Source: Palaeococcus ferrophilus DSM 13482
GTDB lineage: Archaea > Methanobacteriota_B > Thermococci > Thermococcales > Thermococcaceae
Length of the DNA stretch: 64,000 nt
Assembly: GCF_000966265.1 (NCBI RefSeq)
Contig: NZ_LANF01000013.1
Span: 62,001 to 126,000 of the forward strand
Reading direction: 5' to 3'
The position numbers were made by a program, and so were the translations under genes. Below, piece after piece: positions 1 through 64,000 of this stretch. Within the stretch, counting starts at the first letter, position 1; every line of letters begins with the position of its first letter. The notes under the pieces are model-generated. The model was not told the DNA's origin. It did not search any database and saw only the letters and a list, made by a program, of their open reading frames with translations.

Positions 1-2
1 AT

Positions 3-122
3 TGGTCTCCAAAATTTACCCATGTGGCTAGATATTTCGGGATTTATGATGAGTATAAAAAAGAACAAATGGTATCAAATTGGATTTATAATAACTATAT
101 CGTAACTATACTGTCAGGATAA
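3..122 (+). pseudogene. 3' end of an unidentified gene, cut by an IS end
   Basis: An open frame enters from the left window edge and runs about 39 codons to a TAA at 120-122. It has a protein-like, aromatic-rich composition (for example ARYFGIYDEYKKEQ). Its last four or five codons and its stop lie inside the 16-base IS terminal sequence at 107-122, so the natural C-terminus has been lost. The family is not recognised. The minus-strand glycosyltransferase that converges on it ends in the same 16 bases. Confidence 0.45.
107..122 (+). repeat. Solo IS6-type terminal repeat (scar)
   Basis: The 15 bases ATACTGTCAGGATAA at 108-122 are identical to the outer end of the insertion sequence at 4463-5243, in the left-end orientation. 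The bases to the right do not match the interior of that IS, so only the tip of an element is present. A 15-base match is very unlikely by chance in 64 kb. It looks like a scar of deletion or recombination. Confidence 0.75.
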
Positions 123-1145
123 TAATGAATCTAAGAACAGAGATAGTACATGTGAATCCCGATGTTTAATTGAAAGAATAATAATTCCGATGCTTATTTT
201 AATGGCTACATGCAAAAAGCGATGAAAAAAGCTCAATCTGTCCGAGTGTTTCTGTATCAATTTAATATAATCTAAATGGGTCTTAATAAAGAGCTCCGGG
301 GATACGCTTGCAACTTTCTTTCTGGCAACTCCCACTTTATGCCAAATCTTGGCTTTTGGAACATACATGTTAATCAATTCCCGTTTTGAGGCATGGATAC
401 AGAGATCAACATCTTCATTTCCAAAGAAATAGTCCTGACTTAGTATAGTTAGTCTTCCCAAGTTGTTAACTTTTAAAAGCATTGAAGCTCCAGTAATCCA
501 ATCCACACTAGTTGGGGAGGTGCTATACTTTTCGGCGATTTTTTGATCTCTGTGATAATAAAACCATCCAAATTGAGATAATTCTCCTCCGGCGAACCAT
601 ATCACGTCATCCCTTCCATTGTAGTCGTAATAATATATTTTTGGACCAACAATTCCAATCTTCTCATCACTCTCTGCAACTTTAATGAGCTCTATTAAAA
701 AGTTCGGATCTACAACGGTATCATTATTTAATAGTAACACATAGTCTGGGTTTAGAACACTCAGAGCAAACTTTATCCCAACGTTATTCCCGCCAGCAAA
801 TCCGTAGTTGTCTTCGTTTTTGATTAAAATCATCCTTCTATTGGAATCAAATTTCCCGTAATGAGGTCTGTTGAACTTCCCCTGTTTTGCTTCATTTTCA
901 AGTATCTCAAAAACCTTAATCGGTTTGTTATATGGATTGTACTCAAAGAACTTTGAATTAACCTTGATTTTCCCCGCTGCATACTCTTTAATTTTTTGAA
1001 CAGAGTCATCTTCTGACCCATTATCCACAACGATAACATCATAGTTGGGATAGGTTATCCGATAAAGCGATTCGAGGCATTCAATAGTGTCTCTCCAGCC
1101 GTTCCAGTTTAAAATGATAATCGAAACTCTAGGAACCTTCGACAT
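114..1145 (-). CDS. Family 2 glycosyltransferase (3' end replaced by IS tip)
   Basis: Inverting GT-A sugar transferase, probably acting on a lipid-linked glycan at the inner face of the membrane. The N-terminus has the GT2 opening VSIIILNWNGW, then VVDNGS and the nucleotide/metal-binding LLNNDTVVD near residue 137; NEDVDLC follows near 245. A hydrophobic stretch around 310-327 could anchor it. The first 140 or so residues are nearly the same as those of the GT2 at 24153-25208, while the rest diverges. The last codons (LLS and stop) come from the solo IS end at 107-122, so the C-terminus is not native. It overlaps the flavoenzyme upstream by 17 bases. Confidence 0.85.
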   Translation of the reverse strand: MSKVPRVSIIILNWNGWRDTIECLESLYRITYPNYDVIVVDNGSEDDSVQKIKEYAAGKIKVNSKFFEYNPYNKPIKVFEILENEAKQGKFNRPHYGKFDSNRRMILIKNEDNYGFAGGNNVGIKFALSVLNPDYVLLLNNDTVVDPNFLIELIKVAESDEKIGIVGPKIYYYDYNGRDDVIWFAGGELSQFGWFYYHRDQKIAEKYSTSPTSVDWITGASMLLKVNNLGRLTILSQDYFFGNEDVDLCIHASKRELINMYVPKAKIWHKVGVARKKVASVSPELFIKTHLDYIKLIQKHSDRLSFFHRFLHVAIKISIGIIILSIKHRDSHVLSLFLDSLLS

Positions 1146-2439
1146 ATTTTTTCACCATTTTAACTACCGCATCCATATTTGCATACTCCCAACTTCCGAA
1201 TCTTCCAATGCTGTCGATTCCTATCGTCTTTAAATAACTAAATATTGTTTTAAGATTTTCTTTATAATTCAGATCGTAAATCACATAGGCATACTTGAAT
1301 CTATAAACTGTTGTTAGGATTACCTCATCCTTATCAATTATTCCTAACCTATCCAAATCTTCCACAGTTCTCTCTGCAATTTCTTTGTCACTCGCCCGGC
1401 TTACCCCATCCCCGTCTTTGTATGTTATCTCAGCCAGAACTGAAGACTTCCCTTGAGGAGCCCCATAAGGCGAATAGTTGGAGGGGAAGCTAACCCTGTG
1501 AGTTAAAACGTCCTTATCCGGAATGTAGAGCCATGAAAAGTCATTGAGTTTTGGCTTATCAACTCCTATTCCGACCGTTATTAGAGAGTTGAACTTCAAG
1601 TTATTTACTGCCTCGATAACTTCATTGGGCACGTCTTCTAGGGCTTTAATTAACTCTTGCAATGGAATTGTAGAAATTAGCTTATCAACTTCAAATTCTT
1701 GCTTCCCGTTCGAGATTATCCACTTCCCTTCTTCTTTTTTGATCTTTCTGACTTCAAAATTTGTAATTATGTTACCATTTATCGGCTTTTCAAAGGCTTT
1801 TGCCAGGCTCTGTATCCCACCGTATTTTGGATAATAGAAGTAGATCTGGTGAGTATAGCCTTCAGTTGGTATTCCAAGGGAGGACTTTATTATGTCCTCA
1901 ACTGGTGGCTGGGGGATTCTATCGACCCAGACTGTGCTCATTTGATCTAGGGGGTACTTCCAAATCTTCTCGTTGTAGGGGATCAGATATTTTTCTGCAA
2001 TTCCTTTACCAAATGTGTAGTAGAACCACTCTTTCATATTTCGTGGGGGGTTCAGTAGTCCCTTCTCTTTTGAGATTAGGTTCTGGACAAAGTAGTATAA
2101 GCACTCAAAATTGTCCCTCTTTGGCAAATCAGCTAAGCCGTTCTCGAAGGGATACTTTATGTAGTGTCCTTTATAAAGAATTTTAGTGTTTCTTCGGTTT
2201 CTAACAACGTTGTCTCCGAGCAGTGACACCATTAAATTGAGGATCCCTTTGTCCTTTGAAAATATTATGTGGGAACCGCCAATATCAAAGGTAAATCCAT
2301 CTATTTGAATTGACTTTAACAATCCTGAAGTTTCTTGGTTCTTTTCGAGGATCATAAACTTATAGCTTTTTTGATTAAGAAAATATCCTAACGAAAGTCC
2401 TGTCAAACCACCGCCGAGGATCCCTATCTCTTCCTTCAT
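1129..2439 (-). CDS. FAD-dependent UDP-galactopyranose mutase-like / amine oxidase-fold protein
   Basis: A 436-residue flavoprotein. The N-terminus carries the dinucleotide-binding GGGLTGLSLGYF at about 8-19, followed by the acidic ILEKN strand end and a GGSH segment near 55. Members of this family include UDP-galactopyranose mutase and protoporphyrinogen-oxidase-like enzymes. In a glycan locus a sugar-ring mutase or related nucleotide-sugar reaction is the likely role, but the substrate cannot be read from sequence. It overlaps the methyltransferase upstream by 4 bases and the GT2 downstream by 17, so the four genes 4279-114 form one operon. Confidence 0.7.
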   Translation of the reverse strand: MKEEIGILGGGLTGLSLGYFLNQKSYKFMILEKNQETSGLLKSIQIDGFTFDIGGSHIIFSKDKGILNLMVSLLGDNVVRNRRNTKILYKGHYIKYPFENGLADLPKRDNFECLYYFVQNLISKEKGLLNPPRNMKEWFYYTFGKGIAEKYLIPYNEKIWKYPLDQMSTVWVDRIPQPPVEDIIKSSLGIPTEGYTHQIYFYYPKYGGIQSLAKAFEKPINGNIITNFEVRKIKKEEGKWIISNGKQEFEVDKLISTIPLQELIKALEDVPNEVIEAVNNLKFNSLITVGIGVDKPKLNDFSWLYIPDKDVLTHRVSFPSNYSPYGAPQGKSSVLAEITYKDGDGVSRASDKEIAERTVEDLDRLGIIDKDEVILTTVYRFKYAYVIYDLNYKENLKTIFSYLKTIGIDSIGRFGSWEYANMDAVVKMVKKYVEGS

Positions 2440-3182
2440 CGAATATCCCTCACCTTTACAGCTTTAAATATGAAGGAAGATGAAAATAATTGGGGACGAT
2501 ACATTCTTTTAATGAGAGGATATATGGGCTGGAATCTTTTCCTTATAGTATACATCATGATCCCTATAGGCCTGTATAAGACTGCTCTGTCAGAGAAATC
2601 CTCTAAGATATCGAAGCCATAGGTACTTAGGAAATTTCTAAATCCTGAGTAGGTGTAGAACCGGATGTGAGGCCAGTTCCATTCGAAAAATTTCTCGTTT
2701 CTCCAATATCCCGCGTGATCCCGATATAGGTTCCCCCCAAACAGTATATGAATTCGAGACAGCAAACCGAAATGATTTGGAACGTCAACAATAAAAATTC
2801 CTTTGGGCTTTAATACCCTGTTAATCTCTTGTAATGTTTTATATGGCCTAACCAAGTGTTCTAAAACCTGGCTGCAGATAACTAGGTCAAAGGACTTGTC
2901 TTCAAATGGAAATCTTTCTTCAATATTAGCTTTAATAACGTTTATTCCCCTCTTCTTTGCCCTAGAAATTGCGACTTCGTTGATCTCTAACCCATAAACT
3001 TCATTCTTCTCGACTAACCATTCTATTTTTGATCCTGTGCCAACTCCAACATCTAGTATCCGCAGATTTTTAGGCTCCCCGATGATTTCTTTGAATAATC
3101 TCTGAGCTCCGTATCCTGTCTCCTCGTCTATATCTATCATCTTGAGGTAATCATTTTTGTAGTACTCCTCGATACTCTTCAT
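2436..3182 (-). CDS. Class I SAM-dependent methyltransferase
   Basis: A 248-residue protein with the methyltransferase_11 layout: motif I ILDVGVGTGSKIEWL near residue 40, acidic VYGLEIN, then FDLVICSQVLEHL near 105. It probably methylates a sugar or nucleotide-sugar in the surface glycan pathway. It overlaps neighbours on both sides by 4 bases (ATGA type), which implies translational coupling with the glycosyltransferase before it and the flavoenzyme after it. The acceptor is unknown. Confidence 0.8.
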   Translation of the reverse strand: MKSIEEYYKNDYLKMIDIDEETGYGAQRLFKEIIGEPKNLRILDVGVGTGSKIEWLVEKNEVYGLEINEVAISRAKKRGINVIKANIEERFPFEDKSFDLVICSQVLEHLVRPYKTLQEINRVLKPKGIFIVDVPNHFGLLSRIHILFGGNLYRDHAGYWRNEKFFEWNWPHIRFYTYSGFRNFLSTYGFDILEDFSDRAVLYRPIGIMMYTIRKRFQPIYPLIKRMYRPQLFSSSFIFKAVKVRDIR

Positions 3183-4279
3183 ACTATCCCATCTCCCTTC
3201 AGGGCTTTTTTGAATAATCTTTCTACATTATCAACAGTCTTATCCCAGGTGAACTGTCTTGCAGTTTTTGGACCTTCTTTTCTAAACTGTTCTCTTAAAT
3301 CTTCATCTTCTAGCAATCGTAGTATAGCATCAGCCAATGCTTTAGGATCTTTTGGTGGAACAACTAGTGCATTTTTTTCATGGAATGCATAATCTTCTGT
3401 TCCGTATCTTGTAGTTACAACGGGGGCACCACACGCCATAGCTTCAAGCGGCGGGAGCGGGAAACTTTCGTACCAAGAAGGGGTTACAACGACGTCTGCG
3501 GAGGAGTACAACACGGCAAGCTCTTCGTCACTTGGTGATTGGACAAATGTGTAATTAACAGTGGGATGGGAGTACTTTGGCCTAGCTGGACCATATACTA
3601 TAAATTCGATGTCTTTTCTGTGTTTAAAAACTATGGCCATAGCTTCAAGAAGTTCTGGGAATCCTTTCCATCTTCGATTTGAACCGTAAGCAACAACTCT
3701 TAATTTTTTCTTTTCTCCGTTAACTTCGCGAGGATAAAATATATTGTGGTCAATAGCAGGATTGAGTATGGGGGTTTCTACACCGTATCTCTCTCTGATG
3801 ATATTGTGAAGCCATATGGAGTTTGATATCTTGTTTAGTGGTAAGTAATATGTGATCTCGGCCAACTTCTTTAGATAATGATCGTCAAAAAACAGGGTTT
3901 CATAATGTTGCATATGGTAGAATGGTATCCCTTTCCCACTTATGAAAACTGGATATGCCGTCAAACAATAGGTAGCGACGTTTATATCGCAATCGGGCAT
4001 TCTTGCTGATAGTCTTTCTATCCCGTCGTATTGGGGCATGTGTAAGTTTGAAATCCTTCTTAGACCAAGTAGAAATAGTTTCCAAACTTTGTTCGGTCCA
4101 GTGTATATTAGATTAACCTTGGCGCTGATGGAAAATGGTATTTTTTTCACTTGTGGTTCATCCCCGAGAGTTGTTATAGAAATCTCATGGCCTCTTTCGG
4201 CTAGTCTATTTGCGATTTCAACTAATACTCGGTTCCCTCCGGTAGGGCCGATCCCGAACATGGTATAATTAATTCTCAT
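3179..4279 (-). CDS. Family 4 glycosyltransferase
   Basis: Retaining GT-B glycosyltransferase of 366 residues. The N-terminal domain has the glycine-rich GIGPTGGNRVLVEIANRL, and the C-terminal donor-binding domain carries the EX7E signature ESFPLPPLEAMACGAPVV near 265-282. It is the first gene of the four-gene minus-strand glycan operon; about 180 bases of non-coding DNA separate it from the IS6 element upstream, and its promoter should lie there. The start ATG follows a good AAGGAGGGC ribosome binding site. Confidence 0.85.
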   Translation of the reverse strand: MRINYTMFGIGPTGGNRVLVEIANRLAERGHEISITTLGDEPQVKKIPFSISAKVNLIYTGPNKVWKLFLLGLRRISNLHMPQYDGIERLSARMPDCDINVATYCLTAYPVFISGKGIPFYHMQHYETLFFDDHYLKKLAEITYYLPLNKISNSIWLHNIIRERYGVETPILNPAIDHNIFYPREVNGEKKKLRVVAYGSNRRWKGFPELLEAMAIVFKHRKDIEFIVYGPARPKYSHPTVNYTFVQSPSDEELAVLYSSADVVVTPSWYESFPLPPLEAMACGAPVVTTRYGTEDYAFHEKNALVVPPKDPKALADAILRLLEDEDLREQFRKEGPKTARQFTWDKTVDNVERLFKKALKGDGIV

Positions 4280-4462
4280 ATTTAGCCCTCCTTACCAAAT
4301 TGTATTCCCCTTTACAGATTCTAATTGCATGAGTTGATGATTTTTTACCCACCCGGTTTCTTAACTCTTAAGATGTGATGTTAATCGGTGCATGTGGGCC
4401 TTGAGGACATTTCCGAAAATTCCCACCATTTTATCTTTGTTAAGGCGGTTTATATTTTTTTT

Positions 4463-4478
4463 GATACTGTCAGGATAA
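4463..4478 (+). repeat. IS left terminal inverted repeat
   Basis: GATACTGTCAGGATAA, perfect inverted copy of 5228-5243. The same core recurs alone at 108-122. Confidence 0.9.
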
Positions 4479-4505
4479 GCTGAGGGGTTATGTTTAAATC
4501 TGGTT

Positions 4506-5236
4506 ATGACACCTCAGAAAAAGTGGTGGAGAAATATGAAGGCTGAAACCATTATTTACTGGTTGGTTTCAGCCTTAAAACCTTTTCGCAGGAATAAAAT
4601 CCCAGTAGAGAAGAAAATTCAGGCGATAAACCTGTACTTACAGGGTTTGAGTTACAGACAAGTCGCCAGAATCCTCGGAATCAGTCACACAACCGTCTGG
4701 GAAGTGGTTCAAAAGTTCGGGGAGACTGTTTACCAGTTCAAGACTCTTGCAGTGAAGAAACAGCGGAATTTCATTGCAGTTGATGAGACTGTGGTGAAGA
4801 TTAATGGGAAGAAGTGGTACCTCTGGGCGGCCATTGACATTGAGAGCCGGGAAGTGTTAACAGTCTGGATTACTCCTACCAGAAACCTGTGGATTGCCAA
4901 AAGGTTCATTGGGACTGTTTTAAACTCCTGTGAGGGGATACCGGTTTTTTGGTTGATAGGGCTGTCTGGTACCCGCCTGCGTTTAATGGTTTGGAATTGC
5001 CGTTTATTCACGTGACTTTTGGGCCCGGGAATTACGTTGAGCGTTGGTTTAGGACTGTTAAGGAGCGGATTAAGCGTTTCTGGAATAATTTCAGGGGTAA
5101 GGATTGGAGGAGGGTTCACAGGTTTATTTTCCTGTTTGCTTTCTGGTATAATTTTGTTAGGGTGCACTCCACGCTTGGTAGTCCTCCGGGCAATATTACC
5201 GAATGGTTTCAGGAGGTGATACCCCAGTTATCCTGA
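4506..5236 (+). pseudogene. IS6-family DDE transposase, split by a frameshift
   Basis: The first frame (4506-5015) gives a helix-turn-helix (YRQVARILGISHTTVWEVV) and the first catalytic Asp in AVDETVVKI. The second frame, open to 5236, gives VDRAVWYPP with the second Asp and VERWFRTVKER with the Glu. The join is a run of six T at 4945-4950; a seventh T would restore one continuous protein of normal IS6 length. As written the catalytic triad is divided over two frames. Either the copy is dead, or a -1 slip on the T run (transcriptional or ribosomal) makes active enzyme, or this is a homopolymer sequencing error. Confidence 0.85.
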
Positions 5237-5243
5237 CAGTATC
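5228..5243 (-). repeat. IS right terminal inverted repeat
   Basis: Perfect inverted copy of 4463-4478. The open frame of the truncated acetyltransferase runs into it from the right. Confidence 0.9.
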
Positions 5244-5390
5244 TTCGCCGACTCGAACGTTATGTGCTATCACACTATTTGATATTGTAGTACCGAATCC
5301 TATAGTTGCGTGGGGATATTTGAGATTGTATATCACACTTCTCGCTATGAGGAAAATTGAGGTCAATAGTGATTTAAGGAGAGCCTCCAC
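5244..5390 (-). pseudogene. Hexapeptide-repeat acetyltransferase, 5' fragment only
   Basis: About 49 codons from an ATG at 5390 to the IS end. The residues YPHATIGFGTTISNSVIAHN and VRVGED are typical left-handed beta-helix turns of sugar O- or N-acetyltransferases. The IS has removed everything after the first turns. The start overlaps the end of the flippase gene by 17 bases, so it was the next gene of that operon. No matching 3' part is present between the IS and the glycosyltransferase at 4279, so the rest was deleted or moved. Confidence 0.75.
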
Positions 5391-6675
5391 GTCTTACCAT
5401 CAGACTCCTTATGAGTTTAAGTACTTCTTTTTCAATATGAGGACTAATCCCAAAGGCTTTTTTGGAATATATTATAACGTAGCTTGTTATGAATGCTTCG
5501 GTAAGTACAGTCGCAATTGCTGCACCTTCCGCTGAGAGCTGGGGGATGAGTACGAGGTTCAGAGCAACATTAATAAGGGCTCCGCTACCCGTGATTTTAG
5601 CAGAAATTTGTTGCTTATTAGATGCCTCCAAAAGTCGACCGTAAGGAGAACTTAAGTATACCGATACAGGAGCCCATATAAGTATCTTTAAAATCTTTGC
5701 ACTTGGGAGATATTTGCTCCCAAATATGATTAAAGTAATGGAATTTGATAATGCTGTAACTGAAACACCTAGAAGGGCAGCAAGAGGTAGCATAAGTGTA
5801 AAGTATCCATTGAAAAGTTTATAAAATACTTTTTGATCACTTTTCCAATAATATGACATCGATGGATATATACTTATATTTAACAATGCTGGAACTGTAA
5901 GAGACAGCATTATTATCCTATATGCTGCATTATACCATCCTACGACTTCATCTCCTTTCATATAAGAAAGCATAACCGAATCAACCCAATAATAAATTGA
6001 AATAAATACTGCTGTTAGGGCAAATGGCCATGCTTCCCTCACAATGCTTTTCCAAAAATTTAAATCAGCCTCGATTTTGGGCTTCAAAAACTTCCAGGTG
6101 ATTACAACTGTATGATACCCCAAAATGCACAAATTCACAATCAGGTAAATCATCGCAAAATATACCACGTCCAAGCCAAGTTTTATCACAGTTACTGCAA
6201 AAACTAAGTAAAGCATGCTCTGGAGGATCTGACCAAGGGACATGAACTCCATTCTCTCAAAAGCTTGATAAATATCACTGAATAGTTTATTTATCCCAGA
6301 AACAATAGTTGACAATGTTATTATGAGCACGACCATCTTTGTAATTTGTGGATATCCGGAGATATCTGCCACTATAAGAACAATCAGAAATGTTAGTGTC
6401 CCGAACAACAGCTTCAATACAAGTCCATTTGCAAGATATTTCTTAGCTAGGTTCTTATCCCTTGCAACTTCCCTGACGGTTAGAGGGTCAAGGCCGAAAT
6501 TAGCAATAACTCCAAATATACCATTCAAGGCTAGAGCAAATGACAGAATACCATAATTCGCCGGGCCCAGATACCTTGCAGTGTACGTTATGTACAAAAA
6601 GCCAAGTAACAAGCTCGTTAGTTTAGCTACGAAGAGTACTGCCGTATTCTTTGCTATTCTCTTCCCGATATTCAC
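5374..6675 (-). CDS. Polysaccharide flippase (Wzx/MOP superfamily)
   Basis: A 433-residue integral membrane protein with about 12 to 14 hydrophobic segments across its length and the family N-terminus (ARYLGPANYGILSFALALN near 34-52, FGLDPLTVREVAR near 60-72). MOP flippases move lipid-linked oligosaccharide across the cytoplasmic membrane. This one is the apparent working exporter of the locus; a second flippase just upstream (6723-7022) survives only as a fragment. Length is near the family norm. Confidence 0.88.
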   Translation of the reverse strand: MNIGKRIAKNTAVLFVAKLTSLLLGFLYITYTARYLGPANYGILSFALALNGIFGVIANFGLDPLTVREVARDKNLAKKYLANGLVLKLLFGTLTFLIVLIVADISGYPQITKMVVLIITLSTIVSGINKLFSDIYQAFERMEFMSLGQILQSMLYLVFAVTVIKLGLDVVYFAMIYLIVNLCILGYHTVVITWKFLKPKIEADLNFWKSIVREAWPFALTAVFISIYYWVDSVMLSYMKGDEVVGWYNAAYRIIMLSLTVPALLNISIYPSMSYYWKSDQKVFYKLFNGYFTLMLPLAALLGVSVTALSNSITLIIFGSKYLPSAKILKILIWAPVSVYLSSPYGRLLEASNKQQISAKITGSGALINVALNLVLIPQLSAEGAAIATVLTEAFITSYVIIYSKKAFGISPHIEKEVLKLIRSLMVRRGGSP

Positions 6676-6722
6676 GATTGGCTCTCACCTGAGAGTGTAA
6701 TGTCATACTCATTTTTTAAGAA

Positions 6723-7022
6723 TTATTGCGCTGTCTTATGATTCATTGTGTCAATATTAACTAAATAATAGCACTTGAAGAATTTCCGTTCTCTATAGAA
6801 CGCCACCTCCCTTGGCAGGGCATTCTGGAAGCCTAGCATGGCAATAACAAGGGCTATATTTAAAACACTCAAGGCGAGGTTAAACACCCATCCTCCGCAG
6901 TGGAAAAGTGCCTCACTATTAGAGCCTTGCTCAAGAACCCGAAAAACATCGAAATAACCGTCCCGGCGAAGACAATCCCCGTCCCCCTGGCAATCTTCTG
7001 CACTGCTTGACTAGCTTCGCTC
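6723..7022 (-). pseudogene. Flippase remnant (N-terminus, frameshifted)
   Basis: From an ATG at 7022 the frame reads MSEASQAVQKIARGTGIVF then FGFLSKALIVRHFSTAE, a second Wzx-type N-terminus. Close to 6890 the frame breaks; continuing one base over gives VFNLALSVLNIALVIAML and GFQNALPREVAFYRERK, which is the expected continuation, before a stop at 6723-6725. Only about 100 of roughly 430 residues remain. The 47 bases to the next flippase and the 112 bases up to RmlD hold nothing else recognised. Confidence 0.75.
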
Positions 7023-7134
7023 ATGAGCGTCACTTTTACACAGTGGGTGAGGTATGCACTGTTCAAAGCGCGCTTGATGAGTCTTAATAAAAACAAATTA
7101 AGAGTGTACTGCATCGCTTTATCCAATTTGGGTA

Positions 7135-7986
7135 TTAGAGATGCCCCTTCTCCATCAAATACTCTCTTAACGCATCACTCCATGGCCTCATCCAAATGCC
7201 GTGAGATTTTAGTTTTCCAACATTCAATGCTGAGAATTTTGGTCTCTTGGCTTTTGTTGGAAACTCGCTTGAAGTTATAGGGTTCAAATTGGCTTCCATG
7301 CCAGTTAGTTTAAATATCTCCTTTGCAAATTCATACCAGCTGCAAAAGCCGTCGTTAGTTACGTGATATATTCCATACGGCAACTTCTTCTCGAGTATCC
7401 TTTTAATGGCCAAAGCTGCGTCCTTTGTGTATGTGGGGGACATCACTATGTCATTAACAACATTTATCTCTTTGCCCGCTTTCCCAAGTTTTATCATTGT
7501 CTCAACGAAGTTTCCTCCTTTTCCACTGGCCCCTGCAACACCAAACAAGCTAGAAACCCTGATAATGTAGTGCTTGTCAGTTAGATATTTGGTTAAAAGT
7601 TCACCAGCGTACTTGCTAACTCCATAGACATTTATGGGGTCTGGCACGTCTTCTTCTGTATAGGGTTCTCCTTTGGTTCCGCTAAATACATAATCCGTGC
7701 TTATGTATATGTCTATTGCCTCTATCTCGCTGGATACAAGTGCAACGTTCCTAGCGCCAACGGAATTAACAAGAAATGTCTTTTCTGGGTTCTCTTCGCA
7801 CTCATCTGTCTTATGATACGCGGCAGTGTTGATTATGACGTCCGGCTTCAATTCTTTCAAAATTTTCAGACTCTCAAAGTCTGTCACGTCTAAATCTTTG
7901 TGGGTTAAGGGAATAGCATCTTCTCCGAAAACCTTAACTAAATCACTTCCAAGCTGACCATTTGCACCGATTATTGCAACTTTCAT
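7135..7986 (-). CDS. rmlD: dTDP-4-dehydrorhamnose reductase
   Basis: Last step of dTDP-L-rhamnose synthesis. Extended-SDR fold with GANGQLG at residues 7-13, YISTDYVFSG near 100 and the catalytic YGVSK (YxxxK) near 128. About 283 residues, normal for RmlD. The start at 7986 is chosen because a GGTGATCCAG ribosome site precedes that ATG; the GTG three codons earlier lies inside the ribosome site. It follows RmlC with a 53-base gap on the same strand. Confidence 0.9.
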   Translation of the reverse strand: MKVAIIGANGQLGSDLVKVFGEDAIPLTHKDLDVTDFESLKILKELKPDVIINTAAYHKTDECEENPEKTFLVNSVGARNVALVSSEIEAIDIYISTDYVFSGTKGEPYTEEDVPDPINVYGVSKYAGELLTKYLTDKHYIIRVSSLFGVAGASGKGGNFVETMIKLGKAGKEINVVNDIVMSPTYTKDAALAIKRILEKKLPYGIYHVTNDGFCSWYEFAKEIFKLTGMEANLNPITSSEFPTKAKRPKFSALNVGKLKSHGIWMRPWSDALREYLMEKGHL

Positions 7987-8039
7987 CTGGATCACCTACC
8001 ACTTAATTTTTGGAGATATAACCAAGAGAAATAAAAACC

Positions 8040-8597
8040 TCAAAATAGTTCCCCTTTTTCGATCAACTCTTTTAGAGTTGGCCACTTTTTGTCCTTTTCT
8101 GAGAGCATTGGCTCTTCTATCGGCCACTTAATTCCCACATCCGGGTCGTTCCATATCAGTCCGCCTTCGTGGTCAGGAGCGTAGATGTTGTCCACCTTGT
8201 AGGCTACTTCAGCCACATCACTCAGAACTACGAACCCGTGGGCAAAACCCCTTGGAATGTATAGCTGATACTTGTTGAACTCTGACAAGATGACACCAAC
8301 GTACTTCCCGAAGGTCGGCGAGTCTTTTCTCAGATCAACGGCAACATCGTAGATGACGCCCCTAACGGCCCTCACTATCTTCGCCTGTGCGTAGGGCTCC
8401 CTCTGAAAGTGTAAACCTCTGAGAACGCCATACTTGGACTTTGAGTGGTTGTCTTGGATAAATTCCCCGGTTATTCCTGCTTTTTCAAAGTCGGACTTCT
8501 TGTAGGTCTCCATGAAAAAGCCCCTCTCGTCCTCAAAGACCTTGGGCTTTATTAGTATCACATCCGGAATTTCCAACCGTTTAAACTCGAAAGGCAT
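8040..8597 (-). CDS. rmlC: dTDP-4-dehydrorhamnose 3,5-epimerase
   Basis: Cupin-fold epimerase that acts between RmlB and RmlD. It shows the family markers FFMETYKKSDFEKAGI, QDNHSKSKYGVLRGLHFQ (with the catalytic His) and YIPRGFAHGF. The start at 8597 is preferred over the ATG at 8630, which overlaps the upstream stop, because GGGGTGGTGTC precedes 8597 and the family begins close to MPFEFKRLEIPDV. About 185 residues, as expected. Confidence 0.92.
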   Translation of the reverse strand: MPFEFKRLEIPDVILIKPKVFEDERGFFMETYKKSDFEKAGITGEFIQDNHSKSKYGVLRGLHFQREPYAQAKIVRAVRGVIYDVAVDLRKDSPTFGKYVGVILSEFNKYQLYIPRGFAHGFVVLSDVAEVAYKVDNIYAPDHEGGLIWNDPDVGIKWPIEEPMLSEKDKKWPTLKELIEKGELF

Positions 8598-8626
8598 TGA
8601 CACCACCCCTATTTGTTCTTTTAATT

Positions 8627-9940
8627 TCATTTAAACATTTTTCTTTTTTCATTTATGGGTGATATGACCTCTTGATAGAATTTTCTAAGCATTCTCGTGT
8701 GCTCCTCTACCCACTCCCCGCTGACTTTTCTCCGTGCTACTCCCTCTTTCATGGCCTGTTCTGCGACGGCTCTGGCTTCTTTAGCGTAAACCTCGGGGTT
8801 TAAAGGGGAAGGAATTATATATTCTTCGTACAATTCATCATCTTCTACAACGTTTGCTATTGCCTTAGCTGCCTCGATTATCATTGTATCTGTTATAGTC
8901 TTTGCCATGACATCTAAAGCTCCCCTGAAAATTCCCGGGAACCCAAGGACGTTGTTAATCTGATTTGGAAAATCGCTCCTTCCAGTAGCGACGATTCTTG
9001 CCCCTGCATTCTTGGCTTCCTCGGGAAGTATCTCAGGCACTGGATTGGCCAGCGGGAAGACAATGGCATCGTCGTTCATCTTTGAAATCCACTCAGGTTG
9101 TATAATCCCCGGTCCAGGTTTTGTGAATGAAATCAAAACATCGGCCCCGTTTACGGCATTTTCGGGACCTCCCGTTATTCCATCACCATTCGTTTGGCTC
9201 AAAAGCCATCCCCTGTATGGAAACAGCTTTTCTAGATCCATGTCGCTTGTTAAAACCGCTGGCTTGCCATCAACGAGCTCGACAACCCGAACATTTCCGA
9301 GTTTTACTCCCGCTTTTGTTAGAATCCTGAGCACTGCAAAGCCCGCAGCACCGGCGCCAAAGAGAGCTATTGTAACTTCCTCAATTCTCTTTCCAACGAC
9401 CTTTAAGGCGTTTAAAAGTCCTGCTAAAACAACGGCAGCTGTCCCCTGCTGGTCGTCGTGAAAAACCGGGATGTCTAGCTCCTCCCTGAGCCGGTCAAGA
9501 ATGTAGAAACACTTAGGTGAAGCGATATCCTCAAGGTTTATGCCACCAAACGTTGGCGCTATCGCCTTGACGATCTCAATGAACTTGTCTGGGTCTTGTT
9601 CGTTCACCATTATCGGGAACGCGTCTACACCACCGAAATGCTTGAAGAGCAGTGCCTTGCCTTCCATGACGGGCAATCCCGCCAAAGCCCCAATGTTGCC
9701 CAAACCCAGAACTCTGCTTCCATCACTCACAACCGCAACAAGGTTGCCTTTGCTGGTGTACTCGTATACCCTCTCTGGCTCCTTGGAAATTCTTTTACAC
9801 GGTTCCGCCACTCCGGGGGTGTATGCGAGACTCAGTTCATCTCTACTTTTCAGAAGGACTTTCGGGATGACCTCTATCTTACCATTCCCCGGAAAATTGT
9901 TCCTGTGAAAAGCTAAAGCCATTTCTCTAAGCTCGTCCAT
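8627..9940 (-). CDS. NAD(P)-dependent malic enzyme
   Basis: Oxidative decarboxylation of malate to pyruvate. Family signatures are LAYTPGVAEPCK near 40, the metal-site segment PVFHDDQQGTAAVVLAGLL near 160 and the Rossmann LFGAGAAGFAVLRIL near 190. About 437 residues, the size of the short prokaryotic malic enzymes without a phosphotransacetylase domain. GGTGAATAAT precedes the ATG at 9940. It is embedded in the rhamnose gene cluster and sits directly after a malate/lactate dehydrogenase-family gene (1-base gap), a metabolic pair out of place among glycan genes. Confidence 0.9.
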   Translation of the reverse strand: MDELREMALAFHRNNFPGNGKIEVIPKVLLKSRDELSLAYTPGVAEPCKRISKEPERVYEYTSKGNLVAVVSDGSRVLGLGNIGALAGLPVMEGKALLFKHFGGVDAFPIMVNEQDPDKFIEIVKAIAPTFGGINLEDIASPKCFYILDRLREELDIPVFHDDQQGTAAVVLAGLLNALKVVGKRIEEVTIALFGAGAAGFAVLRILTKAGVKLGNVRVVELVDGKPAVLTSDMDLEKLFPYRGWLLSQTNGDGITGGPENAVNGADVLISFTKPGPGIIQPEWISKMNDDAIVFPLANPVPEILPEEAKNAGARIVATGRSDFPNQINNVLGFPGIFRGALDVMAKTITDTMIIEAAKAIANVVEDDELYEEYIIPSPLNPEVYAKEARAVAEQAMKEGVARRKVSGEWVEEHTRMLRKFYQEVISPINEKRKMFK

Positions 9941-9941
9941 A

Positions 9942-11036
9942 TTATTCACCAACTCTTAACTTTTCGACCCCAACGATTTCGGCTATTTGATTAAGCTCAT
10001 CTACTACCTTCCTGTAAATGGGTATACCAAGTTTTAGTCTCGTTTCCTGTGTTAAGAAGCCTTTTTCACCATGAATCCATATCTTTTCAAAATCAGGATG
10101 CTTCTTGGAGCTCTTTATTTCTCTTATCATTTCGCTCATTCTTTCCTTGAATTCATCAAGGGGAAGGAATGCTTCGGTGTTTATTGCCATAAAGAAGTGG
10201 CCGACATCACTTCTTTTTTCGCTTGTATTCTTCACGTGTTTACTCCACGTTCCCCCACTGAGGATGCCTGCGAGAATGTCCACCATGAGGCTTAGACCAT
10301 AACCTTTGTGTCCCGCGAAGAGCTCCCCAAAACCACCCAAGGGCAGTAAGGCACCTCCATTGAAGACTCTTTCGACGTCTGTTGTTATATTGCCCTCTGC
10401 GTCAATTGCCCAGCCTTCTGGAATTGGTTTCCCTTTCCTGCGATAAACCTCAAGCTTCCCAATTGGGACTACACTTGTGGCCATGTCGAGCAAAAACGGC
10501 TTATCTTTGGTCGGTACCGCCAGAGCGATGGGATTGGTTCCTATGAAGCGCTCTATCCCACTCGTCGGGGCGACTAATGGTCTTGAGTTTGTCATACTGA
10601 TACCAATCATGTCTTCCTCCACGGCCATCAACGCATAGTACCCGGCTATGCCGTAGTGGTTGCTATTCCTAACTGCCACAATCCCGACACCACTTTCTTT
10701 GGCCTTCTCAATCGCCAGCTTCATTGCCCTATAACCAACAACCTGCCCCATTCCTTCGTCTCCGTCAATTAAAGCATAGGCTGGCCCTTCCTTAACAATC
10801 CTAATGTCCGGATGAAGGTTTATTCCCTCGTTTAGGATGCCATCAACGTAGCGCTTGAGCCTCTGAACCCCATGACTTTCAATTCCCCTCAAGTCAGCCA
10901 TGACAAGATTATCTGCAACTATCTCTGCATCAGCATTAGGTACTCCAAGCTTTGTGAGAACTCTAACTATGAAGGAGAACAGTTCATCTTTCGGAACCCT
11001 TATATAATTTTCATCAATATTGCCTTTCTCAAACAT
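9942..11036 (-). CDS. Malate/L-lactate dehydrogenase family protein (Ldh2 type)
   Basis: NAD(P)-dependent oxidoreductase of the Ldh_2/MDH-III family, not related to classical Rossmann malate dehydrogenase. Seen are LRGIESHGVQRLKRYVDGI, VRNSNHYGIAGYYALMA with the active-site His, FIGTNPIALAVP and GHKGYGLSLMVDILAG. About 364 residues is normal. The start at 11036 follows a GGAGATGA ribosome site. Together with the malic enzyme it would convert oxaloacetate and malate to pyruvate, moving reducing equivalents between NADH and NADPH. Close relatives act on malate, lactate or sulfolactate. Confidence 0.85.
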   Translation of the reverse strand: MFEKGNIDENYIRVPKDELFSFIVRVLTKLGVPNADAEIVADNLVMADLRGIESHGVQRLKRYVDGILNEGINLHPDIRIVKEGPAYALIDGDEGMGQVVGYRAMKLAIEKAKESGVGIVAVRNSNHYGIAGYYALMAVEEDMIGISMTNSRPLVAPTSGIERFIGTNPIALAVPTKDKPFLLDMATSVVPIGKLEVYRRKGKPIPEGWAIDAEGNITTDVERVFNGGALLPLGGFGELFAGHKGYGLSLMVDILAGILSGGTWSKHVKNTSEKRSDVGHFFMAINTEAFLPLDEFKERMSEMIREIKSSKKHPDFEKIWIHGEKGFLTQETRLKLGIPIYRKVVDELNQIAEIVGVEKLRVGE

Positions 11037-11079
11037 GTCTCTCATCTCCCTTTGAAAGGATAAAAATAACGGAAAGAAA

Positions 11080-12099
11080 CTACAGTATCACACCGTTCAA
11101 TTCAACTTCTTTAACTATCCTGTGTGCTTCCAATAGGTACTTGTACCACTGGACAGTTCTAGTCTTTATGTCATCCCTAACCCTACCCTCTTCCAGTGCT
11201 TGGTATATCTCTTTTGCAGCGTCTTTGGGAGTGTATTTTGGTTTAAATCCAAGTACTTCCTTTATTTTTGAGAAGTCAACTCTGTAGGATCTTTTGTCGG
11301 GATCGCCATACCACTCGTACTGTAATTCCATACCAAGGGCCTCTGCCAGCATCTGTGCTAAGGGGAATATCTGATAGTTTTGCTCGTTGCTCCCCACGTT
11401 GAAGATTTGCCCATTAACAAGCTCATTGTCGGCTTCGAGAACCTTGATGAATGCCCTAGACGTGTCCTTAACATAAACAAACGGCCTCCACTGGGTTCCA
11501 TCACGCATTATCCTGAGTTTTCCATCTTTCCAGAGGTACAACACCATGGCGTTTATTGCCAGATCAAAGCGCATTCTTGGCGAGAGTCCATACACGGTAG
11601 CCTGCCTCAGGAACGTCACACTGAACTCTCTGTCTCCCAAGGGCATTATATCTTGCTCCGCCAAAACTGCTGACTTTGCGTAAGTTGTAAGAGGATTTGT
11701 GGGAGAGTTCTCGTTTACAATCTCATCTTGGAATCCATAAACGCTGCAGGTTGATGCAAAAACATATTTCTCGGCTCCATGTTTTTTGGCCAGTTGCGCA
11801 ACCCGTACCCTGCCTCTGTAGTTTATCTCTAGGGTCTTTTCAGGGTCAAGTTCACCAGAAGGGTCGTTGGATAATGCCGCTAGATCTATTACCGCGTCAA
11901 TTCCCCTCATTAAGGAGGGATCGAACCATCTAATATCGTCCTTGACTAGTGTCAGTCTCGGATGTCCTTCAACCTCTTTTAGCGTTTCTTTACCAAAGAA
12001 AAATCTATCCAGCACCACGACGTCGAACCCTTCCTCCAAGAGCATGGGTACCATTACCGACCCAATATATCCGGCACCACCAGTGACTAACACCCTCAT
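11080..12099 (-). CDS. NAD-dependent sugar epimerase/dehydratase (extended SDR)
   Basis: A nucleotide-sugar SDR of about 339 residues with VTGGAGYIGSVM at the N-terminus and ASTCSVYGF near 120. The catalytic Tyr lies in LTTYAKSAVLAEQ, where the fourth residue after Tyr is Ala rather than the usual Lys of YxxxK, so catalysis must differ or use another base. It sits one gene after RmlA and could fill the RmlB (4,6-dehydratase) slot, though it lacks the TDEVYG motif of RmlB. The start at 12099 follows GAGGTGAAGCAA. Confidence 0.8.
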   Translation of the reverse strand: MRVLVTGGAGYIGSVMVPMLLEEGFDVVVLDRFFFGKETLKEVEGHPRLTLVKDDIRWFDPSLMRGIDAVIDLAALSNDPSGELDPEKTLEINYRGRVRVAQLAKKHGAEKYVFASTCSVYGFQDEIVNENSPTNPLTTYAKSAVLAEQDIMPLGDREFSVTFLRQATVYGLSPRMRFDLAINAMVLYLWKDGKLRIMRDGTQWRPFVYVKDTSRAFIKVLEADNELVNGQIFNVGSNEQNYQIFPLAQMLAEALGMELQYEWYGDPDKRSYRVDFSKIKEVLGFKPKYTPKDAAKEIYQALEEGRVRDDIKTRTVQWYKYLLEAHRIVKEVELNGVIL

Positions 12100-12109
12100 T
12101 TGCTTCACC

Positions 12110-13168
12110 TCATAAAACTACTTGTGATCTATCACCAAGTACTAGCTTTCTCCCAATTGGATGCTGGTTTGCCTCCACTATTTTGACCTCTTTCCCAATT
12201 AAACTTTCAACGATTCTTCCAGCGTTCCTGATCTCGCTTCCCTCCAGGACTATGGAGTCCTCGATTTCGGTGTTCTCAATGATGACGTCGTCCCCAATGC
12301 TGGTGTAGGGTCCAATGTAGGCGTTTTTGATCTTGCAGTTCTTCCCTATGATAACCGGCCCCTTGATAACAGTGTTCTCATCTATCTCGGTTCCTTCTTC
12401 GATTACAACCCTTCCGTGGATTCTCGCCTTTGTGTTAACCCCAATGTCGGTCTTTATGTCGTCGAGTATGAGCCTGTTGGCATCTAAGATGTCCTCCGGC
12501 TTCCCTGTGTCCTTCCACCAGCCGGTGACCTTTGTCCATCCAACCCGGTAGCCGTGGTCGATGAGCCACTGGATTGCATCCGTAATCTCAAGCTCGTTCC
12601 GCCATGACGGCTTTATGTTCTTCACCGCATCGTGGATAACCGGCTTGAAGAAGTATATGCCGACCAGTGCAAGGTTGCTCGGCGGAACTTTGGGCTTTTC
12701 AATGAGTCTCTTTATGGTCTTGCCGTCTTCGCTCAGCTCCGCGACACCGAACTGCTGAGGATTAGGAACCTCCTGTAGGAGTATGCTGGCATCAAAGTCG
12801 TTCTCTTCGAAGTACTTCTTGTGCTCCACTATTCCCTCGCGGAGAATGTTGTCCCCGAGGTACATTACGAAGTCCTCATCACCCAAAAAATCCCTCGCGA
12901 TTAGAATGGCGTGAGCTAAGCCTTTTGGCTCCCCCTGGTAGATGAACTCAATGTTGGCGTCCCATTCCCTGCTTAAGACCGTCTTCTTAACCTGATCTGC
13001 GTTGGGACCGACTATTATTCCTATTTCGTGAACACCTGCTTCGATGACGTCCTCAATAGCGTAGAACAGCACGGGCTTGTTGGCAACTGGGATTAGCTGC
13101 TTCTGCTGGGAGTACGTTAGGGGCCTCAATCTTGTTCCATGGCCGCCAGATAGTATTAGGGCTTTCAT
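12110..13168 (-). CDS. rmlA: Glucose-1-phosphate thymidylyltransferase (long form)
   Basis: Makes dTDP-glucose from glucose-1-phosphate and dTTP. It has the signature ILSGGHGTRLRPLTYSQQKQ, YLGDNIL near 108, LVGIYFF, and a C-terminal left-handed beta-helix (ARIHGRVVIEEGTEID onward) typical of the archaeal/long RmlA class. The ATG at 13168 is chosen because GGAGGTGTTTAAT precedes it and the family starts at MKALILSGG; an upstream ATG adds a non-conserved 21 residues. About 352 residues. Confidence 0.9.
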   Translation of the reverse strand: MKALILSGGHGTRLRPLTYSQQKQLIPVANKPVLFYAIEDVIEAGVHEIGIIVGPNADQVKKTVLSREWDANIEFIYQGEPKGLAHAILIARDFLGDEDFVMYLGDNILREGIVEHKKYFEENDFDASILLQEVPNPQQFGVAELSEDGKTIKRLIEKPKVPPSNLALVGIYFFKPVIHDAVKNIKPSWRNELEITDAIQWLIDHGYRVGWTKVTGWWKDTGKPEDILDANRLILDDIKTDIGVNTKARIHGRVVIEEGTEIDENTVIKGPVIIGKNCKIKNAYIGPYTSIGDDVIIENTEIEDSIVLEGSEIRNAGRIVESLIGKEVKIVEANQHPIGRKLVLGDRSQVVL

Positions 13169-13249
13169 ATTAAACACCTCCTCAATATAATTCTCGGTAC
13201 TCAATAAGATTTTCGTTGTTTCTGAGGTCAATTATCCCTATAATCCCCC

Positions 13250-14242
13250 TCAATCCCCTCTCTGTATCTTCGCGTGCCCTCCGACGAGGCTCTTCTTCAG
13301 CTCGAGGTTCCTTATTTCACACTTCTCGTCTATTATCGAGCGCCATATCGTTGCGCCCTTGAGTACGGTGCCGTTGAATACTATAGAGTCGCTCACGTCG
13401 GAGTTCTCTATGGTGCAGTTCTCCCCGATGTAAGCGTAGGGTCCGATTATTGATCGCCCCAGTATCTTCGTTCCCCTCTTTATGACCACCGGTGGGATTA
13501 TCTTGGAGTAGGGGCTTATCTGAATCTCCTCGATGTGGCTCTCCTTCAGGAGCGTCTTGAGGGCCTCGAGGTAGCTGTCCGCCGAGCCTATGTCATACCA
13601 GTAGTCGTCGAAGCGGTAGGCGTAGACCTCAACACCCCTCTCGAGGAGCCACTCTATGAAATAGCCCGGGGAATCCCTGTTGCCCTCCCTCAGGTAGTCA
13701 TCTATCATCGCGATGACTTCCCTGGGAAGGGCGTAGACGCCCGTGCTTATGAGGGTTGACCTCGGCCGGGCTGGCTTCTCCTGGAAGTCAACCACCCTAT
13801 CCCCCTCGAGTACCACCACGCCGTACCTCTTTGCAAGCTCGAAGTCACCCACATCGTAGACCGCTATCAGCGGCTTCCCCTCGTATCTCCTGAGAAATTC
13901 CTCGAGGGAGAAGGAGAAGAGGTTATCACCAGCAACTATGAGGTAGTCATCGAGACCGAGTTTCGAAACCGCGTAGCTAATCGCCCCTATAGTTCCCAGC
14001 TTCTCCTCCTCGCGGAGGGTCTCCTCCACTATGAGCTCCACACCGTTTCTCTCCGCCCAATCCATGAAGTGCCCCTCAAAGAACTTGTTGGTGGAGACGT
14101 AGACCTCCCCGAGGTCGCGTGCCTTCTCAAGGATGTAATCGATGATGTACTTCTCCCCCACCGGAAGCAGGGGCTTGGGTTTACCCTTGGTTATGGGCCA
14201 GAGCCTTGTGGCGTAGCCGCCGGCCATTATTAAGACCTTCAT
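13250..14242 (-). CDS. Sugar-1-phosphate nucleotidyltransferase with beta-helix domain
   Basis: NTP-transferase fold: MAGGYATRLWPITKGKPKP with the signature G-G-x-x-T-R-L, VAGDNLFSF near 108, then a C-terminal hexapeptide-repeat helix (GPYAYIGENCTIENSDVSDS). Probably makes an NDP-sugar (glucose, mannose or similar) for the glycan locus; the sugar specificity is not readable. Its coding style is more GC-rich than the genes left of 7 kb. It begins immediately after the stop of the HepT gene, so the two may be co-transcribed. Confidence 0.85.
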   Translation of the reverse strand: MKVLIMAGGYATRLWPITKGKPKPLLPVGEKYIIDYILEKARDLGEVYVSTNKFFEGHFMDWAERNGVELIVEETLREEEKLGTIGAISYAVSKLGLDDYLIVAGDNLFSFSLEEFLRRYEGKPLIAVYDVGDFELAKRYGVVVLEGDRVVDFQEKPARPRSTLISTGVYALPREVIAMIDDYLREGNRDSPGYFIEWLLERGVEVYAYRFDDYWYDIGSADSYLEALKTLLKESHIEEIQISPYSKIIPPVVIKRGTKILGRSIIGPYAYIGENCTIENSDVSDSIVFNGTVLKGATIWRSIIDEKCEIRNLELKKSLVGGHAKIQRGD

Positions 14243-14671
14243 CTACCTCACCTCACGAAGAATTTTACGGATGTGAGCTAAAAACTTCTCAATATCAGTT
14301 ATGCTCTCAGTTATGATTCTGTATATCATCCGATTATCAACGTCCCAGTATATATGGACGAGCCGGTTCCTAAAACGAGCCATCAGGATAAGACGGTGCG
14401 CCAGTTCGCTATCTACGATACCATTCTCCTGGAGAACCCTAAAGGAGTCTGCATAATCTCTCGGAAGTCTTAATTTGTTTTTTGATATCAGGTGATACGC
14501 AATATCTATGCACGCCTCGATGGCGACCAGCAGGTTGTATTTGGCGCTCGAGATGTAGTGTTTGTTTCTTAGAAACTCCTCTTCATCAAGCTCCGCAAGT
14601 TCGTGGATTGTGAGAAGGGCATTCTCAGCCTCTGCCATCAGCCTTGTTATTCTCTCCTCCTCATATTCCAA
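14243..14671 (-). CDS. hepT: HepT-type HEPN toxin (DUF86)
   Basis: A 142-residue all-helical HEPN RNase of a HepT/MntA toxin-antitoxin system. Near the C-terminus RFRNRLVHIYW contains the RX4HXY motif: Arg and His form the RNase site and the Tyr is the residue that MntA antitoxins AMPylate. The TTG at 14671 is taken as start because CAGGAGGGAGG lies just upstream and the first ATG far upstream is out of the HEPN domain. It overlaps the MntA gene by 11 bases, the usual antitoxin-first order. Confidence 0.85.
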   Translation of the reverse strand: MEYEEERITRLMAEAENALLTIHELAELDEEEFLRNKHYISSAKYNLLVAIEACIDIAYHLISKNKLRLPRDYADSFRVLQENGIVDSELAHRLILMARFRNRLVHIYWDVDNRMIYRIITESITDIEKFLAHIRKILREVR

Positions 14672-15065
14672 GGGCCTCCCTCCTGTAGAGTTCGAGATAG
14701 TAGGCGTAATCGTGGTACTCCCCCATGGTCTCCTCCTCGAACCTGCATCTTGCCTTCTCGTCCTTCGAGAACAGCAGTTCCCCTCCAATGGCTCTGAACC
14801 TGAAGGTAACGGGAGCGTTGTTTAGAACCCTAACGTCTATCGGGTACCCTGTGAGCTTGGTGAGCTCATCCTCAAGCTCCATTTCGTAGAACGTATTCGG
14901 TTTCTCTTTCACGTAAACGGCTATATCAATATCCCTGAACGGTCCATTTTCAATGAAGGAGCCATGGACGTAAGCAAATAGAATCTCGTCTCTCCTCGAA
15001 AGAGACTGCCGGATCATCGACTTTATCTTCTCCCTCTCTTTGGGAGGAAGCTCGTAAATCCGCAT
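14661..15065 (-). CDS. mntA: MntA-type nucleotidyltransferase antitoxin
   Basis: A minimal nucleotidyltransferase of about 134 residues. The GSX10DXD core is seen as HGSFIENGPFRDIDIAVYV near 33-51, with a later acidic residue in IDVRVL. In characterised HepT/MntA pairs this protein adds AMP to the toxin's HXY tyrosine and silences it. The start is one of two adjacent ATGs (15065 or 15068). The pair lies at the upstream edge of the glycan locus, divergent from the epimerase at 15154. Confidence 0.85.
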   Translation of the reverse strand: MRIYELPPKEREKIKSMIRQSLSRRDEILFAYVHGSFIENGPFRDIDIAVYVKEKPNTFYEMELEDELTKLTGYPIDVRVLNNAPVTFRFRAIGGELLFSKDEKARCRFEEETMGEYHDYAYYLELYRREALGI

Positions 15066-15153
15066 CATGACTCTAAATCCACAACCCAGGTAAAAAAGCT
15101 TTCCCCCAAAGCTTAAGAACTTGAATTCAATAAATACCGCGGGGATGATGGGG

Positions 15154-16107
15154 ATGAAGGCTCTAGTTACAGGCGGTGCTGGGTTCATAGGTTCTCACCT
15201 GGTTGACAGGCTGATGGAGAAAGGAAACGAGGTCCGCGTTCTCGACGACCTGAGCGCCGGGAGCATGGACAACATAAAGCGCTGGCTTGATAACGAGCGC
15301 TTCGAGTTCATCAGGGGCGACATGAGGGATGTTGGAGTTGTCAAAGATGCCGTTGAGGGCGTTGATGTCGTCTTCCACCTCGCCGCCAACCCTGAGGTGA
15401 GGATCGGCTCCCAGAGTCCCGAGATTCTTTACGAGACGAACGTGCTCATAACCTACAATCTCCTCGAGGCGATAAAAGATTCTAACGTTGAATACCTCGT
15501 CTTCACGAGCTCCTCAACGGTGTACGGCGACGCGAGCGTTATCCCTACTCCAGAGAACTACGCCCCCCTCGAGCCGATAAGCGTCTACGGAGGGGCCAAG
15601 TTAGCGGCCGAGGCCCTGATCAGCGGCTACGCCCACACCTTCAGGTTCAGGGCTCTAATCTTCCGCCTCGCGAACATAATAGGCGAGCGCTCAAACCACG
15701 GGGTAATATACGACTTCATCAACAAGCTGAGGAAGAATCCGGACGAGCTGGAAATCCTCGGCGATGGAACTCAGAGGAAGAGCTACCTCCACGTGAGCGA
15801 TACGGTTGAAGGAATGTTCCACATCTTCGAGCACTTCAAGGGAGAGGACAAAACCGTTGACTTCTACAACCTCGGCAACGACGACTGGATAACGGTTAAG
15901 GAGATAGCCGAGATAGTGAGCGAGGGGATGGGGCTCAAGCCAAGGTTCCGCTTCACCGGAGGCGTTGACGGCGGCCGCGGCTGGAGGGGCGACGTTAAGC
16001 TCATGCGCCTCAGCATAGAGAAGGCGAAAACAACCGGCTGGAAGCAGGAGATGAGCAGCTACGAGGCCGTTAGAAGAACTGTTAGAGAGCTTTTGGAGAC
16101 GATGTGA
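15154..16107 (+). CDS. UDP-glucose 4-epimerase-like extended SDR
   Basis: An NDP-sugar epimerase of 317 residues. GGAGFIGSHLVDRLMEKG binds NAD, TSSSTVYGD near 118 supplies Ser/Thr, and ISVYGGAKLAAEALI contains an intact YxxxK. Family members interconvert UDP-Glc/UDP-Gal or make other epimers. The start at 15154 (MKALVTGG) is family-typical; other ATGs lie 3 to 12 codons upstream. It is the only plus-strand glycan gene here and is divergent from mntA. Downstream, T-rich tracts at 16139-16175 probably end transcription. Confidence 0.85.
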   Translation: MKALVTGGAGFIGSHLVDRLMEKGNEVRVLDDLSAGSMDNIKRWLDNERFEFIRGDMRDVGVVKDAVEGVDVVFHLAANPEVRIGSQSPEILYETNVLITYNLLEAIKDSNVEYLVFTSSSTVYGDASVIPTPENYAPLEPISVYGGAKLAAEALISGYAHTFRFRALIFRLANIIGERSNHGVIYDFINKLRKNPDELEILGDGTQRKSYLHVSDTVEGMFHIFEHFKGEDKTVDFYNLGNDDWITVKEIAEIVSEGMGLKPRFRFTGGVDGGRGWRGDVKLMRLSIEKAKTTGWKQEMSSYEAVRRTVRELLETM

Positions 16108-16138
16108 TACCCGGAGGAAGGAGTGCTCCCGTCTCACA

Positions 16139-16175
16139 ATTTCTTTTTTCTTGAAGGGGTTTTTGGTTTTCCCTT
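16139..16175 (+). terminator. Pyrimidine-rich termination region
   Basis: Successive T tracts (ATTTCTTTTTTCTTG, GGTTTTTGGTTTTCCC) lie 30 to 70 bases after the epimerase stop. Archaeal termination relies on such oligo-T runs without a strong hairpin. Nothing else is recognised in 16108-16327. Confidence 0.5.
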
Positions 16176-16327
16176 TCATTTCCGGCCACACTTGCCTCCG
16201 AAGTCCATTCTAAGGAAAAAAATAGAACAAGGCACGGATTAAATTGGCGGGCCTAAAAAGAAGTAGGGATCAGTATTTGGTGGGAGAAAGGTTATGCAAG
16301 GAATTTCTAATTAGGATCTCACCTTAA

Positions 16328-17730
16328 CTACGTCGTGGTTCTCTCCAGTATTTCCCATAGTACCTTTATCCGGGGGTGCTTTTTCTTAAGCTTTTCCATC
16401 AGGCGTTCATACTCCTCGGCATCCGCTTTTTTAACGAGCTTCAGAAGCTCCGCCGCAAATTCATATGCTGCGCGGTTTTTCTTGGCAACCTCAAACTCCA
16501 CGAGCTTCTCGATGCTCGGGAGTATGAGCATCAGCTCGTCTTCGATGAGCATGATTGCATTCAAGATTGTCCGTCGGGGCAGGGGGCCCTTCATGTACCT
16601 CTCGACGGCCTCAGGGAATAGCTCAATGATTCTTTCCCCGAGACCCAACTCAACCGCGCATAAAAACGCCACGTCCGGGCTTTCTTTATTCAATATCTCC
16701 TCAAAGACCTCAAATCTACCCGTGGCCTTTATTGCCTCACAAACATAGCTCGTGAGGTATCCAACGCCATCACTCGCCCTGTAGATGTCTATCACCTTTT
16801 CGTACTCCTTCCTTTTGCCAAGGTACTCTATAAGCAAACGGTGTTCCCGGTACTTCATTCCGAGCTCCTCCGCACGTTCCGGATTCACTTCGAGGAGAAG
16901 ACCTACCTTCTCCCGCGGGCTTAAGTCTGAGCTTAATATCACCATTTCAGCCTTTTCTTTCTCTCCAATCTTTGCGAGCAACGGCGCTCTTAGCTCAACA
17001 CGGATGTCCTCTGAGTTTAAAATATCCTCCCTAAAGACCCCCGCATTTCTCAGCAGTACTCCATAGGCGTATCTATAGACATCATCCGGAACATCCGAAG
17101 GCTCAAGGAGTCCTAAAAACCTGTCAAAATCTTCCTACTGATGTCCTTTTCTATAATTTCAAACAGGGGGCGCAAGACAACGTCGCCATAGTAAAAATCC
17201 CGATAATCATCGTAAAACCCACCGAAGTCGTAGTAGTGCTCGCGTATGTACTCAACCAGGTTCCAGGCTTCATCCTTTGAAAGACCACCCCTCCTGATTA
17301 TCCTGCCCACTTCAACCGCGTCTTCATAGGAGAGGTACCCCTTAAAATAAGAGAAGATGTCTACCTCTCTTTTTATTTCGGACAGGAGCTCCGGATTGCT
17401 TTTCAGGAGTTCCTTTAAAATTTCCAGAATTTTCTCTTTGCTCTTCTCTTTCAGGGATTCGAGGAAAGCATCACCGTCGAGAAATTCCCCATTTGAGTAC
17501 GCAAGAAATGCCGCCACACCATGTTTACAGTTCACCCCATAAGGGCATGTGCAAAGTGAGCTGAGCGCATTAAGATCAAACTCAACCTAGTACGTCTTGT
17601 TCCCCCTAACCCGGGCATAAACCACATCTCCAATTTTTATAGCGCTTAAAACCCTTCCTTCTCTGTAGTATTTCTCCCCTCTTGAAAATATCTTGTCCCC
17701 AAAAACCCTTCTCACTTCTTCCGTGTCCAT
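16328..17730 (-). pseudogene. SWIM zinc-finger protein, inactivated by a stop and a frameshift
   Basis: Reading from an ATG at 17730 gives MDTEEVRRVFGDKIFSRGEK, then an in-frame TAG at 17587-17589, then the SWIM finger LCTCPYGVNCKHGVAA (CxCx6CxH). A second break follows the residues EKDISRK near 17126-17129, where four A (plus strand) would need to be five; one base over the frame continues as FDRFLGLLEPSDVPDD to a normal end at 16328. The joined protein would be about 465 residues with a helical C-terminal half. SWIM domains bind DNA or protein partners. Two separate lesions argue for real decay rather than one sequencing error. Confidence 0.75.
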
Positions 17731-17773
17731 TTTTAATACCCAAAAAGTGAGACTGAAGAGGAGTATAAAAATT

Positions 17774-17950
17774 TTACAGGGAAATAACTGGACAACGTCC
17801 CTTTGACAATATCACAGAGGTTCCTATCCCCATTGCTCTTAACACATCTTCTGGCGTAACACACTCTATGATCCAACACTTATCCCAACAGTCTTCCCAC
17901 CCATCCGCGAAATCTTTATATATCCGGAAGGTTGCGTAATTACATGTCAT
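17774..17950 (-). CDS. Possible small Cys/Trp-rich protein
   Basis: A 58-codon frame from an ATG at 17950 contains DGWEDCWDKCWIIECV and ends GRCPVISL: six cysteines and three tryptophans, unusual for random sequence. It has no good ribosome site and lies antisense across the promoter of the RHH gene, so it may not be expressed. The family is not recognised; it could also be a relic. Confidence 0.25.
   Translation of the reverse strand: MTCNYATFRIYKDFADGWEDCWDKCWIIECVTPEDVLRAMGIGTSVILSKGRCPVISL
17907..17922 (+). promoter_or_regulatory. BRE/TATA promoter of the PAPS operon
   Basis: CGCGAAAT (BRE-like) runs directly into the TATA box TTTATATA at 17915-17922. Transcription should start about 25 bases downstream, close to 17945, leaving a short leader before the ATG at 17982. 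Confidence 0.65.
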
Positions 17951-17965
17951 TAAATATCATTAAAT
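17947..17965 (+). repeat. Tandem 9-base repeat, candidate RHH operator
   Basis: TCATTAAAT occurs at 17947-17955 and again at 17957-17965, ten bases apart, i.e. one helical turn. It lies at the expected transcription start, between the TATA box and the GGAGGTG ribosome site of a ribbon-helix-helix gene. RHH dimers commonly bind such tandem half-sites, so autoregulation is plausible. Confidence 0.45.
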
Positions 17966-17981
17966 TCCGGAGGTGTTTGAA

Positions 17982-18209
17982 ATGGCAGATGAGAAGAAGT
18001 ACACGACCGTTTCCATACCAAAGCCCCTCTACGACAAGATAAAGGCCAGGATAGAGGGCACAGGCTTCACCTCGGTTTCCGACTACGTGACCTACGTCCT
18101 CCGCGAGGTTCTTGCGAGCCTCGAAGAGGAGGAGAAGGAGGAAGTCTTCAGCGAGGAGGAGGAAGAGAAGGTCAAGGAGCGCCTCAGGGCCCTCGGTTAC
18201 CTCGACTGA
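17982..18209 (+). CDS. Ribbon-helix-helix transcription regulator
   Basis: A 75-residue protein: a short beta strand YTTVSIPKPLYDKI, then two helices around SVSDYVTYVLREVLASL, which is the RHH fold, then a very acidic tail (EEEEKEEVFSEEEEEK). The ATG at 17982 is used since the GTG at 17973 is part of the GGAGGTG ribosome site. It is the first gene of the sulfate-activation operon and 31 bases ahead of ATP sulfurylase, so it probably controls that operon or itself. Confidence 0.8.
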   Translation: MADEKKYTTVSIPKPLYDKIKARIEGTGFTSVSDYVTYVLREVLASLEEEEKEEVFSEEEEEKVKERLRALGYLD

Positions 18210-18240
18210 GCAATTCTCCCTTTTCCTTTGAGGTGATACC

Positions 18241-19380
18241 ATGGTTTCCAAACCCCACGGCGGCAAGCTTGTCAGGAGGATCGTCGCAGACAGAACCCGC
18301 GAGAGAATTCTGAGCGAGCAGAAAGAATACCCGCGCGTTGAGATAGACCACGGCCGTGCGATAGACCTTGAGAATATCGCCCACGGCGTTTACTCCCCGC
18401 TCAAGGGCTTCCTCACGAGCGACGACTTCGGGGGCGTCCTCGACCACATGCGCCTTAGCGACGACACCCCCTGGACCATCCCCATAGTCCTCGACGTCGA
18501 AAAGCCCAACTTCGATGAGGGGGACGCGATACTCCTCTACCACGACAGCCTTCCAATAGCCAGGATGCACGTCGAGGAGATATACACCTACGACAAGCGG
18601 GAGTTCGCCGTCAAGGTCTTCAAGACCGACGACCCCGCCCACCCCGGCGTCGCTAAAGTTATGAGCATGGGCAACCACCTCGTCGGCGGCGAGATAGAGC
18701 TCCTCAACGAGCTGCCGAATCCATTCGCGAAGTACACACTCAGGCCTGTCGAGACCAGGGTTCTCTTCAAGGAACTCGGCTGGAGGAGTGTAGTTGCCTT
18801 CCAGACCAGAAACGCCCCCCACGTCGGGCATGAATATGTGCAGAAGGCGGCACTCACCTTCGTCGACGGTCTCTTCATCAACCCGGTCCTCGGAAAGAAG
18901 AAGAAGGGCGACTACAAGGACGAGGTCATAATCAAGGCCTATGAAGCTCTCTTCAAGCACTACTATCCAAAGGACGCCGCGACCCTCGCTACCGTCCGCT
19001 ACGAGATGAGATACGCCGGTCCCAGGGAGGCCATCCACCACGCGATCATGAGGAAGAACATGGGCGCGACCCACTTCATAGTCGGAAGGGACCACGCCGG
19101 TGTCGGCGACTACTACGGGCCCTACGAGGCCTGGGAGACCTTCGAGAACTTCCCCGACCTCGGCATAACCCCGATGTTCATCAGGGAGGCCTTCTACTGC
19201 AGGAAGTGCGGTGGGATGGTTAACGCCAAAATATGCCCGCACGACAAAGAGTTCCACGTCCACATAAGCGGCACCAAACTCAGGAAGATGATAATGGCCG
19301 GAGAGCAGCCGCCCGAGTACATGATGAGGCCGGAGGTCTTCGAGGTCATAAGGAGCTTTGAGAACCCGTTTGTGGAATGA
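18241..19380 (+). CDS. sat: ATP sulfurylase (sulfate adenylyltransferase)
   Basis: Forms adenosine 5'-phosphosulfate (APS) from sulfate and ATP. FQTRNAPHVGHEYVQK near 195 carries the QxRN and HxGH nucleotide-binding motifs, and FIVGRDHAGVGDYYGPYE near 280 is the family active-site segment. YCRKCGGMVNAKICPHD is the zinc-binding site of archaeal and bacterial forms. At 379 residues it is the standard length. GAGGTGATACC precedes the ATG. With the APS kinase at 22410 it supplies PAPS. Confidence 0.95.
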   Translation: MVSKPHGGKLVRRIVADRTRERILSEQKEYPRVEIDHGRAIDLENIAHGVYSPLKGFLTSDDFGGVLDHMRLSDDTPWTIPIVLDVEKPNFDEGDAILLYHDSLPIARMHVEEIYTYDKREFAVKVFKTDDPAHPGVAKVMSMGNHLVGGEIELLNELPNPFAKYTLRPVETRVLFKELGWRSVVAFQTRNAPHVGHEYVQKAALTFVDGLFINPVLGKKKKGDYKDEVIIKAYEALFKHYYPKDAATLATVRYEMRYAGPREAIHHAIMRKNMGATHFIVGRDHAGVGDYYGPYEAWETFENFPDLGITPMFIREAFYCRKCGGMVNAKICPHDKEFHVHISGTKLRKMIMAGEQPPEYMMRPEVFEVIRSFENPFVE

Positions 19381-19419
19381 GGGTTTCTTTGTTTATTACC
19401 CTATTTGCCGGTGAAGAGA

Positions 19420-20478
19420 ATGGGGAACGCAGAAATCGGCATAGCGGATGTGGTTGAAAAGTTCAGTAGAAAGGTCAAAAGTGATGCCTTGAAGAAATTT
19501 ATAGACGAGAGATCACGATTACCTCAGGCGGGGGAGAATCCTATGCACCTCATAATCCACCACTGGGACACGGACGGGGTGACCTCAGCGGCCCTTCTGG
19601 TGAGGGCGCTTAACCTGGAGGGGTTCACCAACCTAACCGCCCCCATCGGCGAGTTCCGCTTCGACGAAAGGATATGGGGTGCGATTGAGAAAGCAGAGAG
19701 GCTCTACGTCCTCGACTTCAACGTTCCCCACGAGGTCGAGAGGGTCAAAGTACCGACGCTCTTCATCGACCACCACACCCAGCCGAAGATCAACAACCCG
19801 TTCGTGGAGCAGGTCAACCCCTCGCTGGACGGCGAATATTATCCCTCGAATTCTCTCGTCCTCTCGGAGCACTTCGGAATATGGAACGCCTGGAGTGCCC
19901 TTGGGGTCGTCGGTGACATCGGCGAGAAGGCCTTTGAGATTGAAGCCGTTGACAAACTCCTCCGGAAGGCAAACCTCTCGCGGGCGGAAGCCTTAAGGCT
20001 GGTTGAACTAATTGACTCCAACTACATCGCGATGGAGAGGGAAGCCGTTGAGGAAGCCGTTAGGGTTCTCCTCGAAAACGACGTTAGGGTTCTCCTCGAA
20101 AACGAGCCGTGGGTCAGGAAGGCAGAAGCCATAAGGGAAGCTATAGAGAGTGCCGTTTCGAGCGTTGAAGATAGGAACGGCTTCGCCTTCGTTGAATTCG
20201 AGAGCCCGTTCAACATAATATCCAAGGTCGCGAGAAAGCTTGTCTGGGAGAGTGGCTACCGCGGTGCCGTTGTCTTAAACAAGAACTTCCACGGGAAGGC
20301 CCAGGTCTACTTCCGCGTCTCACGTGAAGAGGCGGAAAGGATAGATATGGGCGAGGTCATAGCCCGCCTTAGGGAGGTGGGCACAAACACAGGCGGCAAG
20401 CGGGAGGTGCTGGGCTGCATATGCGAGAGGGATAAAATCGGAGACGTTCTCACAATCATCAACGAATACCTGAGGTGA
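19420..20478 (+). CDS. DHH-family phosphoesterase (NrnA/RecJ-like)
   Basis: A two-domain DHH/DHHA1 phosphoesterase of 352 residues. Metal-binding motifs are IIHHWDTDGVTSAALL near 46, LDFN near 97 and FIDHHTQP near 112; a glycine-rich GTNTGGKREVLGC at the C-terminus binds substrate. NrnA-type enzymes cleave nanoRNA and 3'-phosphoadenosine 5'-phosphate (pAp). Position between ATP sulfurylase and APS kinase favours a pAp-recycling role. The ATG at 19420 follows GGTGAAGAGA. A 24-base tandem duplication lies inside (20059-20106). Confidence 0.8.
   Translation: MGNAEIGIADVVEKFSRKVKSDALKKFIDERSRLPQAGENPMHLIIHHWDTDGVTSAALLVRALNLEGFTNLTAPIGEFRFDERIWGAIEKAERLYVLDFNVPHEVERVKVPTLFIDHHTQPKINNPFVEQVNPSLDGEYYPSNSLVLSEHFGIWNAWSALGVVGDIGEKAFEIEAVDKLLRKANLSRAEALRLVELIDSNYIAMEREAVEEAVRVLLENDVRVLLENEPWVRKAEAIREAIESAVSSVEDRNGFAFVEFESPFNIISKVARKLVWESGYRGAVVLNKNFHGKAQVYFRVSREEAERIDMGEVIARLREVGTNTGGKREVLGCICERDKIGDVLTIINEYLR
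20059..20106 (+). repeat. In-frame 24-base tandem duplication in the DHH gene
   Basis: Two copies of a 24-base unit (20059-20082, 20083-20106) differ only in the last base and encode VRVLLEND followed by VRVLLENE. It adds eight residues to a helix in the linker region without breaking the frame. Confidence 0.9.
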
Positions 20479-20483
20479 GAGTT

Positions 20484-21920
20484 ATGGAGTTTGAAAAGAA
20501 AGTTAGGGATGGGATGGACGAAACCAAGAAGGTCTTCGTCATAGGCCTCGATTCGGCCCCACCTGAACTCCTGTTCAACCGCTTCATCGACGACATGCCC
20601 AACGTCAAGAAACTCCTCGAGAAGTCCGTTCACGGCCCGATGCAGACCGGGATTCCGGCGATAACCATCCCGATGTGGATGGTGATGGTCACCGGAAAGA
20701 CGCCGGGCGAGCTCGGGCTCTACGGCTTCAGGCACAGGACTGGCTACTCCTATACGGACTACTGGATAGCCCACAGCAGGAAGGTGAAGGAGCCAACAGT
20801 GTGGGACTACCTCGGTGAGCGCGGGAAGGAGTCGATAATAGTCGGTGTTCCGCCGACCTACCCGCCGAAGCCGATACGGGGCCACCTCGTGGGCTGCTTC
20901 ATAACGCCCGATGCCAGCGTCGACTACACCTACCCCAAGGAGCTGAAGGGGGAGATAGAGCGCCTGGTCGGGGAGTACATCTTCGACGTCCCCTTCAGGA
21001 GAGAAGCCAAGGACGAGGTCAGGGACGGCATATGGGAGATGACGGAGAAGAGGTTCGAGGTGATAAGGTACCTCCTCCAGGAGAAGGAGTGGGACTACTT
21101 CCACTTCGTCGAGATAGGCTTGGATAGGCTCCACCACGCCTTCTGGCGTTACTTCGATGAAAACCACCACCTCTACCCGGGCAAGGGGAACAAGTACGAG
21201 AACGTCATCCCCGACTACTACAAGCTCCTCGACAGGGAGATAGGAAAAACGTTAGAGCTCATAGACCTCGACGAGACGGCCGTTTTCATAGTCTCCGACC
21301 ACGGCATAAAGGCGATGCACGGCAACTTCGCGGTCAACCAGTGGCTGGCCGAGGAGGGCCTCCTCAAGGTCAGGAACCCGGAGGTTCTCCACGACGGAAA
21401 GACCAAGCGCTTCGAGAGCCTCGACGTTGACTGGAAGGAAACCACCGCCTGGGGCTGGGGCGGCTACTACTCGCGCGTCTTTCTGAACGTCCTCGGAAGG
21501 GAGAAGGAAGGAAAGGTGCCGCTCTCGAAGTTCGACAAAGTAAAGGACGAGGTGGCGGAGCAGATAAAGGCAATCCGCGGGCCGAACGGCGAGAAGTGGG
21601 ACACGAAAGTCTTCTATCCCGAGGACATCTACCCGGTAGCGAAGGGAAGCAAGCCTGACATAATGGTTTACTTCGATAACCTCAACTGGCGCGCCGCTGG
21701 AACAGTCGGCCACCCGAGCAACTACCTGCCCGAGAACGACACGGGGCCCGACGATGCCAACCACTCCGAGTTCGGAGTGTTCTCGATGTACTTACCTGGC
21801 TTCGACGAGAGCAAGGCAACGCAGCTGACCATCTATGACTTCGCACCTACAGTACTGCGACTCTTCGGGATAGAGGAGCCTCTGAGGGAGATGCACGGGA
21901 GGAGCATCCTGCCCCGGTGA
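20484..21920 (+). CDS. Alkaline-phosphatase-superfamily phosphodiesterase
   Basis: A 478-residue type I phosphodiesterase/nucleotide pyrophosphatase-like enzyme. FVIGLDSAPPELLF supplies the first metal Asp, the TIPMW segment near 70 the probable Thr nucleophile, and VSDHGIKAMHGNFAVNQWL the second metal site; VGHPSNY and NHSEFG follow. No signal peptide is seen, so it is cytoplasmic. It starts 5 bases after the DHH stop with GGTGAGAGTT as ribosome site. Hydrolysis of nucleotide by-products of sulfate activation is a guess from context. Confidence 0.75.
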   Translation: MEFEKKVRDGMDETKKVFVIGLDSAPPELLFNRFIDDMPNVKKLLEKSVHGPMQTGIPAITIPMWMVMVTGKTPGELGLYGFRHRTGYSYTDYWIAHSRKVKEPTVWDYLGERGKESIIVGVPPTYPPKPIRGHLVGCFITPDASVDYTYPKELKGEIERLVGEYIFDVPFRREAKDEVRDGIWEMTEKRFEVIRYLLQEKEWDYFHFVEIGLDRLHHAFWRYFDENHHLYPGKGNKYENVIPDYYKLLDREIGKTLELIDLDETAVFIVSDHGIKAMHGNFAVNQWLAEEGLLKVRNPEVLHDGKTKRFESLDVDWKETTAWGWGGYYSRVFLNVLGREKEGKVPLSKFDKVKDEVAEQIKAIRGPNGEKWDTKVFYPEDIYPVAKGSKPDIMVYFDNLNWRAAGTVGHPSNYLPENDTGPDDANHSEFGVFSMYLPGFDESKATQLTIYDFAPTVLRLFGIEEPLREMHGRSILPR

Positions 21921-21925
21921 TGGCT

Positions 21926-22174
21926 TTGGCGATTAAATACATCCCCCACGCCCTGGAGAGGATGAGGGAAAGAGGGATAAGAAGAGAACTAATCGAAGAG
22001 GCCATTGAATCACCAGACAGTGTAACGGAAGGATATCTAGGAAGGAAAGTAGCTCAGAAGAGGTTAAACGGAAAAGTAATCCGCGTAATCTATGAGGAAG
22101 AGGATGAGGATGTGGTTGTCGTTACCGCGTATGTAACATCGAAGGTGAGAAAATATGGGGGTGTAAACAAATGA
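21926..22174 (+). CDS. DUF4258 protein, possible toxin
   Basis: An 82-residue basic protein, MAIKYIPHALERMRERGI onward, ending in a beta-rich VVVVTAYVTSK. The DUF4258 fold is RelE/BrnT-like, and such genes often pair with DUF2283 or RHH partners. The TTG at 21926 fits the GGTGATGG ribosome site; an ATG at 21920 is the alternative and would overlap the stop of the gene before. It overlaps the DUF2283 gene by 4 bases. Toxicity is inferred only. Confidence 0.65.
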   Translation: MAIKYIPHALERMRERGIRRELIEEAIESPDSVTEGYLGRKVAQKRLNGKVIRVIYEEEDEDVVVVTAYVTSKVRKYGGVNK

Positions 22175-22386
22175 GGATATCCTATGACCCCAAACACGAT
22201 GTCATGTACATAAAGTTCTCGGACGCAAAGATAGTTGAGACGGTAGAGGTCGAAGAGGGCCTATTGATTGACTACGGAGAGAACGGCGAGATAATCGGCA
22301 TAGAGATAATAAACGCATCCCTAAGGACTCATTCAAGCCCTCTTAGCGAGATAACAGTTAGGATCGAAGAAGTAGCATCTCACTGA
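22171..22386 (+). CDS. DUF2283 protein, partner of the DUF4258 gene
   Basis: A 71-residue protein with the DUF2283 pattern: ISYDPKHDVMYIKFSD, then VEVEEGLLIDYGENGEIIG and IEIINAS. It overlaps its upstream partner by 4 bases, as a coupled two-gene cassette inserted between the phosphodiesterase and APS kinase. Likely an antitoxin-like partner; function not established. Confidence 0.75.
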   Translation: MRISYDPKHDVMYIKFSDAKIVETVEVEEGLLIDYGENGEIIGIEIINASLRTHSSPLSEITVRIEEVASH

Positions 22387-22409
22387 GTCACTCACTGGAG
22401 GGAGCTGAA

Positions 22410-22955
22410 ATGACAGGACACAAAAACCTCGAAAAGGGATTCACAATCTGGCTCACCGGGCCCAGCGGGGCCGGAAAGACGACTCTGGCCGTTAAGCTTG
22501 CCAGAAAGCTCAGGGAGATGGGCTACCGAGTCGAGATACTCGACGGTGACACGATAAGGAAGACCCTCTACCCGGAGCTCGGCTTCTCTAAGGAAGCGAG
22601 GGAGATGCACAACAGGGTTGTAATCCACATGGCAAAGCTCCTCAGCAGGAACGGTGTCATAGCGATAGTCTCGCTGATCTCCCCCTACAAGGCAGTTAGA
22701 GAGTACGCCAGGAAGGAGATAGGCGACTTCATCGAGGTCTACGTCTACGCTCCCTTGGAGGTTAGAATACAGCGCGACCCCAAGGGGCTCTACGCGAAGG
22801 CCCTCAGGGGGGAGATAAAAGGATTGACGGGCTACGATGGGGTGTACGAAGAGCCCGAGAACCCCGAGGTAAAGGTGGACTCTTCAGAGATGACACCTGA
22901 GGAAGAGGTCGAGGCCGTGATTCAGAAGGCCCGCGAGATGGGATACCTACCGTGA
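22410..22955 (+). CDS. cysC: Adenylylsulfate (APS) kinase
   Basis: Phosphorylates APS to PAPS. The P-loop is WLTGPSGAGKTTLAVKL at 14-30, then LDGDTIRKTLYPELGFS and the lid region DPKGLYAKALRGEIKGLTG, all typical of CysC. 181 residues is normal. Thermococcales do not run dissimilatory sulfate reduction and no PAPS reductase is in view, so PAPS is probably used for sulfation. It follows the DUF2283 gene by 23 bases with GGAGGGAGC before the ATG. Confidence 0.93.
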   Translation: MTGHKNLEKGFTIWLTGPSGAGKTTLAVKLARKLREMGYRVEILDGDTIRKTLYPELGFSKEAREMHNRVVIHMAKLLSRNGVIAIVSLISPYKAVREYARKEIGDFIEVYVYAPLEVRIQRDPKGLYAKALRGEIKGLTGYDGVYEEPENPEVKVDSSEMTPEEEVEAVIQKAREMGYLP

Positions 22956-22986
22956 GGGATTTCCATGGATCCCGTTTTTATCTTTC

Positions 22987-23706
22987 TTGGATTTTTTAGT
23001 GGGCTTCCTCGTCGGCCTCACTGGTATCGGCGGAGGCGCTTTAATGACGCCCTCCCTCATATTCCTCGGCGTCGAGCCGCTGACAGCGGTCGGAACCGAC
23101 CTCCTCTACGCAACAGTAACGAGGGTCTTCGGCGTGTTCTTCCACCAGAGGAAGGCCAGGATACGGTACGACATAGCGCTGAGGCTCTTCGCGGGAAGCG
23201 TTCCGGCGGTGGTTCTTGGGGGAATAATCCTCCGCGAAATCGAGAGGGAAGTTCTCAACGATCACCTGACTTTACTGCTTGGAGTCATCCTCATCACGAG
23301 CGCAGTCCTGAGCCTCCTGAAAGGGGAGATCCACCTTCCAATTAAGCCAAAGTGGGCATACGTTTACCTCCTCGGCTTCGTGGTTGGCCTGACCGTCCAG
23401 TTCACCTCCGTCGGGGCGGGTGTGATAGTGAGTTTCACGCTGATGAACGTGGCCAGAATTGACCCGCGGGACGTCGTGGGGGTGACGATAGTCTATGGGC
23501 TGGCCCTCTCCGCCTTCAGCTTCCTGAACTACGCGAGCGTTGGGGGCGTGGACTACCGGCTGGCCCTCCTTCTAGTTAGTGGAACGCTTCCAGGAGTTTA
23601 TTTAGGCACACACGTTAGCTCTAGTATGGGTGGGGAGAAGCTGGAGAAAATTATCAATATGATAATCATGATTATCGGAGGGTTGTTGCTTGTTCAGACG
23701 TTATAG
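22987..23706 (+). CDS. TauE/SafE-family sulfite or sulfonate exporter
   Basis: An integral membrane protein with about eight hydrophobic segments. It opens FLVGFLVGLTGIGGGALMTP, the TauE hallmark, and repeats it in part near the middle (VGLTVQFTSVGAGVIV). As drawn it starts at a TTG lacking a ribosome site. The ATG at 22965 is one frame over; deleting one T from the T6 run at 22992-22997 would join MDPVFIFLGF to the TauE sequence and give a normal N-terminus. So either the start is TTG or the gene is frameshifted at its first codons. It ends the PAPS operon and may export sulfite. Confidence 0.75.
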   Translation: MDFLVGFLVGLTGIGGGALMTPSLIFLGVEPLTAVGTDLLYATVTRVFGVFFHQRKARIRYDIALRLFAGSVPAVVLGGIILREIEREVLNDHLTLLLGVILITSAVLSLLKGEIHLPIKPKWAYVYLLGFVVGLTVQFTSVGAGVIVSFTLMNVARIDPRDVVGVTIVYGLALSAFSFLNYASVGGVDYRLALLLVSGTLPGVYLGTHVSSSMGGEKLEKIINMIIMIIGGLLLVQTL

Positions 23707-23919
23707 AGTTCATAAGAAGGTTAAAATTATCTTGATAAAACAACGGAGAGGTGAAGCAGTAAATTCACCAACTAAGGTGCGATTTATCTCTCTAGTGTTC
23801 ACTCATTTAGCCAGTAAGGTTCACTAAAAATAGTTTGATGCGGCGGTTGAATTCCCACCAAACACATTTTATGCATTATTAACCCTCGCAAATGTCGGAT
23901 CAACACATCGGGAGTGTAA
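23707..23919. other. Non-coding stretch, nothing recognised
   Basis: AT-rich DNA after the TauE gene. No open frame, repeat or clear promoter was recognised here. The following 200 bases hold a gene relic, so this may be further decayed coding sequence. Confidence 0.4.
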
Positions 23920-24123
23920 GGAATATACCAGAAAAATTTTAGTTCTGAAGAAAGACTTATATTCATAAATGCGTGGGACGAATGGGGAGAAGAGGGTTAT
24001 TTAGGGCTAGATAGAAAGTTCGGATATGCCCACCTAATTCAGCACATGAAGCCTTTATTGGGGAATAGGCTATCGAATGCACAACGATTAGAAGGTAGGA
24101 TTAGTAGTTATAAGACATTTTAG
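23920..24123 (+). pseudogene. C-terminal relic of a WbsX-like (GH99-like) glycan gene
   Basis: An open frame without a start reads FSSEERLIFINAWDEWGEEG then YLGLDRKFGYAHLIQHM and ends at TAG 24121-24123. INAWxEWGE followed by the FGYAYL-type segment is the conserved C-terminal block of WbsX/glycosyltransferase-type GH99-like proteins found in O-antigen loci. A stop precedes it at 23917. The first roughly 300 codons of the gene are absent. Confidence 0.65.
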
Positions 24124-24152
24124 AGCAAAATCACAAATAAGGAAGGATGTGA

Positions 24153-25208
24153 ATGAAGATGCTTGCCCCTAAAGTCTCAATAATAATCCTAAATTGGAAC
24201 GGCTGGAGAGACACGATAGAGTGCCTAGAGTCATTGTACCGTATTGATTATCCTAACTATGATGTTATTGTCGTGGATAATGGGTCTACAGATGATTCTA
24301 CTCAAAAGATAAAGCAATATGCAGAAGGCAAAATACAAGTCAACTCAAAGTTCTTTGAATACACTCCAGGAAACAAACCAATCAAGGTATTCGAGATTAC
24401 TGAAGAGGAAGCCAAGCATGGGAAGTTTAATCGTTTACTCTACGAGAAATTTGATCCCGACAGGAGGATGATTTTAATAAAAAGTAAGAGAAATCAGGGA
24501 TTCACTGGGGGTAACAATATTGGTATAAAGTTTGCGCTGAGTATTCTGGCTTCTAAGTATGTTTTACTCCTGAATAATGATATTGTAGTTGATAGAAGTT
24601 TTTTAAAAGACTTAGTGAACTTAGCCAGAAAAGACAAGACGGTTGGAATAGTGGGTTCTCTGGTAAGATTTTACAACAGCCAGGAGGTACAATCAGCGGG
24701 CATCAAACTTAATTTGAAATCTGGTAGAATCTATCATCTAAAAACTTACAATGAACGTGAACAATCCCTTGATTGTGTTATGGGATGCTCTATGTTAATT
24801 TCGAAGGACGCACTTTTGGGATCAGGACTATTCGATAATGTGTTTTTTGCGTACACTGAAGAAATAGATCTATGTCTCAGAGTTAAATCTAACGGATATT
24901 TAATTAATTTATCTCCTACTTCTGTGGTTTTTCACAAACACAGAGGGAGTACAGGATACAAGATAAATGGATTTATATTATTTCACAGATCTAGGAATTA
25001 CCTGCTCATGATATATAAATTGTTTAGAAGTAAATGGGTACTCTTAACTACCCCCTATTTACTTAATATAATTGGCGAGGCAATACTATGGTCATTCACT
25101 CAGAAAGACATTTCATTATTGATTTCAACCATAAATGGGATTAGTAGTGCATTAAAGTTAATTATTAAGGGATATCCCAATGAAATGGGCGACTTTTATA
25201 AGAGTTAA
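24153..25208 (+). CDS. Family 2 glycosyltransferase (paralogue of 114-1145)
   Basis: GT-A transferase of 351 residues with VSIIILNWNGW, VVDNGSTDD, LLNNDIVVD near 140 and EEIDLCLR near 247, plus a C-terminal hydrophobic region. Residues 6 to about 145 match the gene at the left edge of the window almost position for position; beyond that the two differ, so the donor-binding half is shared and the acceptor half is not. It is plus strand while the other is minus. GC content is lower than in the PAPS operon next door. Confidence 0.88.
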   Translation: MKMLAPKVSIIILNWNGWRDTIECLESLYRIDYPNYDVIVVDNGSTDDSTQKIKQYAEGKIQVNSKFFEYTPGNKPIKVFEITEEEAKHGKFNRLLYEKFDPDRRMILIKSKRNQGFTGGNNIGIKFALSILASKYVLLLNNDIVVDRSFLKDLVNLARKDKTVGIVGSLVRFYNSQEVQSAGIKLNLKSGRIYHLKTYNEREQSLDCVMGCSMLISKDALLGSGLFDNVFFAYTEEIDLCLRVKSNGYLINLSPTSVVFHKHRGSTGYKINGFILFHRSRNYLLMIYKLFRSKWVLLTTPYLLNIIGEAILWSFTQKDISLLISTINGISSALKLIIKGYPNEMGDFYKS

Positions 25209-25224
25209 GAGATATAACGTTCTT

Positions 25225-26736
25225 CTAACCCATTCTTCGAAGCCTAATCTTCCGTGTCTGGTCTTTTATCTTTTGAATTTCGTAGTGGTGTCTCAACATC
25301 CTTGCCGTCTGACTCTCCGTGTACAAATGGCTAAACAAAGCAGAATAAAGGTTAAAATACTGCTCATAATATTTTTCAAGACTTAATTCCTTCGTTCTAT
25401 GCCAATCATAAAGATTAGCTTCCTTCTCCACGTATGCTCCATTTCTGTCTTTTTCAAGTATTACTTTAAGTTTATATCGGTCATTTCTAACTGTGAAAAT
25501 TGTTCTTGAATGAGAGAATCCTGGGGACCTATCCAGAAGACCATGCAACTCCCATGCTTCTGAATAAAGGTTACGGTGAGTATATTTTTCAGGAATATTC
25601 GTGTTGGTTATAAGAGGTTTCAAGGATAATCCCCTCCCGCTGAACCATACTTTATTCTTTATGCCAAGTAAATCAAGGAGTGTTGGCATCAGGTCTATAG
25701 TGCTAACGGGACATTCAACATTTTTAGGTACTATTTCTTCAGTTAGTTTTTCTAAATTGTAAAATATTAGTGGAACATGGAGCAAATTATCAGAACTCGA
25801 CTCGGGATCGTGACCAAAATAAGGAGAATTCTCCATAAATTCCTCTCCATGGTCAGCAGTGATAATCACGATTGTATCATCTGTTCTACCCGCTTTTTCA
25901 AGAAACTTGAATACGTCAGATATCAAGATATCAGTAGTTTTTAAGGATTCGATATATAGTTCCCTCAGTTGGCTTATGTGCCGTTTTAAGTTGAAATTTG
26001 ATAGTCCTATGTAGTTTAGCTGATCGACTTCCTTCTCAGAAAAAACATCTGTATTGGGAGGCAAATACGGAAGATGGTTAACGATAGTGTGGATCCAAAG
26101 AAACTGAGGAGGTTTGAATTTAGAAGTTATGAACTCTTCAATCTGTGCCTTAAAAGCCTGATGGAGCTTTCTACGCTCCGTATATCTTTGGGTAGTATCG
26201 AAAAATCTTAAATTAAAAAATCTGTACATGCTGTACAGATTTTTCGAGAGTTTATAAACAAGATTATATTTACGTAACTTGGAACGTTTAAATGTGATAT
26301 CTTGTTTTTGTAAGGTGTTCCCCTTTTTTTTCTGTTTTAGGAGAAATACATCCGTACGGTTCCGATCATTTTTTTCTGGAGACAACTTCAGAAAATGTTC
26401 TTGGTAGTCAAGACCTCGGCCATATCCATAGTATGGAGTGAGAAGTGCATTTGATTCATTAATAAGAGCGGTATTATAACCAAAACGTTTTAAGAGGGAA
26501 TACATCGTTGGGACTTGTGGGGGCAATCCTACTCCAAAATGGTAGGGATAAACACCCCCAATTATAGCAGGAAACGCAAAGAACGTGTTTGGGCCGACAC
26601 TAAATGCATTCTTAAATACGACGCTTTCGTTTACTACCTTTTTAAAGAATGGCAATAGATTGATATTTTCCAAGGCCAGATTGAAATTGAATGCATCAAG
26701 TGTCAACAATACTATGTTTGGGAACTCAGTATCCAT
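25225..26736 (-). CDS. Sulfatase-fold hydrolase or phosphotransferase
   Basis: An alkaline-phosphatase-superfamily enzyme of 503 residues. PNIVLLTLDAFNFN gives the first metal Asp and IIITADHGEEFMENSPYFGH near 285 the second metal site. At the nucleophile position the sequence reads FSVGPNTFFAFPAIIGG, with Thr and no C/S-x-P-S-R motif, so it cannot form formylglycine like a true sulfatase. Thr is used by LtaS- and EptA-like phosphotransferases and by phosphonate hydrolase relatives. It overlaps the GT4 gene upstream by 11 bases, suggesting glycan modification such as addition or removal of a phospho- or sulfo-substituent. Confidence 0.75.
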   Translation of the reverse strand: MDTEFPNIVLLTLDAFNFNLALENINLLPFFKKVVNESVVFKNAFSVGPNTFFAFPAIIGGVYPYHFGVGLPPQVPTMYSLLKRFGYNTALINESNALLTPYYGYGRGLDYQEHFLKLSPEKNDRNRTDVFLLKQKKKGNTLQKQDITFKRSKLRKYNLVYKLSKNLYSMYRFFNLRFFDTTQRYTERRKLHQAFKAQIEEFITSKFKPPQFLWIHTIVNHLPYLPPNTDVFSEKEVDQLNYIGLSNFNLKRHISQLRELYIESLKTTDILISDVFKFLEKAGRTDDTIVIITADHGEEFMENSPYFGHDPESSSDNLLHVPLIFYNLEKLTEEIVPKNVECPVSTIDLMPTLLDLLGIKNKVWFSGRGLSLKPLITNTNIPEKYTHRNLYSEAWELHGLLDRSPGFSHSRTIFTVRNDRYKLKVILEKDRNGAYVEKEANLYDWHRTKELSLEKYYEQYFNLYSALFSHLYTESQTARMLRHHYEIQKIKDQTRKIRLRRMG

Positions 26737-27817
26737 TCTTAGTCACCCCGAGAGATTTAACCACTTCTAGCAGTTTTTTTGAATTTATGTCATAACTATA
26801 ATGTAGCTTAAAACTTCTGTTACCCCAAATTCCGACTTTTAATGCACATTTTTTATTAAATGCAAGCGCATTAACGCTACGAATGATCTCATCAGGCTCA
26901 AACACAAAGATCTCTTTTCCCGAAGTAACATAACACAAACCGATTAGTCCCTTTGGAGTTGTAATCACGGGTTTAGAAAAGTGCATTGGTTCAAGAATTT
27001 TGTTATGCGGACCAAGTGTTGGAATGCGGACTGGGACTAAGAATGCATCAACAGAGGCAAGAACTTTGAAATATTCTTCCGATGGTAGATATCCCGTGAA
27101 TACCAGTTTCTTATGGATCCTCTTTTTGGATACTTTACCAATAATGATGAATTTTATCACATCAATAAATTTATCAAGATGGGAATATAAAAACTCCAAA
27201 GCCCAAAGATTTTGAGGGGCATCGAAAGGCCCTATCATTCCAATTTTAAAGTACTTCCTATATGCTCTCGAAGGCCCTATGTTTCGCTCAAGTTTTAACT
27301 CTTTTAACTCCAAATACTTTTCATCAAGGAACAGCGATATCAAAAAGGTCCTCGAATTGCGCCGCCTATAGAATTTCCGGATGTTGGGAGCTAATGCAAT
27401 AACTATATCGGCACGAGATATTACAAAGTTCTCAATATATCCCAAAAATCTGATCTTGAAATTAGATTTCTCATAAATACGATATTCCTCAGATAATATT
27501 GAATGAGCTTCAAAAATTATATGATATCCAAATATTTTCGAGAATGTATAGTAAACAAAAAAACCAAACCAGTCATTTGAACAGTAAACTACCTCTATTT
27601 TCTTCCTAAATTTTAGTATTTTATATGCACTCATGAGCCACCAAATCACTAAGAAAAAAAGAGATATTTCTAATAAAGGCCTCACTTTACCAAAACGTGA
27701 AAAGTCAACAATTTCAATCTTGTAATCTCTAGATAAAACCGAACTAACTCTCTTTGCCCGTACAGAGGTCCCTTCCATTCTTGACATGTCAGCAGGTACG
27801 GAGAGAACTATTCTCAT
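26726..27817 (-). CDS. Family 4 glycosyltransferase
   Basis: GT-B type protein of 363 residues. It opens MRIVLSVPADMSRMEGTSVR, has a hydrophobic patch near 50-65 (LEISLFFLVIWWLM) that may touch the membrane, and a C-terminal donor domain with FDAPQNLWALEF and LGPHNKILEPMHFSKPVITT in the EX7E region. AT-rich like its neighbours. It is followed by the sulfatase-fold gene (11-base overlap). Confidence 0.8.
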   Translation of the reverse strand: MRIVLSVPADMSRMEGTSVRAKRVSSVLSRDYKIEIVDFSRFGKVRPLLEISLFFLVIWWLMSAYKILKFRKKIEVVYCSNDWFGFFVYYTFSKIFGYHIIFEAHSILSEEYRIYEKSNFKIRFLGYIENFVISRADIVIALAPNIRKFYRRRNSRTFLISLFLDEKYLELKELKLERNIGPSRAYRKYFKIGMIGPFDAPQNLWALEFLYSHLDKFIDVIKFIIIGKVSKKRIHKKLVFTGYLPSEEYFKVLASVDAFLVPVRIPTLGPHNKILEPMHFSKPVITTPKGLIGLCYVTSGKEIFVFEPDEIIRSVNALAFNKKCALKVGIWGNRSFKLHYSYDINSKKLLEVVKSLGVTKNGY

Positions 27818-27900
27818 GACTCACAACCTAATCTCTAGGATATGACAAAAATATATAAACTTAATCCTCCTAGAGGAATCCGAGTGGTGGTTGGCAAGAT

Positions 27901-28776
27901 ATGAATGATTATCCACTAATTTCACTTATACTCGCAACAAAGGGAAGAGACAAGGAAGTGGAAGAATTTTTGGACTCTTTACTGACTCAAACATACAAAA
28001 ATTTTGAAATCATAATAGTTGACCAAAATCCAGATAACAGGATAGAAAAAATTATACAAAAAGGCAAATATGAAGATCTAAAAATATTGCACCTCAGATC
28101 AAGCCCAGGACTTTCTAAGGCAAGAAACACTGGGCTCAGACATACCTCAGGGGATATTGTGGGGTTTCCTGACGATGACTGTAGGTACCCCCCTACCCTG
28201 CTAGAGCACGTGGTAACTTTCTTTTTAAATCATCCAGAATTTGGGGGGGTGTCTGGGAAAATTAGAAATCAATCAGGACAAAGCCCAATTGGACATTTAG
28301 ACAAAAAAAGTGGCAGGATTACACTGTACAATGTATGGAAACGTGGTGTATCAACTGCAATATTTCTACGAAGAGAAGTTGTTCTGAAAGTTGGATATTT
28401 TGATGAAGATCTCGGAGTTGGTGCGAAAACAAAATGGCAATCTGGCGAAGAGACGGACTACCTAATTAGAGCAATAAAAAAAGGCTTTAATCTTTATTAT
28501 GATCCAGGTATTGAAGTTTACCATCCATTACCCTTTTATAAATCAATTTCCTCCCAAAGGGCCTATGGGTATGGGGGAGGAATGGGAAGAGTATTATATA
28601 AACATAAATTTCCACTATGGTTTGTGTTTCTGTCAATTTTAAATGGTGTATTTGGGATAATCTTGGGAATCATACTGCTTAATATGCCAATGATCAAATT
28701 TTACATCTACAACACAAAAGGTCGACTTTTAGAGTACCTCAGTAATCTCGGGGATTCTCCTGCTACTTCAGGGTAA
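27901..28776 (+). CDS. Family 2 glycosyltransferase with C-terminal membrane segment
   Basis: A GT-A transferase of 291 residues: ISLILATKGRDKEVEEFLDS, IIVDQNPDN, KARNTGLRHTSGDIVGFPDD with the DxD near 92-95, and GEETDYLIRAIKKG near 180. A hydrophobic stretch near 240-262 (FVFLSILNGVFGIILGIILL) is a likely membrane anchor. It converges with the GT4 on the minus strand, overlapping 9 bases at the 3' ends. Confidence 0.85.
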   Translation: MNDYPLISLILATKGRDKEVEEFLDSLLTQTYKNFEIIIVDQNPDNRIEKIIQKGKYEDLKILHLRSSPGLSKARNTGLRHTSGDIVGFPDDDCRYPPTLLEHVVTFFLNHPEFGGVSGKIRNQSGQSPIGHLDKKSGRITLYNVWKRGVSTAIFLRREVVLKVGYFDEDLGVGAKTKWQSGEETDYLIRAIKKGFNLYYDPGIEVYHPLPFYKSISSQRAYGYGGGMGRVLYKHKFPLWFVFLSILNGVFGIILGIILLNMPMIKFYIYNTKGRLLEYLSNLGDSPATSG

Positions 28777-29892
28777 AAAAGACAAATAAGACTTCTCAAG
28801 CCGCTCCGTGATTTCGTCCCAATCATACCTACTCGCAATGTTCATGGAGACACTCTTCATTCTTCTCCTTTTCTCAAATGCAATTAAAATCTTTTCCGCG
28901 AAGTCTCTCTCATCAACCCTAGCTATGAACCCGTTCTTGCCGTCATTGATCAAGTCCTTGGAGGCGTTCATATTGTAGTCCACTGTAACTACCGGTAAGC
29001 CGCTCGCGTTTGCCTCCACCACCACGATGCCAAACCCTTCTCTGAGCGATGGGAACGCAAACACCTTTGAGGCCTTCATAAACGCAATAACGTCCTCATG
29101 TCTCTTGAGGAACCCCCGGAACTCAACGTTTTTTTTGAGGCCGAGCCTGGAGGAAAGACTCTCGAGATGTTGCCGTTCCGGCCCGTCCCCTATAACAACG
29201 GCTTTGACATCCGGAATTTCCTCCTTTATCAGGGCGAGGGCTTTCAGGAGCAGGGAAACGTTTTTTTCTTTGATGAGCCTCCCGACAAAGATTATGTCCG
29301 ACTGATAAGAAGAGGGCTCTATCTCCTGAATCCTCCTGAAATCAACCCCATTGGGGATTACAGTTATATCTTTCCTAAGACCCGCGTTGTGGAGGTCCTT
29401 CTTCGTCTTCAAAGACGCGGCCACGTGGTTGTCCGTCAGGTTAAACAGGCCCCGCTCAAGGAGTTTCCCAACAAGACCCACCTTCCCAAGGTAGTTGCTC
29501 CAGTAATCGCCCCAAAATTCGTGCCACGTTATCACGAGCGGAGAACGACTCGTCTTGGAGGCGTAGCAGGTAAAGTAAGGGGCCGCCTGACAATCAATAA
29601 CGTCGTAGCGCTCTTTACTTAGAAGGGGAACTAACTTTATAGAATGCAGAAGGGGCGGGAGTATGGCCCTCCTCCCAGAGGAATAGAGCTTCTTGACACC
29701 TAAAGTGCCATGGTATGTTATGCCCTCTCCCTCGAGGGTGCTGCTCTCTCCCCAGTGTCTGTAACCGTATATATGAACCTCGTGCTTTTTGGCTAATCGT
29801 GTGGCCAGCTCGTAAATCCGTTTCTCCACTCCCCCCTTGACCCACGGGTAGATCACGTCGTAGACGAACGCGATTTTTAGTGTTTCTCCCAT
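28768..29892 (-). CDS. Family 4 glycosyltransferase
   Basis: GT-B enzyme of about 374 residues: VKGGVEKRIYELATRLAKKH at the N-terminus, IIFVGRLIKEKNVSLLLKAL near 195 and PSLREGFGIVVVEANASGLP near 272 (EX7E). The ATG at 29892 follows AGAGGT and starts MGETLKIAF; an upstream in-frame start adds 15 residues unlike the family. The N-terminus faces the divergent site-2 protease gene, and TTTAAA-type TATA elements for both directions lie in 29893-29950. Confidence 0.87.
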   Translation of the reverse strand: MGETLKIAFVYDVIYPWVKGGVEKRIYELATRLAKKHEVHIYGYRHWGESSTLEGEGITYHGTLGVKKLYSSGRRAILPPLLHSIKLVPLLSKERYDVIDCQAAPYFTCYASKTSRSPLVITWHEFWGDYWSNYLGKVGLVGKLLERGLFNLTDNHVAASLKTKKDLHNAGLRKDITVIPNGVDFRRIQEIEPSSYQSDIIFVGRLIKEKNVSLLLKALALIKEEIPDVKAVVIGDGPERQHLESLSSRLGLKKNVEFRGFLKRHEDVIAFMKASKVFAFPSLREGFGIVVVEANASGLPVVTVDYNMNASKDLINDGKNGFIARVDERDFAEKILIAFEKRRRMKSVSMNIASRYDWDEITERLEKSYLSFLP

Positions 29893-29980
29893 ACCTCTGG
29901 ATTTACGATTTAACCCTTTAAAATCTTGGCCCCGCACTACTTTTTTAAACCCTCCCCCCTACTCCAGTCAGGTGAGTGAA

Positions 29981-31123
29981 ATGAGCACGAAACTTATAAT
30001 CGCACTGCTCATCCTGGCAGCGTTCTGGGGCGTCCTCTACCTCATCTATGGAAGAAGGGAAGAGGAGGAACTGAAGGAAGAGGGTCTGGAGGTTGACCTC
30101 CTCGTTGCCATGTGGAGGACGAAGAGACTTCTCAACTTCATAGACCGCACGGCGAGAAAGGCAAAGCGCTTCTGGAAGGCTTACGCAACCATAGGGGTTC
30201 TCATTGGGTTTGCGGGGATGGCCTACGTGTTCTACGCGCTCTTTCAGACGGCACTCGCGAGCGTTAGGGGAGGTTTTAAGACCCCCGGCGTCCAGCTCGT
30301 CATCCCCGGTGTGACGATTCCCCTCTGGTACGGTCTGGTTGGCCTCGTGGTTGTTATGGTTGTCCACGAGCTCAGCCACGGTGTCGTGGCGAGGGCGGAG
30401 GGGCTCAGGCTTAAGTCCGTAGGTCTTGTACTCCTCGCGGTGATTCCTGGTGCTTTTGTGGAACCTGACGAGGACGAGATAAAGAAGGCACCGCTCCTCA
30501 GCAGGCTGAGGGTCTACGCCGCTGGATCAATGGCGAACATAGTCACCGCGCTCCTGGCGCTCTTGCTAATAAACTACGCCCTGGGTCCTGTTTTGGTCCC
30601 CAATGGGGTGGAGATAACGAACTTTGACCCCAACGGCCCGGCCAAGGACTTCCTCATGAAGGGGGACGTTATAGTCGGCATAAACGGGCAGAGCGTGATG
30701 AGCGTTGAGGACTTCCTGAAGGTCATGAACTCCACGAGGGCGGGGGAGACGATAGCGCTCCAGGTCGAGAGGGCCGGAAAGGTGGAGACGATTAGGATAA
30801 CGCTCGCAGACAACCCCAGCAATCCCGGAAAGGGCTACCTTGGCGTCTATCCATCGCAGCGTCTCCGGTCAAAAATCGGGGCCGAGTGGCTCGTGCTCCC
30901 AATAGCGTTCTCCCTCTACTGGGTATACGTGCTGAACTTCGGAATAGGCCTCATGAACCTCTTTCCACTTGTACCGCTCGACGGGGGGAAGATGCTCGAC
31001 GAAACGCTGCGGGAGTTCCTGCCTGAAGGTATAGCGAAGCCGATAAGCTACGCCTTCATCGCCATCGGCCTGCTCCTGCTCGGAATAAACCTTCTCCCGG
31101 CTCTCGCGGGCCTCGCGGGGTGA
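29981..31123 (+). CDS. Site-2 membrane metalloprotease (M50) with PDZ domain
   Basis: A 380-residue intramembrane zinc protease. An N-terminal membrane segment (LIIALLILAAFWGVLYLIYG) precedes the zinc site VVHELSHGVVARAEG (HExxH) near 125. A PDZ domain follows around 205-280 (LMKGDVIVGINGQSVMS), then NLFPLVPLDGGKMLDE with the third zinc ligand and C-terminal membrane segments. Such proteases cut membrane-bound regulators. GGTGA five bases before the ATG at 29981 sets the start; an ACTTTTTTAAACC TATA-like element lies near 29938. Confidence 0.9.
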   Translation: MSTKLIIALLILAAFWGVLYLIYGRREEEELKEEGLEVDLLVAMWRTKRLLNFIDRTARKAKRFWKAYATIGVLIGFAGMAYVFYALFQTALASVRGGFKTPGVQLVIPGVTIPLWYGLVGLVVVMVVHELSHGVVARAEGLRLKSVGLVLLAVIPGAFVEPDEDEIKKAPLLSRLRVYAAGSMANIVTALLALLLINYALGPVLVPNGVEITNFDPNGPAKDFLMKGDVIVGINGQSVMSVEDFLKVMNSTRAGETIALQVERAGKVETIRITLADNPSNPGKGYLGVYPSQRLRSKIGAEWLVLPIAFSLYWVYVLNFGIGLMNLFPLVPLDGGKMLDETLREFLPEGIAKPISYAFIAIGLLLLGINLLPALAGLAG

Positions 31124-31131
31124 GGTGAGGG

Positions 31132-32097
31132 ATGAAGTGTTCCAGATGCGGCAGAGAGGCGGTCTATCACGCGAAGTACGAGGGCAGGTTCTACTGCCAC
31201 AAGCACTTCAACGAGCTCATCGAGGATAAGGTTAAGCGGACGGTGAGGCGCTACCACCTCATAGAGCGCGGCGAGAGGATAGCGGTTGGAGTCTCCGGCG
31301 GAAAGGACAGCGTGGTTTTGCTCCACCTGCTGGCCAAACTACAGAGGAAGTTCCCCTTCGAGCTGGTAGCGATAACGATAGATGAAGGCATAGCCGGTTA
31401 CAGGCCACCTAGCGTTGAGATAGCTAGGAAAAACGCCGAGGAGCTGGGAATTGAGCACCGCATCTATTCCTTCAAGGAGTACATCGGCTTCACGCTGGAC
31501 GAGACGGTCGAGATAATGGGGAGCTTCGAGAAGGGTGAGCGCGTTGGGGCGTGCTCCTACTGCGGCGTTTGGCGGAGGTGGCTCCTTAACTACGCGGCAA
31601 GGGACGTTGGAGCGGACAAATTAGCGGTCGGTCACAACCTCGACGATGAGGCGCAGATGTTCATAATGAACGTCCTCAGGGGTGACGTCGCGCGCTTGGG
31701 GAGGACGGGCCCCTACTACGAGGTAATCCACGAGGGGCTCGTGCCGAGGATAAAGCCTCTCCGGGAGATTCCCGAGAAGGAGATAGTGCTCTACGCCATC
31801 TTGAACAACATAGAGGTTGACTTCAGCGAGTGCCCCTACGCCGTCGAGGCTTTCAGGGCAGAAATCAGGGACTGGCTGAACGAGATGGAGGAGAGGCACC
31901 CGGGGACGAAGCACCAGATACTGAGGAGCTACGATAGGATGTTCCCATTCCTCTCGAAGTCCTACGCGAGGCGCGACCTGAACCGCTGTAAGATATGCGG
32001 CCAGCCAACCACCGGAGAGATATGCAAGGCCTGCCAGTTCAGGCTCAAGGTGGAGGAGAAGGCGAGGGAGAAGGGTCTGACCTTCCGGGTGGGATGA
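31132..32097 (+). CDS. ttuA: tRNA 2-thiouridine synthase, TtuA/NcsA family
   Basis: Transfers sulfur to a tRNA uridine (U54 in TtuA, U34 in NcsA/Ctu1). Zinc finger 1 is CSRCGREAVYHAKYEGRFYC plus CHKH; the PP-loop is VGVSGGKDSVVLLHLL near 52. The [4Fe-4S] cysteines are in GACSYCGVW near 138-146 and SECPYAVEAF near 232. Zinc finger 2 is CKICGQPTTGEICKAC at the end. At 321 residues it matches TtuA, consistent with a hyperthermophile that stabilises tRNA by thiolating T54. It lies 8 bases after the protease gene. Confidence 0.92.
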   Translation: MKCSRCGREAVYHAKYEGRFYCHKHFNELIEDKVKRTVRRYHLIERGERIAVGVSGGKDSVVLLHLLAKLQRKFPFELVAITIDEGIAGYRPPSVEIARKNAEELGIEHRIYSFKEYIGFTLDETVEIMGSFEKGERVGACSYCGVWRRWLLNYAARDVGADKLAVGHNLDDEAQMFIMNVLRGDVARLGRTGPYYEVIHEGLVPRIKPLREIPEKEIVLYAILNNIEVDFSECPYAVEAFRAEIRDWLNEMEERHPGTKHQILRSYDRMFPFLSKSYARRDLNRCKICGQPTTGEICKACQFRLKVEEKAREKGLTFRVG

Positions 32098-32100
32098 GGA

Positions 32101-32301
32101 TTGGAGAAAACTCTCATAACTGCCGTGCCGCCTGGGGAGGTTCTTGAGATATTGAGGCGCTCGAAGGCCGGGATTAACATCGAGATCAGGGAGGGCGAGC
32201 CTTTTCGGGGGATGCCCCGCTGGAAGCTCAGAATAACCGGCGAAAAAGGGGAGATAGAGAGGTTCATGGAGTTTTTCATGCGTGCCCGGGCGGGCGGCTA
32301 G
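32101..32301 (+). CDS. Small conserved-looking protein, unknown
   Basis: A 66-residue frame from a TTG 4 bases after the ttuA stop, with GGTGGGATGA upstream. It predicts a compact alternating beta/alpha protein (MEKTLITAVPPGEVLEILRR, WKLRITGEKGEIERFMEFF). The tight spacing suggests expression with ttuA. No family was recognised. Its last bases overlap the 3' end of the convergent KaiC-like gene by 4. Confidence 0.6.
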   Translation: MEKTLITAVPPGEVLEILRRSKAGINIEIREGEPFRGMPRWKLRITGEKGEIERFMEFFMRARAGG

Positions 32302-33038
32302 GTTATCTCGACCTTTCCCCTTCTCATCACGAATTTGTAGCCTCCGTCCCGCGGCTGGAAGTCGGGTAGGGGAGACTTCCTGATGTACATCTTTTCTGTG
32401 GCTGTGTCCTTCGATTGGAACTCGATAACGTACTGGCTGTAGAGGGCTACCCACGACGTCAGCCTCTCCGTGGCGCGCGCCCTGTTGATGAGCCATATGT
32501 TGATGGGACGCTTTCTCTTCTCCATGAGTCTGGCCTTTTCCTTCGTTGCCATCAGGCGCTGGAGTGTCCTCAGGAAGTTCTCCTCGCCGAGCAAAAAGGC
32601 CATGCCGTCTATGGTCAGGTCAACCCCCACGGGCCGCTTATCCCCTATCATTCTCTTTAAAAGCCTCGTGTAGAGCTGGACGTACTTCGGGAGGAAGGTC
32701 GTGGGGTCAATGCTCGTATCGGTGTAAATGAACTTCTCCGGGTAGTTTAAGCCGTAGAACGAGGAGAATATGTCCAGAACGGCCAGTTTTTCCCTTTCCC
32801 CCAGCTTTCTGATGTCGAGGTTGAGCGCCTTGAGCTCCATCTCCAGGGAGGACATGGGGAGCACAGAGTTCAGCACCACGCCGAAGTCCCCTTCCTCCAC
32901 CCTGTTACGCAGTATCTCAAAGGCCAGCAGCCATCCCTGCGAGTACTCGTCGTATACGATGAGTAGCGTGCTGTCGGGCAGGAGGCCCCCGCCCAGGGCC
33001 TCGTCGAGAAGGGGAATTCCCGTACTTAATACTTCCAT
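32298..33038 (-). CDS. KaiC/RecA-like protein without a Walker A motif
   Basis: A protein of about 246 residues that opens like archaeal KaiC/RadA paralogues: STGIPLLDEALGGGLLPDST. Where the P-loop should follow it has LLIVYDEYSQGWLLAFEIL, with no GxxxxGK[ST]. ATP binding by the usual loop is therefore lost. The remaining RecA-fold strands (VGVDLTIDGMAFLL near 140, INIWLINRAR near 178) are retained. The ATG at 33038 fits GGTGAGCCAATA. It may be a regulatory or scaffold paralogue. Confidence 0.65.
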   Translation of the reverse strand: MEVLSTGIPLLDEALGGGLLPDSTLLIVYDEYSQGWLLAFEILRNRVEEGDFGVVLNSVLPMSSLEMELKALNLDIRKLGEREKLAVLDIFSSFYGLNYPEKFIYTDTSIDPTTFLPKYVQLYTRLLKRMIGDKRPVGVDLTIDGMAFLLGEENFLRTLQRLMATKEKARLMEKRKRPINIWLINRARATERLTSWVALYSQYVIEFQSKDTATEKMYIRKSPLPDFQPRDGGYKFVMRRGKVEIT

Positions 33039-33164
33039 TATTGGCTCACCGTGTCCTTTTATGGTCACGGATGTATTTAACATTTGCTCCTGGGAGAATA
33101 ATAGCAACACTGCGAATGGGCATAAAGCAATAATGGTGGAAAATTGGAACGCTTTCCGTGGGCT

Positions 33165-33773
33165 TTACTCCCCTTCGAGCCTCTCAACGAGTTCCCTCAG
33201 CTTCTTCTTCCCGTTCCCGATAATGGGACTCCCATGGGCGGGCAGGAGGTTCTCGAAGTCCACCTCCAAAAGCTCCACTATCCTTTTTCTGTTCATCTCA
33301 GGGTCGAGGGAGTACCGGTGGGGTACTTCCTCGAGCCTGCCGTCATGTTCTATGACAAGATCACCGACGAAGAGGCTTTTTGTGGTCTCATCAAGCAGGC
33401 AGATGCTTCCCATTGTGTGTCCGGGCTTGTGGAAAACCTTAAGGTCCTCAAAGACCTCTCCGTCCTTCAGCTTGATTTCCGGCCTCAATCCGGTTTTCTC
33501 GAAAATAAGGTCCTCCTCATCTTCGTGGGCCGCTATCACCGCGCCAGTCTTCTCCTTCAGGCACCTCAGCGAGCCCGTGTGGTCGAGGTGGCCGTGGGTT
33601 AAGACTATTGCCTTAAGGGGCTTCTCGAGCTCTTCAACGGTCTTGAGAATTTTCTCGCAGGTGGTGTCTATTCCCGTATCAACCGCCACCAGATGGTCTC
33701 CCCTCTCGATGAGATAAGCGTTGACAAACGTATCAAATATCCGGTGGATTCCCGAAATGACCTCATCGCGCAT
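33165..33773 (-). CDS. Metallo-beta-lactamase-fold hydrolase
   Basis: A 202-residue MBL-fold enzyme of glyoxalase II-like type: VDTGID near 35, LTHGHLDHTGSLRCL near 60 (HxHxDH), KPGHTMGSICLL near 116, FVGDLVIEH near 138 and LLPAHGSPIIG near 183 complete the dinuclear metal site. The substrate is unknown. GAGGTGAACTTC precedes the ATG at 33773. It is divergent from the aldo-keto reductase. Confidence 0.85.
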   Translation of the reverse strand: MRDEVISGIHRIFDTFVNAYLIERGDHLVAVDTGIDTTCEKILKTVEELEKPLKAIVLTHGHLDHTGSLRCLKEKTGAVIAAHEDEEDLIFEKTGLRPEIKLKDGEVFEDLKVFHKPGHTMGSICLLDETTKSLFVGDLVIEHDGRLEEVPHRYSLDPEMNRKRIVELLEVDFENLLPAHGSPIIGNGKKKLRELVERLEGE

Positions 33774-33867
33774 GAAGTTCACCTCATTCAGGTTTCCATC
33801 TTAACCCTAAAATCCTTTTCGGATAAACTTATTAAGGCCAGCTTCGAAGTATTTTGTAGGTGATTGT

Positions 33868-34701
33868 ATGATGCACGTTCCAGTTTTCAACGACCTTAAG
33901 GTTATAGGCGATGAGAAAGTTACGGCCATCGGCATGGGCACGTGGGGAATCGGGGGAAGAGAGACCCCGGACTATTCAATGGATAAGCAAAGCGTTGAAG
34001 CCCTCCGCCACGGCCTTGAGCTCGGGATCAACCTCATAGACACTGCGGAGTTCTACGGGGCAGGACACTCAGAGGAGCTAGTTGGAGAGGCGATAAAAGG
34101 CTTTGACCGCGAGGATATTTTCATCATCAGCAAGGTGTGGCCGACTCACTTCGGCTACGAGGAGGCAAGGAAGGCCGCAAGGGCGAGCGCTAAAAGGCTT
34201 GGAACCTACATAGACCTCTACCTCCTTCACTGGCCCGTTGATGACTTCAGAAAAATCGAGGAGACGCTCCACGCGTTAGAGGAGCTGGTTGATGAGGGGC
34301 TCATAAGGTACATCGGCGTCAGCAACTTCGACCTTAAACTTCTCAAGAGGAGTCAGGAAGCGATGAGAAAGTACGAGATAGTCGCCAACGAGGTCAAGTA
34401 CTCCCTCAAAGACCGCTGGGTGGAGGAGGGCCTTCTCGACTACATGAAGCGCGAAAAAATGGCCCTCATAGCTTACACTCCCCTTGAGAAGGGGAGCCTT
34501 GCCAGAAACGAATGCTTGGCCGAGATTGGGAAGAAGTATGGAAAGACCGCCGCCCAGGTTGCGCTTAACTACCTCATCTGGGAGGAGAACGTCATAGCCA
34601 TCCCGAAGGCCGGAAGCAGGGAGCACCTTGAGGAGAACTTCGGTGCTATGGGGTGGCGTCTTTCTACGGAGGACAGAGAGAAAGTGAGGGGGTGCGTCTA
34701 A
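33868..34701 (+). CDS. Aldo-keto reductase
   Basis: NAD(P)H-dependent carbonyl reductase of 277 residues. IGMGTWGIGG near 22, NLIDTAEFYGAGHSEELVG with the catalytic Asp and Tyr near 55, ISKVWPTHF with the Lys, DLYLLHWPVDD with the His and YIGVSNFDL are all present. The stop overlaps the ATG of the AOR gene by one base (TAATG), so the two are coupled and probably interconvert an aldehyde with an alcohol and an acid. AACTTATTAAG near 33824 is a candidate TATA box. Confidence 0.92.
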   Translation: MMHVPVFNDLKVIGDEKVTAIGMGTWGIGGRETPDYSMDKQSVEALRHGLELGINLIDTAEFYGAGHSEELVGEAIKGFDREDIFIISKVWPTHFGYEEARKAARASAKRLGTYIDLYLLHWPVDDFRKIEETLHALEELVDEGLIRYIGVSNFDLKLLKRSQEAMRKYEIVANEVKYSLKDRWVEEGLLDYMKREKMALIAYTPLEKGSLARNECLAEIGKKYGKTAAQVALNYLIWEENVIAIPKAGSREHLEENFGAMGWRLSTEDREKVRGCV

Positions 34702-36557
34702 TGTACGGCTACCATAACAAAATCGCGCGCGTTAACCTCACAACAGGTAAGGTGACCTACGAGGAGCTTCCGGATGAAGTTATAAGGAAGTTCATCGGTG
34801 GAAAAGGGCTCGGCTACTACATCATCTACAAGGAGGTTCCGCCGGGAACTGGCCCGCTCAGCCCCACCAACAAGTTCGTGTTCGCGGCTGGTGGATTGAC
34901 CGGCCTCGTTCCGGGTTCGAGCAAGGTAATCGCTGTCAGCAAGAGCCCCGAAACCCGGCTCATCAGCGACTCGAGCGGTGGCGATGCATTCGGCCCGAAG
35001 CTCAGGGGCCACTTCGACGCGCTCGTAATAGAAGGGAAGAGCGAAGAACCCGTCTATCTGTACGTCCACGACGGAAAGGTCGAGATTAAGGACGCAAGCC
35101 ATCTCTGGGGCAGGGGCAACTACGAAGTCGCTAGAGAGATATGGCGGGAGCACCCACAGGCGAGCATGGCAATGGTCGGCCCCGCCGGCGAGAGGCTCAG
35201 CAGGATAGCGAACATAATCTACGACACCGAGAGGGCCAGCGGAAGGGGCGGACTTGGAGCCGTCCTCGGGAGCAAGAGGGTAAAGGCCGTGGTCGTCGAG
35301 CCTGGTGAGAGGCCAAAGGTAGCAAACCCCGAGGAGTTCCAGAGGCTCTGGCAGGAGTACTACAACGAGTTTGCCACGAATCCAAAGTACGAGCACACCA
35401 GAACCTACGGGACGAGCGACGCCCTCCGGAGCTCAGCGAGCCTCGGCATGAGCCCGGCCTACAACTTCTCAAGGCCCCACATCCCGGACGAGCTTGCCTC
35501 TAAACTCGGCGGCGACGAGGTTAAGAAGTACGAGGTCGAGCCGGAGTGGTTCGTCCACGGGAAGAGCTGCCCGATAAAGTGCGCCCGCTACGTTGAGGTA
35601 GAATACAAGGGACAGAGAATCCGCGTCAAGCCTGAGTACGAGAGCATAGCCATGCTCGGAGCGGCCACTGGAGTATTCGACTTTCCAGCGGTGGCATACT
35701 TCATTCACCTCGTCAACGACTACGGAATGGACAGCATAGCCACCGGAGCGACAATCGGCTGGCTCTTCGAGATGGTTGAGAAGGGCCTAATCGGCGAGGA
35801 CGAGATTGGCTTCCCGGTGAAGGGCTTCGGCGATGCTGAGGCCGAGGAGAAGCTCATACACCTGATGGCCGAGCGGAAGGGCATTGGTGCAATCCTTGCC
35901 GATGGGGTCAAGAGAGCCTGCGAGCGGTTAGGCAGAGGGTGTGAGGCAGCGGTCCACGTCAAGGGCATGGAGAGCCCGGCCTGGGACCCGCGCGGGAGAA
36001 GGACATACGGACTTAGCTATGCCACCGCCGACGTTGGCGCCTCCCACCTCCGTGGCTGGCCAAGGCCCCACCAGCTCCCCAACCAGGGGCCGGCTAAGGA
36101 GCTCGTGCCATCCCTTATTGAGGGAAGAGACGAGAGCTACATCACCGACATGCTCGGAACATGCAAGTTCGTGCCCTACAAGATGGAAGACCTCGCGAGG
36201 CTCTACTCCATCGTCACCGGCGAGGAGTGGACGGTAGAAGAGCTGAGAAAGAGGGCCTGGGGCGTCGAGAGCATAGCAAGGATACACGACGCCCTCGATT
36301 GGGTTACGCCGCCGCTCGATGACACCATTCCGCCGCGCTGGTGGGAGCCGGAGCCGGATGGGCCTGCAAAGGGCAACGCGGCCTTCATAGACTACAACGA
36401 CTTCATCGAAGCGAGAAGGGAGTTCTACAGGCTTAGGGGCTGGCACGAGGAGCTTGGCGTTCCTCTGCCGGAGACAATGGAAGAGCTCGGCCTTCCGGAG
36501 TTCCGGGAAGATGCGGAGAGGGCGCTTGAGACGGTTAGGAAGAGGATGGGGGCGTAG
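34701..36557 (+). CDS. Aldehyde:ferredoxin oxidoreductase family (tungsten enzyme)
   Basis: A 618-residue AOR-family enzyme that oxidises aldehydes to acids with ferredoxin as acceptor. FIGGKGLGYYIIYKE near 28 and ASGRGGLGAVLGSKRVKAV near 178 are family tungstopterin-domain segments. The [4Fe-4S] site is GKSCPIKCARY near 288 with a distal Cys in DMLGTCKFV near 482. The usual CxxCxxxC lacks its first Cys (Gly here), so only three Cys ligands are visible. It is coupled to the aldo-keto reductase upstream and followed by a DapA-family aldolase, which suggests sugar-acid or aldehyde metabolism. The exact paralogue type is not resolved. Confidence 0.88.
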   Translation: MYGYHNKIARVNLTTGKVTYEELPDEVIRKFIGGKGLGYYIIYKEVPPGTGPLSPTNKFVFAAGGLTGLVPGSSKVIAVSKSPETRLISDSSGGDAFGPKLRGHFDALVIEGKSEEPVYLYVHDGKVEIKDASHLWGRGNYEVAREIWREHPQASMAMVGPAGERLSRIANIIYDTERASGRGGLGAVLGSKRVKAVVVEPGERPKVANPEEFQRLWQEYYNEFATNPKYEHTRTYGTSDALRSSASLGMSPAYNFSRPHIPDELASKLGGDEVKKYEVEPEWFVHGKSCPIKCARYVEVEYKGQRIRVKPEYESIAMLGAATGVFDFPAVAYFIHLVNDYGMDSIATGATIGWLFEMVEKGLIGEDEIGFPVKGFGDAEAEEKLIHLMAERKGIGAILADGVKRACERLGRGCEAAVHVKGMESPAWDPRGRRTYGLSYATADVGASHLRGWPRPHQLPNQGPAKELVPSLIEGRDESYITDMLGTCKFVPYKMEDLARLYSIVTGEEWTVEELRKRAWGVESIARIHDALDWVTPPLDDTIPPRWWEPEPDGPAKGNAAFIDYNDFIEARREFYRLRGWHEELGVPLPETMEELGLPEFREDAERALETVRKRMGA

Positions 36558-36650
36558 TCCCCTGTTTTTAACACACTTGCCCTGTTACCCTGGCGGTGGT
36601 TAGACCCCAACCCTAAAATACCACCTCCTCTTAACCCTTTTGGTGGTTCC

Positions 36651-37532
36651 ATGCGCGGCGTTATAGTTCCCCTTGTGACACCTTTCAACGAGGACTACTC
36701 GGTGGATTTGAACGCCCTCGAGGAGCACGTCGACTTTCTCCAGAAGGCTGGAGTGCACGGGATATTCATCAACGCGACGACCGGAGAGTTCACGAGCCTC
36801 AGCCTGGAGGAGATGAAGTTCCTGGCCGAGAAGGGCAGGGAGCTCGTAACTTCAGCCTTCTACCTCGTGGGCACAGCCTCGTCAAACACCTTCGAGGTTA
36901 TTGAGCTCACGAAGCATGCCCAGGACATCGGCGCGGACTACGCGGTCATAGCGCCGCCCTACTACTGTCCGCTCAACGATGAGGCCCTCTTTAGGCACTA
37001 CTCGATGGTCGCCGAGAAGGCAGATATTCCAATCATACTCTACAACATCCCCTCCTGTGCGAATCCCTTGAGTGTCTCTCTCATAAAGCGCCTCGCTACC
37101 GAGCACTCGAACATCGCGGGAATCAAGGAGACGATAGACAGCGTAAACCACGTCAGGGACGTTATCCTCGAGGTTAAGGGTGAGAGGGAGGACTTTAAAG
37201 TTTTTACGGGCCTCGACCAGCACTTCCTCAACACGCTCATCCTCGGCGGCGACGGCGGAATAATGGCCTGCGCCAACTTCGCACCCGAGCTTCACCTCTC
37301 TGTGTGGAAGGCCTTCCAGGAGAAGCGCTATGAGGAAGCCTTTCACTACGCCAGAAAGCTGGCGAAGCTTTCGAGGGTCTACAGCCTCGCGTCTTCCTTC
37401 GGCTCCGCTATAAAGCTGGCAATGTCGCTCAGGGGTTTCTCTATAAAGCCCGTCCTGAGACCGCCCTACGTCATGGACGGTGAGGAGACGAAAGAGGAGA
37501 TAAAAAAGCTCCTCGACGAGGCCCTGGATTGA
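36651..37532 (+). CDS. Dihydrodipicolinate synthase/N-acetylneuraminate lyase family aldolase
   Basis: A class I TIM-barrel aldolase of 293 residues. VPLVTPFNED at the N-terminus, NATTGEFTSLS near 42 (GT/S-T-G-E motif), ILYNIPS near 132 with the catalytic Tyr and GIKETIDS near 160 with the Schiff-base Lys. Family members include DapA, sialic acid lyase and 2-keto-3-deoxygluconate aldolase; the AOR and aldo-keto reductase beside it favour a sugar-acid aldolase. GGTGGTTCC precedes the ATG. Confidence 0.85.
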   Translation: MRGVIVPLVTPFNEDYSVDLNALEEHVDFLQKAGVHGIFINATTGEFTSLSLEEMKFLAEKGRELVTSAFYLVGTASSNTFEVIELTKHAQDIGADYAVIAPPYYCPLNDEALFRHYSMVAEKADIPIILYNIPSCANPLSVSLIKRLATEHSNIAGIKETIDSVNHVRDVILEVKGEREDFKVFTGLDQHFLNTLILGGDGGIMACANFAPELHLSVWKAFQEKRYEEAFHYARKLAKLSRVYSLASSFGSAIKLAMSLRGFSIKPVLRPPYVMDGEETKEEIKKLLDEALD

Positions 37533-37625
37533 GTTCCCCGCATTTTATCATTTTCACGTACATTTCTACTCACATTTGACCGATAATATAATAAACCTGA
37601 ACATCGAACTTTGGGCGGTGGGAGC

Positions 37626-37934
37626 ATGGAACGCGAATTTCGGAGAATCATGGGGGAAGATTTGGCGAACTACCTCGAACTCCTGAGGGCCAAGATGGCC
37701 TTTGCGGAGGAGATGTACGGAATCAGGATGAACTACGTGCCGCTAATTACTGACGGGGAGATAGTTATCCTTGATAAGAACGACGGCAAAATCAAATGGC
37801 TAAAAACGAAGAGGCCGCTCACGCTGGAGGAGTTCAGGTCTCTAGCTGGAAGGATAAAAGAGAATCTCGAGAGCGGCCACGTCGAGGGCCTCCTTGCGAT
37901 GAACATGCCGTGCGTGAACGGGCCGGGGGAGTGA
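37626..37934 (+). CDS. Hypothetical protein, unknown
   Basis: A 102-residue protein from an ATG preceded by GGCGGTGGGAGC. It is helical at the start (MEREFRRIMGEDLANYLELL) with a short beta section (VPLITDGEIVILDKNDGKI). TAATATAATAAACC near 37585 is a likely TATA region. Not recognised. It ends flush against the 3' end of the convergent MoaD-like gene. Confidence 0.65.
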   Translation: MEREFRRIMGEDLANYLELLRAKMAFAEEMYGIRMNYVPLITDGEIVILDKNDGKIKWLKTKRPLTLEEFRSLAGRIKENLESGHVEGLLAMNMPCVNGPGE

Positions 37935-38156
37935 TCAGCCGCCGTAGACGACGGGGAGGACCTTCAAGGTATCGCCGTCCCTGAGGGAGTAATCTCTGTC
38001 AGCTTTTTTCTCGTTCACAAGGATGTGGTGCTCTTCCGCGCTTATTCCAAGCTTTTTTAGGAGCTCTCCCGCCGTTGTGTCCTCCTCTACCTCAAGCTCA
38101 AGCCTTGGGCCGTGCTTCAAAGCGTGCTCCCCGTAGAGAACCACCTTCACCTTCAT
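37935..38156 (-). CDS. MoaD/ThiS-like sulfur carrier
   Basis: A 73-residue ubiquitin-fold protein ending VVYGG, the C-terminal Gly-Gly that is adenylated and thiocarboxylated. It opens MKVKVVLYGEHALKHGPRLE. MoaD proteins give sulfur to the pterin of molybdenum/tungsten cofactor, and this one lies 20 bases after a tungsten AOR gene on the same strand. GGTGAGGTTC precedes the ATG at 38156. Confidence 0.88.
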   Translation of the reverse strand: MKVKVVLYGEHALKHGPRLELEVEEDTTAGELLKKLGISAEEHHILVNEKKADRDYSLRDGDTLKVLPVVYGG

Positions 38157-38176
38157 GAACCTCACCAAAAAGGAAA

Positions 38177-40048
38177 TCAGAGGCCAAGGCGCCGCCTTAT
38201 TCTTCTCACCTCGCGCTTCGCCTCTTCGAGGCCGAGCTCTTCAAGCACATCTTCCCTCGGGATTCCGTGCTCGTCGTAGCCAATCTCCTCGTAGTACTGC
38301 ATGACTTTGGCCTTTATCTCCTCCCTGTTTGGAGCTTTGCCCTTGACCGGCCCGGTCGGAAGGGGCTCGTAGAACCTCTCCGGGTTGTCGTCGTCCTTCC
38401 TCGGGTCCCAGTGGACGTCGGGCCCTCCGAGGAGGAGCAGGATCCTCTGGAGGTGGATTATTCTCAGGCCGGTCTCGTTGAACCACTTCTCCGGGGTCAA
38501 ATCGAAGCCAGTAACGGCGTTCCCGAACTCTATGATGCGCTCGAAGCCGGGCCTCGTGGTGAACATGCATATCACGGCGGAGTCGTAGAACGCATTCACC
38601 ATCTCGCCCTCGTAGCTCCTCGCCGGCAGGCCAGCGGTCGAGGTGTGGTCGCCGCCCTGGACTGAAACGGCGTAGCTTACGTCCCTCGTGTAATCCAGGT
38701 CGCTCCTGACGCCGTGGGCGCCAACCCCTATCCCCTTTACCTGGACGGCGTACTTCGTTGCGTCAACGCCCTTCATCTCGGAAATCCTCTTTGCGGCCCT
38801 GTAGGTCCCCTCCGCGAGGGTCTCTCCAACCCCTTTCCTCTCGACTATCATCTCTAAGAGCCTCGCGAAAGCCTTCTCGTCGCCCCACTCGAGCCTGAAG
38901 CCGAGGTCTTCCTCCGTTAGAACCCCGCGCTGGTACAGCTCCGCCGCAAAGCCGAGGGCGTTGCCCGCGTTGATGCCGTCTAATCCAAGCTCGTCCACGA
39001 GGTAGGAGAGGTAGACTATCTTCTCGGGCTCGAAGATGCCCAGGTTCGTGCCCATGTAGGCCATGAGCTCGTAGTCGGGCGCGTCCGTTATGGAGCCCTT
39101 GTAGGGCCCGTAGCGGAGGTAGGATATCTTCATGCAGTTCACAGGACAGCCGTAGTCCGCCCAGTACTTCTTCACCCACGCCTTTAGCTCGAAGTTAACG
39201 ACGCTTATCCTATCGTCCTCGTGGTACTCCTCCTGCCAGTTCCTCACCGGCTGGCTTGAGCGGTCCTTTCCGACGCTATAACCGCCGGCCCCCGTCCCCC
39301 ACTGGCGGAAGGTTGTGAGGGTTAGAAGCTCCCTCTGGAACTCGCGGAGAAGAGTTTTGAACTTCTCCCGGTCGTGAACCTCCGGGAGGGGCCCGTTCCC
39401 CTTGACGAGTATGGCCTTCAGGTTCTTGCTCCCCATCACGGCCCCAAAGCCGCCGTAGCCGGCCGCGTGCATGAGCTTGCTCATTATCGCCGCGAAGCGG
39501 ACTTTATTCTCGCCCCCCTTCCCGATGTACATCATGGCGGGCTCCTTTGGAATCCCCTTGAGCTTCGCCTTCTTCCTGAGCTCGTCGTGGACTTCCTTAA
39601 GGAGGGTCCTGTGGAGCTCCACTCCCCCCATGCCCCAGTATTTGGAAGCGTCGCGTATCTCTACTTCATCGTCGTTTATGAAAAGATAGACCGGCTCCTT
39701 TGCCCTCCCCCTGAGTATAATCCCATCGTAGCCTGCTGCCTTGAGCTCTATCCCGAGCTCGCTGCTCAGGACGCTTCCAACGATTCCGTTGCTCTCGGGG
39801 GATTTTGCAACGACCGCCGTCTTCATTCCCGGATAGTAGCCCGTCAGCGGGCCGGTGAGGATAAGGAGGAGGTTCTCCTCGCCGAGGGGATCAACCTTCT
39901 CCCACCTCTCGCCGAGCTCGCGCCACAGGATGTAAGTGCCGAGCCCCCTGCCGCCGTAGAACTTGAGCATCTCCTCCGTAAGCTCAACCTCCCTGACCTC
40001 TTCCCTGCCCAGGTCAACGTCGAGGAGCCTTCCGGCGTATCCCTTCAT
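38177..40048 (-). CDS. Aldehyde:ferredoxin oxidoreductase family, large subunit (WOR5-like context)
   Basis: A 623-residue AOR-family tungstoenzyme: FYGGRGLGTYILWRELGE near 29, GYGGFGAVMGSKNLKAILVK near 196 and GVGAHGVRSDL in the C-terminal half. The cluster site reads DYGCPVNCMK near 301, where Asp replaces the first Cys of CxxCxxxC, with the distal Cys in SAVICMF near 502. An Asp ligand would favour a 3Fe-4S or altered cluster, as reported for a P. furiosus WOR paralogue. It overlaps the upstream four-cluster ferredoxin gene by 4 bases, as in the two-subunit P. furiosus WOR5. Confidence 0.85.
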   Translation of the reverse strand: MKGYAGRLLDVDLGREEVREVELTEEMLKFYGGRGLGTYILWRELGERWEKVDPLGEENLLLILTGPLTGYYPGMKTAVVAKSPESNGIVGSVLSSELGIELKAAGYDGIILRGRAKEPVYLFINDDEVEIRDASKYWGMGGVELHRTLLKEVHDELRKKAKLKGIPKEPAMMYIGKGGENKVRFAAIMSKLMHAAGYGGFGAVMGSKNLKAILVKGNGPLPEVHDREKFKTLLREFQRELLTLTTFRQWGTGAGGYSVGKDRSSQPVRNWQEEYHEDDRISVVNFELKAWVKKYWADYGCPVNCMKISYLRYGPYKGSITDAPDYELMAYMGTNLGIFEPEKIVYLSYLVDELGLDGINAGNALGFAAELYQRGVLTEEDLGFRLEWGDEKAFARLLEMIVERKGVGETLAEGTYRAAKRISEMKGVDATKYAVQVKGIGVGAHGVRSDLDYTRDVSYAVSVQGGDHTSTAGLPARSYEGEMVNAFYDSAVICMFTTRPGFERIIEFGNAVTGFDLTPEKWFNETGLRIIHLQRILLLLGGPDVHWDPRKDDDNPERFYEPLPTGPVKGKAPNREEIKAKVMQYYEEIGYDEHGIPREDVLEELGLEEAKREVRRIRRRLGL

Positions 40049-40578
40049 TCCAATCCCCCCGCAAACTCCTCCCCATAGACCTTTCTCGCGAGCTCGGCGC
40101 TCTTCTCCACGGGGTCTTTGGCAAAAGTCCGGTAAATGGAGCGGTAGTTTCCTTTCACGACGGTCAGAGCATCGTGGCCGGCCTCATGGCAGACCTCCAC
40201 GCACCTCGGCTCACCGCCGCAGAGGTCGCAGATGACGACACTTCCCTTGCCCTTTGGAATCCTCGGGACGCTTCCGGGGCACGCGAGAACGCAGGCTCCA
40301 CATTCGGTGCAGTTCTCCCCCTTCACAATAACGGCACCCGTTTTCTCATCCACGCCCAGCGCATCGAAGTTGCAAGAGTTTACGCATGGATAATCGGGGC
40401 ACTGGACGCAGGTGTGGGGGACGTTGATTCCTGGAAGAAGTTCGTACACCCTTATGCGCGACGCCTCCGGCCAGATTATGCCTTCGTGCTCAAGGGAGCA
40501 CGCTATCTCGCAGAGTCTGCAGCCACTGCACTTGTCGGGAGTTATCAGTATCCACAACCTTTCGACATCGTCACCCAT
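40045..40578 (-). CDS. Polyferredoxin subunit with four [4Fe-4S] motifs
   Basis: A 177-residue iron-sulfur protein with four cysteine groups: CSGCRLCEIAC, CVQCPDYPCVNSC, CTECGACVLACP and CDLCGGEPRCVEVC. It should wire electrons from the AOR subunit (4-base overlap downstream) to ferredoxin or another acceptor. The ATG at 40578 follows GGGTGCTTCT. A TATATAGG-type TATA box (minus strand, 40608-40618) lies about 30 to 40 bases upstream, giving a very short leader. Confidence 0.9.
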   Translation of the reverse strand: MGDDVERLWILITPDKCSGCRLCEIACSLEHEGIIWPEASRIRVYELLPGINVPHTCVQCPDYPCVNSCNFDALGVDEKTGAVIVKGENCTECGACVLACPGSVPRIPKGKGSVVICDLCGGEPRCVEVCHEAGHDALTVVKGNYRSIYRTFAKDPVEKSAELARKVYGEEFAGGLE

Positions 40579-40607
40579 AGAAGCACCCAATATATGAATC
40601 GTACCTC

Positions 40608-40618
40608 AACCTATATAA
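40608..40618 (-). promoter_or_regulatory. TATA box of the polyferredoxin/AOR/MoaD operon
   Basis: On the minus strand GTTATATAGGT lies about 30 bases before the ATG at 40578, placing the transcription start only a few bases before the ribosome site. Confidence 0.5.
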
Positions 40619-40657
40619 CGGTTCTGAGAACGTGAAGATGGCCGTATGTGGGATACC

Positions 40658-40666
40658 CTTTTATAC
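40658..40666 (+). promoter_or_regulatory. TATA box of the class V aminotransferase
   Basis: CTTTTATAC lies about 31 to 39 bases before the ATG at 40697 and is divergent from the promoter at 40608-40618. The 40 bases between the two boxes hold GTTCTGAGAAC, a perfect inverted repeat at 40621-40631 that could bind a regulator. Confidence 0.5.
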
Positions 40667-40696
40667 CCGTGAAACCAGTCTCATACGGTGATGCCT

Positions 40697-41833
40697 ATGC
40701 AGTTCGAGGAGGCTTACAGGGAAGTTTACGAGATGGTGAAGCCGAAGTACAAGCTCTTTACAGCTGGTCCCGTTGCCTGCTTCCCCGAGGTTCTTGAGAT
40801 TATGAAGGTTCAGATGTTCAGCCACCGCTCGGCCGAGGCAAAAGCTGTTCACGTTGACACGCTCAACAGGCTAAAGGCCTTCCTTGAGGCGGAGAATGGG
40901 GAGGTAATCCTCTTCCCGAGCTCCGGAACCGGCTTCATGGAGGCAGCGGTTAGAAACACCGTCCCGCGCGGTGGAAAGGTTCTTGTAACGGTCATCGGCG
41001 CCTTTGGAAAGCGCTTTGCTGAGGTTGTCGAAGCCAACGGAAGGGAGGCAGTTGTCCTTGAGAAGGAGCCTGGAAAGGCCATCAAGCCGGAGGAGCTCGA
41101 CGAGGCACTCAGGAAGAACCCCGATGTGCACGCGGTTACGATCACCTACAACGAGACCTCCACCGGTGTCCTCAACCCGCTCCCGGAGCTGGCCAAGGTG
41201 GTTCACGAGCACGACAAGCTCCTCTTCGTTGATGCAGTCTCAGCCATGGGCGGTGCTGACATAAGGTTCGACGAGTGGGGCATTGACCTCGTCTTCGCGA
41301 GCAGCCAGAAGGCCTTCGGCGTTCCGCCGGGGCTGGCAGTGGCGGCTGTCAGCGAGCGCGTTTTCGAGATAGCCGAGAAGATGCCCGAGCGCGGCTGGTA
41401 CTTTGACCTCCCAATGTACAAGAAGTTCAACGAGAAGAAGAAGGGAACCCCCTCAACTCCGCCGCTCCCGCAGATATTCGGCCTCAACGTCGTGCTCCGC
41501 ATTGTGGAAAAGATGGGCGGAAAGGAAGAGTGGCTCGGCATGTACAGGAAGAGGAGCGAGATGATAAGGGAAGGGGTAAAGGAGATGGGCCTCAGCGTTC
41601 TGGCAGAGCCGGGTTACGAGAGCCCAACGATTACCGCCGTGGTCGTCCCCGAGGGTATGAAGGGAGTGGACGTTTACAACGCTATGCGCGAGCGCGGCTT
41701 TGAGCTTGCCAAGGGCTATGGAAGCGTCGCGGAGAAGACCTTTAGGATTGGAAACATGGGTTACATGACCTTTGATGATATCAAGGAGATGCTCGCCAAC
41801 CTCAGGGAAGTGGTGGAAGGGCTGAGGGGGTGA
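40697..41833 (+). CDS. Class V PLP aminotransferase (serine/alanine-glyoxylate type)
   Basis: A 378-residue fold-type I aminotransferase: LFTAGPVACFPEVLEIMK at the N-terminus, FPSSGTGFMEAAVRN near 72, VDAVSAMGGADI near 178 with the PLP Asp, and FASSQKAFGVPPGLA near 197 with the Schiff-base Lys. Relatives transfer amino groups between Ser/Ala and glyoxylate or pyruvate. The start at 40697 follows CGGTGATGCCT; an ATG two codons earlier is possible. Confidence 0.88.
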   Translation: MQFEEAYREVYEMVKPKYKLFTAGPVACFPEVLEIMKVQMFSHRSAEAKAVHVDTLNRLKAFLEAENGEVILFPSSGTGFMEAAVRNTVPRGGKVLVTVIGAFGKRFAEVVEANGREAVVLEKEPGKAIKPEELDEALRKNPDVHAVTITYNETSTGVLNPLPELAKVVHEHDKLLFVDAVSAMGGADIRFDEWGIDLVFASSQKAFGVPPGLAVAAVSERVFEIAEKMPERGWYFDLPMYKKFNEKKKGTPSTPPLPQIFGLNVVLRIVEKMGGKEEWLGMYRKRSEMIREGVKEMGLSVLAEPGYESPTITAVVVPEGMKGVDVYNAMRERGFELAKGYGSVAEKTFRIGNMGYMTFDDIKEMLANLREVVEGLRG

Positions 41834-41837
41834 ACCC

Positions 41838-42416
41838 TCAGGCTACCTTTTTCATCCCATCTTTTACGAGGTATATGCCGTCTATGCTCCTTGAATGGGT
41901 TCTGAAGTCGAAATCAAGCCTCACAACGAGCTCAAAGCGCTTGAACACGCTCTCGGAGATTTTGAGCCAGTGCTTTACCTCCCCCAGAACGTCTTTCGAG
42001 AGGGCCAGCGATGTTACCATGAAGGGGTAATCGTCTATCAGTGCATCAAGGATCGCGGGAACATCAACGGTGTGGATGGTGTCTATCACAACGTAGGTGG
42101 GGTTGATGCGTTTTATCTGCTCGATAACCTCCTTTGTGCGCCTCTTCGTCGGTCTTCCGTCGAATTCGGTGTTTATCACGAATATGTTGTCCTTGAAGGG
42201 CTTGAACTCGTTGTAGGCCGTGACGACCGCTATTTTCCAAGTGTCGGGCAGGAGGTGTATCATGGCCTCCACGAGCTTGGTTTTACCGCTCCTGTTGGAG
42301 CCGACGATGAGGATGTCACTTTTTCTCCTCAAAGCCTCCTCAAGAATCGCGATCTGCTCCCTGCTGGCGCTCCCGTAGCGCACAAGGTCTTCGGGGGTAA
42401 ATATGTACACGCCCAC
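41838..42416 (-). CDS. Small type II/IV secretion-like (VirB11/PilT) ATPase
   Basis: A 192-residue P-loop ATPase: SDILIVGSNRSGKTKLVEAM near 35 (Walker A) and PTYVVIDTIHTVD near 110, where an acidic/His box would lie. It resembles the C-terminal motor domain of archaeal VirB11/PilT/FlaI ATPases without their N-terminal domain. No pilus genes are nearby, so a stand-alone role is possible. The GTG at 42416 is used since GGTGATTAAA precedes it; TTTATATC at 42449-42458 is the likely TATA box, inside the 3' end of the neighbouring gene. Confidence 0.65.
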   Translation of the reverse strand: MGVYIFTPEDLVRYGSASREQIAILEEALRRKSDILIVGSNRSGKTKLVEAMIHLLPDTWKIAVVTAYNEFKPFKDNIFVINTEFDGRPTKRRTKEVIEQIKRINPTYVVIDTIHTVDVPAILDALIDDYPFMVTSLALSKDVLGEVKHWLKISESVFKRFELVVRLDFDFRTHSRSIDGIYLVKDGMKKVA

Positions 42417-42456
42417 TTTAATCACCGTAAAATATAGGCTTGGGTGGGATATAAAC

Positions 42457-43350
42457 CTATCTGCCCTCGAGGGCCTTCACGATGGCCAGCAGGAGCGAGT
42501 TCCTTGGGGCGCTGAGCATAAGCTCCTCGGCGTACTCCACGATTTTGCCGTTTATGTAATCTATTTCCGTCCTCCGTCCTCTCCTGATGTCCTGGAGCAT
42601 GGAGTTGTAGTTGTCCCTTGTGCGCTCCAGTGTGTCGAGGAGGAGCTCGATGGGGTGAACCTCGAAGTCAACTCCCCTCTGCCTCGCGACTTCACAGCCC
42701 TCCCTTACCACCTCAATCAGCTCCGAGAGCAGCCTCTCGTCGTTCTTCAAAAAGCCGTTTTTAACCCCAAGAAGCGCTCCCACGGGGTTTATGGCAGCGT
42801 TTACCAGGGCCTTCGCCCACTTCCAGCCCTCTATGTTCTCGCTTGCCTGTGCCTCAAGGCCCGCCTCCCTAAGCGCCCTCACGAGGGAGCGGGTGAAGTC
42901 ATTCATCCCCCGCGGATAGGGCCCCACTATGGTTATCCCCTTCCCGGTCCACCTCACCCTCCCCCACTCCTCGAGGGCGGCCCCGTTGGTGGTTATCCCC
43001 CCGAGGACGTTTCTCGTGTACCTCATCGCCAGCTCCTCGTTCCCGAGCCCGTTCTGGATGCTCAGCACCCACGTGTTCTCTCCCAAAATTTCTCCCGCAC
43101 ACTCCAGCGCCGCCTCGGTTGAGTATGACTTGGTGGAGAGTATGAGGAGGTCGGGCTCTTCCCTGGGAGCAACGGTCTCGGCCTTCGGGTGAACCACGAA
43201 GTCCTCCACCCCCGTTATATGGAGGCCCCGCTCCCTCACGGCCCTCACGTGCTCTTCCCTTCCTATGAGCGTTACATCATGCCCGCTCCTCGCCAGAAGA
43301 CCCCCAAAGAGAGAGCCTATGCTTCCCGCGCCGAGAACGTAAACCTTCAC
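42457..43350 (-). CDS. panE: 2-dehydropantoate 2-reductase (ketopantoate reductase family)
   Basis: A 297-residue NAD(P)H-dependent reductase of the pantoate/CoA pathway: [20 protein letters not shown] at the N-terminus, [14 protein letters not shown] near 72, [15 protein letters not shown] near 95, and a C-terminal helical domain with [20 protein letters not shown] holding the catalytic Lys. The GTG at 43350 is chosen because GGTGAGGGAG lies before it. It is divergent from ogt with only about 47 bases between starts. Confidence 0.88.
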
Positions 43351-43397
43351 CTCCCTCACCGGAATCCCTTTAAGTTTTGACTCCTAAAAGCCTTCCG

Positions 43398-43931
43398 ATG
43401 GCGATGATGGACGTTCGCGCGTTTTCCGTGAATGGCAGGGAAGTGTGGATAGGTGTCTTGTACGGCGAAAGGATAGATGGAATAACGTACTCGCTCGACG
43501 GCAGGGAATTCCTCATGGAGCGCCTTGCTCTCCTGGCAGAGTTTCTGAGGCGCCGGGGAGTTGAGGTGGGCCTTGAAATGAGGGATAGCCCCTACCTGGA
43601 GCTAGTGAGGGATGTGCTCCTAGGTAGGATCGAGAACAGGGCCGCCCTCGGGGCGCTCAGCTTCAACGGGCTCACGCCCTTTGAGCGCAAGGTTTATGAG
43701 GTTCTGACAAAAAAGGTAACACGCGGGGAGGTCGTAAGCTACGGTGCCCTTGCCAGAACCCTGGGAACATCCCCCCGGGCCGTGGGTGGGGCCATGAAGC
43801 GCAACCCCTACCCGATCCTGGTGCCCTGTCATCGTGTCGTTGCGGGTGATGGCATCGGAAATTACACGCCCAAAGTGGAGTACAAGATGTTCCTGCTGGA
43901 GATTGAGGGGGTGAAAAAGTGGACAGGCTGA
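43398..43931 (+). CDS. ogt: Methylated-DNA--protein-cysteine methyltransferase
   Basis: Suicidal repair of O6-alkylguanine. The active-site Cys lies in PYPILVPCHRVVAGDGIGNY, with the helix-turn-helix TSPRAVGGAMKRNPY ahead of it and LLEIEGVKKWTG at the end, as in the Thermococcus kodakarensis enzyme. That relative is 174 residues, favouring a start at 43398-43407. A TTTAAG element at 43370-43375 is 23 to 28 bases ahead of 43398 and there is no ribosome site, so the message is probably leaderless. The 3' end overlaps the next gene by 13 bases. Confidence 0.92.
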   Translation: MAMMDVRAFSVNGREVWIGVLYGERIDGITYSLDGREFLMERLALLAEFLRRRGVEVGLEMRDSPYLELVRDVLLGRIENRAALGALSFNGLTPFERKVYEVLTKKVTRGEVVSYGALARTLGTSPRAVGGAMKRNPYPILVPCHRVVAGDGIGNYTPKVEYKMFLLEIEGVKKWTG

Positions 43932-44947
43932 AGGCTTACATCATAGGTTTCCTGGTGCTTATCATCGCGGTCGCCGCGGGAATAATATGGAAGTGGGGCT
44001 TCTGGATGCTCGTGCGCATAGTCCTCGCGCTCGGCTTCCTTGGAGTTACGGCAATGCTTGCTTTCTTCCTGGCGCTGACGCTCTACGCCGAGAGCTGGAA
44101 GTACGCTCTCTACCTTGTGGTTCCAACTGCCCTGAGCGCCTACGCCACATATCTTAGCGCCACGTGGCAGAGGCTCAACGTCGTCGGTGGAATAATCGTC
44201 CTCTTCGTCCTCGGGCTCGCCTTTGGAATCTGGTACATCAGCGAGCCCGATTTGGGTCTTGCCGACCGCTTCAGGAGTGCAGAGAGCCTCGAAAGGGCTG
44301 GGAAGTACAAGCAGGCTGCCAGGAAGTACGAGAAGAAGGGGAACTACCTGAAGGCCGCTGAGATGTACGAGAAGCTCGGCTGGATGGAGAGCGCGGCCTG
44401 GGCCTACGAGAAGGCCGAGAAGTACGAGAGGGCCGCTGAAATCTATGAAGGGCTTTACGACAAGGAGAAGGACACCTACTACCTCAAGGAGGCCCACGAG
44501 TACTGGAAGAAGGCCGGCAACATGGAGAGGGCGGCGAAGGCCCTCGAGAAGTACGCCGAGGAGGAGCCCTGGTTCTGGGAGGACGTTGCCAAGCTCTACG
44601 AGGAGCTAGGAAACGAGGAGAAGGCGAGGGAAGCCTGGGAGAAGGCACTCGAGTACTACAAGAAGGAAGCGGAAGAGGAGGGCGTCTTCTACGAGGACGT
44701 CGGGAATATAGCGAGGAAGCTCGGCATGGAGGAGCTCGCCAGGGAAGCCTACGAGAAGTTCCGTGACTACTGCCTCAAAGAGGCAGAGGAAGACCCGATG
44801 TGGTGGAAGCACGTGGCAGAGGCCTATGACTACCTCGGCGAGAAGGAGAAGGCGGAAGAGGCGAGGAAGAAGTACGAAGAGTACAGGGCGGAGATAATGA
44901 GGGCGAACGAAGAAACTTCTAAGTTCCCGGAGGAGAATAAGGAGTGA
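43919..44947 (+). CDS. Membrane-anchored TPR-like repeat protein
   Basis: A 342-residue protein with three or four N-terminal membrane segments within residues 5-108 (AYIIGFLVLIIAVAAGIIW; VVGGIIVLFVLGLAFGIWY), followed by a cytoplasmic or external array of helix-turn-helix repeats. The units resemble YKQAARKYEKKGNYLKAAEM and YERAAEIYEGLY, typical of TPR/SNAP-like solenoids, with many Lys and Glu. It is probably a scaffold for protein partners. GTG start after GGTGAAAAA, inside the last codons of ogt, so the pair is coupled. The partner is unknown. Confidence 0.8.
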   Translation: MDRLKAYIIGFLVLIIAVAAGIIWKWGFWMLVRIVLALGFLGVTAMLAFFLALTLYAESWKYALYLVVPTALSAYATYLSATWQRLNVVGGIIVLFVLGLAFGIWYISEPDLGLADRFRSAESLERAGKYKQAARKYEKKGNYLKAAEMYEKLGWMESAAWAYEKAEKYERAAEIYEGLYDKEKDTYYLKEAHEYWKKAGNMERAAKALEKYAEEEPWFWEDVAKLYEELGNEEKAREAWEKALEYYKKEAEEEGVFYEDVGNIARKLGMEELAREAYEKFRDYCLKEAEEDPMWWKHVAEAYDYLGEKEKAEEARKKYEEYRAEIMRANEETSKFPEENKE

Positions 44948-44979
44948 GCTCTGGCCCTGTTTTCTCCTCTGTCCTTTTT

Positions 44980-45345
44980 CTAAAACGCCCTTTTCACGTC
45001 AACCCTGTCGAAGTCCCTGTCGTTTGAGAGTATAACCCTGATCCCGTGCGTCTTCATCGTGGCGTAGTGTATAGCGTCGTCGAAGTCGAGCTTCTCGCAT
45101 TCCTCCGCCATTTTGAGGATCTCGGGGGTCAGGGGGACAACCTTTATCCCCAAATCCTCTAAAACTTGGCTTATCCTGAGCCTGGCTCCTGAGCGCTTGA
45201 GAAGGATGTAGAGCTGCCAGACGGTCAATGTCGAGGTTATCATCCTGCCGTAGTGTTCCTCGATTAATTCCTTCGCTCTCAACCCGGACTCCTCGTTCGC
45301 CGTCAGGACGTAGTAGATCACGTTGACATCAACGTAGACCTTCAA
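44980..45345 (-). CDS. vapC: PIN-domain toxin VapC
   Basis: A 121-residue RNase with the four acidic PIN residues in VDVNVIYYVL (Asp near 4-6), ESGLRAKELIEEH (Glu near 25), FDDAIHYATMK (Asp near 95) and LSNDRDFDRV (Asp near 113). It overlaps the AbrB-type antitoxin gene by 4 bases. Such toxins cleave tRNA or rRNA when freed from the antitoxin. Confidence 0.88.
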   Translation of the reverse strand: MKVYVDVNVIYYVLTANEESGLRAKELIEEHYGRMITSTLTVWQLYILLKRSGARLRISQVLEDLGIKVVPLTPEILKMAEECEKLDFDDAIHYATMKTHGIRVILSNDRDFDRVDVKRAF

Positions 45346-45584
45346 AGCTCATCCCTCAGAAGCCTCTCGGTTTCTTTCTCAACCAGTCTGTCTATTTCTT
45401 CCGCACTCAGCTTCTCTCCCTTCACGATGCCCCAGTACCTCTCAATCTTCTTCCTGACGGGGATGAGGACTATCTCCCCCTCCCTCTCCTCAACGTAGAA
45501 CTCTTTGGCCTTCAGCCTTTTCCTCAGGGATGCCGGGAGGTACAGCCTTCCGTTTTCATCCAGCCTGACAACTTCGACGCTCAT
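45342..45584 (-). CDS. vapB: AbrB-type antitoxin VapB
   Basis: An 80-residue protein with a swapped-hairpin AbrB N-terminus (VVRLDENGRLYLPASLRKRL, then EREGEIVLIPV) that binds DNA, and a helical tail (SAEEIDRLVEKETERLLRD) that wraps the PIN toxin. The perfect palindrome CACTTAAGTG 21 to 30 bases upstream, at the TATA position, is a likely autoregulatory site. Confidence 0.85.
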   Translation of the reverse strand: MSVEVVRLDENGRLYLPASLRKRLKAKEFYVEEREGEIVLIPVRKKIERYWGIVKGEKLSAEEIDRLVEKETERLLRDEL

Positions 45585-45604
45585 GGTAGAAACTAGAACT
45601 TTGT

Positions 45605-45614
45605 CACTTAAGTG
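45605..45614 (-). promoter_or_regulatory. Palindromic TATA/operator of vapBC
   Basis: CACTTAAGTG is a perfect 10-base palindrome whose TTAA core sits 24 to 27 bases before the vapB ATG. It may serve as TATA box and AbrB operator together. Confidence 0.45.
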
Positions 45615-45748
45615 CTTTTTGGAAAATACGGGTGATTTGGAAACCCTGATGCTCCCCCGTTACGGAAAGTGAAGGGGTTGTGAAAGGAAAGAAGCGCTGA
45701 GGATATTGAGGCGGAGAATAAAAAAAGTCCCGGGAATTGCCCCGAAGC

Positions 45749-46108
45749 TCACTCCCCACCGTGCTCCTTTTCAAAGGCCTCTATTGCCTTCATGAGGGGT
45801 ATGAGGTGCATTAGTGCGGGTCCGCCGGCCATCAGAACCGCCACAAGGCCTGCCTCAATGAGCTCTTCCTTCTTGGCCCCGGCCTCAAGGGCCTTCTGGG
45901 TGTGTAGGGCTATGCACCACTCGCAGCCGGCCGATATTCCGAGGGCGAGGGCTATGAGCTCCTTCTCCCTCGTGGTGAGAGCTTTGTTGTCGAGCGTCTC
46001 CCTCAGGAAGCGCGAGAATGCGGATATTTCCTTGGGGTGCTTCTTGCCAAGGGTGTTGAGGAGCTCCTCAATCTCCTGGAGTTTGACCATAACATCTTCG
46101 TTCCCCAC
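45749..46108 (-). CDS. Carboxymuconolactone decarboxylase/AhpD-family protein
   Basis: A helical protein of about 119 residues with the AhpD-type redox motif GCEWCIALHTQKALEAG (CxxC followed by His) near 65 and LVAVLMAGGPALMHL near 90. Family members act as alkylhydroperoxide-linked disulfide reductases or as decarboxylases; the CxxC favours redox. The GTG at 46108 fits GGTGGTTACC, with the ATG at 46090 as alternative. TACTTTAAAC near 46140 is a possible TATA box. Confidence 0.8.
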   Translation of the reverse strand: MGNEDVMVKLQEIEELLNTLGKKHPKEISAFSRFLRETLDNKALTTREKELIALALGISAGCEWCIALHTQKALEAGAKKEELIEAGLVAVLMAGGPALMHLIPLMKAIEAFEKEHGGE

Positions 46109-46177
46109 GGTAACCACCGGATATAACTCGGAAATTCGGTTTAAAGTATTATCCGAAACCTTTGGTTAAAAACCAGG

Positions 46178-46291
46178 CTATTTCCGTCTGACCTCGAACT
46201 TGTTCCTTCTCCTCTCGAAGCGCCACTTCTCTATGGCCCTGACGAAGGGGCACCTCTTCCGCCACTCCTGGAAGAACTCCCTGAACCCCAT
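46178..46291 (-). CDS. Small basic protein, 37 residues
   Basis: A short frame MGFREFFQEWRKRCPFVRAI and on, ending in FERRRNKFEVRRK, strongly basic. It has a well placed ribosome site (GGTGATAGG before the ATG at 46291). It lies between the class III aminotransferase and the AhpD-like gene on the same strand. Not recognised; possibly an RNA-binding small protein. Confidence 0.5.
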   Translation of the reverse strand: MGFREFFQEWRKRCPFVRAIEKWRFERRRNKFEVRRK

Positions 46292-46330
46292 CCTATCACC
46301 ATAAAAAAGTGGGAGGCGTGGCTTAAAAAC

Positions 46331-47707
46331 CTAATGCCACGTTACGACCCTCTGGGTTACCTTTCCGGCTAGAGCATCCCTCAAAGCCCTTTCCATTATC
46401 TCAAGGCCCTTCTCCGCCAGCTCCTCCGTTATGACGAGCGGAGGGGTTATCCTTGTCACGTTCCCGAACATGCCGTAGCTGGGGAGGATGAGGCCGAGCT
46501 GGAAGGCGCGCCAGCAGACCTTTCCCGTTAGCTCGGGGTCGGGTTTACCGTCCTGCTTGACGAGCTCCACTCCTATCATGAGGCCCTTCCCGCGGACGTC
46601 GCCGATAACCTCGTACTCCTCCTTCATCTCGAGGAGGCGCCTCATTATGAACGCCCCAACCTTCTCCGCGTTCCCGGGGAGGTCTTCCTCCTCGATTATT
46701 TTTAACGTCGCGTGGGCCGCCGCTGAAATCACCGGGTTTGCGGCCGGTGTCAGGAGTGAGGAACCGCTGGTGGTCTCCATTAACTCCTCCCTTCCTATGA
46801 CGCCGCTGAGCCCCATTCCGCTCGCAACGCCCTTGCCGAAGGCGAGCAAATCGGGCTTGACCCTAAAGTGCTCGCTTCCAAACCACCTTCCCGTTCTCCC
46901 CATGCCAGTCTGCACCTCGTCCATGACGAGGAGAATCCCATGCTCATCGAGGAGCTTCTTGAGCTCTCTGAAGAACCCCTCCGGCGGAACCACTATTCCA
47001 CCGTCGCCCTGAATGGGCTCGGCGAAGAGGGCCCCCACCTCGTCCGGAGGCACAACGTGGGCGAGGATGTAACTCTCAAGGTAGTCCATGAAGCGGTTTA
47101 TCAGCTCGTCCGGCTCATCGTAGCCGTTTATTCCCCACACGTTCCTGTAGGGGTTTGGATAGGGCACCCACACGACGTTCGGGACGAGGGGGGAGAAGCC
47201 CCTCTTCTGCGAGCTCTGGAAGGCCGCTATCGAGGTCGCCCCGTAGGTCTGCCCGTGGTAGGCCCCTATGAACGCTATCAGCCACGGCCTCCTTGTCGAG
47301 AAGCGCGCCACCTTCATCGCCATGTCCATAGCATCGCTCCCGCTGAGGCCGAAGAGCACTTTGGGGCTTTCAACGGGTGCCTTCTCCGCCAGAATCTCCG
47401 CCACCTCTATGGCGCGCTTGCTGTAGGTGTAGCCTATCATGGAGTGCTGAACCTTCTCCACCTGCTCCTGAACGGCCTTCACTAGCTTTGGGTGGGCGTA
47501 GCCGGTTGAGGCCGCCGCGGCCCCGGCCAGAAAGTCTATGAAGACGTTGCCGTCAACGTCCTCTATGAGCGCTCCATAGCCCCTCTCGGGCACGAGGGGG
47601 AAGAGTTTGACTCCGAGACCCTGGGCGATGACCCTCTTCTCCCGCTCTATGAGCTCCTTCGCCCTGGGACCGGGAGGCTCGACCACTATACGCGGATAAG
47701 AAGCCAT
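46331..47707 (-). CDS. Class III PLP aminotransferase (GABA/ornithine type or amino-acid racemase)
   Basis: A 458-residue PLP enzyme: DFLAGAAAASTGYAHPKLV near 72, GLSGSDAMDMAMKVAR near 130, FIGAYHGQTYGATS near 155, LVMDEVQTGMGRTG near 262 with the PLP Asp and LLAFGKGVASGMGLSG near 290 with the Lys. In Thermococcales, members of this subfamily act as aminotransferases or as broad amino-acid racemases. The start at 47707 follows AGGTGAGATAT. It is 38 bases downstream of a sodium:alanine-type symporter and likely shares its transcript, suggesting use of an imported amino acid. Confidence 0.85.
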   Translation of the reverse strand: MASYPRIVVEPPGPRAKELIEREKRVIAQGLGVKLFPLVPERGYGALIEDVDGNVFIDFLAGAAAASTGYAHPKLVKAVQEQVEKVQHSMIGYTYSKRAIEVAEILAEKAPVESPKVLFGLSGSDAMDMAMKVARFSTRRPWLIAFIGAYHGQTYGATSIAAFQSSQKRGFSPLVPNVVWVPYPNPYRNVWGINGYDEPDELINRFMDYLESYILAHVVPPDEVGALFAEPIQGDGGIVVPPEGFFRELKKLLDEHGILLVMDEVQTGMGRTGRWFGSEHFRVKPDLLAFGKGVASGMGLSGVIGREELMETTSGSSLLTPAANPVISAAAHATLKIIEEEDLPGNAEKVGAFIMRRLLEMKEEYEVIGDVRGKGLMIGVELVKQDGKPDPELTGKVCWRAFQLGLILPSYGMFGNVTRITPPLVITEELAEKGLEIMERALRDALAGKVTQRVVTWH

Positions 47708-47745
47708 ATATCTCACCTTTGGCAGATATAAAGAAAAAGAAAAGT

Positions 47746-49299
47746 TCACGGGTTGGCAGAGACGAACTCGTTGGTCTTCTGGCGCACGTAGGTGAAGAGC
47801 ACCAGTAGGCCTATGAGGTTGGGTATGGCCATGAGGCCGTTCATCATGTCCGAGAAGTTCCACACTGTCTCGAGGACGGTCACTGAACCCACGAAGATGA
47901 AGAGCACGAAGAGGAGGTTGTAGATGAGGTGGAGCTTCGGGTAGAGGCTGGCGAACTTCTCCGGGTCCTGCTCGAGCCACTTAGCGAGGTACATGACGTT
48001 CTGCCTGCCGTAGAAGGACCATGCAAGTATCGTCGAGTAGGCGAAGAGCACTATTCCTATTGCCACCATAATCTCACCGACGTGTCCAAAGGCCTGCGCG
48101 AAGGCCGCCTGAGTGAGCGGGGCCCCGTTCTTGTCCGGGAACATCGAGTAGGCCTGCGTGACCACGATTGAGACACCCGTGAGTGAACATATGATCAGGG
48201 TGTCAATGAAGGGTCCGAGCATTGCAACGTGTGCCTGCCTTGAGGGGTGGTCCGTTTTGGCCGCGGCGTGGGCCAGAGTGGCAGTTCCGAGACCAGCTTC
48301 GTTGGAGAATAGGCCCCTCTTTACACCCCAGATGATGACCTGTCCTATGGCACCTCCCGCAACGGCCTGACCGGTGAAGGCGTCTTTGATAATGACGCTT
48401 ATTGCGTGGGGTATCTGGCCCGCGAACTTGATCCAGACGCCGACTGCGAAGAGGAAGTACACTATGGCCATGAAGGGCACGAGCATCTCCGCGACTTCAC
48501 CTATCCTCTTGATACCTCCCACGACAACTATGAAGGTTAGCACCGCGAGGGCCAGTCCCGTGACCCACATTGGGATGTTGAAGGCTGTGTGGAGCGCATC
48601 GGCCACCGAATTCGACTGCGTCATGTTGCCTATTCCGAACGCCGCTATTGCCGCGAAGAGCGCGAAGAGCAGCGCCAGAATCCTCCCAAGGGATGGAAGT
48701 GTGTCTTCTTTGAACAGGAGCAGGCCGAGGAGGGCGAAGAGTATGGCGATGATTATGGCGAGTATCCGGAGTCCGCCCCCTAGACCTAGGGCGTCCTTGG
48801 TGACGAAGGCCGCAAAGACCAGCATGAGGATTCCGGCGATGTACCTTCCTGTCGGTGGGAGCTTAACCTCCGAGAAGCCTCTTTCAAGGAAGGAGAACGT
48901 TCCTCCTATCATTGTCCCATCGGGGAGCTTACCCCTGAAGGCAACCCCAAGAAGACCCTCCGAGTACCTCGTGGCCATGCCGACGAGGGCAGTTACCCAC
49001 ATCCAGAACAGTGCACCCGGCCCTCCGTAGTGTATTGCCGTTGCAACGCCCGCGATGTTTCCAATTCCGACGGTTCCAGAAATCGTTGCCATGAGGGCCT
49101 GGAACGGTGTAATATCCCCCTCTCCAGTCTTCTTCCTCCCCTCAAATAGGGTAAACCTTATGGACCACCCGAGTCTCCTGAACTGTATTCCCCCGAGGGC
49201 TATCGTCAACAGCAGTCCCGTTCCAACGAGCAGGACTATCATGGGTGGGCCCCATACTTCACCATCGAGCCAGTTTATAAAGTCTACAATCGCTCCCAT
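47746..49299 (-). CDS. Sodium:alanine symporter family (AGCS) transporter
   Basis: A 517-residue transporter with about 11 to 13 membrane segments. Family markers are GDITPFQALMATISGTVGIG near 60-80, GNIAGVATAIHYGGPGALFW, and NEAGLGTATLAHAAAKTDHP near 325. AGCS proteins import small neutral amino acids with sodium. The ATG at 49299 follows GGGGGTGCATGT. It heads an operon with the class III aminotransferase. Confidence 0.92.
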   Translation of the reverse strand: MGAIVDFINWLDGEVWGPPMIVLLVGTGLLLTIALGGIQFRRLGWSIRFTLFEGRKKTGEGDITPFQALMATISGTVGIGNIAGVATAIHYGGPGALFWMWVTALVGMATRYSEGLLGVAFRGKLPDGTMIGGTFSFLERGFSEVKLPPTGRYIAGILMLVFAAFVTKDALGLGGGLRILAIIIAILFALLGLLLFKEDTLPSLGRILALLFALFAAIAAFGIGNMTQSNSVADALHTAFNIPMWVTGLALAVLTFIVVVGGIKRIGEVAEMLVPFMAIVYFLFAVGVWIKFAGQIPHAISVIIKDAFTGQAVAGGAIGQVIIWGVKRGLFSNEAGLGTATLAHAAAKTDHPSRQAHVAMLGPFIDTLIICSLTGVSIVVTQAYSMFPDKNGAPLTQAAFAQAFGHVGEIMVAIGIVLFAYSTILAWSFYGRQNVMYLAKWLEQDPEKFASLYPKLHLIYNLLFVLFIFVGSVTVLETVWNFSDMMNGLMAIPNLIGLLVLFTYVRQKTNEFVSANP

Positions 49300-49502
49300 A
49301 CATGCACCCCCTTGTTAAGTGCATTCATGTATCTTTTGAGGTGGCACTACCACGAATAATGCATTACTGTACTTTAACAATAAACCTATGAACGCTACAT
49401 ACTTTTAACGTTTGTGGGGGAAAGTGGGTGAATTTAAATTCCACCTTTTATGGTATCAACTTATCTCTTGAAAAACTGGGAGGTACATTTTTATAGTGTC
49501 CG
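49300..49502. other. Intergenic boundary between host DNA and integrated element
   Basis: Host-like DNA with several CG dinucleotides up to 49502, after which CG nearly vanishes. It contains an imperfect palindrome around TGAATTTAAATTCCA (49429-49443) and the integrase TATA box. No tRNA gene is seen, so the attachment site is not an obvious tRNA end. Confidence 0.45.
49488..49495 (+). promoter_or_regulatory. TATA box of the integrase gene
   Basis: TTTTTATA ends 25 bases before the ATG at 49521, so transcription probably begins just ahead of the start codon. Confidence 0.5.
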
Positions 49503-49520
49503 GGCCTAGGGGGATGTGGG

Positions 49521-51665
49521 ATGATGAGTCTAGATAGTAAAATAACTTCTATTGTCTATTCTAATGTGAAACCTCACCTACCTGAGTTGCACTCTGATTG
49601 GAGTTTAACCCAAGATGTATCACCATCCAATTTGTTTACATATAGTGCCAATATTAGTGAAAAATCAAAACAAAATACAATTAAGACTTATAAAGGTAAT
49701 AACATCAAAGGCAAATTTTATAAAAACTGGATGCACAGGTTGGAAATGATAATGGAGGGGTATATGATGTCAATGGGTAATGGTAAAATAATGTCCCAGT
49801 ACACAATGTGTTATCTCCAAGAAGTACTAAGCTGGGCTAGGGTTGAGTTCATGAGAGTATTCAGTGCTCTTGTTCAGGATTTAGCCACCTTGCTTAACAT
49901 AGACCAATCAACAGTAGGGGAAGCACTTGAAGAGGTAATTGACTCACTGGTTGAAAGGAAGACCATACTTTTCACCAAACAACTTACCAAAGCAGTGGCA
50001 AAGCATTCAGGAGTGTATCAAATCAAAATACATGAGGGAGAAATCAAGGACATCTTGTGGGCTTACAATAAACTTAGAGAGCTGGGCTTAACCTCTGAAG
50101 GCTTTAAAATCAAAGTGTACATTGACACTTTAATTGGCATTAACAAAAGGTTAAAAGTTGAACTTAAGCTGAAAAGGAAAGAAGGGCAGTACTACATCTT
50201 CAAGGTTCCAACAGAAGATGCTGAGAAACTTGAAAGTAAGTTTGTAGATATCCTAGTGGTACTTGATAATAAAACCTCACAACTGATTCTCAAAGCTACT
50301 GAAGATGCTGAGAATATTATTGACAGTGTAAGAGAAATCATTGAATCAAGGAGGTTCATACCTTCAATTTCCTCATGGCCAGCACCTCCTTGTTTTTCAG
50401 ACTTACAACATCCAGTTTCCCAAACAGGCCTAGGGCATCAAAATCTCTCTCAGAAGGATGTGGTAAAATCAGAGGGTAACATAGTCCAAAATCCTGTAGG
50501 ACAGGATGCTAAAGAAAGTAAGAAGATACTCAAAAGAAGCAAGCTTTATGATGTGCTGGAAGGGGGTGTAGTCTTCATTAAGGTCAAGGATGCCCTTGAG
50601 GAATTCAAAAAATGGTCAATAAGGGACTTCAGGTATGAGATATATGAAAATGGGAAAACTAAAACAGTAACATACAATGATTGGGATGAATTTGTTAATG
50701 ACAGAAACATGCCACCAGTCATTGAAAAAAGCAAGAGGAACATTCTCCAGAGGATAAGATATGTGGAGGTCTTCTTGGAGCACACTCAGGGTGTTATCAC
50801 TGAGGAGACTATAGAGGAGTTCTTTGATTGGTTACAGTATAAGAAACCAATAACTAATGGGAAAACTGTGAGAAGCGGTGTAAGCAAAGACACATTCAAC
50901 AAGTACAAGAGCCATATTAAGAAGTTCTTTGAATTCTTAAAACTCAGACACTACCAGGGTTATGTGGCCCAGGTGAACTATACTGTAAAAACAAGAAAGA
51001 CTAATAGGGTTAAAGTTGTAGATGAAAATGACATTAAAAACTTGATTAGATACATTAGAAGCTCAAACAAATTTAGTCAGGAAGAAAAAGATGAGTTGGT
51101 AGGGTTGATTCTTCTGGAAGCAACTACAGGGCTAAGGACAAGTGAAGCACTTAGGTTAAAAGTTGGTGACATTGATTTTGGAAACAGGATTGTCTTGGTG
51201 AGGTCTGAGATTACAAAGAAGAACTATAGCAGAATAGTCTATATTACTAAGGAGGTAGCAAACTACCTCAAGGACACAGTGGTTGGGAAGTACAATAAAG
51301 GTTCAAATGATTACCTGTTCAGTCCAAATATATCAGGATTTAAGGAATCAAGCAAGGGTAGGGTCACACAGAGACTTAAAAGAGCAGGTATTGCCTTCAA
51401 TATGAAATCCCTTAGAAAGTTCTATGTTACAATGACTAGAAATCCCCCCAAAGAGGCCCTGGAGCTTCTTAGAACTAACAAGGCCCTAGACAGTTTGGAG
51501 TTCCTAACAGCTGGTCACAAGACTTTGGAAATTGTTGAAAGCCATTATGACTACACAAAGACAAGTGTTGATGAAATACTCAAAAAGGCAAAACTCCTAG
51601 ATAGGCTATTGGCCCAGAGAGATATTTATGATGTGGTTTTCAACAACACAAGGCTCTTGGAATGA
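49521..51665 (+). CDS. int: Tyrosine recombinase/integrase with long N-terminal extension
   Basis: A 714-residue protein. The C-terminal third is a tyrosine recombinase: Arg in TTGLRTSEALRLKVGD near 538, KKNYSR with a basic residue, KSLR (KxxR in place of HxxR) near 629, GHKTLEIVESHYDY with His and the nucleophile Tyr near 675. The R..KxxR..H..Y set is typical of archaeal integrases. A SAM-like core-binding domain precedes it (near 405-500). The first 350 residues are not recognised. The gene is intact at the element edge, unlike SSV-type integrases that split on integration. Confidence 0.85.
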   Translation: MMSLDSKITSIVYSNVKPHLPELHSDWSLTQDVSPSNLFTYSANISEKSKQNTIKTYKGNNIKGKFYKNWMHRLEMIMEGYMMSMGNGKIMSQYTMCYLQEVLSWARVEFMRVFSALVQDLATLLNIDQSTVGEALEEVIDSLVERKTILFTKQLTKAVAKHSGVYQIKIHEGEIKDILWAYNKLRELGLTSEGFKIKVYIDTLIGINKRLKVELKLKRKEGQYYIFKVPTEDAEKLESKFVDILVVLDNKTSQLILKATEDAENIIDSVREIIESRRFIPSISSWPAPPCFSDLQHPVSQTGLGHQNLSQKDVVKSEGNIVQNPVGQDAKESKKILKRSKLYDVLEGGVVFIKVKDALEEFKKWSIRDFRYEIYENGKTKTVTYNDWDEFVNDRNMPPVIEKSKRNILQRIRYVEVFLEHTQGVITEETIEEFFDWLQYKKPITNGKTVRSGVSKDTFNKYKSHIKKFFEFLKLRHYQGYVAQVNYTVKTRKTNRVKVVDENDIKNLIRYIRSSNKFSQEEKDELVGLILLEATTGLRTSEALRLKVGDIDFGNRIVLVRSEITKKNYSRIVYITKEVANYLKDTVVGKYNKGSNDYLFSPNISGFKESSKGRVTQRLKRAGIAFNMKSLRKFYVTMTRNPPKEALELLRTNKALDSLEFLTAGHKTLEIVESHYDYTKTSVDEILKKAKLLDRLLAQRDIYDVVFNNTRLLE

Positions 51666-51691
51666 AATATATTCTGCTTTATAATTTTTCA

Positions 51692-51703
51692 TGCCTTAAG
51701 TCA
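51692..51703 (+). promoter_or_regulatory. Shared operator-like motif TGCCTTAAGTCA, copy 1
   Basis: This 12-mer lies 21 bases before the first ATG of the MCM gene and just downstream of a TTTATAAT TATA box (near 51679). Copies differing at one base precede both minus-strand genes of the element, in the same orientation to transcription. It probably binds an element-encoded regulator. Confidence 0.55.
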
Positions 51704-51723
51704 AATTTTTGTTTAATATATAA

Positions 51724-54294
51724 ATGGGATTAATAATGGTGTGGGACAAGCAAGATGAGAAAGGAGAACATGCCCCTGAGGAGTACCCTGCTAAAATCAT
51801 TGGGGGGAATATTCCCCCAGCCCCCCTAGCTGAGGGGAAGAGTAATAATCCACTCACATATTCCCCCCAGGGAAAGGGGAATTGGGGAGGCCAGTATTCA
51901 CTAAGGGGGAACTTCCTTAAGGATATGGATTCTTTGAAAAAAGCAATACACAGGGTTGTGCATGTTAGTAAGCAATATGAAATAGTCCCTCTTTTGGTGC
52001 TTTTCCTGCATCCAAACATCAGTAGAGATACTCTCACAGAATTATCAGTAAAGTTGAATCAAGAATTAGGGCTGAACTACAGGTTCAAATCAATCCAAAA
52101 TGGCATATCTTCAGTGCTCAAAAGAGAGGATATTATATTAACTTACAGGGTGAATGGAGTTAATTACTATTCTTTAAACAGTACTATAGAAAATAAAATC
52201 ATAAAAGAATACTCAGAGATAGTATCCGGTGTGAATGATAGTAGGGAGATAGAGGAAATAACTCCTGAGAAGTTAGTGCCAGAAGCTGAAAGTTTTCTCA
52301 TGGGAGTCTACAAAGATGAAATCATCAAGCTACTAACAGAAGACCCATCAAAAGTGTTGACAGTGAAGTATGAGAAAGTATTAGCATTTTCAGACAAACT
52401 TGCAAGGTTAGTAAAGTACAGAACAAAAGAGGCTATGGAAATAACTTTTGCTAAGGCACTAGAAAAAGTAATCCAAGAGCTGAGTGGTGACTTATCAGAT
52501 GAGAGTTCTCATGGCCTAAAAGTAACATTCACTTCTGAAGTGACACATAGAAGGTTGATAGATATAGATGTAAGTAGGGACCTGAACACCCTAATTACAG
52601 TAGAGGCAAAGATAATGGCACTGAGTAGGCCATTGATATTTTACCCAGAATTGGTTTTTGTGTGTAGGGATTGTGGAAATGAAATAATTAGACTCCAGGA
52701 TTTTCTAGTTCCAAGGATTGGGGAAAACAAATGCAGTGCATGTGGTTCAAAGAATCTCTTCATTGACACTTACAAGAGCAAAGGAAAGGAACTTCTGGTA
52801 TTTACCCTTCAAGACCTTCTAGAGAACTTGGAGAGTAATGAGCAGCCTCAGGATTTTCAAGCTTTTACAACACTCAACACCAAGAAGTTGCTTTCTCTTA
52901 TGGGGCAGAAGGTCAAGGTAACTGGCATTGTCAGGACAAAAATCCAGCTTGAATCTGAAAGAGCCACCACTAGTGAGGTTGTCCTTGAAGTCATTAATGT
53001 TCAGGAGACAGAACAAAGAGCCTCATCAAGGCTAACTAAAGAGGATATTGAAAGAATCCTTAATTTTAAAGAGAAATATTCAGAGAAAGAGATAATAGAT
53101 GTTTTAATTGATAGTATTGCCCCCAGTATCTATGCTAACAAAAAAGATACCCCAGAGCTGTGGGCTATTAAAAAATCAGCTCTACTTGCACTTGTCTCCC
53201 CAAAGAAGCTTGTTAATGGTAACCTAAGAAAATGGATTAATATCCTTGTTATTGGTGACAAAGGAACAGGTAAATCTAGGATTCTAGAGGACTTAAAGAG
53301 AATTTTCCATCTAGAACTTGTCACTGGGGGAGGTAGTACAAACCAGGTAGGTCTTATTGGGATGGCAAAATATGATGACATGACAAAAAGATGGGTGTAT
53401 AGGGCAGGAGCTTTGGCAAGGGCAAATGGCACAGTGCTCTTAATTGATGAATTTGACAAATTAAAAGAAGATGATTATAAGGCTCTCCATAATGCTATGA
53501 GTGTTGGTTATTACATTTTCAACAAGGCTGACTTGAACTTAGAAATCATGTCCAGAGAGTCAATAGTGGCAATGGCTAATCCATTAAAAGGAGTAATCTC
53601 AAATCAGAAATCACTCTTTGAGCAGGTTGCCTTCAGCACAACATTACTAGACAGGTTTGACATCATAATTGGCCTCAGAACATATGAATCAAAGGAAGTT
53701 GTGGATAAGATTGATGAGAAAATCTGGGAAGCATCACAGGGGTTAATCAAAAGGCAAGTTGATGATAGATTATTAGTAAAGTACATCACATATGCTCAAA
53801 AGATTGTCCCCACTTGGGAGGACACAGCAAAGCAGAAGCTCTCTGATTTTGTAAAAGAACTGAGAAAATACCTTAAAGAGAATGGAACCTTTAACTATTC
53901 CCATAGGCTACAGATGAGCATGATAAATATTTCAGAAGCTATTGCCAAATTGAAGCTAAAAGAGAGAGTTACTGTAGAGGATGTCCATGAAGCAATTGCG
54001 CTAATAAAAATTGCAGTAAAAAGTTGGGGAGAGGATATTGACTTTTCACTACTGAGTGAATTATCCTATGAGTTTACAGGGGAACAGAGAAGAATGCTTG
54101 ATGCAGTTGAAGAAACTCTTGAAGACCTCAGAAACTACTATCCAAATGGAGTCCCTAGAGATGAGTTGGTGAGTGTCCTTGAGAAAAAGTTGGGTTCAAA
54201 AGATGCCGTGAGAAAGGCACTTACCCTTGCAACAAAAGTTAACCTAATTACAAAGATTTCAGGGGAAAGTTATATTCTCACAAGGGACACTTGA
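51724..54294 (+). CDS. mcm: MCM-family replicative helicase of the element
   Basis: An 856-residue MCM homologue. Residues up to about 300 are poorly recognised; a zinc-binding pair CRDCGNEII and NKCSACGSKN sits near 312-340 within the OB region. The AAA+ domain has VIGDKGTGKSRILEDL near 510 (Walker A), TVLLIDEFDKLKEDD near 570 (Walker B), VAMANPLKG near 617 (sensor 1) and LLDRFDIIIGL near 642 (Arg finger). A winged-helix-like tail closes it. It should unwind the element's own origin. The true start may be 51724 or 51736. Confidence 0.88.
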   Translation: MGLIMVWDKQDEKGEHAPEEYPAKIIGGNIPPAPLAEGKSNNPLTYSPQGKGNWGGQYSLRGNFLKDMDSLKKAIHRVVHVSKQYEIVPLLVLFLHPNISRDTLTELSVKLNQELGLNYRFKSIQNGISSVLKREDIILTYRVNGVNYYSLNSTIENKIIKEYSEIVSGVNDSREIEEITPEKLVPEAESFLMGVYKDEIIKLLTEDPSKVLTVKYEKVLAFSDKLARLVKYRTKEAMEITFAKALEKVIQELSGDLSDESSHGLKVTFTSEVTHRRLIDIDVSRDLNTLITVEAKIMALSRPLIFYPELVFVCRDCGNEIIRLQDFLVPRIGENKCSACGSKNLFIDTYKSKGKELLVFTLQDLLENLESNEQPQDFQAFTTLNTKKLLSLMGQKVKVTGIVRTKIQLESERATTSEVVLEVINVQETEQRASSRLTKEDIERILNFKEKYSEKEIIDVLIDSIAPSIYANKKDTPELWAIKKSALLALVSPKKLVNGNLRKWINILVIGDKGTGKSRILEDLKRIFHLELVTGGGSTNQVGLIGMAKYDDMTKRWVYRAGALARANGTVLLIDEFDKLKEDDYKALHNAMSVGYYIFNKADLNLEIMSRESIVAMANPLKGVISNQKSLFEQVAFSTTLLDRFDIIIGLRTYESKEVVDKIDEKIWEASQGLIKRQVDDRLLVKYITYAQKIVPTWEDTAKQKLSDFVKELRKYLKENGTFNYSHRLQMSMINISEAIAKLKLKERVTVEDVHEAIALIKIAVKSWGEDIDFSLLSELSYEFTGEQRRMLDAVEETLEDLRNYYPNGVPRDELVSVLEKKLGSKDAVRKALTLATKVNLITKISGESYILTRDT

Positions 54295-54331
54295 GTTTAA
54301 AACTCCACAAATCCCTTTATTGATGTTTTGA

Positions 54332-54907
54332 CTATTGGTCTTTTGAGGCCTGTTCCATAAACTCATCTTGGGGAAAGAGGTGTAATATAAACTTGGTTTT
54401 TCTCTTGAAATATTCACCTTCAATATCACTCTTGTCCAAGAGCTCTGTTAATAATTCAAGCTGCTTTTCCACTCCTTTTATTGTTCCTAGAGCATCTTCC
54501 TTGTTTCCTTGTGGAATCAAAAGAAGCAGCTTTAGTTTTAGAGAATGTAGAATTTTGTGAACCCATGAGCATATTGGTTGTGGAACTCCTGAAAAATCCC
54601 ATTCTTCCTCAACACTCCATATTTCCCATTTATCTCCAAATTTCCTGCTTTTGTTGTGTTCTCTAACTATGAGAATCTTTGGTTCCTTGCAGTTTGTGTA
54701 TACAGTAAACTGAAGCCTCTCCTTATGAGTATGGTCTAATGTATCTCTCCCAAGCCTTAGATAACAAATACTCATATTCTTTGGCACTGATACATCATAC
54801 TGATTAGTTCCATCTCCAATTAGGATTAATCTCAAGTTAGCAGGTTCATCCTCAATTACAATATTTGCATAGTCATCTAGAATTACAAAATCTGAATTCT
54901 TGACCAT
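54332..54907 (-). CDS. Element protein, unknown
   Basis: A 191-residue protein: beta-rich first half (SDFVILDDYANIVIEDEP, LRLILIGDGTNQYDVSV), helical second half (GVEKQLELLTELLDKSD). No family recognised and no membrane segment. GGTGATGAC precedes the ATG. The motif TGCCCTAAGTCA lies 30 bases upstream, shared with the gene before it and with MCM, so it probably belongs to the element's core regulon. Confidence 0.7.
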   Translation of the reverse strand: MVKNSDFVILDDYANIVIEDEPANLRLILIGDGTNQYDVSVPKNMSICYLRLGRDTLDHTHKERLQFTVYTNCKEPKILIVREHNKSRKFGDKWEIWSVEEEWDFSGVPQPICSWVHKILHSLKLKLLLLIPQGNKEDALGTIKGVEKQLELLTELLDKSDIEGEYFKRKTKFILHLFPQDEFMEQASKDQ

Positions 54908-54936
54908 GTCATCACCATTAAGATAATGGGAAATTA

Positions 54937-54948
54937 TGACTTAGGGCA
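54937..54948 (-). promoter_or_regulatory. Shared operator-like motif TGCCCTAAGTCA, copy 2
   Basis: Minus-strand copy, 30 bases before the ATG at 54907. Identical to copy 3 and one base different from copy 1. Confidence 0.55.
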
Positions 54949-54949
54949 G

Positions 54950-55285
54950 TTACACTTTTTGCTCTATATTTCTCAAATAGAATGCCACAGCACTGTCTAT
55001 CCACATGCTCATGCTGAGGTCAAGTTTTTCTGCCCATGTTTTTATTCTTTTATGATTCACCTCACTTACTGAAAAAGTTCTTAGTGTTGTAATGTCCCCA
55101 GCCATGAAGTCAACATACCATTGTAAAAACTTCTTGAATTTGTCTATGTGGTTTATTGAAAAGTTCAAAGCTTTAATAATCACTTTGACCATTGGGATGC
55201 TACTTCTCTCAGAGTACTCCTTTAGAGACTTGTATGTTTCAACATACATGAGAACATTCAATTTTTTGTAACCCTCCTTTCCCAT
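54950..55285 (-). CDS. Probable tandem ribbon-helix-helix regulator
   Basis: A 111-residue protein that appears to hold two RHH units. Unit 1 is a strand KLNVLMYVETYKSLKEYSER with helices through PMVKVIIKALNFSI; unit 2 is TLRTFSVSEVNHKRIKTWAE with LSMSMWIDSAVAFYLRNI. A fused pair would act as a single-chain RHH dimer. It is the natural candidate to bind the TGCCYTAAGTCA sites, one of which lies 33 bases before its own ATG. GGTGGTGACATC precedes the start. The fold call rests on pattern only. Confidence 0.55.
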   Translation of the reverse strand: MGKEGYKKLNVLMYVETYKSLKEYSERSSIPMVKVIIKALNFSINHIDKFKKFLQWYVDFMAGDITTLRTFSVSEVNHKRIKTWAEKLDLSMSMWIDSAVAFYLRNIEQKV

Positions 55286-55317
55286 GATGTCACCACCATT
55301 AATTAATAGAACACTAA

Positions 55318-55329
55318 TGACTTAGGGCA
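55318..55329 (-). promoter_or_regulatory. Shared operator-like motif TGCCCTAAGTCA, copy 3
   Basis: Minus-strand copy 33 bases before the ATG at 55285 and about 15 bases downstream of a TAAATAA TATA-like element (near 55341), so between TATA box and gene as for the MCM copy. Confidence 0.55.
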
Positions 55330-55451
55330 TCAGAAAAGGTTATTTACTGCCTTATTGCAGTCATTGTGGTGGTGGGGTATAATGGACAAGGAAGTCCCTT
55401 TAACTACCTTTATCAAAAAAATCTAATTCCAAAAAATCAGATGAAACTAAA

Positions 55452-57002
55452 ATGGAAAAAAGAATTAATAAAGTAGCAGACTTGATAGATAAAGAGCAAT
55501 TAAAAACTTGGCTTTGGGATGCAGCAAATATCCTAAGGAACAGAGTTGATTACATGCCATACATACTAACCCTCTTATTCTACAAGAGATTATCAGATGT
55601 ATATGAAGATGAGTATAAGGAGGTTTATGAGAGGGTCTTTAATCAGATGAAAGAAAAACTTGGAGATGAGAAAGCTAAGAAGATTGCTGAGATTGAAGCT
55701 AAGAAAAAGAGTTGGCATAAGTATCAGATACCAGAAGATTGCCTTTGGGAGAGAGTCAAGAACACTCCTGTAAACATTGGGGAGAAACTAAATGAAGTCC
55801 TCATGAAGATTGAAGAACATAATGAGAGCCTAAGGGGGCTTTTGACTAGAGTAGACTTTAATAGAAAGGATGTTCTCCCAGACCAGAAGTTAAAGCAACT
55901 AATTGACCACTTTGATAGATATAGAATTGGAAAAAATGTCAGCCCTGACCTCCTTGGAGAGGCTTATGAGTATCTTGTTGAGCAGTTTGCTCTTACAAGT
56001 GGGAAGAAGGGTGGAGAATTTTTCACCCCCAAAGAGGTTGTGAAAGTTCTTGTCAGAATCCTTGACCCTAAGGATTATGAAGAGGTTTATGACCCAGCAT
56101 GTGGAACTGGTGGTATGTTGATAACTGCATACTACCACATAAAAGAGAATGGTGGTGACCTAAAGAAGACCAAATTCTATGGACAGGAACTCAATGACAT
56201 GACCTATGTGATAGCCAGAGTTAACATGGTGGTTCATGACATTAAGAATGCTGACATAAGGCAAGGTGATACTTTCCTCAGTCCCCATTTCACAGAGGGT
56301 GGAAGGCTAAAGAAATTTGATGTGGTTCTTGCAAACCCCCCTTGGAATGACAAGAATCTGAAAGGCCTTGAAGAGAACATCAAGAGAGCTCCATTCAGTG
56401 GGGATAGATTTCCCTTTGGAATACCCCCCTTAGGAACCTCAGCTGACTGGCTGTGGATTCAGCATATGCTTGCAAGTGCAAGAGATGACACAGGGAGGGT
56501 AGGGGTAGTAATTGACAATGGTGCCCTCTTCAGAGGAGGGAAAGAGAAAGACATTAGGGCAAAGATTGTGGAAAAGGACTGGATAGATACTATAATTGCA
56601 CTCCCTGAAAAGCTGTTTTATAATACAGGGGCTCCTGGTGTCCTGATAATATTCAGGAAGAACAAGCCTGATAATAGGAAGGGTAAGATACTTTTCATTA
56701 ATGCCAGCCAGGACTATGAAGAAGGCAAGAGACAGAACAAACTTAGGCCTCAAGACATTGATAAGATTGTGGATGCATACAATGACTTCAAAAACATTGA
56801 TGGTTATGCAAGAGTTGTCAGCTTGGAGGAAGTAAGGGAGAATGACTACAACTTGAATGTCACCCTGTATGTGACACCCATAATTGAAAGGGATGAAGTT
56901 GATATAGGGGAAGTATGGAGTAAAATTGAAACTCTTGAAGATGAGAGGGGTTCCCTTAAGGCAAAGATAGAGGAGTACCTTAAGGAGCTCCAGGTGATTT
57001 GA
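55452..57002 (+). CDS. hsdM: Type I restriction-modification methyltransferase subunit
   Basis: A 516-residue N6-adenine methyltransferase. The HsdM N-terminal helical domain (KTWLWDAANILRNRVDY, ILTLLFYKRLSDVYEDEY) is followed by GKKGGEFFTPKEVVKVLVRI, SAM motif I DPACGTGGMLITAYY near 213 and catalytic NPPW near 294. First gene of a seven-gene operon: its stop overlaps the next ATG by one base. No strong ribosome site precedes its ATG; GGTATAATGG near 55376 may be the promoter. It should pair with HsdS (59215) to modify DNA and with HsdR (62355) to cut. Confidence 0.93.
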   Translation: MEKRINKVADLIDKEQLKTWLWDAANILRNRVDYMPYILTLLFYKRLSDVYEDEYKEVYERVFNQMKEKLGDEKAKKIAEIEAKKKSWHKYQIPEDCLWERVKNTPVNIGEKLNEVLMKIEEHNESLRGLLTRVDFNRKDVLPDQKLKQLIDHFDRYRIGKNVSPDLLGEAYEYLVEQFALTSGKKGGEFFTPKEVVKVLVRILDPKDYEEVYDPACGTGGMLITAYYHIKENGGDLKKTKFYGQELNDMTYVIARVNMVVHDIKNADIRQGDTFLSPHFTEGGRLKKFDVVLANPPWNDKNLKGLEENIKRAPFSGDRFPFGIPPLGTSADWLWIQHMLASARDDTGRVGVVIDNGALFRGGKEKDIRAKIVEKDWIDTIIALPEKLFYNTGAPGVLIIFRKNKPDNRKGKILFINASQDYEEGKRQNKLRPQDIDKIVDAYNDFKNIDGYARVVSLEEVRENDYNLNVTLYVTPIIERDEVDIGEVWSKIETLEDERGSLKAKIEEYLKELQVI

Positions 57003-57469
57003 TGGAGATTTTGAATATCATTTTTTCCTTCATTAATTACCTTGCCTCTTTCATTGCATTCATAGTGTGGGGAATTATTGGGGCAGTCAGCTTTGTGGTG
57101 AGCTTGCTGTCCTCAAGGGCATTTATAACATACATCCCTCATCCAGTTGTAGAATTGATAGGCCCTCTAGCTATGTTGTGGGTGGGTGCTGAAGTTGAAG
57201 AGTATTACACTCCAAGGCCTGTGATATTCCTGAATGCTATTGCTATAAATCTGCATTTTCTGGCCCTGGGATGGGATTCCATGTGGGTCAGGCTCTACAT
57301 GAACTTAGGTCTTATTTTTGGGGGGCTTGCATGGTGGTCTTATGAAGAGGAGTTTAGCATGCATTCTACATTTTATGACTGGGCTAAATTGCTTTATGGT
57401 ACTGGTACATGTGGCCTAGTGATACTTATGACATGGGTGTGGGAGCATTTATTTAGTGCAATACCCTAA
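57002..57469 (+). CDS. Small multi-pass membrane protein in the defence operon
   Basis: A 155-residue protein with three to four membrane segments: IIFSFINYLASFIAFIVWGI with VSFVVSLLS, VVELIGPLAMLWVGAEVEE, YMNLGLIFGGLAWW and LVILMTWVWEHL. Short loops, no enzymatic motif, no family recognised. GGTGATTTG precedes the ATG, which overlaps the hsdM stop. It lies just ahead of the KwaA-like gene, so it may be an extra membrane partner of that module. Confidence 0.7.
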   Translation: MEILNIIFSFINYLASFIAFIVWGIIGAVSFVVSLLSSRAFITYIPHPVVELIGPLAMLWVGAEVEEYYTPRPVIFLNAIAINLHFLALGWDSMWVRLYMNLGLIFGGLAWWSYEEEFSMHSTFYDWAKLLYGTGTCGLVILMTWVWEHLFSAIP

Positions 57470-57482
57470 AGGTGGTATTGAG

Positions 57483-58061
57483 ATGGAAGAGAAACCAACA
57501 CTACTCACTAGGCTGTGGCTCTTCCTTAGCTCATACATCCCCCTATGGGTTATACTGCTAATTCAGACATATGATGGGCCAAAAGGATTTCACACAATAT
57601 TTTTTGGTTTGCTCAGTATATTTTCACTGCTATCACTACTTCTCTTTTTAAGAGTGGCAAGACAGAAACTAAATGTTGGTAAGGGTGAGAGGATTTGTGA
57701 TAACTTTATTGTGGTTGATGAATATCAAGATATGAATCATGTGTACTTTGAATACCTGGTTACTTATGTTGTCTCCATGATGTCCTTTATTCCAAAAGAC
57801 CAGGGAATGAGAAATATTTTGACATTTCTGGTGTTCATGCTCATGGTGTTTACTTTTTACCTTAGGGCAAACCTCATCTATGCCAACCCAGTGCTGGGTG
57901 CATTAGGGTATAATCTGTTCAGGGTAAAGAACAGGGAATCAGGTCATTGGGTATTATTAATAACCAGAAAAGATAAAATACTAATTGCAGATAAAACTAA
58001 TCCAGAGAAAATTTGTGTGTCAAGTCTGTCAGGTAACATCTTCCTGGAGGTTGAAGACTGA
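57483..58061 (+). CDS. KwaA-like membrane protein (Kiwa defence)
   Basis: A 192-residue protein with four likely membrane segments (LWLFLSSYIPLWVILLIQ; IFFGLLSIFSLLSLLLFL; FEYLVTYVVSMMSFI; LTFLVFMLMVFTFYL) and a short C-terminal cytoplasmic domain beginning NPVLGALGYNLFRVK. Size, four-segment topology and the NPxLxxLGY segment resemble KwaA of the Kiwa system, and the next gene resembles KwaB. In Kiwa, KwaA senses envelope disturbance during infection. The start at 57483 follows GGTGGTATTGAG. The stop overlaps the next ATG by one base (TGATG). Assignment is by pattern and context. Confidence 0.55.
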   Translation: MEEKPTLLTRLWLFLSSYIPLWVILLIQTYDGPKGFHTIFFGLLSIFSLLSLLLFLRVARQKLNVGKGERICDNFIVVDEYQDMNHVYFEYLVTYVVSMMSFIPKDQGMRNILTFLVFMLMVFTFYLRANLIYANPVLGALGYNLFRVKNRESGHWVLLITRKDKILIADKTNPEKICVSSLSGNIFLEVED

Positions 58062-59218
58062 TGGATGAGCCTGAAAAGAGTAGGGTTCTTGCAAGGGGTC
58101 AAACAATTATAACCCTGAAGAAGTTTCATTCAAAGATTAATGAAGTTGCAGATATGACAGTTGATGTGTACCTTGTGGAGAGTACTGGCAAGAAGGCAAA
58201 AGACCCCAGAACTTGGTTCAGGACTCATAACCTGATTCTTCCCACCAGTTACAGAAGAAAGATTGTAAAGCTGTTTAACCAAAAATTCTTGAGGGTCATT
58301 AACAAGATATCAAAAGATGACACTGACTTCACTAACTTCTTTGATTATAACAGACCATTTTCAGGTGGGGTTGTCAGGTATATTGAACCACAACATATCC
58401 CAGGATTTGAGGTGATATGGAACCAAATAAGACAAGGGGGTTCCAAATCCTCAACATCAGCTAAAGGTGTAAAGTCTATTGTGGGGTATGTTCTTGATAT
58501 ACAGTTTAAAGATGGGGGTAGAGTGGCATTCTTTGTTAAAAATAGGAGGTCATTCATACTCAAGAAGAACAGCATCATGGTGGGGTTGTTTAGAAAACAA
58601 CTGTCACTAGCAACTGATGATTACACTTCTATTCCATTGGCTATTGACTCAATTTATTTTGAGTTCCCAGATACTGATAATGATGGATGGTTACTGGTGT
58701 TGAACACAAGGTATTTTGAATCATTCTTCAAGTACTATGAGCACTACAAACAAATCACCCAAGAAACAATATCAAAACTCAAGGATTCTGGATTCATTGA
58801 GTTTGAAAATGAGGAGAAGGTCATGAAATATGCTCTCAGTACAGTTACAATATTTAGGACACTAACCCAACTACAGAAGAGCAAGTTTTTCAGCTTCATA
58901 ACAGATGATGGAGTTGACACAGGTTCAGAAAGGTACAAAAATTTTGTCAATGACCTGCTAGACCAGCTGGATGTTCTTAGTGCAAAGGAGAGGCCAAACC
59001 TTAAGGTAACTGAAGATGATGACCATATCAGGATTAAGATTGAGGACAAAAAAGGCCTAAAGCAGTTCATAGAAATTTGTCAAAGAAAGTACATGGCAAC
59101 TGTTAGTAGGAGGAGTGGAGTGGTTAGGCTTTATGAGGTAAAAGGTGGAGTGAGGGAACTTAAGCAACTCCCCCTTGATGTATGGTTAAGGACAAAGCCA
59201 CAGGGTGAAACTGCATGA
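58061..59218 (+). CDS. KwaB-like protein (DUF4868-type, Kiwa defence)
   Basis: A 385-residue soluble protein. The central part GYVLDIQFKDGGRVAFFVKN then LVLNTRYFESFFKYYEHYKQ (near 208-227), and the end KQFIEICQRKYMATV then RLYEVKGGVREL, follow the DUF4868 layout of KwaB: a beta-rich body, an FExxFxY segment and a conserved C-terminal tail. KwaB works with KwaA in the Kiwa system to stop phage replication. The ATG overlaps the KwaA-like stop, and the stop overlaps the hsdS start by 4 bases. Longer than typical KwaB; the first 110 residues are unfamiliar. No other family fitted as well. Confidence 0.5.
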   Translation: MDEPEKSRVLARGQTIITLKKFHSKINEVADMTVDVYLVESTGKKAKDPRTWFRTHNLILPTSYRRKIVKLFNQKFLRVINKISKDDTDFTNFFDYNRPFSGGVVRYIEPQHIPGFEVIWNQIRQGGSKSSTSAKGVKSIVGYVLDIQFKDGGRVAFFVKNRRSFILKKNSIMVGLFRKQLSLATDDYTSIPLAIDSIYFEFPDTDNDGWLLVLNTRYFESFFKYYEHYKQITQETISKLKDSGFIEFENEEKVMKYALSTVTIFRTLTQLQKSKFFSFITDDGVDTGSERYKNFVNDLLDQLDVLSAKERPNLKVTEDDDHIRIKIEDKKGLKQFIEICQRKYMATVSRRSGVVRLYEVKGGVRELKQLPLDVWLRTKPQGETA

Positions 59219-60519
59219 GTGATATGTTGGACAAATTTAGGGCTCTACTTGGGGAGGTACCCAAAGAGTGGAAAGTTGTTAAATTGAAAGACATAGCAGA
59301 GACCTTCATTAGTGGGGGTACCCCTTCCACTAAGAATCCTGAATATTGGGGTGGTGATATACCTTGGATTAGAAGTGTTCATATAACAAAGTACTATATT
59401 GATGAATCCTCAATTAAACAGCATATAACAAAGAAAGGATTAGAAAATAGTTCTACAAAAGTTGTCCCAAAGGGTAATGTAATAATAGCTACAAGAGTAG
59501 GAATTGGAAACTCTGCAGTAAACCTGATAGATGTAGCAATTAATCAAGATTTAACTGGAGTAATAATTGATACATCTAAGATAGACCCCTTCTTTTTAGT
59601 GTGGTACCTCCATTTGCCAAGGGTACTCATGCTTTTTGAATTATTTTCAAGAGGTACCACAATAAAAGGAATTCCAAAAAAGCATTTACAAGAACTTTAT
59701 GTCCCTCTCCCATCACTCCCAGAGCAGAAGAAAATAGCTGAAATACTATCCACAATTGACAAGGCCATTGAGAAAACTGATGCCTTAATCCACCATTACC
59801 AGCAACTCAAGAATGCCTTAATGCAGAAGCTGTTCACTGAGGGGATTGGACATACAAGGTTCAAGTCAAGTCCCTTAGGGCAAATTCCTGCTGAGTGGGA
59901 TGTTGTTAAATTTGGTGATATATCAGAGTTCAAAAATGGTATCAACTTCAAGGGAGATTTAAAGGGTGATGTTGGGATTTTAACTATTGATGTATTGAAC
60001 ATGTATGGGGAGGGTATTTACTTAGACATGTCTAATCTATATAGAGTGAACATGGAGGTCAAGGAGAACTATCTCCTTCAGAGAGGTGATATCTTAATTG
60101 TCAGGTCTTCCCTAAAACAAGAGGGAGTTGGATGGGCTTCCATGTTTAATGGATATCATGAACCAGTAACTTTCTGTGGCTTTTTAATTAGAGCTAGAAT
60201 GAAAGAGGGATACAGAGATACAGTACTTCCAGAGTTCTTAGTGTACTATTTGAGAAGTGACATTAGTAGGAGTATGCTAATATCAACTTCTGGTAAAGTT
60301 GCTATCACTAACATAAGCCAAGGATTGCTAAAACAACTCAATATACCACTGCCTCCTCTAGAAGAACAAAAGAAAATAGCCCAGATTCTCATGACTATTG
60401 ATAACAAGATTGAGGCTGAGATAAAAACAAAAGAAGAGCTTGAGAAACTCAAGCAGGGGATGATGGACAAACTTCTCACTGGAAAAGTGAGGGTTAAGGT
60501 GGGTGAGGAAAGTGGATAA
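59215..60519 (+). CDS. hsdS: Type I restriction-modification specificity subunit
   Basis: A 434-residue protein with two target-recognition domains. TRD1 is near 12-160 (VPKEWKVVKLKDIAETFISG at its start), then conserved helix LPSLPEQKKIAEILSTID near 163-180. TRD2 starts near 222 (GQIPAEWDVVKFGDISEF) and ends in LPPLEEQKKIAQILMTID near 379. The half-repeat structure implies a bipartite recognition sequence. It is separated from hsdM by three genes, unlike the usual adjacent hsdM-hsdS order. Overlaps both neighbours. Confidence 0.93.
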   Translation: MSDMLDKFRALLGEVPKEWKVVKLKDIAETFISGGTPSTKNPEYWGGDIPWIRSVHITKYYIDESSIKQHITKKGLENSSTKVVPKGNVIIATRVGIGNSAVNLIDVAINQDLTGVIIDTSKIDPFFLVWYLHLPRVLMLFELFSRGTTIKGIPKKHLQELYVPLPSLPEQKKIAEILSTIDKAIEKTDALIHHYQQLKNALMQKLFTEGIGHTRFKSSPLGQIPAEWDVVKFGDISEFKNGINFKGDLKGDVGILTIDVLNMYGEGIYLDMSNLYRVNMEVKENYLLQRGDILIVRSSLKQEGVGWASMFNGYHEPVTFCGFLIRARMKEGYRDTVLPEFLVYYLRSDISRSMLISTSGKVAITNISQGLLKQLNIPLPPLEEQKKIAQILMTIDNKIEAEIKTKEELEKLKQGMMDKLLTGKVRVKVGEESG

Positions 60520-62368
60520 GCTTGACCCAAAGATGGATAATTTGCTTGAGATATTGAAACAGGCTGAAGATGGTAAATTAGTCCTTCCCCAGTTCCAAAG
60601 AGACTTTGTATGGTCAAGGCAGGACATTAAGGATTTATTGGTTTCACTCCTCAATGGCTACTTTGTGGGCACATTCCTCTTCCTTAGAACAGACCCTACC
60701 CAACCACCATTTAAGTGGAGGCCAATCCAGGGTGTCAGTTTGCCAGTTGATGAAAATGGTAATTATATTGCAGAACCAGAGGCCATGATTCTTGATGGCC
60801 AGCAGAGGATAACATCACTCCACTATGTGTTCTATGCACCACCAAAAGAAGTTGTCACCCCAAAGTACACCAGCAGGAGATACCTCTTCTTCTTGAGGCT
60901 TGAAGAATTGGAAAAGGGTAATGTTGAGGATGCTGTGTTCAGTGTGAATGAAGATGATGCTAGGAAGTACTTGGACAAAAACTATCAGTTTGAGCACAAA
61001 ATAGTTCCATTCACAGAGCTTTCTAACAAAGAAAAGTGGGAAGATTGGGTAGAGGAATTCATAGAGTATCATGTTGACAAATACATAGAGGAGAACATTG
61101 GTGAAGATGTTAGCTTTAAACAGGGTAGAGAACTGACTCAAGAGTACAAGAGGCAACTTAAGGCAAAGGCAGACCGCTGGGAGAAGTACATTAACAATCT
61201 CCTAGAGTTCAAGGTTCCAGTCCTTTACTTACCAAAAATTGAACCAGACAATAAACAAAAACTTGGTGAGGTCTGCACAATATTTGAGAAGATGAACAGC
61301 ACTGGAGTTAGGTTATCAGTCTTTGACCTCTTGACTGCTAGGCTGTATAAAGATGATATTGACCTTCATAAAATATGGCAGGACACTGTTGATTCATTTG
61401 AGGGTATCAGAAAGTTGTCTGAGGACAACCCAGACCTCTTTAAAGTGTTGCTACTCAGGGCACTAGGCCTTATGAGAGTGCTCAGGGACAGGGATAAGGA
61501 CAAGGGTGAGAAGGAGATTAGTGATGTTAAAAATAGGTCTTTAATTAATTTGTCACCAGTGGATTTTGAGTCAGATTGGTGGATTATGGCAAGGTATTTT
61601 GATAGAGCCATTGAGAGAGTTATGAGTACCAATCAAGATGGGTTTGGGGCATTCCTGCCAAAGTGGGTTCCTTACAAACCCATGCTCCCAGTTTTGGCAA
61701 CACTCCTCTACTATGTGGAGGGTACTAAAGAGTTATCACCAATAGAAAAGAGCAAGGCTTACACACTAATAAAGCAGTGGTACTGGAGTTCAGTATTCAC
61801 TGAGAGGTACAGCAGTGCTGTTGAGTCTAAGTCTTTGAGTGATACACTAGAGTTAATAAAGGCTTTCAAAGAGCCTGAATTCCTACCCTCAATGATTACT
61901 GAGGCAAGGACTAGAATTACCTCACTAAACTTACACACAGTCTCAAGAAGTGGAAGTGCAATTTACAGAGGCATTATGAACTTAATTGCATTGAACCATG
62001 CAAGGGACTTTCTCCAAGTTGATGCCATAGAATTCCATAACCTAGAAGACCACCACATATTCCCCCAGGCCTTCCTAAGGAGGCAAGGTTTTGGAGACAA
62101 AGACAAATCCAAGATTAATACCATACTTAATAGAACCCTCATCACTGATGAAACCAACAGGAAGATTTCAGCAACATCACCAAAAGAGTACATTAAATGG
62201 ATTCCTGGTGATTTGGAAGAGGTTCTCAAGCCTCACTTTATTGATTCTGGGTGCATTGATGCTATGAAAGAGAACAATTATGAGAAGTTCCTGGAAAGGA
62301 GGAGGATGCTTATTTTAAACAAAGTGCAAGAACTTATAGGTGGGGGAGGGGAGGATGTCAACTCCTGA
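60512..62368 (+). CDS. DUF262-DUF1524 nuclease (GmrSD/SspE-like)
   Basis: A 618-residue protein. The N-terminal DUF262 domain shows LVLPQFQRDFVWSRQDIKDL near 24-43 and AMILDGQQRITSLHYVF near 90-106, where DGQQR binds and hydrolyses NTP. The C-terminal DUF1524 domain carries the His-Me finger: HNLEDHHIFPQAFLRR near 508 and NRTLITDETNRKISATSP near 540. In GmrSD (type IV restriction) and SspE the same fusion senses modified DNA and cleaves it. The GTG at 60512 fits GGTGAGGAAA. It overlaps hsdS by 8 bases and hsdR by 14. Confidence 0.85.
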   Translation: MDKLDPKMDNLLEILKQAEDGKLVLPQFQRDFVWSRQDIKDLLVSLLNGYFVGTFLFLRTDPTQPPFKWRPIQGVSLPVDENGNYIAEPEAMILDGQQRITSLHYVFYAPPKEVVTPKYTSRRYLFFLRLEELEKGNVEDAVFSVNEDDARKYLDKNYQFEHKIVPFTELSNKEKWEDWVEEFIEYHVDKYIEENIGEDVSFKQGRELTQEYKRQLKAKADRWEKYINNLLEFKVPVLYLPKIEPDNKQKLGEVCTIFEKMNSTGVRLSVFDLLTARLYKDDIDLHKIWQDTVDSFEGIRKLSEDNPDLFKVLLLRALGLMRVLRDRDKDKGEKEISDVKNRSLINLSPVDFESDWWIMARYFDRAIERVMSTNQDGFGAFLPKWVPYKPMLPVLATLLYYVEGTKELSPIEKSKAYTLIKQWYWSSVFTERYSSAVESKSLSDTLELIKAFKEPEFLPSMITEARTRITSLNLHTVSRSGSAIYRGIMNLIALNHARDFLQVDAIEFHNLEDHHIFPQAFLRRQGFGDKDKSKINTILNRTLITDETNRKISATSPKEYIKWIPGDLEEVLKPHFIDSGCIDAMKENNYEKFLERRRMLILNKVQELIGGGGEDVNS

Positions 62369-64000
62369 AGAGAGGATATCTGAGTATCCATTTATCAATA
62401 TCCTGTCCAGGGAACTCGGCTGGGAGTATGTGCCTCCTTCAGAATTAAAGAAGGAGAGGGACTACAACTCAGCTCTTCTTAAAGACAGACTAATGAGGAC
62501 CCTCCTTAGGATAAATGCTGGGAAGATATCTGAGGAAGATGCAGAGCAGATAATTAAAAAGCTGGAGTATCTCCCCCACACTATAGAAGGGAACAGGGAG
62601 TTTCTGGAGATTTTGAAGAATGGTCTTTCTTTCAAACCCAAAGGTTCAAAGTTCCACAGAACAATATGGTTAATTGATTATAAGAATCTTGGGAATAATG
62701 AGTTCTTGGTAACTAGGCAGTTCTATATTAAAGAGGGTGAGAATAGGAGAAGGCCAGACATTGTTCTGTTCATTAATGGAATTCCAGTTGTGGTGATTGA
62801 GGTCAAAAGCCCTACTACTGAAAGTGAAACCCTTGAAGTTGCATACCAGCAGATAAAAGATTATGAATCTGCTGTTCCCAAGCTGTTTGTTTTTAATCAA
62901 TTCAACATCATCTCAGATTGGACTGAGGTTCTTTATGCTCCAACCTTTTCAGATGCCCCCTTGGACATGTGGGGAAGATGGAAAGACCCCTATCCTCACA
63001 AGCTTGATGTGACTTATTATGAAGACCCCATTAAAGTGACTGCATATGGTATGCTGTCAAAGGAGAACCTGATTGACCTAATTAGAAATTTCATATTCTT
63101 TAGGCATGAGAAAAATAAGCTTGTAAAGATTATATCTAGGTACATGCAGTTCAGAGCAACAAATAAAATCCATGACAGGATTCTCAGGACTTATCTTGGT
63201 GAGGGCAACAAAAAGACTGGACTTATATGGCACACCCAAGGTTCAGGAAAAAGTTTGACCATGTTTTTCACAGCTTGGAAACTATACAGGACAGAAGAGC
63301 TTGACAATCCAACCATTGTCATAGTGGTTGACAGAGATAATTTGGAACAACAAATGTTTGAGACATTCCAAAAGCACAAGTTCAATGTTAAGAGAGCCTC
63401 CTCAATACCAAAATTAATTGAGATGCTATACAATAATGAGAGAGGCATAATACTAACTACTGTTCAAAAGTTCCAAGAGCCTAGAGAATCAGAGGATAAG
63501 GAGAGAACAAGGAGATACAGAGAGATGTTTGAAGCCTTGAAGAGTGGAAACCACCCAGTAAACAAGAGGCAGAATGTTATAATTCTAACTGATGAGAGCC
63601 ACAGGAGCCAGTATGGTGTGTTGGCTATAAACATGAGGGCCATGCTTTCCAATGCATTCATCTTTGGTTTTACTGGTACACCAATAGCAAAGGATGAGAG
63701 GAACACCTTTGAAAAATTCAACCCTCCAGGGGAATTATATTTGGACAGGTATTCTATTGAGGAGTCAATAAGGGATGGGTTTACAGTCCCAATTTATTAC
63801 CAGTATAAGGGAGTCAAATATAAGGTGGACAAGGAGTTAGCTGACAAGTTATTTGAATCAGAGTTCTGGATGCTAGATGAAGAGACAAAGAAGAAACTCC
63901 AAAAGAAAGTTGACAGGAGGCTCCTACTTAAGCTCAGGAAAAGGATTGAGCTTGTTGCTAAGGATATTGCAGAGCACTACCAAAAATACATAGAACCATT
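62355..64000 (+). CDS. hsdR: Type I restriction endonuclease subunit (partial, runs off window)
   Basis: 548 codons are visible without a stop. The N-terminal PD-(D/E)xK nuclease is RRPDIVLFINGIPVVVIEVK near 132-151. The superfamily 2 motor follows with LIWHTQGSGKSLTMFFTAW near 293 (Walker A), IVIVVDRDNLEQQMFETF near 320, LTDESHRSQYGVLA near 412 (DExH box) and FGFTGTPIAKDERNTF near 437. ATG at 62355 after GGGGAGG, inside the end of the DUF262 gene. It completes a type I restriction system with hsdM and hsdS. Confidence 0.92.
   Translation, partial: MSTPEERISEYPFINILSRELGWEYVPPSELKKERDYNSALLKDRLMRTLLRINAGKISEEDAEQIIKKLEYLPHTIEGNREFLEILKNGLSFKPKGSKFHRTIWLIDYKNLGNNEFLVTRQFYIKEGENRRRPDIVLFINGIPVVVIEVKSPTTESETLEVAYQQIKDYESAVPKLFVFNQFNIISDWTEVLYAPTFSDAPLDMWGRWKDPYPHKLDVTYYEDPIKVTAYGMLSKENLIDLIRNFIFFRHEKNKLVKIISRYMQFRATNKIHDRILRTYLGEGNKKTGLIWHTQGSGKSLTMFFTAWKLYRTEELDNPTIVIVVDRDNLEQQMFETFQKHKFNVKRASSIPKLIEMLYNNERGIILTTVQKFQEPRESEDKERTRRYREMFEALKSGNHPVNKRQNVIILTDESHRSQYGVLAINMRAMLSNAFIFGFTGTPIAKDERNTFEKFNPPGELYLDRYSIEESIRDGFTVPIYYQYKGVKYKVDKELADKLFESEFWMLDEETKKKLQKKVDRRLLLKLRKRIELVAKDIAEHYQKYIEP

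What the first reader, a model, noticed from the sequence alone, without database searches (positions are those of the whole stretch)
55452..64000. Composite defence operon: Kiwa-like module and DUF262 nuclease nested inside a type I restriction system
The gene order is hsdM, small membrane protein, KwaA-like, KwaB-like, hsdS, DUF262-DUF1524 nuclease, hsdR. Nearly every junction overlaps by 1 to 14 bases or is within 13 bases, so the seven products are made from one message in coupled fashion. Kiwa (membrane sensor plus DUF4868 effector), type I RM (cuts unmodified DNA) and GmrSD/SspE-like enzymes (cut modified DNA) are each known alone. Inserting the first between hsdM and hsdS and the last between hsdS and hsdR suggests a joint system covering both modified and unmodified invaders, with a membrane alarm. 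The Kiwa identity is inferred from size, topology, motifs and pairing.
Basis: partly seen in the sequence, partly recalled or inferred. Interest (0 to 1): 0.92.

Follow-up and report, generated by a model that had tools for sequence, protein, structure and literature searches.

The report
Kiwa module inside restriction operon
An archaeal restriction-modification operon has two slots where other antiviral modules plug in; here one slot holds the membrane defence Kiwa and the other a nuclease of the family that attacks modified DNA, and the whole set moves between species on a small integrating element.

Summary
The gene order hsdM – membrane protein – KwaA – KwaB – hsdS – GmrSD – hsdR is real, intact and tightly coupled (junctions -17 to +13 nt); an eighth gene, a YgjP metallopeptidase, overlaps the hsdR end. 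KwaA and KwaB are confirmed by profile evidence. Two other genomes carry the order: one nearly identical, one separated by saturating dS with dN/dS 0.05-0.11 on KwaA, KwaB and GmrSD. Related type I loci in the same archaeal family are not plain hsdMSR either: they carry different cargo in the same two slots, and no cargo family crosses slots. Best reading: a type I RM "chassis" with two plug-in positions, here loaded with Kiwa (hsdM-hsdS) and GmrSD (hsdS-hsdR). The 17-kb integrase–MCM–operon unit is integrated at the C/D-box sRNA gene sR23, with 15-bp att repeats and empty sites in two congeners. GmrSD or DarTG inside type I loci is known (TgvAB, RloF, RRDM); I found no report of Kiwa in one, or of both slots filled in archaea. 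Layered, co-expressed but independent action is the likeliest mechanism; a joint "alarm" complex is untested. New variant of a known kind.

The parts
55452..57002 (+). hsdM, N6-adenine methyltransferase subunit of type I RM (DPACGTGG and NPPW motifs intact)
   Evidence: TIGR00497 244.4 bits over cut-off; PF02384 367.8 bits; motifs
57002..57469 (+). Small membrane protein (TMP), start of slot-1 cargo; no named family; 32-35% identical homologues lie in slot 1 of four other type I loci, directly before hsdS in three; absent in the G048 copy
   Evidence: (no family)
57483..58061 (+). KwaA, Kiwa membrane sensor (ATG start 57483; a GTG at 57456 is also possible)
   Evidence: PADLOC KwaA 2e-18; NF041622 63.6 bits, cut-off 100; PDB 9mrg 1.4e-4; hhalign 99.3% E=2.8e-20
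58061..59218 (+). KwaB-like DUF4868 protein, predicted Kiwa DNA-binding effector; divergent, 385 aa
   Evidence: PF16162 28.9 bits over 26.3 cut-off; hhalign 96.4%; canonical set matches solved KwaB 9mrx 3.8e-15
59215..60519 (+). hsdS, two-TRD specificity subunit; second TRD (about 59923-60343) replaced between G000 and G036
   Evidence: PF01420 169.2 bits; alignment break
60503..62368 (+). GmrSD-family (DUF262-DUF1524) nuclease, slot-2 cargo; DGQQR, FEKMN, HHIFP and NRTLI motifs intact
   Evidence: PF03235 113.6 bits, PF07510 21.5 bits (cut-off 23); DUF262 structure 7p9k 5.3e-9; motifs
62355..64000 (+). hsdR, first part; the gene runs on to position 65375 in window numbering (1006 aa from ATG 62355)
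   Evidence: TIGR00348 453 bits, PF04313, PF18766; full length in L002
54950..55285 (-). Divergent 111-aa gene upstream of hsdM, conserved at the same place in G036 and G048; looks like a ribbon-helix-helix regulator by eye, no family hit over cut-off
51724..54294 (+). MCM-family helicase of the integrated element
   Evidence: PF00493 146.7 bits
49521..51665 (+). Tyrosine integrase of the element, start codon inside attL
   Evidence: PF00589 56.3 bits
49517..49531 (+). attL TGGGATGATGAGTCT; attR is the same 15 bp at 66402-66416 (window numbering, outside window), restoring an intact sR23 gene

Best explanation
A type I restriction-modification operon that serves as a chassis for plug-in defence modules at two fixed positions, carried on an integrative element. 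HsdM2S methylates host sites, and with HsdR it cuts unmethylated invading DNA. The module between hsdM and hsdS is a Kiwa pair: KwaA in the membrane senses virus entry and KwaB binds the incoming DNA and blocks its replication. The module between hsdS and hsdR is a GmrSD enzyme that cuts DNA whose base modification evades the type I enzyme. One coupled message makes the layers together, but each layer recognises its own trigger; modules are probably swapped between loci by recombination in the conserved hsd genes. Shown: gene identities, intact motifs, order conserved under purifying selection, slot-faithful cargo variation, integration and horizontal transfer. Inferred: KwaA/KwaB and GmrSD activities (from characterised homologues), single transcript, independence of the layers, the swapping route.
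For: Gene identities: negative control 87. Order in G036 (hsdM 100, KwaA 99.5, KwaB 98.7, GmrSD 99.4% aa) and G048 (91, 85, 86, 91%) with dN/dS KwaA 0.106, KwaB 0.070, GmrSD 0.051, hsdM 0.042, hsdR 0.043. Related type I loci in the family show hsdM-[cargo]-hsdS-[cargo]-hsdR-YgjP with other cargo: PIN, PIN+AF2212-like, nucleotidyltransferase, HEPN/DUF4145-like, membrane proteins. Thirteen cargo families, 36 proteins, never cross slots (0 of 200,000 label shuffles), and slot-1 and slot-2 families occur in different combinations. hsdS TRD2 differs between G000 and G036 while everything around it is 98-99% identical. Element bounds and empty sites. Published parallels: TgvAB, two genes embedded in a type I operon that protect when expressed as tgvAB alone; RloF between hsdS and hsdR; DarTG2 between hsdS and hsdR in an island with an M48 metallopeptidase.
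Against: No expression or phenotype data. GmrSD_C scores below its Pfam cut-off (21.5 of 23) although its motifs are intact. The NCBIfam KwaA equivalog cut-off is not met, so functional equivalence with E. coli KwaA is not assured. The slot shuffle test ignores shared ancestry of loci. The small membrane protein is unexplained and missing from G048. The genes have stayed together over saturating dS, which also fits a more interdependent system. TgvAB alone protected 10- to 100-fold less against several phages than the fuller construct, a hint that embedding can matter.
Confidence: 0.66

Rival explanations
1. Guard model: the cargo modules are kept inactive by the type I complex and fire when a virus inhibits or depletes it, as PrrC does for EcoPrrI.
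For: PrrC is embedded in a type IC locus and triggered by the anti-restriction peptide Stp (PMC12707154). Several slot cargos in relatives are toxin-like: PIN, PIN+AF2212-like, nucleotidyltransferase, HEPN-like. Slot fidelity could reflect contact with the neighbouring Hsd subunit.
Against: Kiwa and GmrSD relatives work without a type I enzyme. Solitary KwaA-KwaB pairs exist, e.g. G021, and archaeal Kiwa also sits next to other methyltransferase systems.
Confidence: 0.15
2. Physically joint system: KwaB and/or GmrSD form complexes with HsdM/HsdS so that methylation status directs the membrane response.
For: Order kept under strong purifying selection across genera; translational coupling. A Kiwa pair follows a methyltransferase gene directly in G038 (6 nt gap), lies beside pglX inside BREX-5 in Halobacterium, and lies downstream of an Eco57I-like methylase in Kocuria.
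Against: No fusion or interface evidence; cargo families occur with different hsdS alleles and partners; hsdS TRD2 was swapped with almost no change in KwaB.
Confidence: 0.12
3. Passive nesting: modules entered a tolerant, often exchanged locus and travel together without functional benefit from position.
For: Defence genes cluster in islands; the whole unit is mobile.
Against: Slot purity 13 of 13 families, overlapping reading frames throughout, conserved order at saturating dS. Decayed copies exist (G097, G077, G083), so unselected loci do break up.
Confidence: 0.07

Closest known systems
TgvAB embedded in the Vibrio cholerae VPI-2 type I RM operon (PMC11411939)
   Same: GmrSD-family genes inside a type I operon, with the same explanation (modified and unmodified DNA both covered)
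   Different: Two-protein TgvAB; no Kiwa; one slot filled; bacterium
RRDM island of EPEC: RptR, type I RM with DarTG2 between hsdS and hsdR, M48 metallopeptidase (PMC12255303)
   Same: Type I operon with cargo between hsdS and hsdR, a metallopeptidase gene with the RM genes, a small upstream regulator gene
   Different: Cargo is DarTG2; nothing reported between hsdM and hsdS; here the upstream gene is divergent and not shown to be RptR-like
RloF of Campylobacter jejuni type I loci (Miller 2005, cited in PMC4619093)
   Same: DUF262 protein between hsdS and hsdR, the same slot as GmrSD here
   Different: No Kiwa reported
Kiwa (KwaA-KwaB), Zhang et al. Cell 2025 as summarised in PMC12904381
   Same: KwaA membrane protein paired with KwaB, adjacent genes (1-nt overlap here)
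   Different: Kiwa is described as a two-component system; here it is preceded by an extra membrane protein and nested in RM; KwaB is longer and divergent
PrrC in EcoPrrI (reviewed in PMC12707154)
   Same: Effector gene embedded in a type I operon
   Different: Anticodon nuclease triggered by RM inhibition; unrelated protein

Membership tests
Kiwa | KwaA membrane protein homologous to known KwaA | tested here: met
   PADLOC 2e-18, PDB KwaA 1.4e-4, hhalign 99.3%; the NCBIfam equivalog cut-off (100) is not reached at 63.6
Kiwa | KwaB with DUF4868/PF16162 domain | tested here: met
   28.9 bits over 26.3; hhalign 96.4%; control 0.3%. PADLOC KwaB models give no hit: divergent member
Kiwa | kwaA and kwaB adjacent | tested here: met
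Kiwa | KwaB fold and DNA binding, KwaA tetramer with KwaB dimers | tested here: inconclusive
   AlphaFold model poor, mean pLDDT 39, not used for fold search; binding not testable
Type I RM | HsdM, HsdS with two TRDs, HsdR with nuclease motif D..EVK and SF2 motor | tested here: met
Type I RM | Sequence-specific methylation and restriction | not testable with these tools
   needs methylome and transformation assays
GmrSD type IV nucleases | DUF262 with DGQQR and FxxxN, DUF1524 with HHxxP and downstream N | tested here: met
   PF03235 113.6 bits; PF07510 just under cut-off; motifs DGQQR, FEKMN, HHIFP, NRTLI
GmrSD type IV nucleases | Cuts modified DNA only | not testable with these tools
   biochemistry needed; some DUF262-DUF1524 proteins, such as SspE, instead respond to phosphorothioate

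The most novel reading that the evidence does not exclude
Position in the type I operon is functional: cargo in each slot docks on the neighbouring Hsd subunit, so that a methylation-aware RM complex and the Kiwa membrane module form one coupled immune machine whose effectors are exchanged like cartridges across archaea.
Probability: 0.13. Interest if true: 0.9.

Novelty: new variant of a known kind. Interest (0 to 1): 0.63.

Why it matters
It turns scattered reports of genes embedded in type I operons into a testable rule: two fixed cargo positions with position-specific families, in archaea. It adds Kiwa as cargo, and it points to about a dozen mostly unnamed cargo families in Thermococcales-type archaea as candidate antiviral systems. 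The mobile 17-kb unit shows how such a set spreads.

Tried and rejected
AlphaFold of KwaB gave mean pLDDT 39, so no Foldseek search was run; profile-profile comparison with a negative control was used instead. Scans for KwaA in viral contigs and KwaB in plasmids found nothing; a five-sequence KwaA alignment was too diverse for a contig scan, and a three-sequence one found two bacterial loci only. Search by taxon outside the window's own phylum was not possible, so conservation beyond 115 genomes is untested. The idea that the order is unique to this genome was rejected. The idea that the G048 element also entered a C/D sRNA gene (sR43 nearby) was not supported: no att repeat found. The solved-structure matches of KwaB by single-sequence search were chance. 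The primary Kiwa paper (Cell 2025) is not held, so its context analysis could not be checked.

Full report
WHAT IS THERE. hsdM 55452-57002 (TIGR00497 over cut-off), hsdS 59215-60519 and hsdR 62355-65375 are plain type I RM genes with intact motifs. 57002-57469 is a small membrane protein with no family hit. 57483-58061 is KwaA: PADLOC E=2e-18, solved KwaA 9mrg E=1.4e-4, hhalign against six other KwaAs 99.3%. 58061-59218 is a divergent KwaB: PF16162 28.9 bits over the 26.3 cut-off, hhalign against seven KwaBs 96.4%, E=1.1e-9 over 284 columns, while the control comparison with KwaA gives 0.3%. The comparison set itself matches the solved KwaB 9mrx at 3.8e-15. 60503-62368 is a GmrSD nuclease: PF03235 113.6 bits, all DUF262 and HNH motifs present, nearest structure 7p9k, a DUF262 protein that I recognise from memory as BrxU. 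Junctions are -1, +13, -1, -4, -17, -14 nt, and a YgjP metallopeptidase gene overlaps the hsdR end by 10.

IS IT CONSERVED. Among 115 genomes of the class, two others carry the same order. G036 is nearly identical except hsdS (76%). G048 is 79-92% identical in the shared non-hsdS genes and lacks the small membrane protein. Between G000 and G048 dS is near saturation (0.7-1.2 outside hsdS) and dN/dS is 0.106 for KwaA, 0.070 for KwaB, 0.051 for GmrSD, 0.042 for hsdM and 0.043 for hsdR: the cargo is constrained much as the RM core is. Against G036 the DNA alignment within the operon breaks only over the second TRD of hsdS (59923-60343), so specificity was exchanged while the cargo stayed. Degraded relics of the GmrSD part exist in G097, G077 and G083.

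THE TWO-SLOT PATTERN. Its homologues in four other type I loci sit between hsdM and hsdS, directly before hsdS in three of them. I therefore read 16 loci whose HsdM is about 50% identical. Where hsdS is visible, 13 of 14 have at least one gene between hsdM and hsdS, and most have further genes between hsdS and hsdR; where the 3' end is visible, a YgjP gene closes the operon. The cargo differs from locus to locus. Clustering gives 13 families with at least two members (36 proteins, the window's membrane protein included), and every family is confined to one slot; 200,000 label shuffles never reach this (the test ignores shared ancestry). Slot-1 and slot-2 families occur in several different combinations, so the slots appear to be exchanged separately. 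Named cargo: PIN domains, PIN with an AF2212-like partner, nucleotidyltransferase with a small partner, DUF4145/HEPN-like proteins; many have no family. In this picture Kiwa is the slot-1 load and GmrSD the slot-2 load of one locus.

THE CARRIER. In the congeners G022 and G023 the flanking genes are joined without the operon; in G000 the inserted stretch is about 49517-66416, 17 kb: integrase, MCM helicase, two small genes, the operon, YgjP. A 15-bp repeat TGGGATGATGAGTCT marks both ends, and one copy (with one mismatch, TGGAATGATGAGTCT) occurs in each empty site. attR restores an intact C/D-box sRNA gene, sR23 (Rfam RF01138, 72.3 bits; also at the empty sites); the att core contains its C box. 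G036 has the same element at the same place at 98-99% identity, although the host flank beyond it is only 84% identical: recent transfer across genera. The review of archaeal tyrosine recombinases that I could search does not contain the words snoRNA or sRNA, so this target may be undescribed; I did not establish that.

KIWA ELSEWHERE. In G038 a Kiwa pair follows a type IIG-like methyltransferase gene after 6 nt, with a PLD-SNF2 helicase further on. In Halobacterium BOL4-2 it lies, on the opposite strand, inside a BREX-5 cluster beside pglX; in Halomarina beside BREX-5. In G021 it stands alone. So archaeal Kiwa often sits with methylation-based systems, but not always. This is a handful of loci, not a statistic.

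MECHANISM. Kiwa is reported to sense infection at the membrane through KwaA and to bind injected DNA through KwaB without cutting it (PMC12904381). GmrSD enzymes cut modified DNA (PMC4619093, PMC12707154). With type I RM this gives three triggers in one message. I hold layered, co-expressed and largely independent action most likely, because each cargo kind works alone elsewhere and cargo is exchanged. Slot fidelity is the observation this model explains least well; it leaves room for docking or guard models.

COMPARISON. Known: RloF between hsdS and hsdR, TgvAB in a type I operon, DarTG2 between hsdS and hsdR in an island with a metallopeptidase, PrrC. I found no report of Kiwa in a type I operon or of both slots filled in archaea; the searches covered open PMC text only. 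The REBASE-based survey of archaeal RM does not discuss such cargo in the passages found. Verdict: real, intact, conserved; a new variant of a known kind.

Noticed in passing
window 49517-66416 (attR outside window, L002 12402-12416): A 17-kb element with integrase and MCM helicase is integrated at the 5' end of the C/D-box sRNA gene sR23; the 15-bp att core includes the C box and the integrase start codon, and attR rebuilds the sRNA gene. Integration into a C/D sRNA gene rather than a tRNA gene looks unusual.
   Followed up: partly
L086-L100 (type I loci of G022, G033, G036, G040, G043, G053, G054, G072, G075, G078, G083, G089, G103, G105, G107): About a dozen slot-specific cargo families, many without names in Pfam or PADLOC, including 4-5 TM proteins and 400-760 aa proteins, inside type I RM operons: candidate antiviral modules.
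   Followed up: partly
L012 3577-9163 (G038): KwaA-KwaB directly behind a type IIG/PglX-like methyltransferase gene (6 nt gap), followed by unknown genes and a PLD-SNF2 helicase.
   Followed up: partly
L110 12349-13928 (Halobacterium sp. BOL4-2 plasmid): Kiwa pair nested on the opposite strand inside a BREX-5 cluster, between pglX and a NucS-domain nuclease gene.
   Followed up: partly
L013 8553-9878 (G021): KwaB with a C-terminal extension of about 100 residues that looks like a PKD/Ig-like repeat (WDWGDGST motif by eye); not searched.
   Followed up: no
window numbering 66706-72189 (L002 12706-18189): A second insertion beside the element in G000 only: TasA/SipW-like secreted proteins and a signal peptidase by eye; absent at this place in G036, G022 and G023.
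   Followed up: no
window 54332-54907: 191-aa minus-strand gene of the element with no family hit, also in G036, not seen in G048.
   Followed up: no
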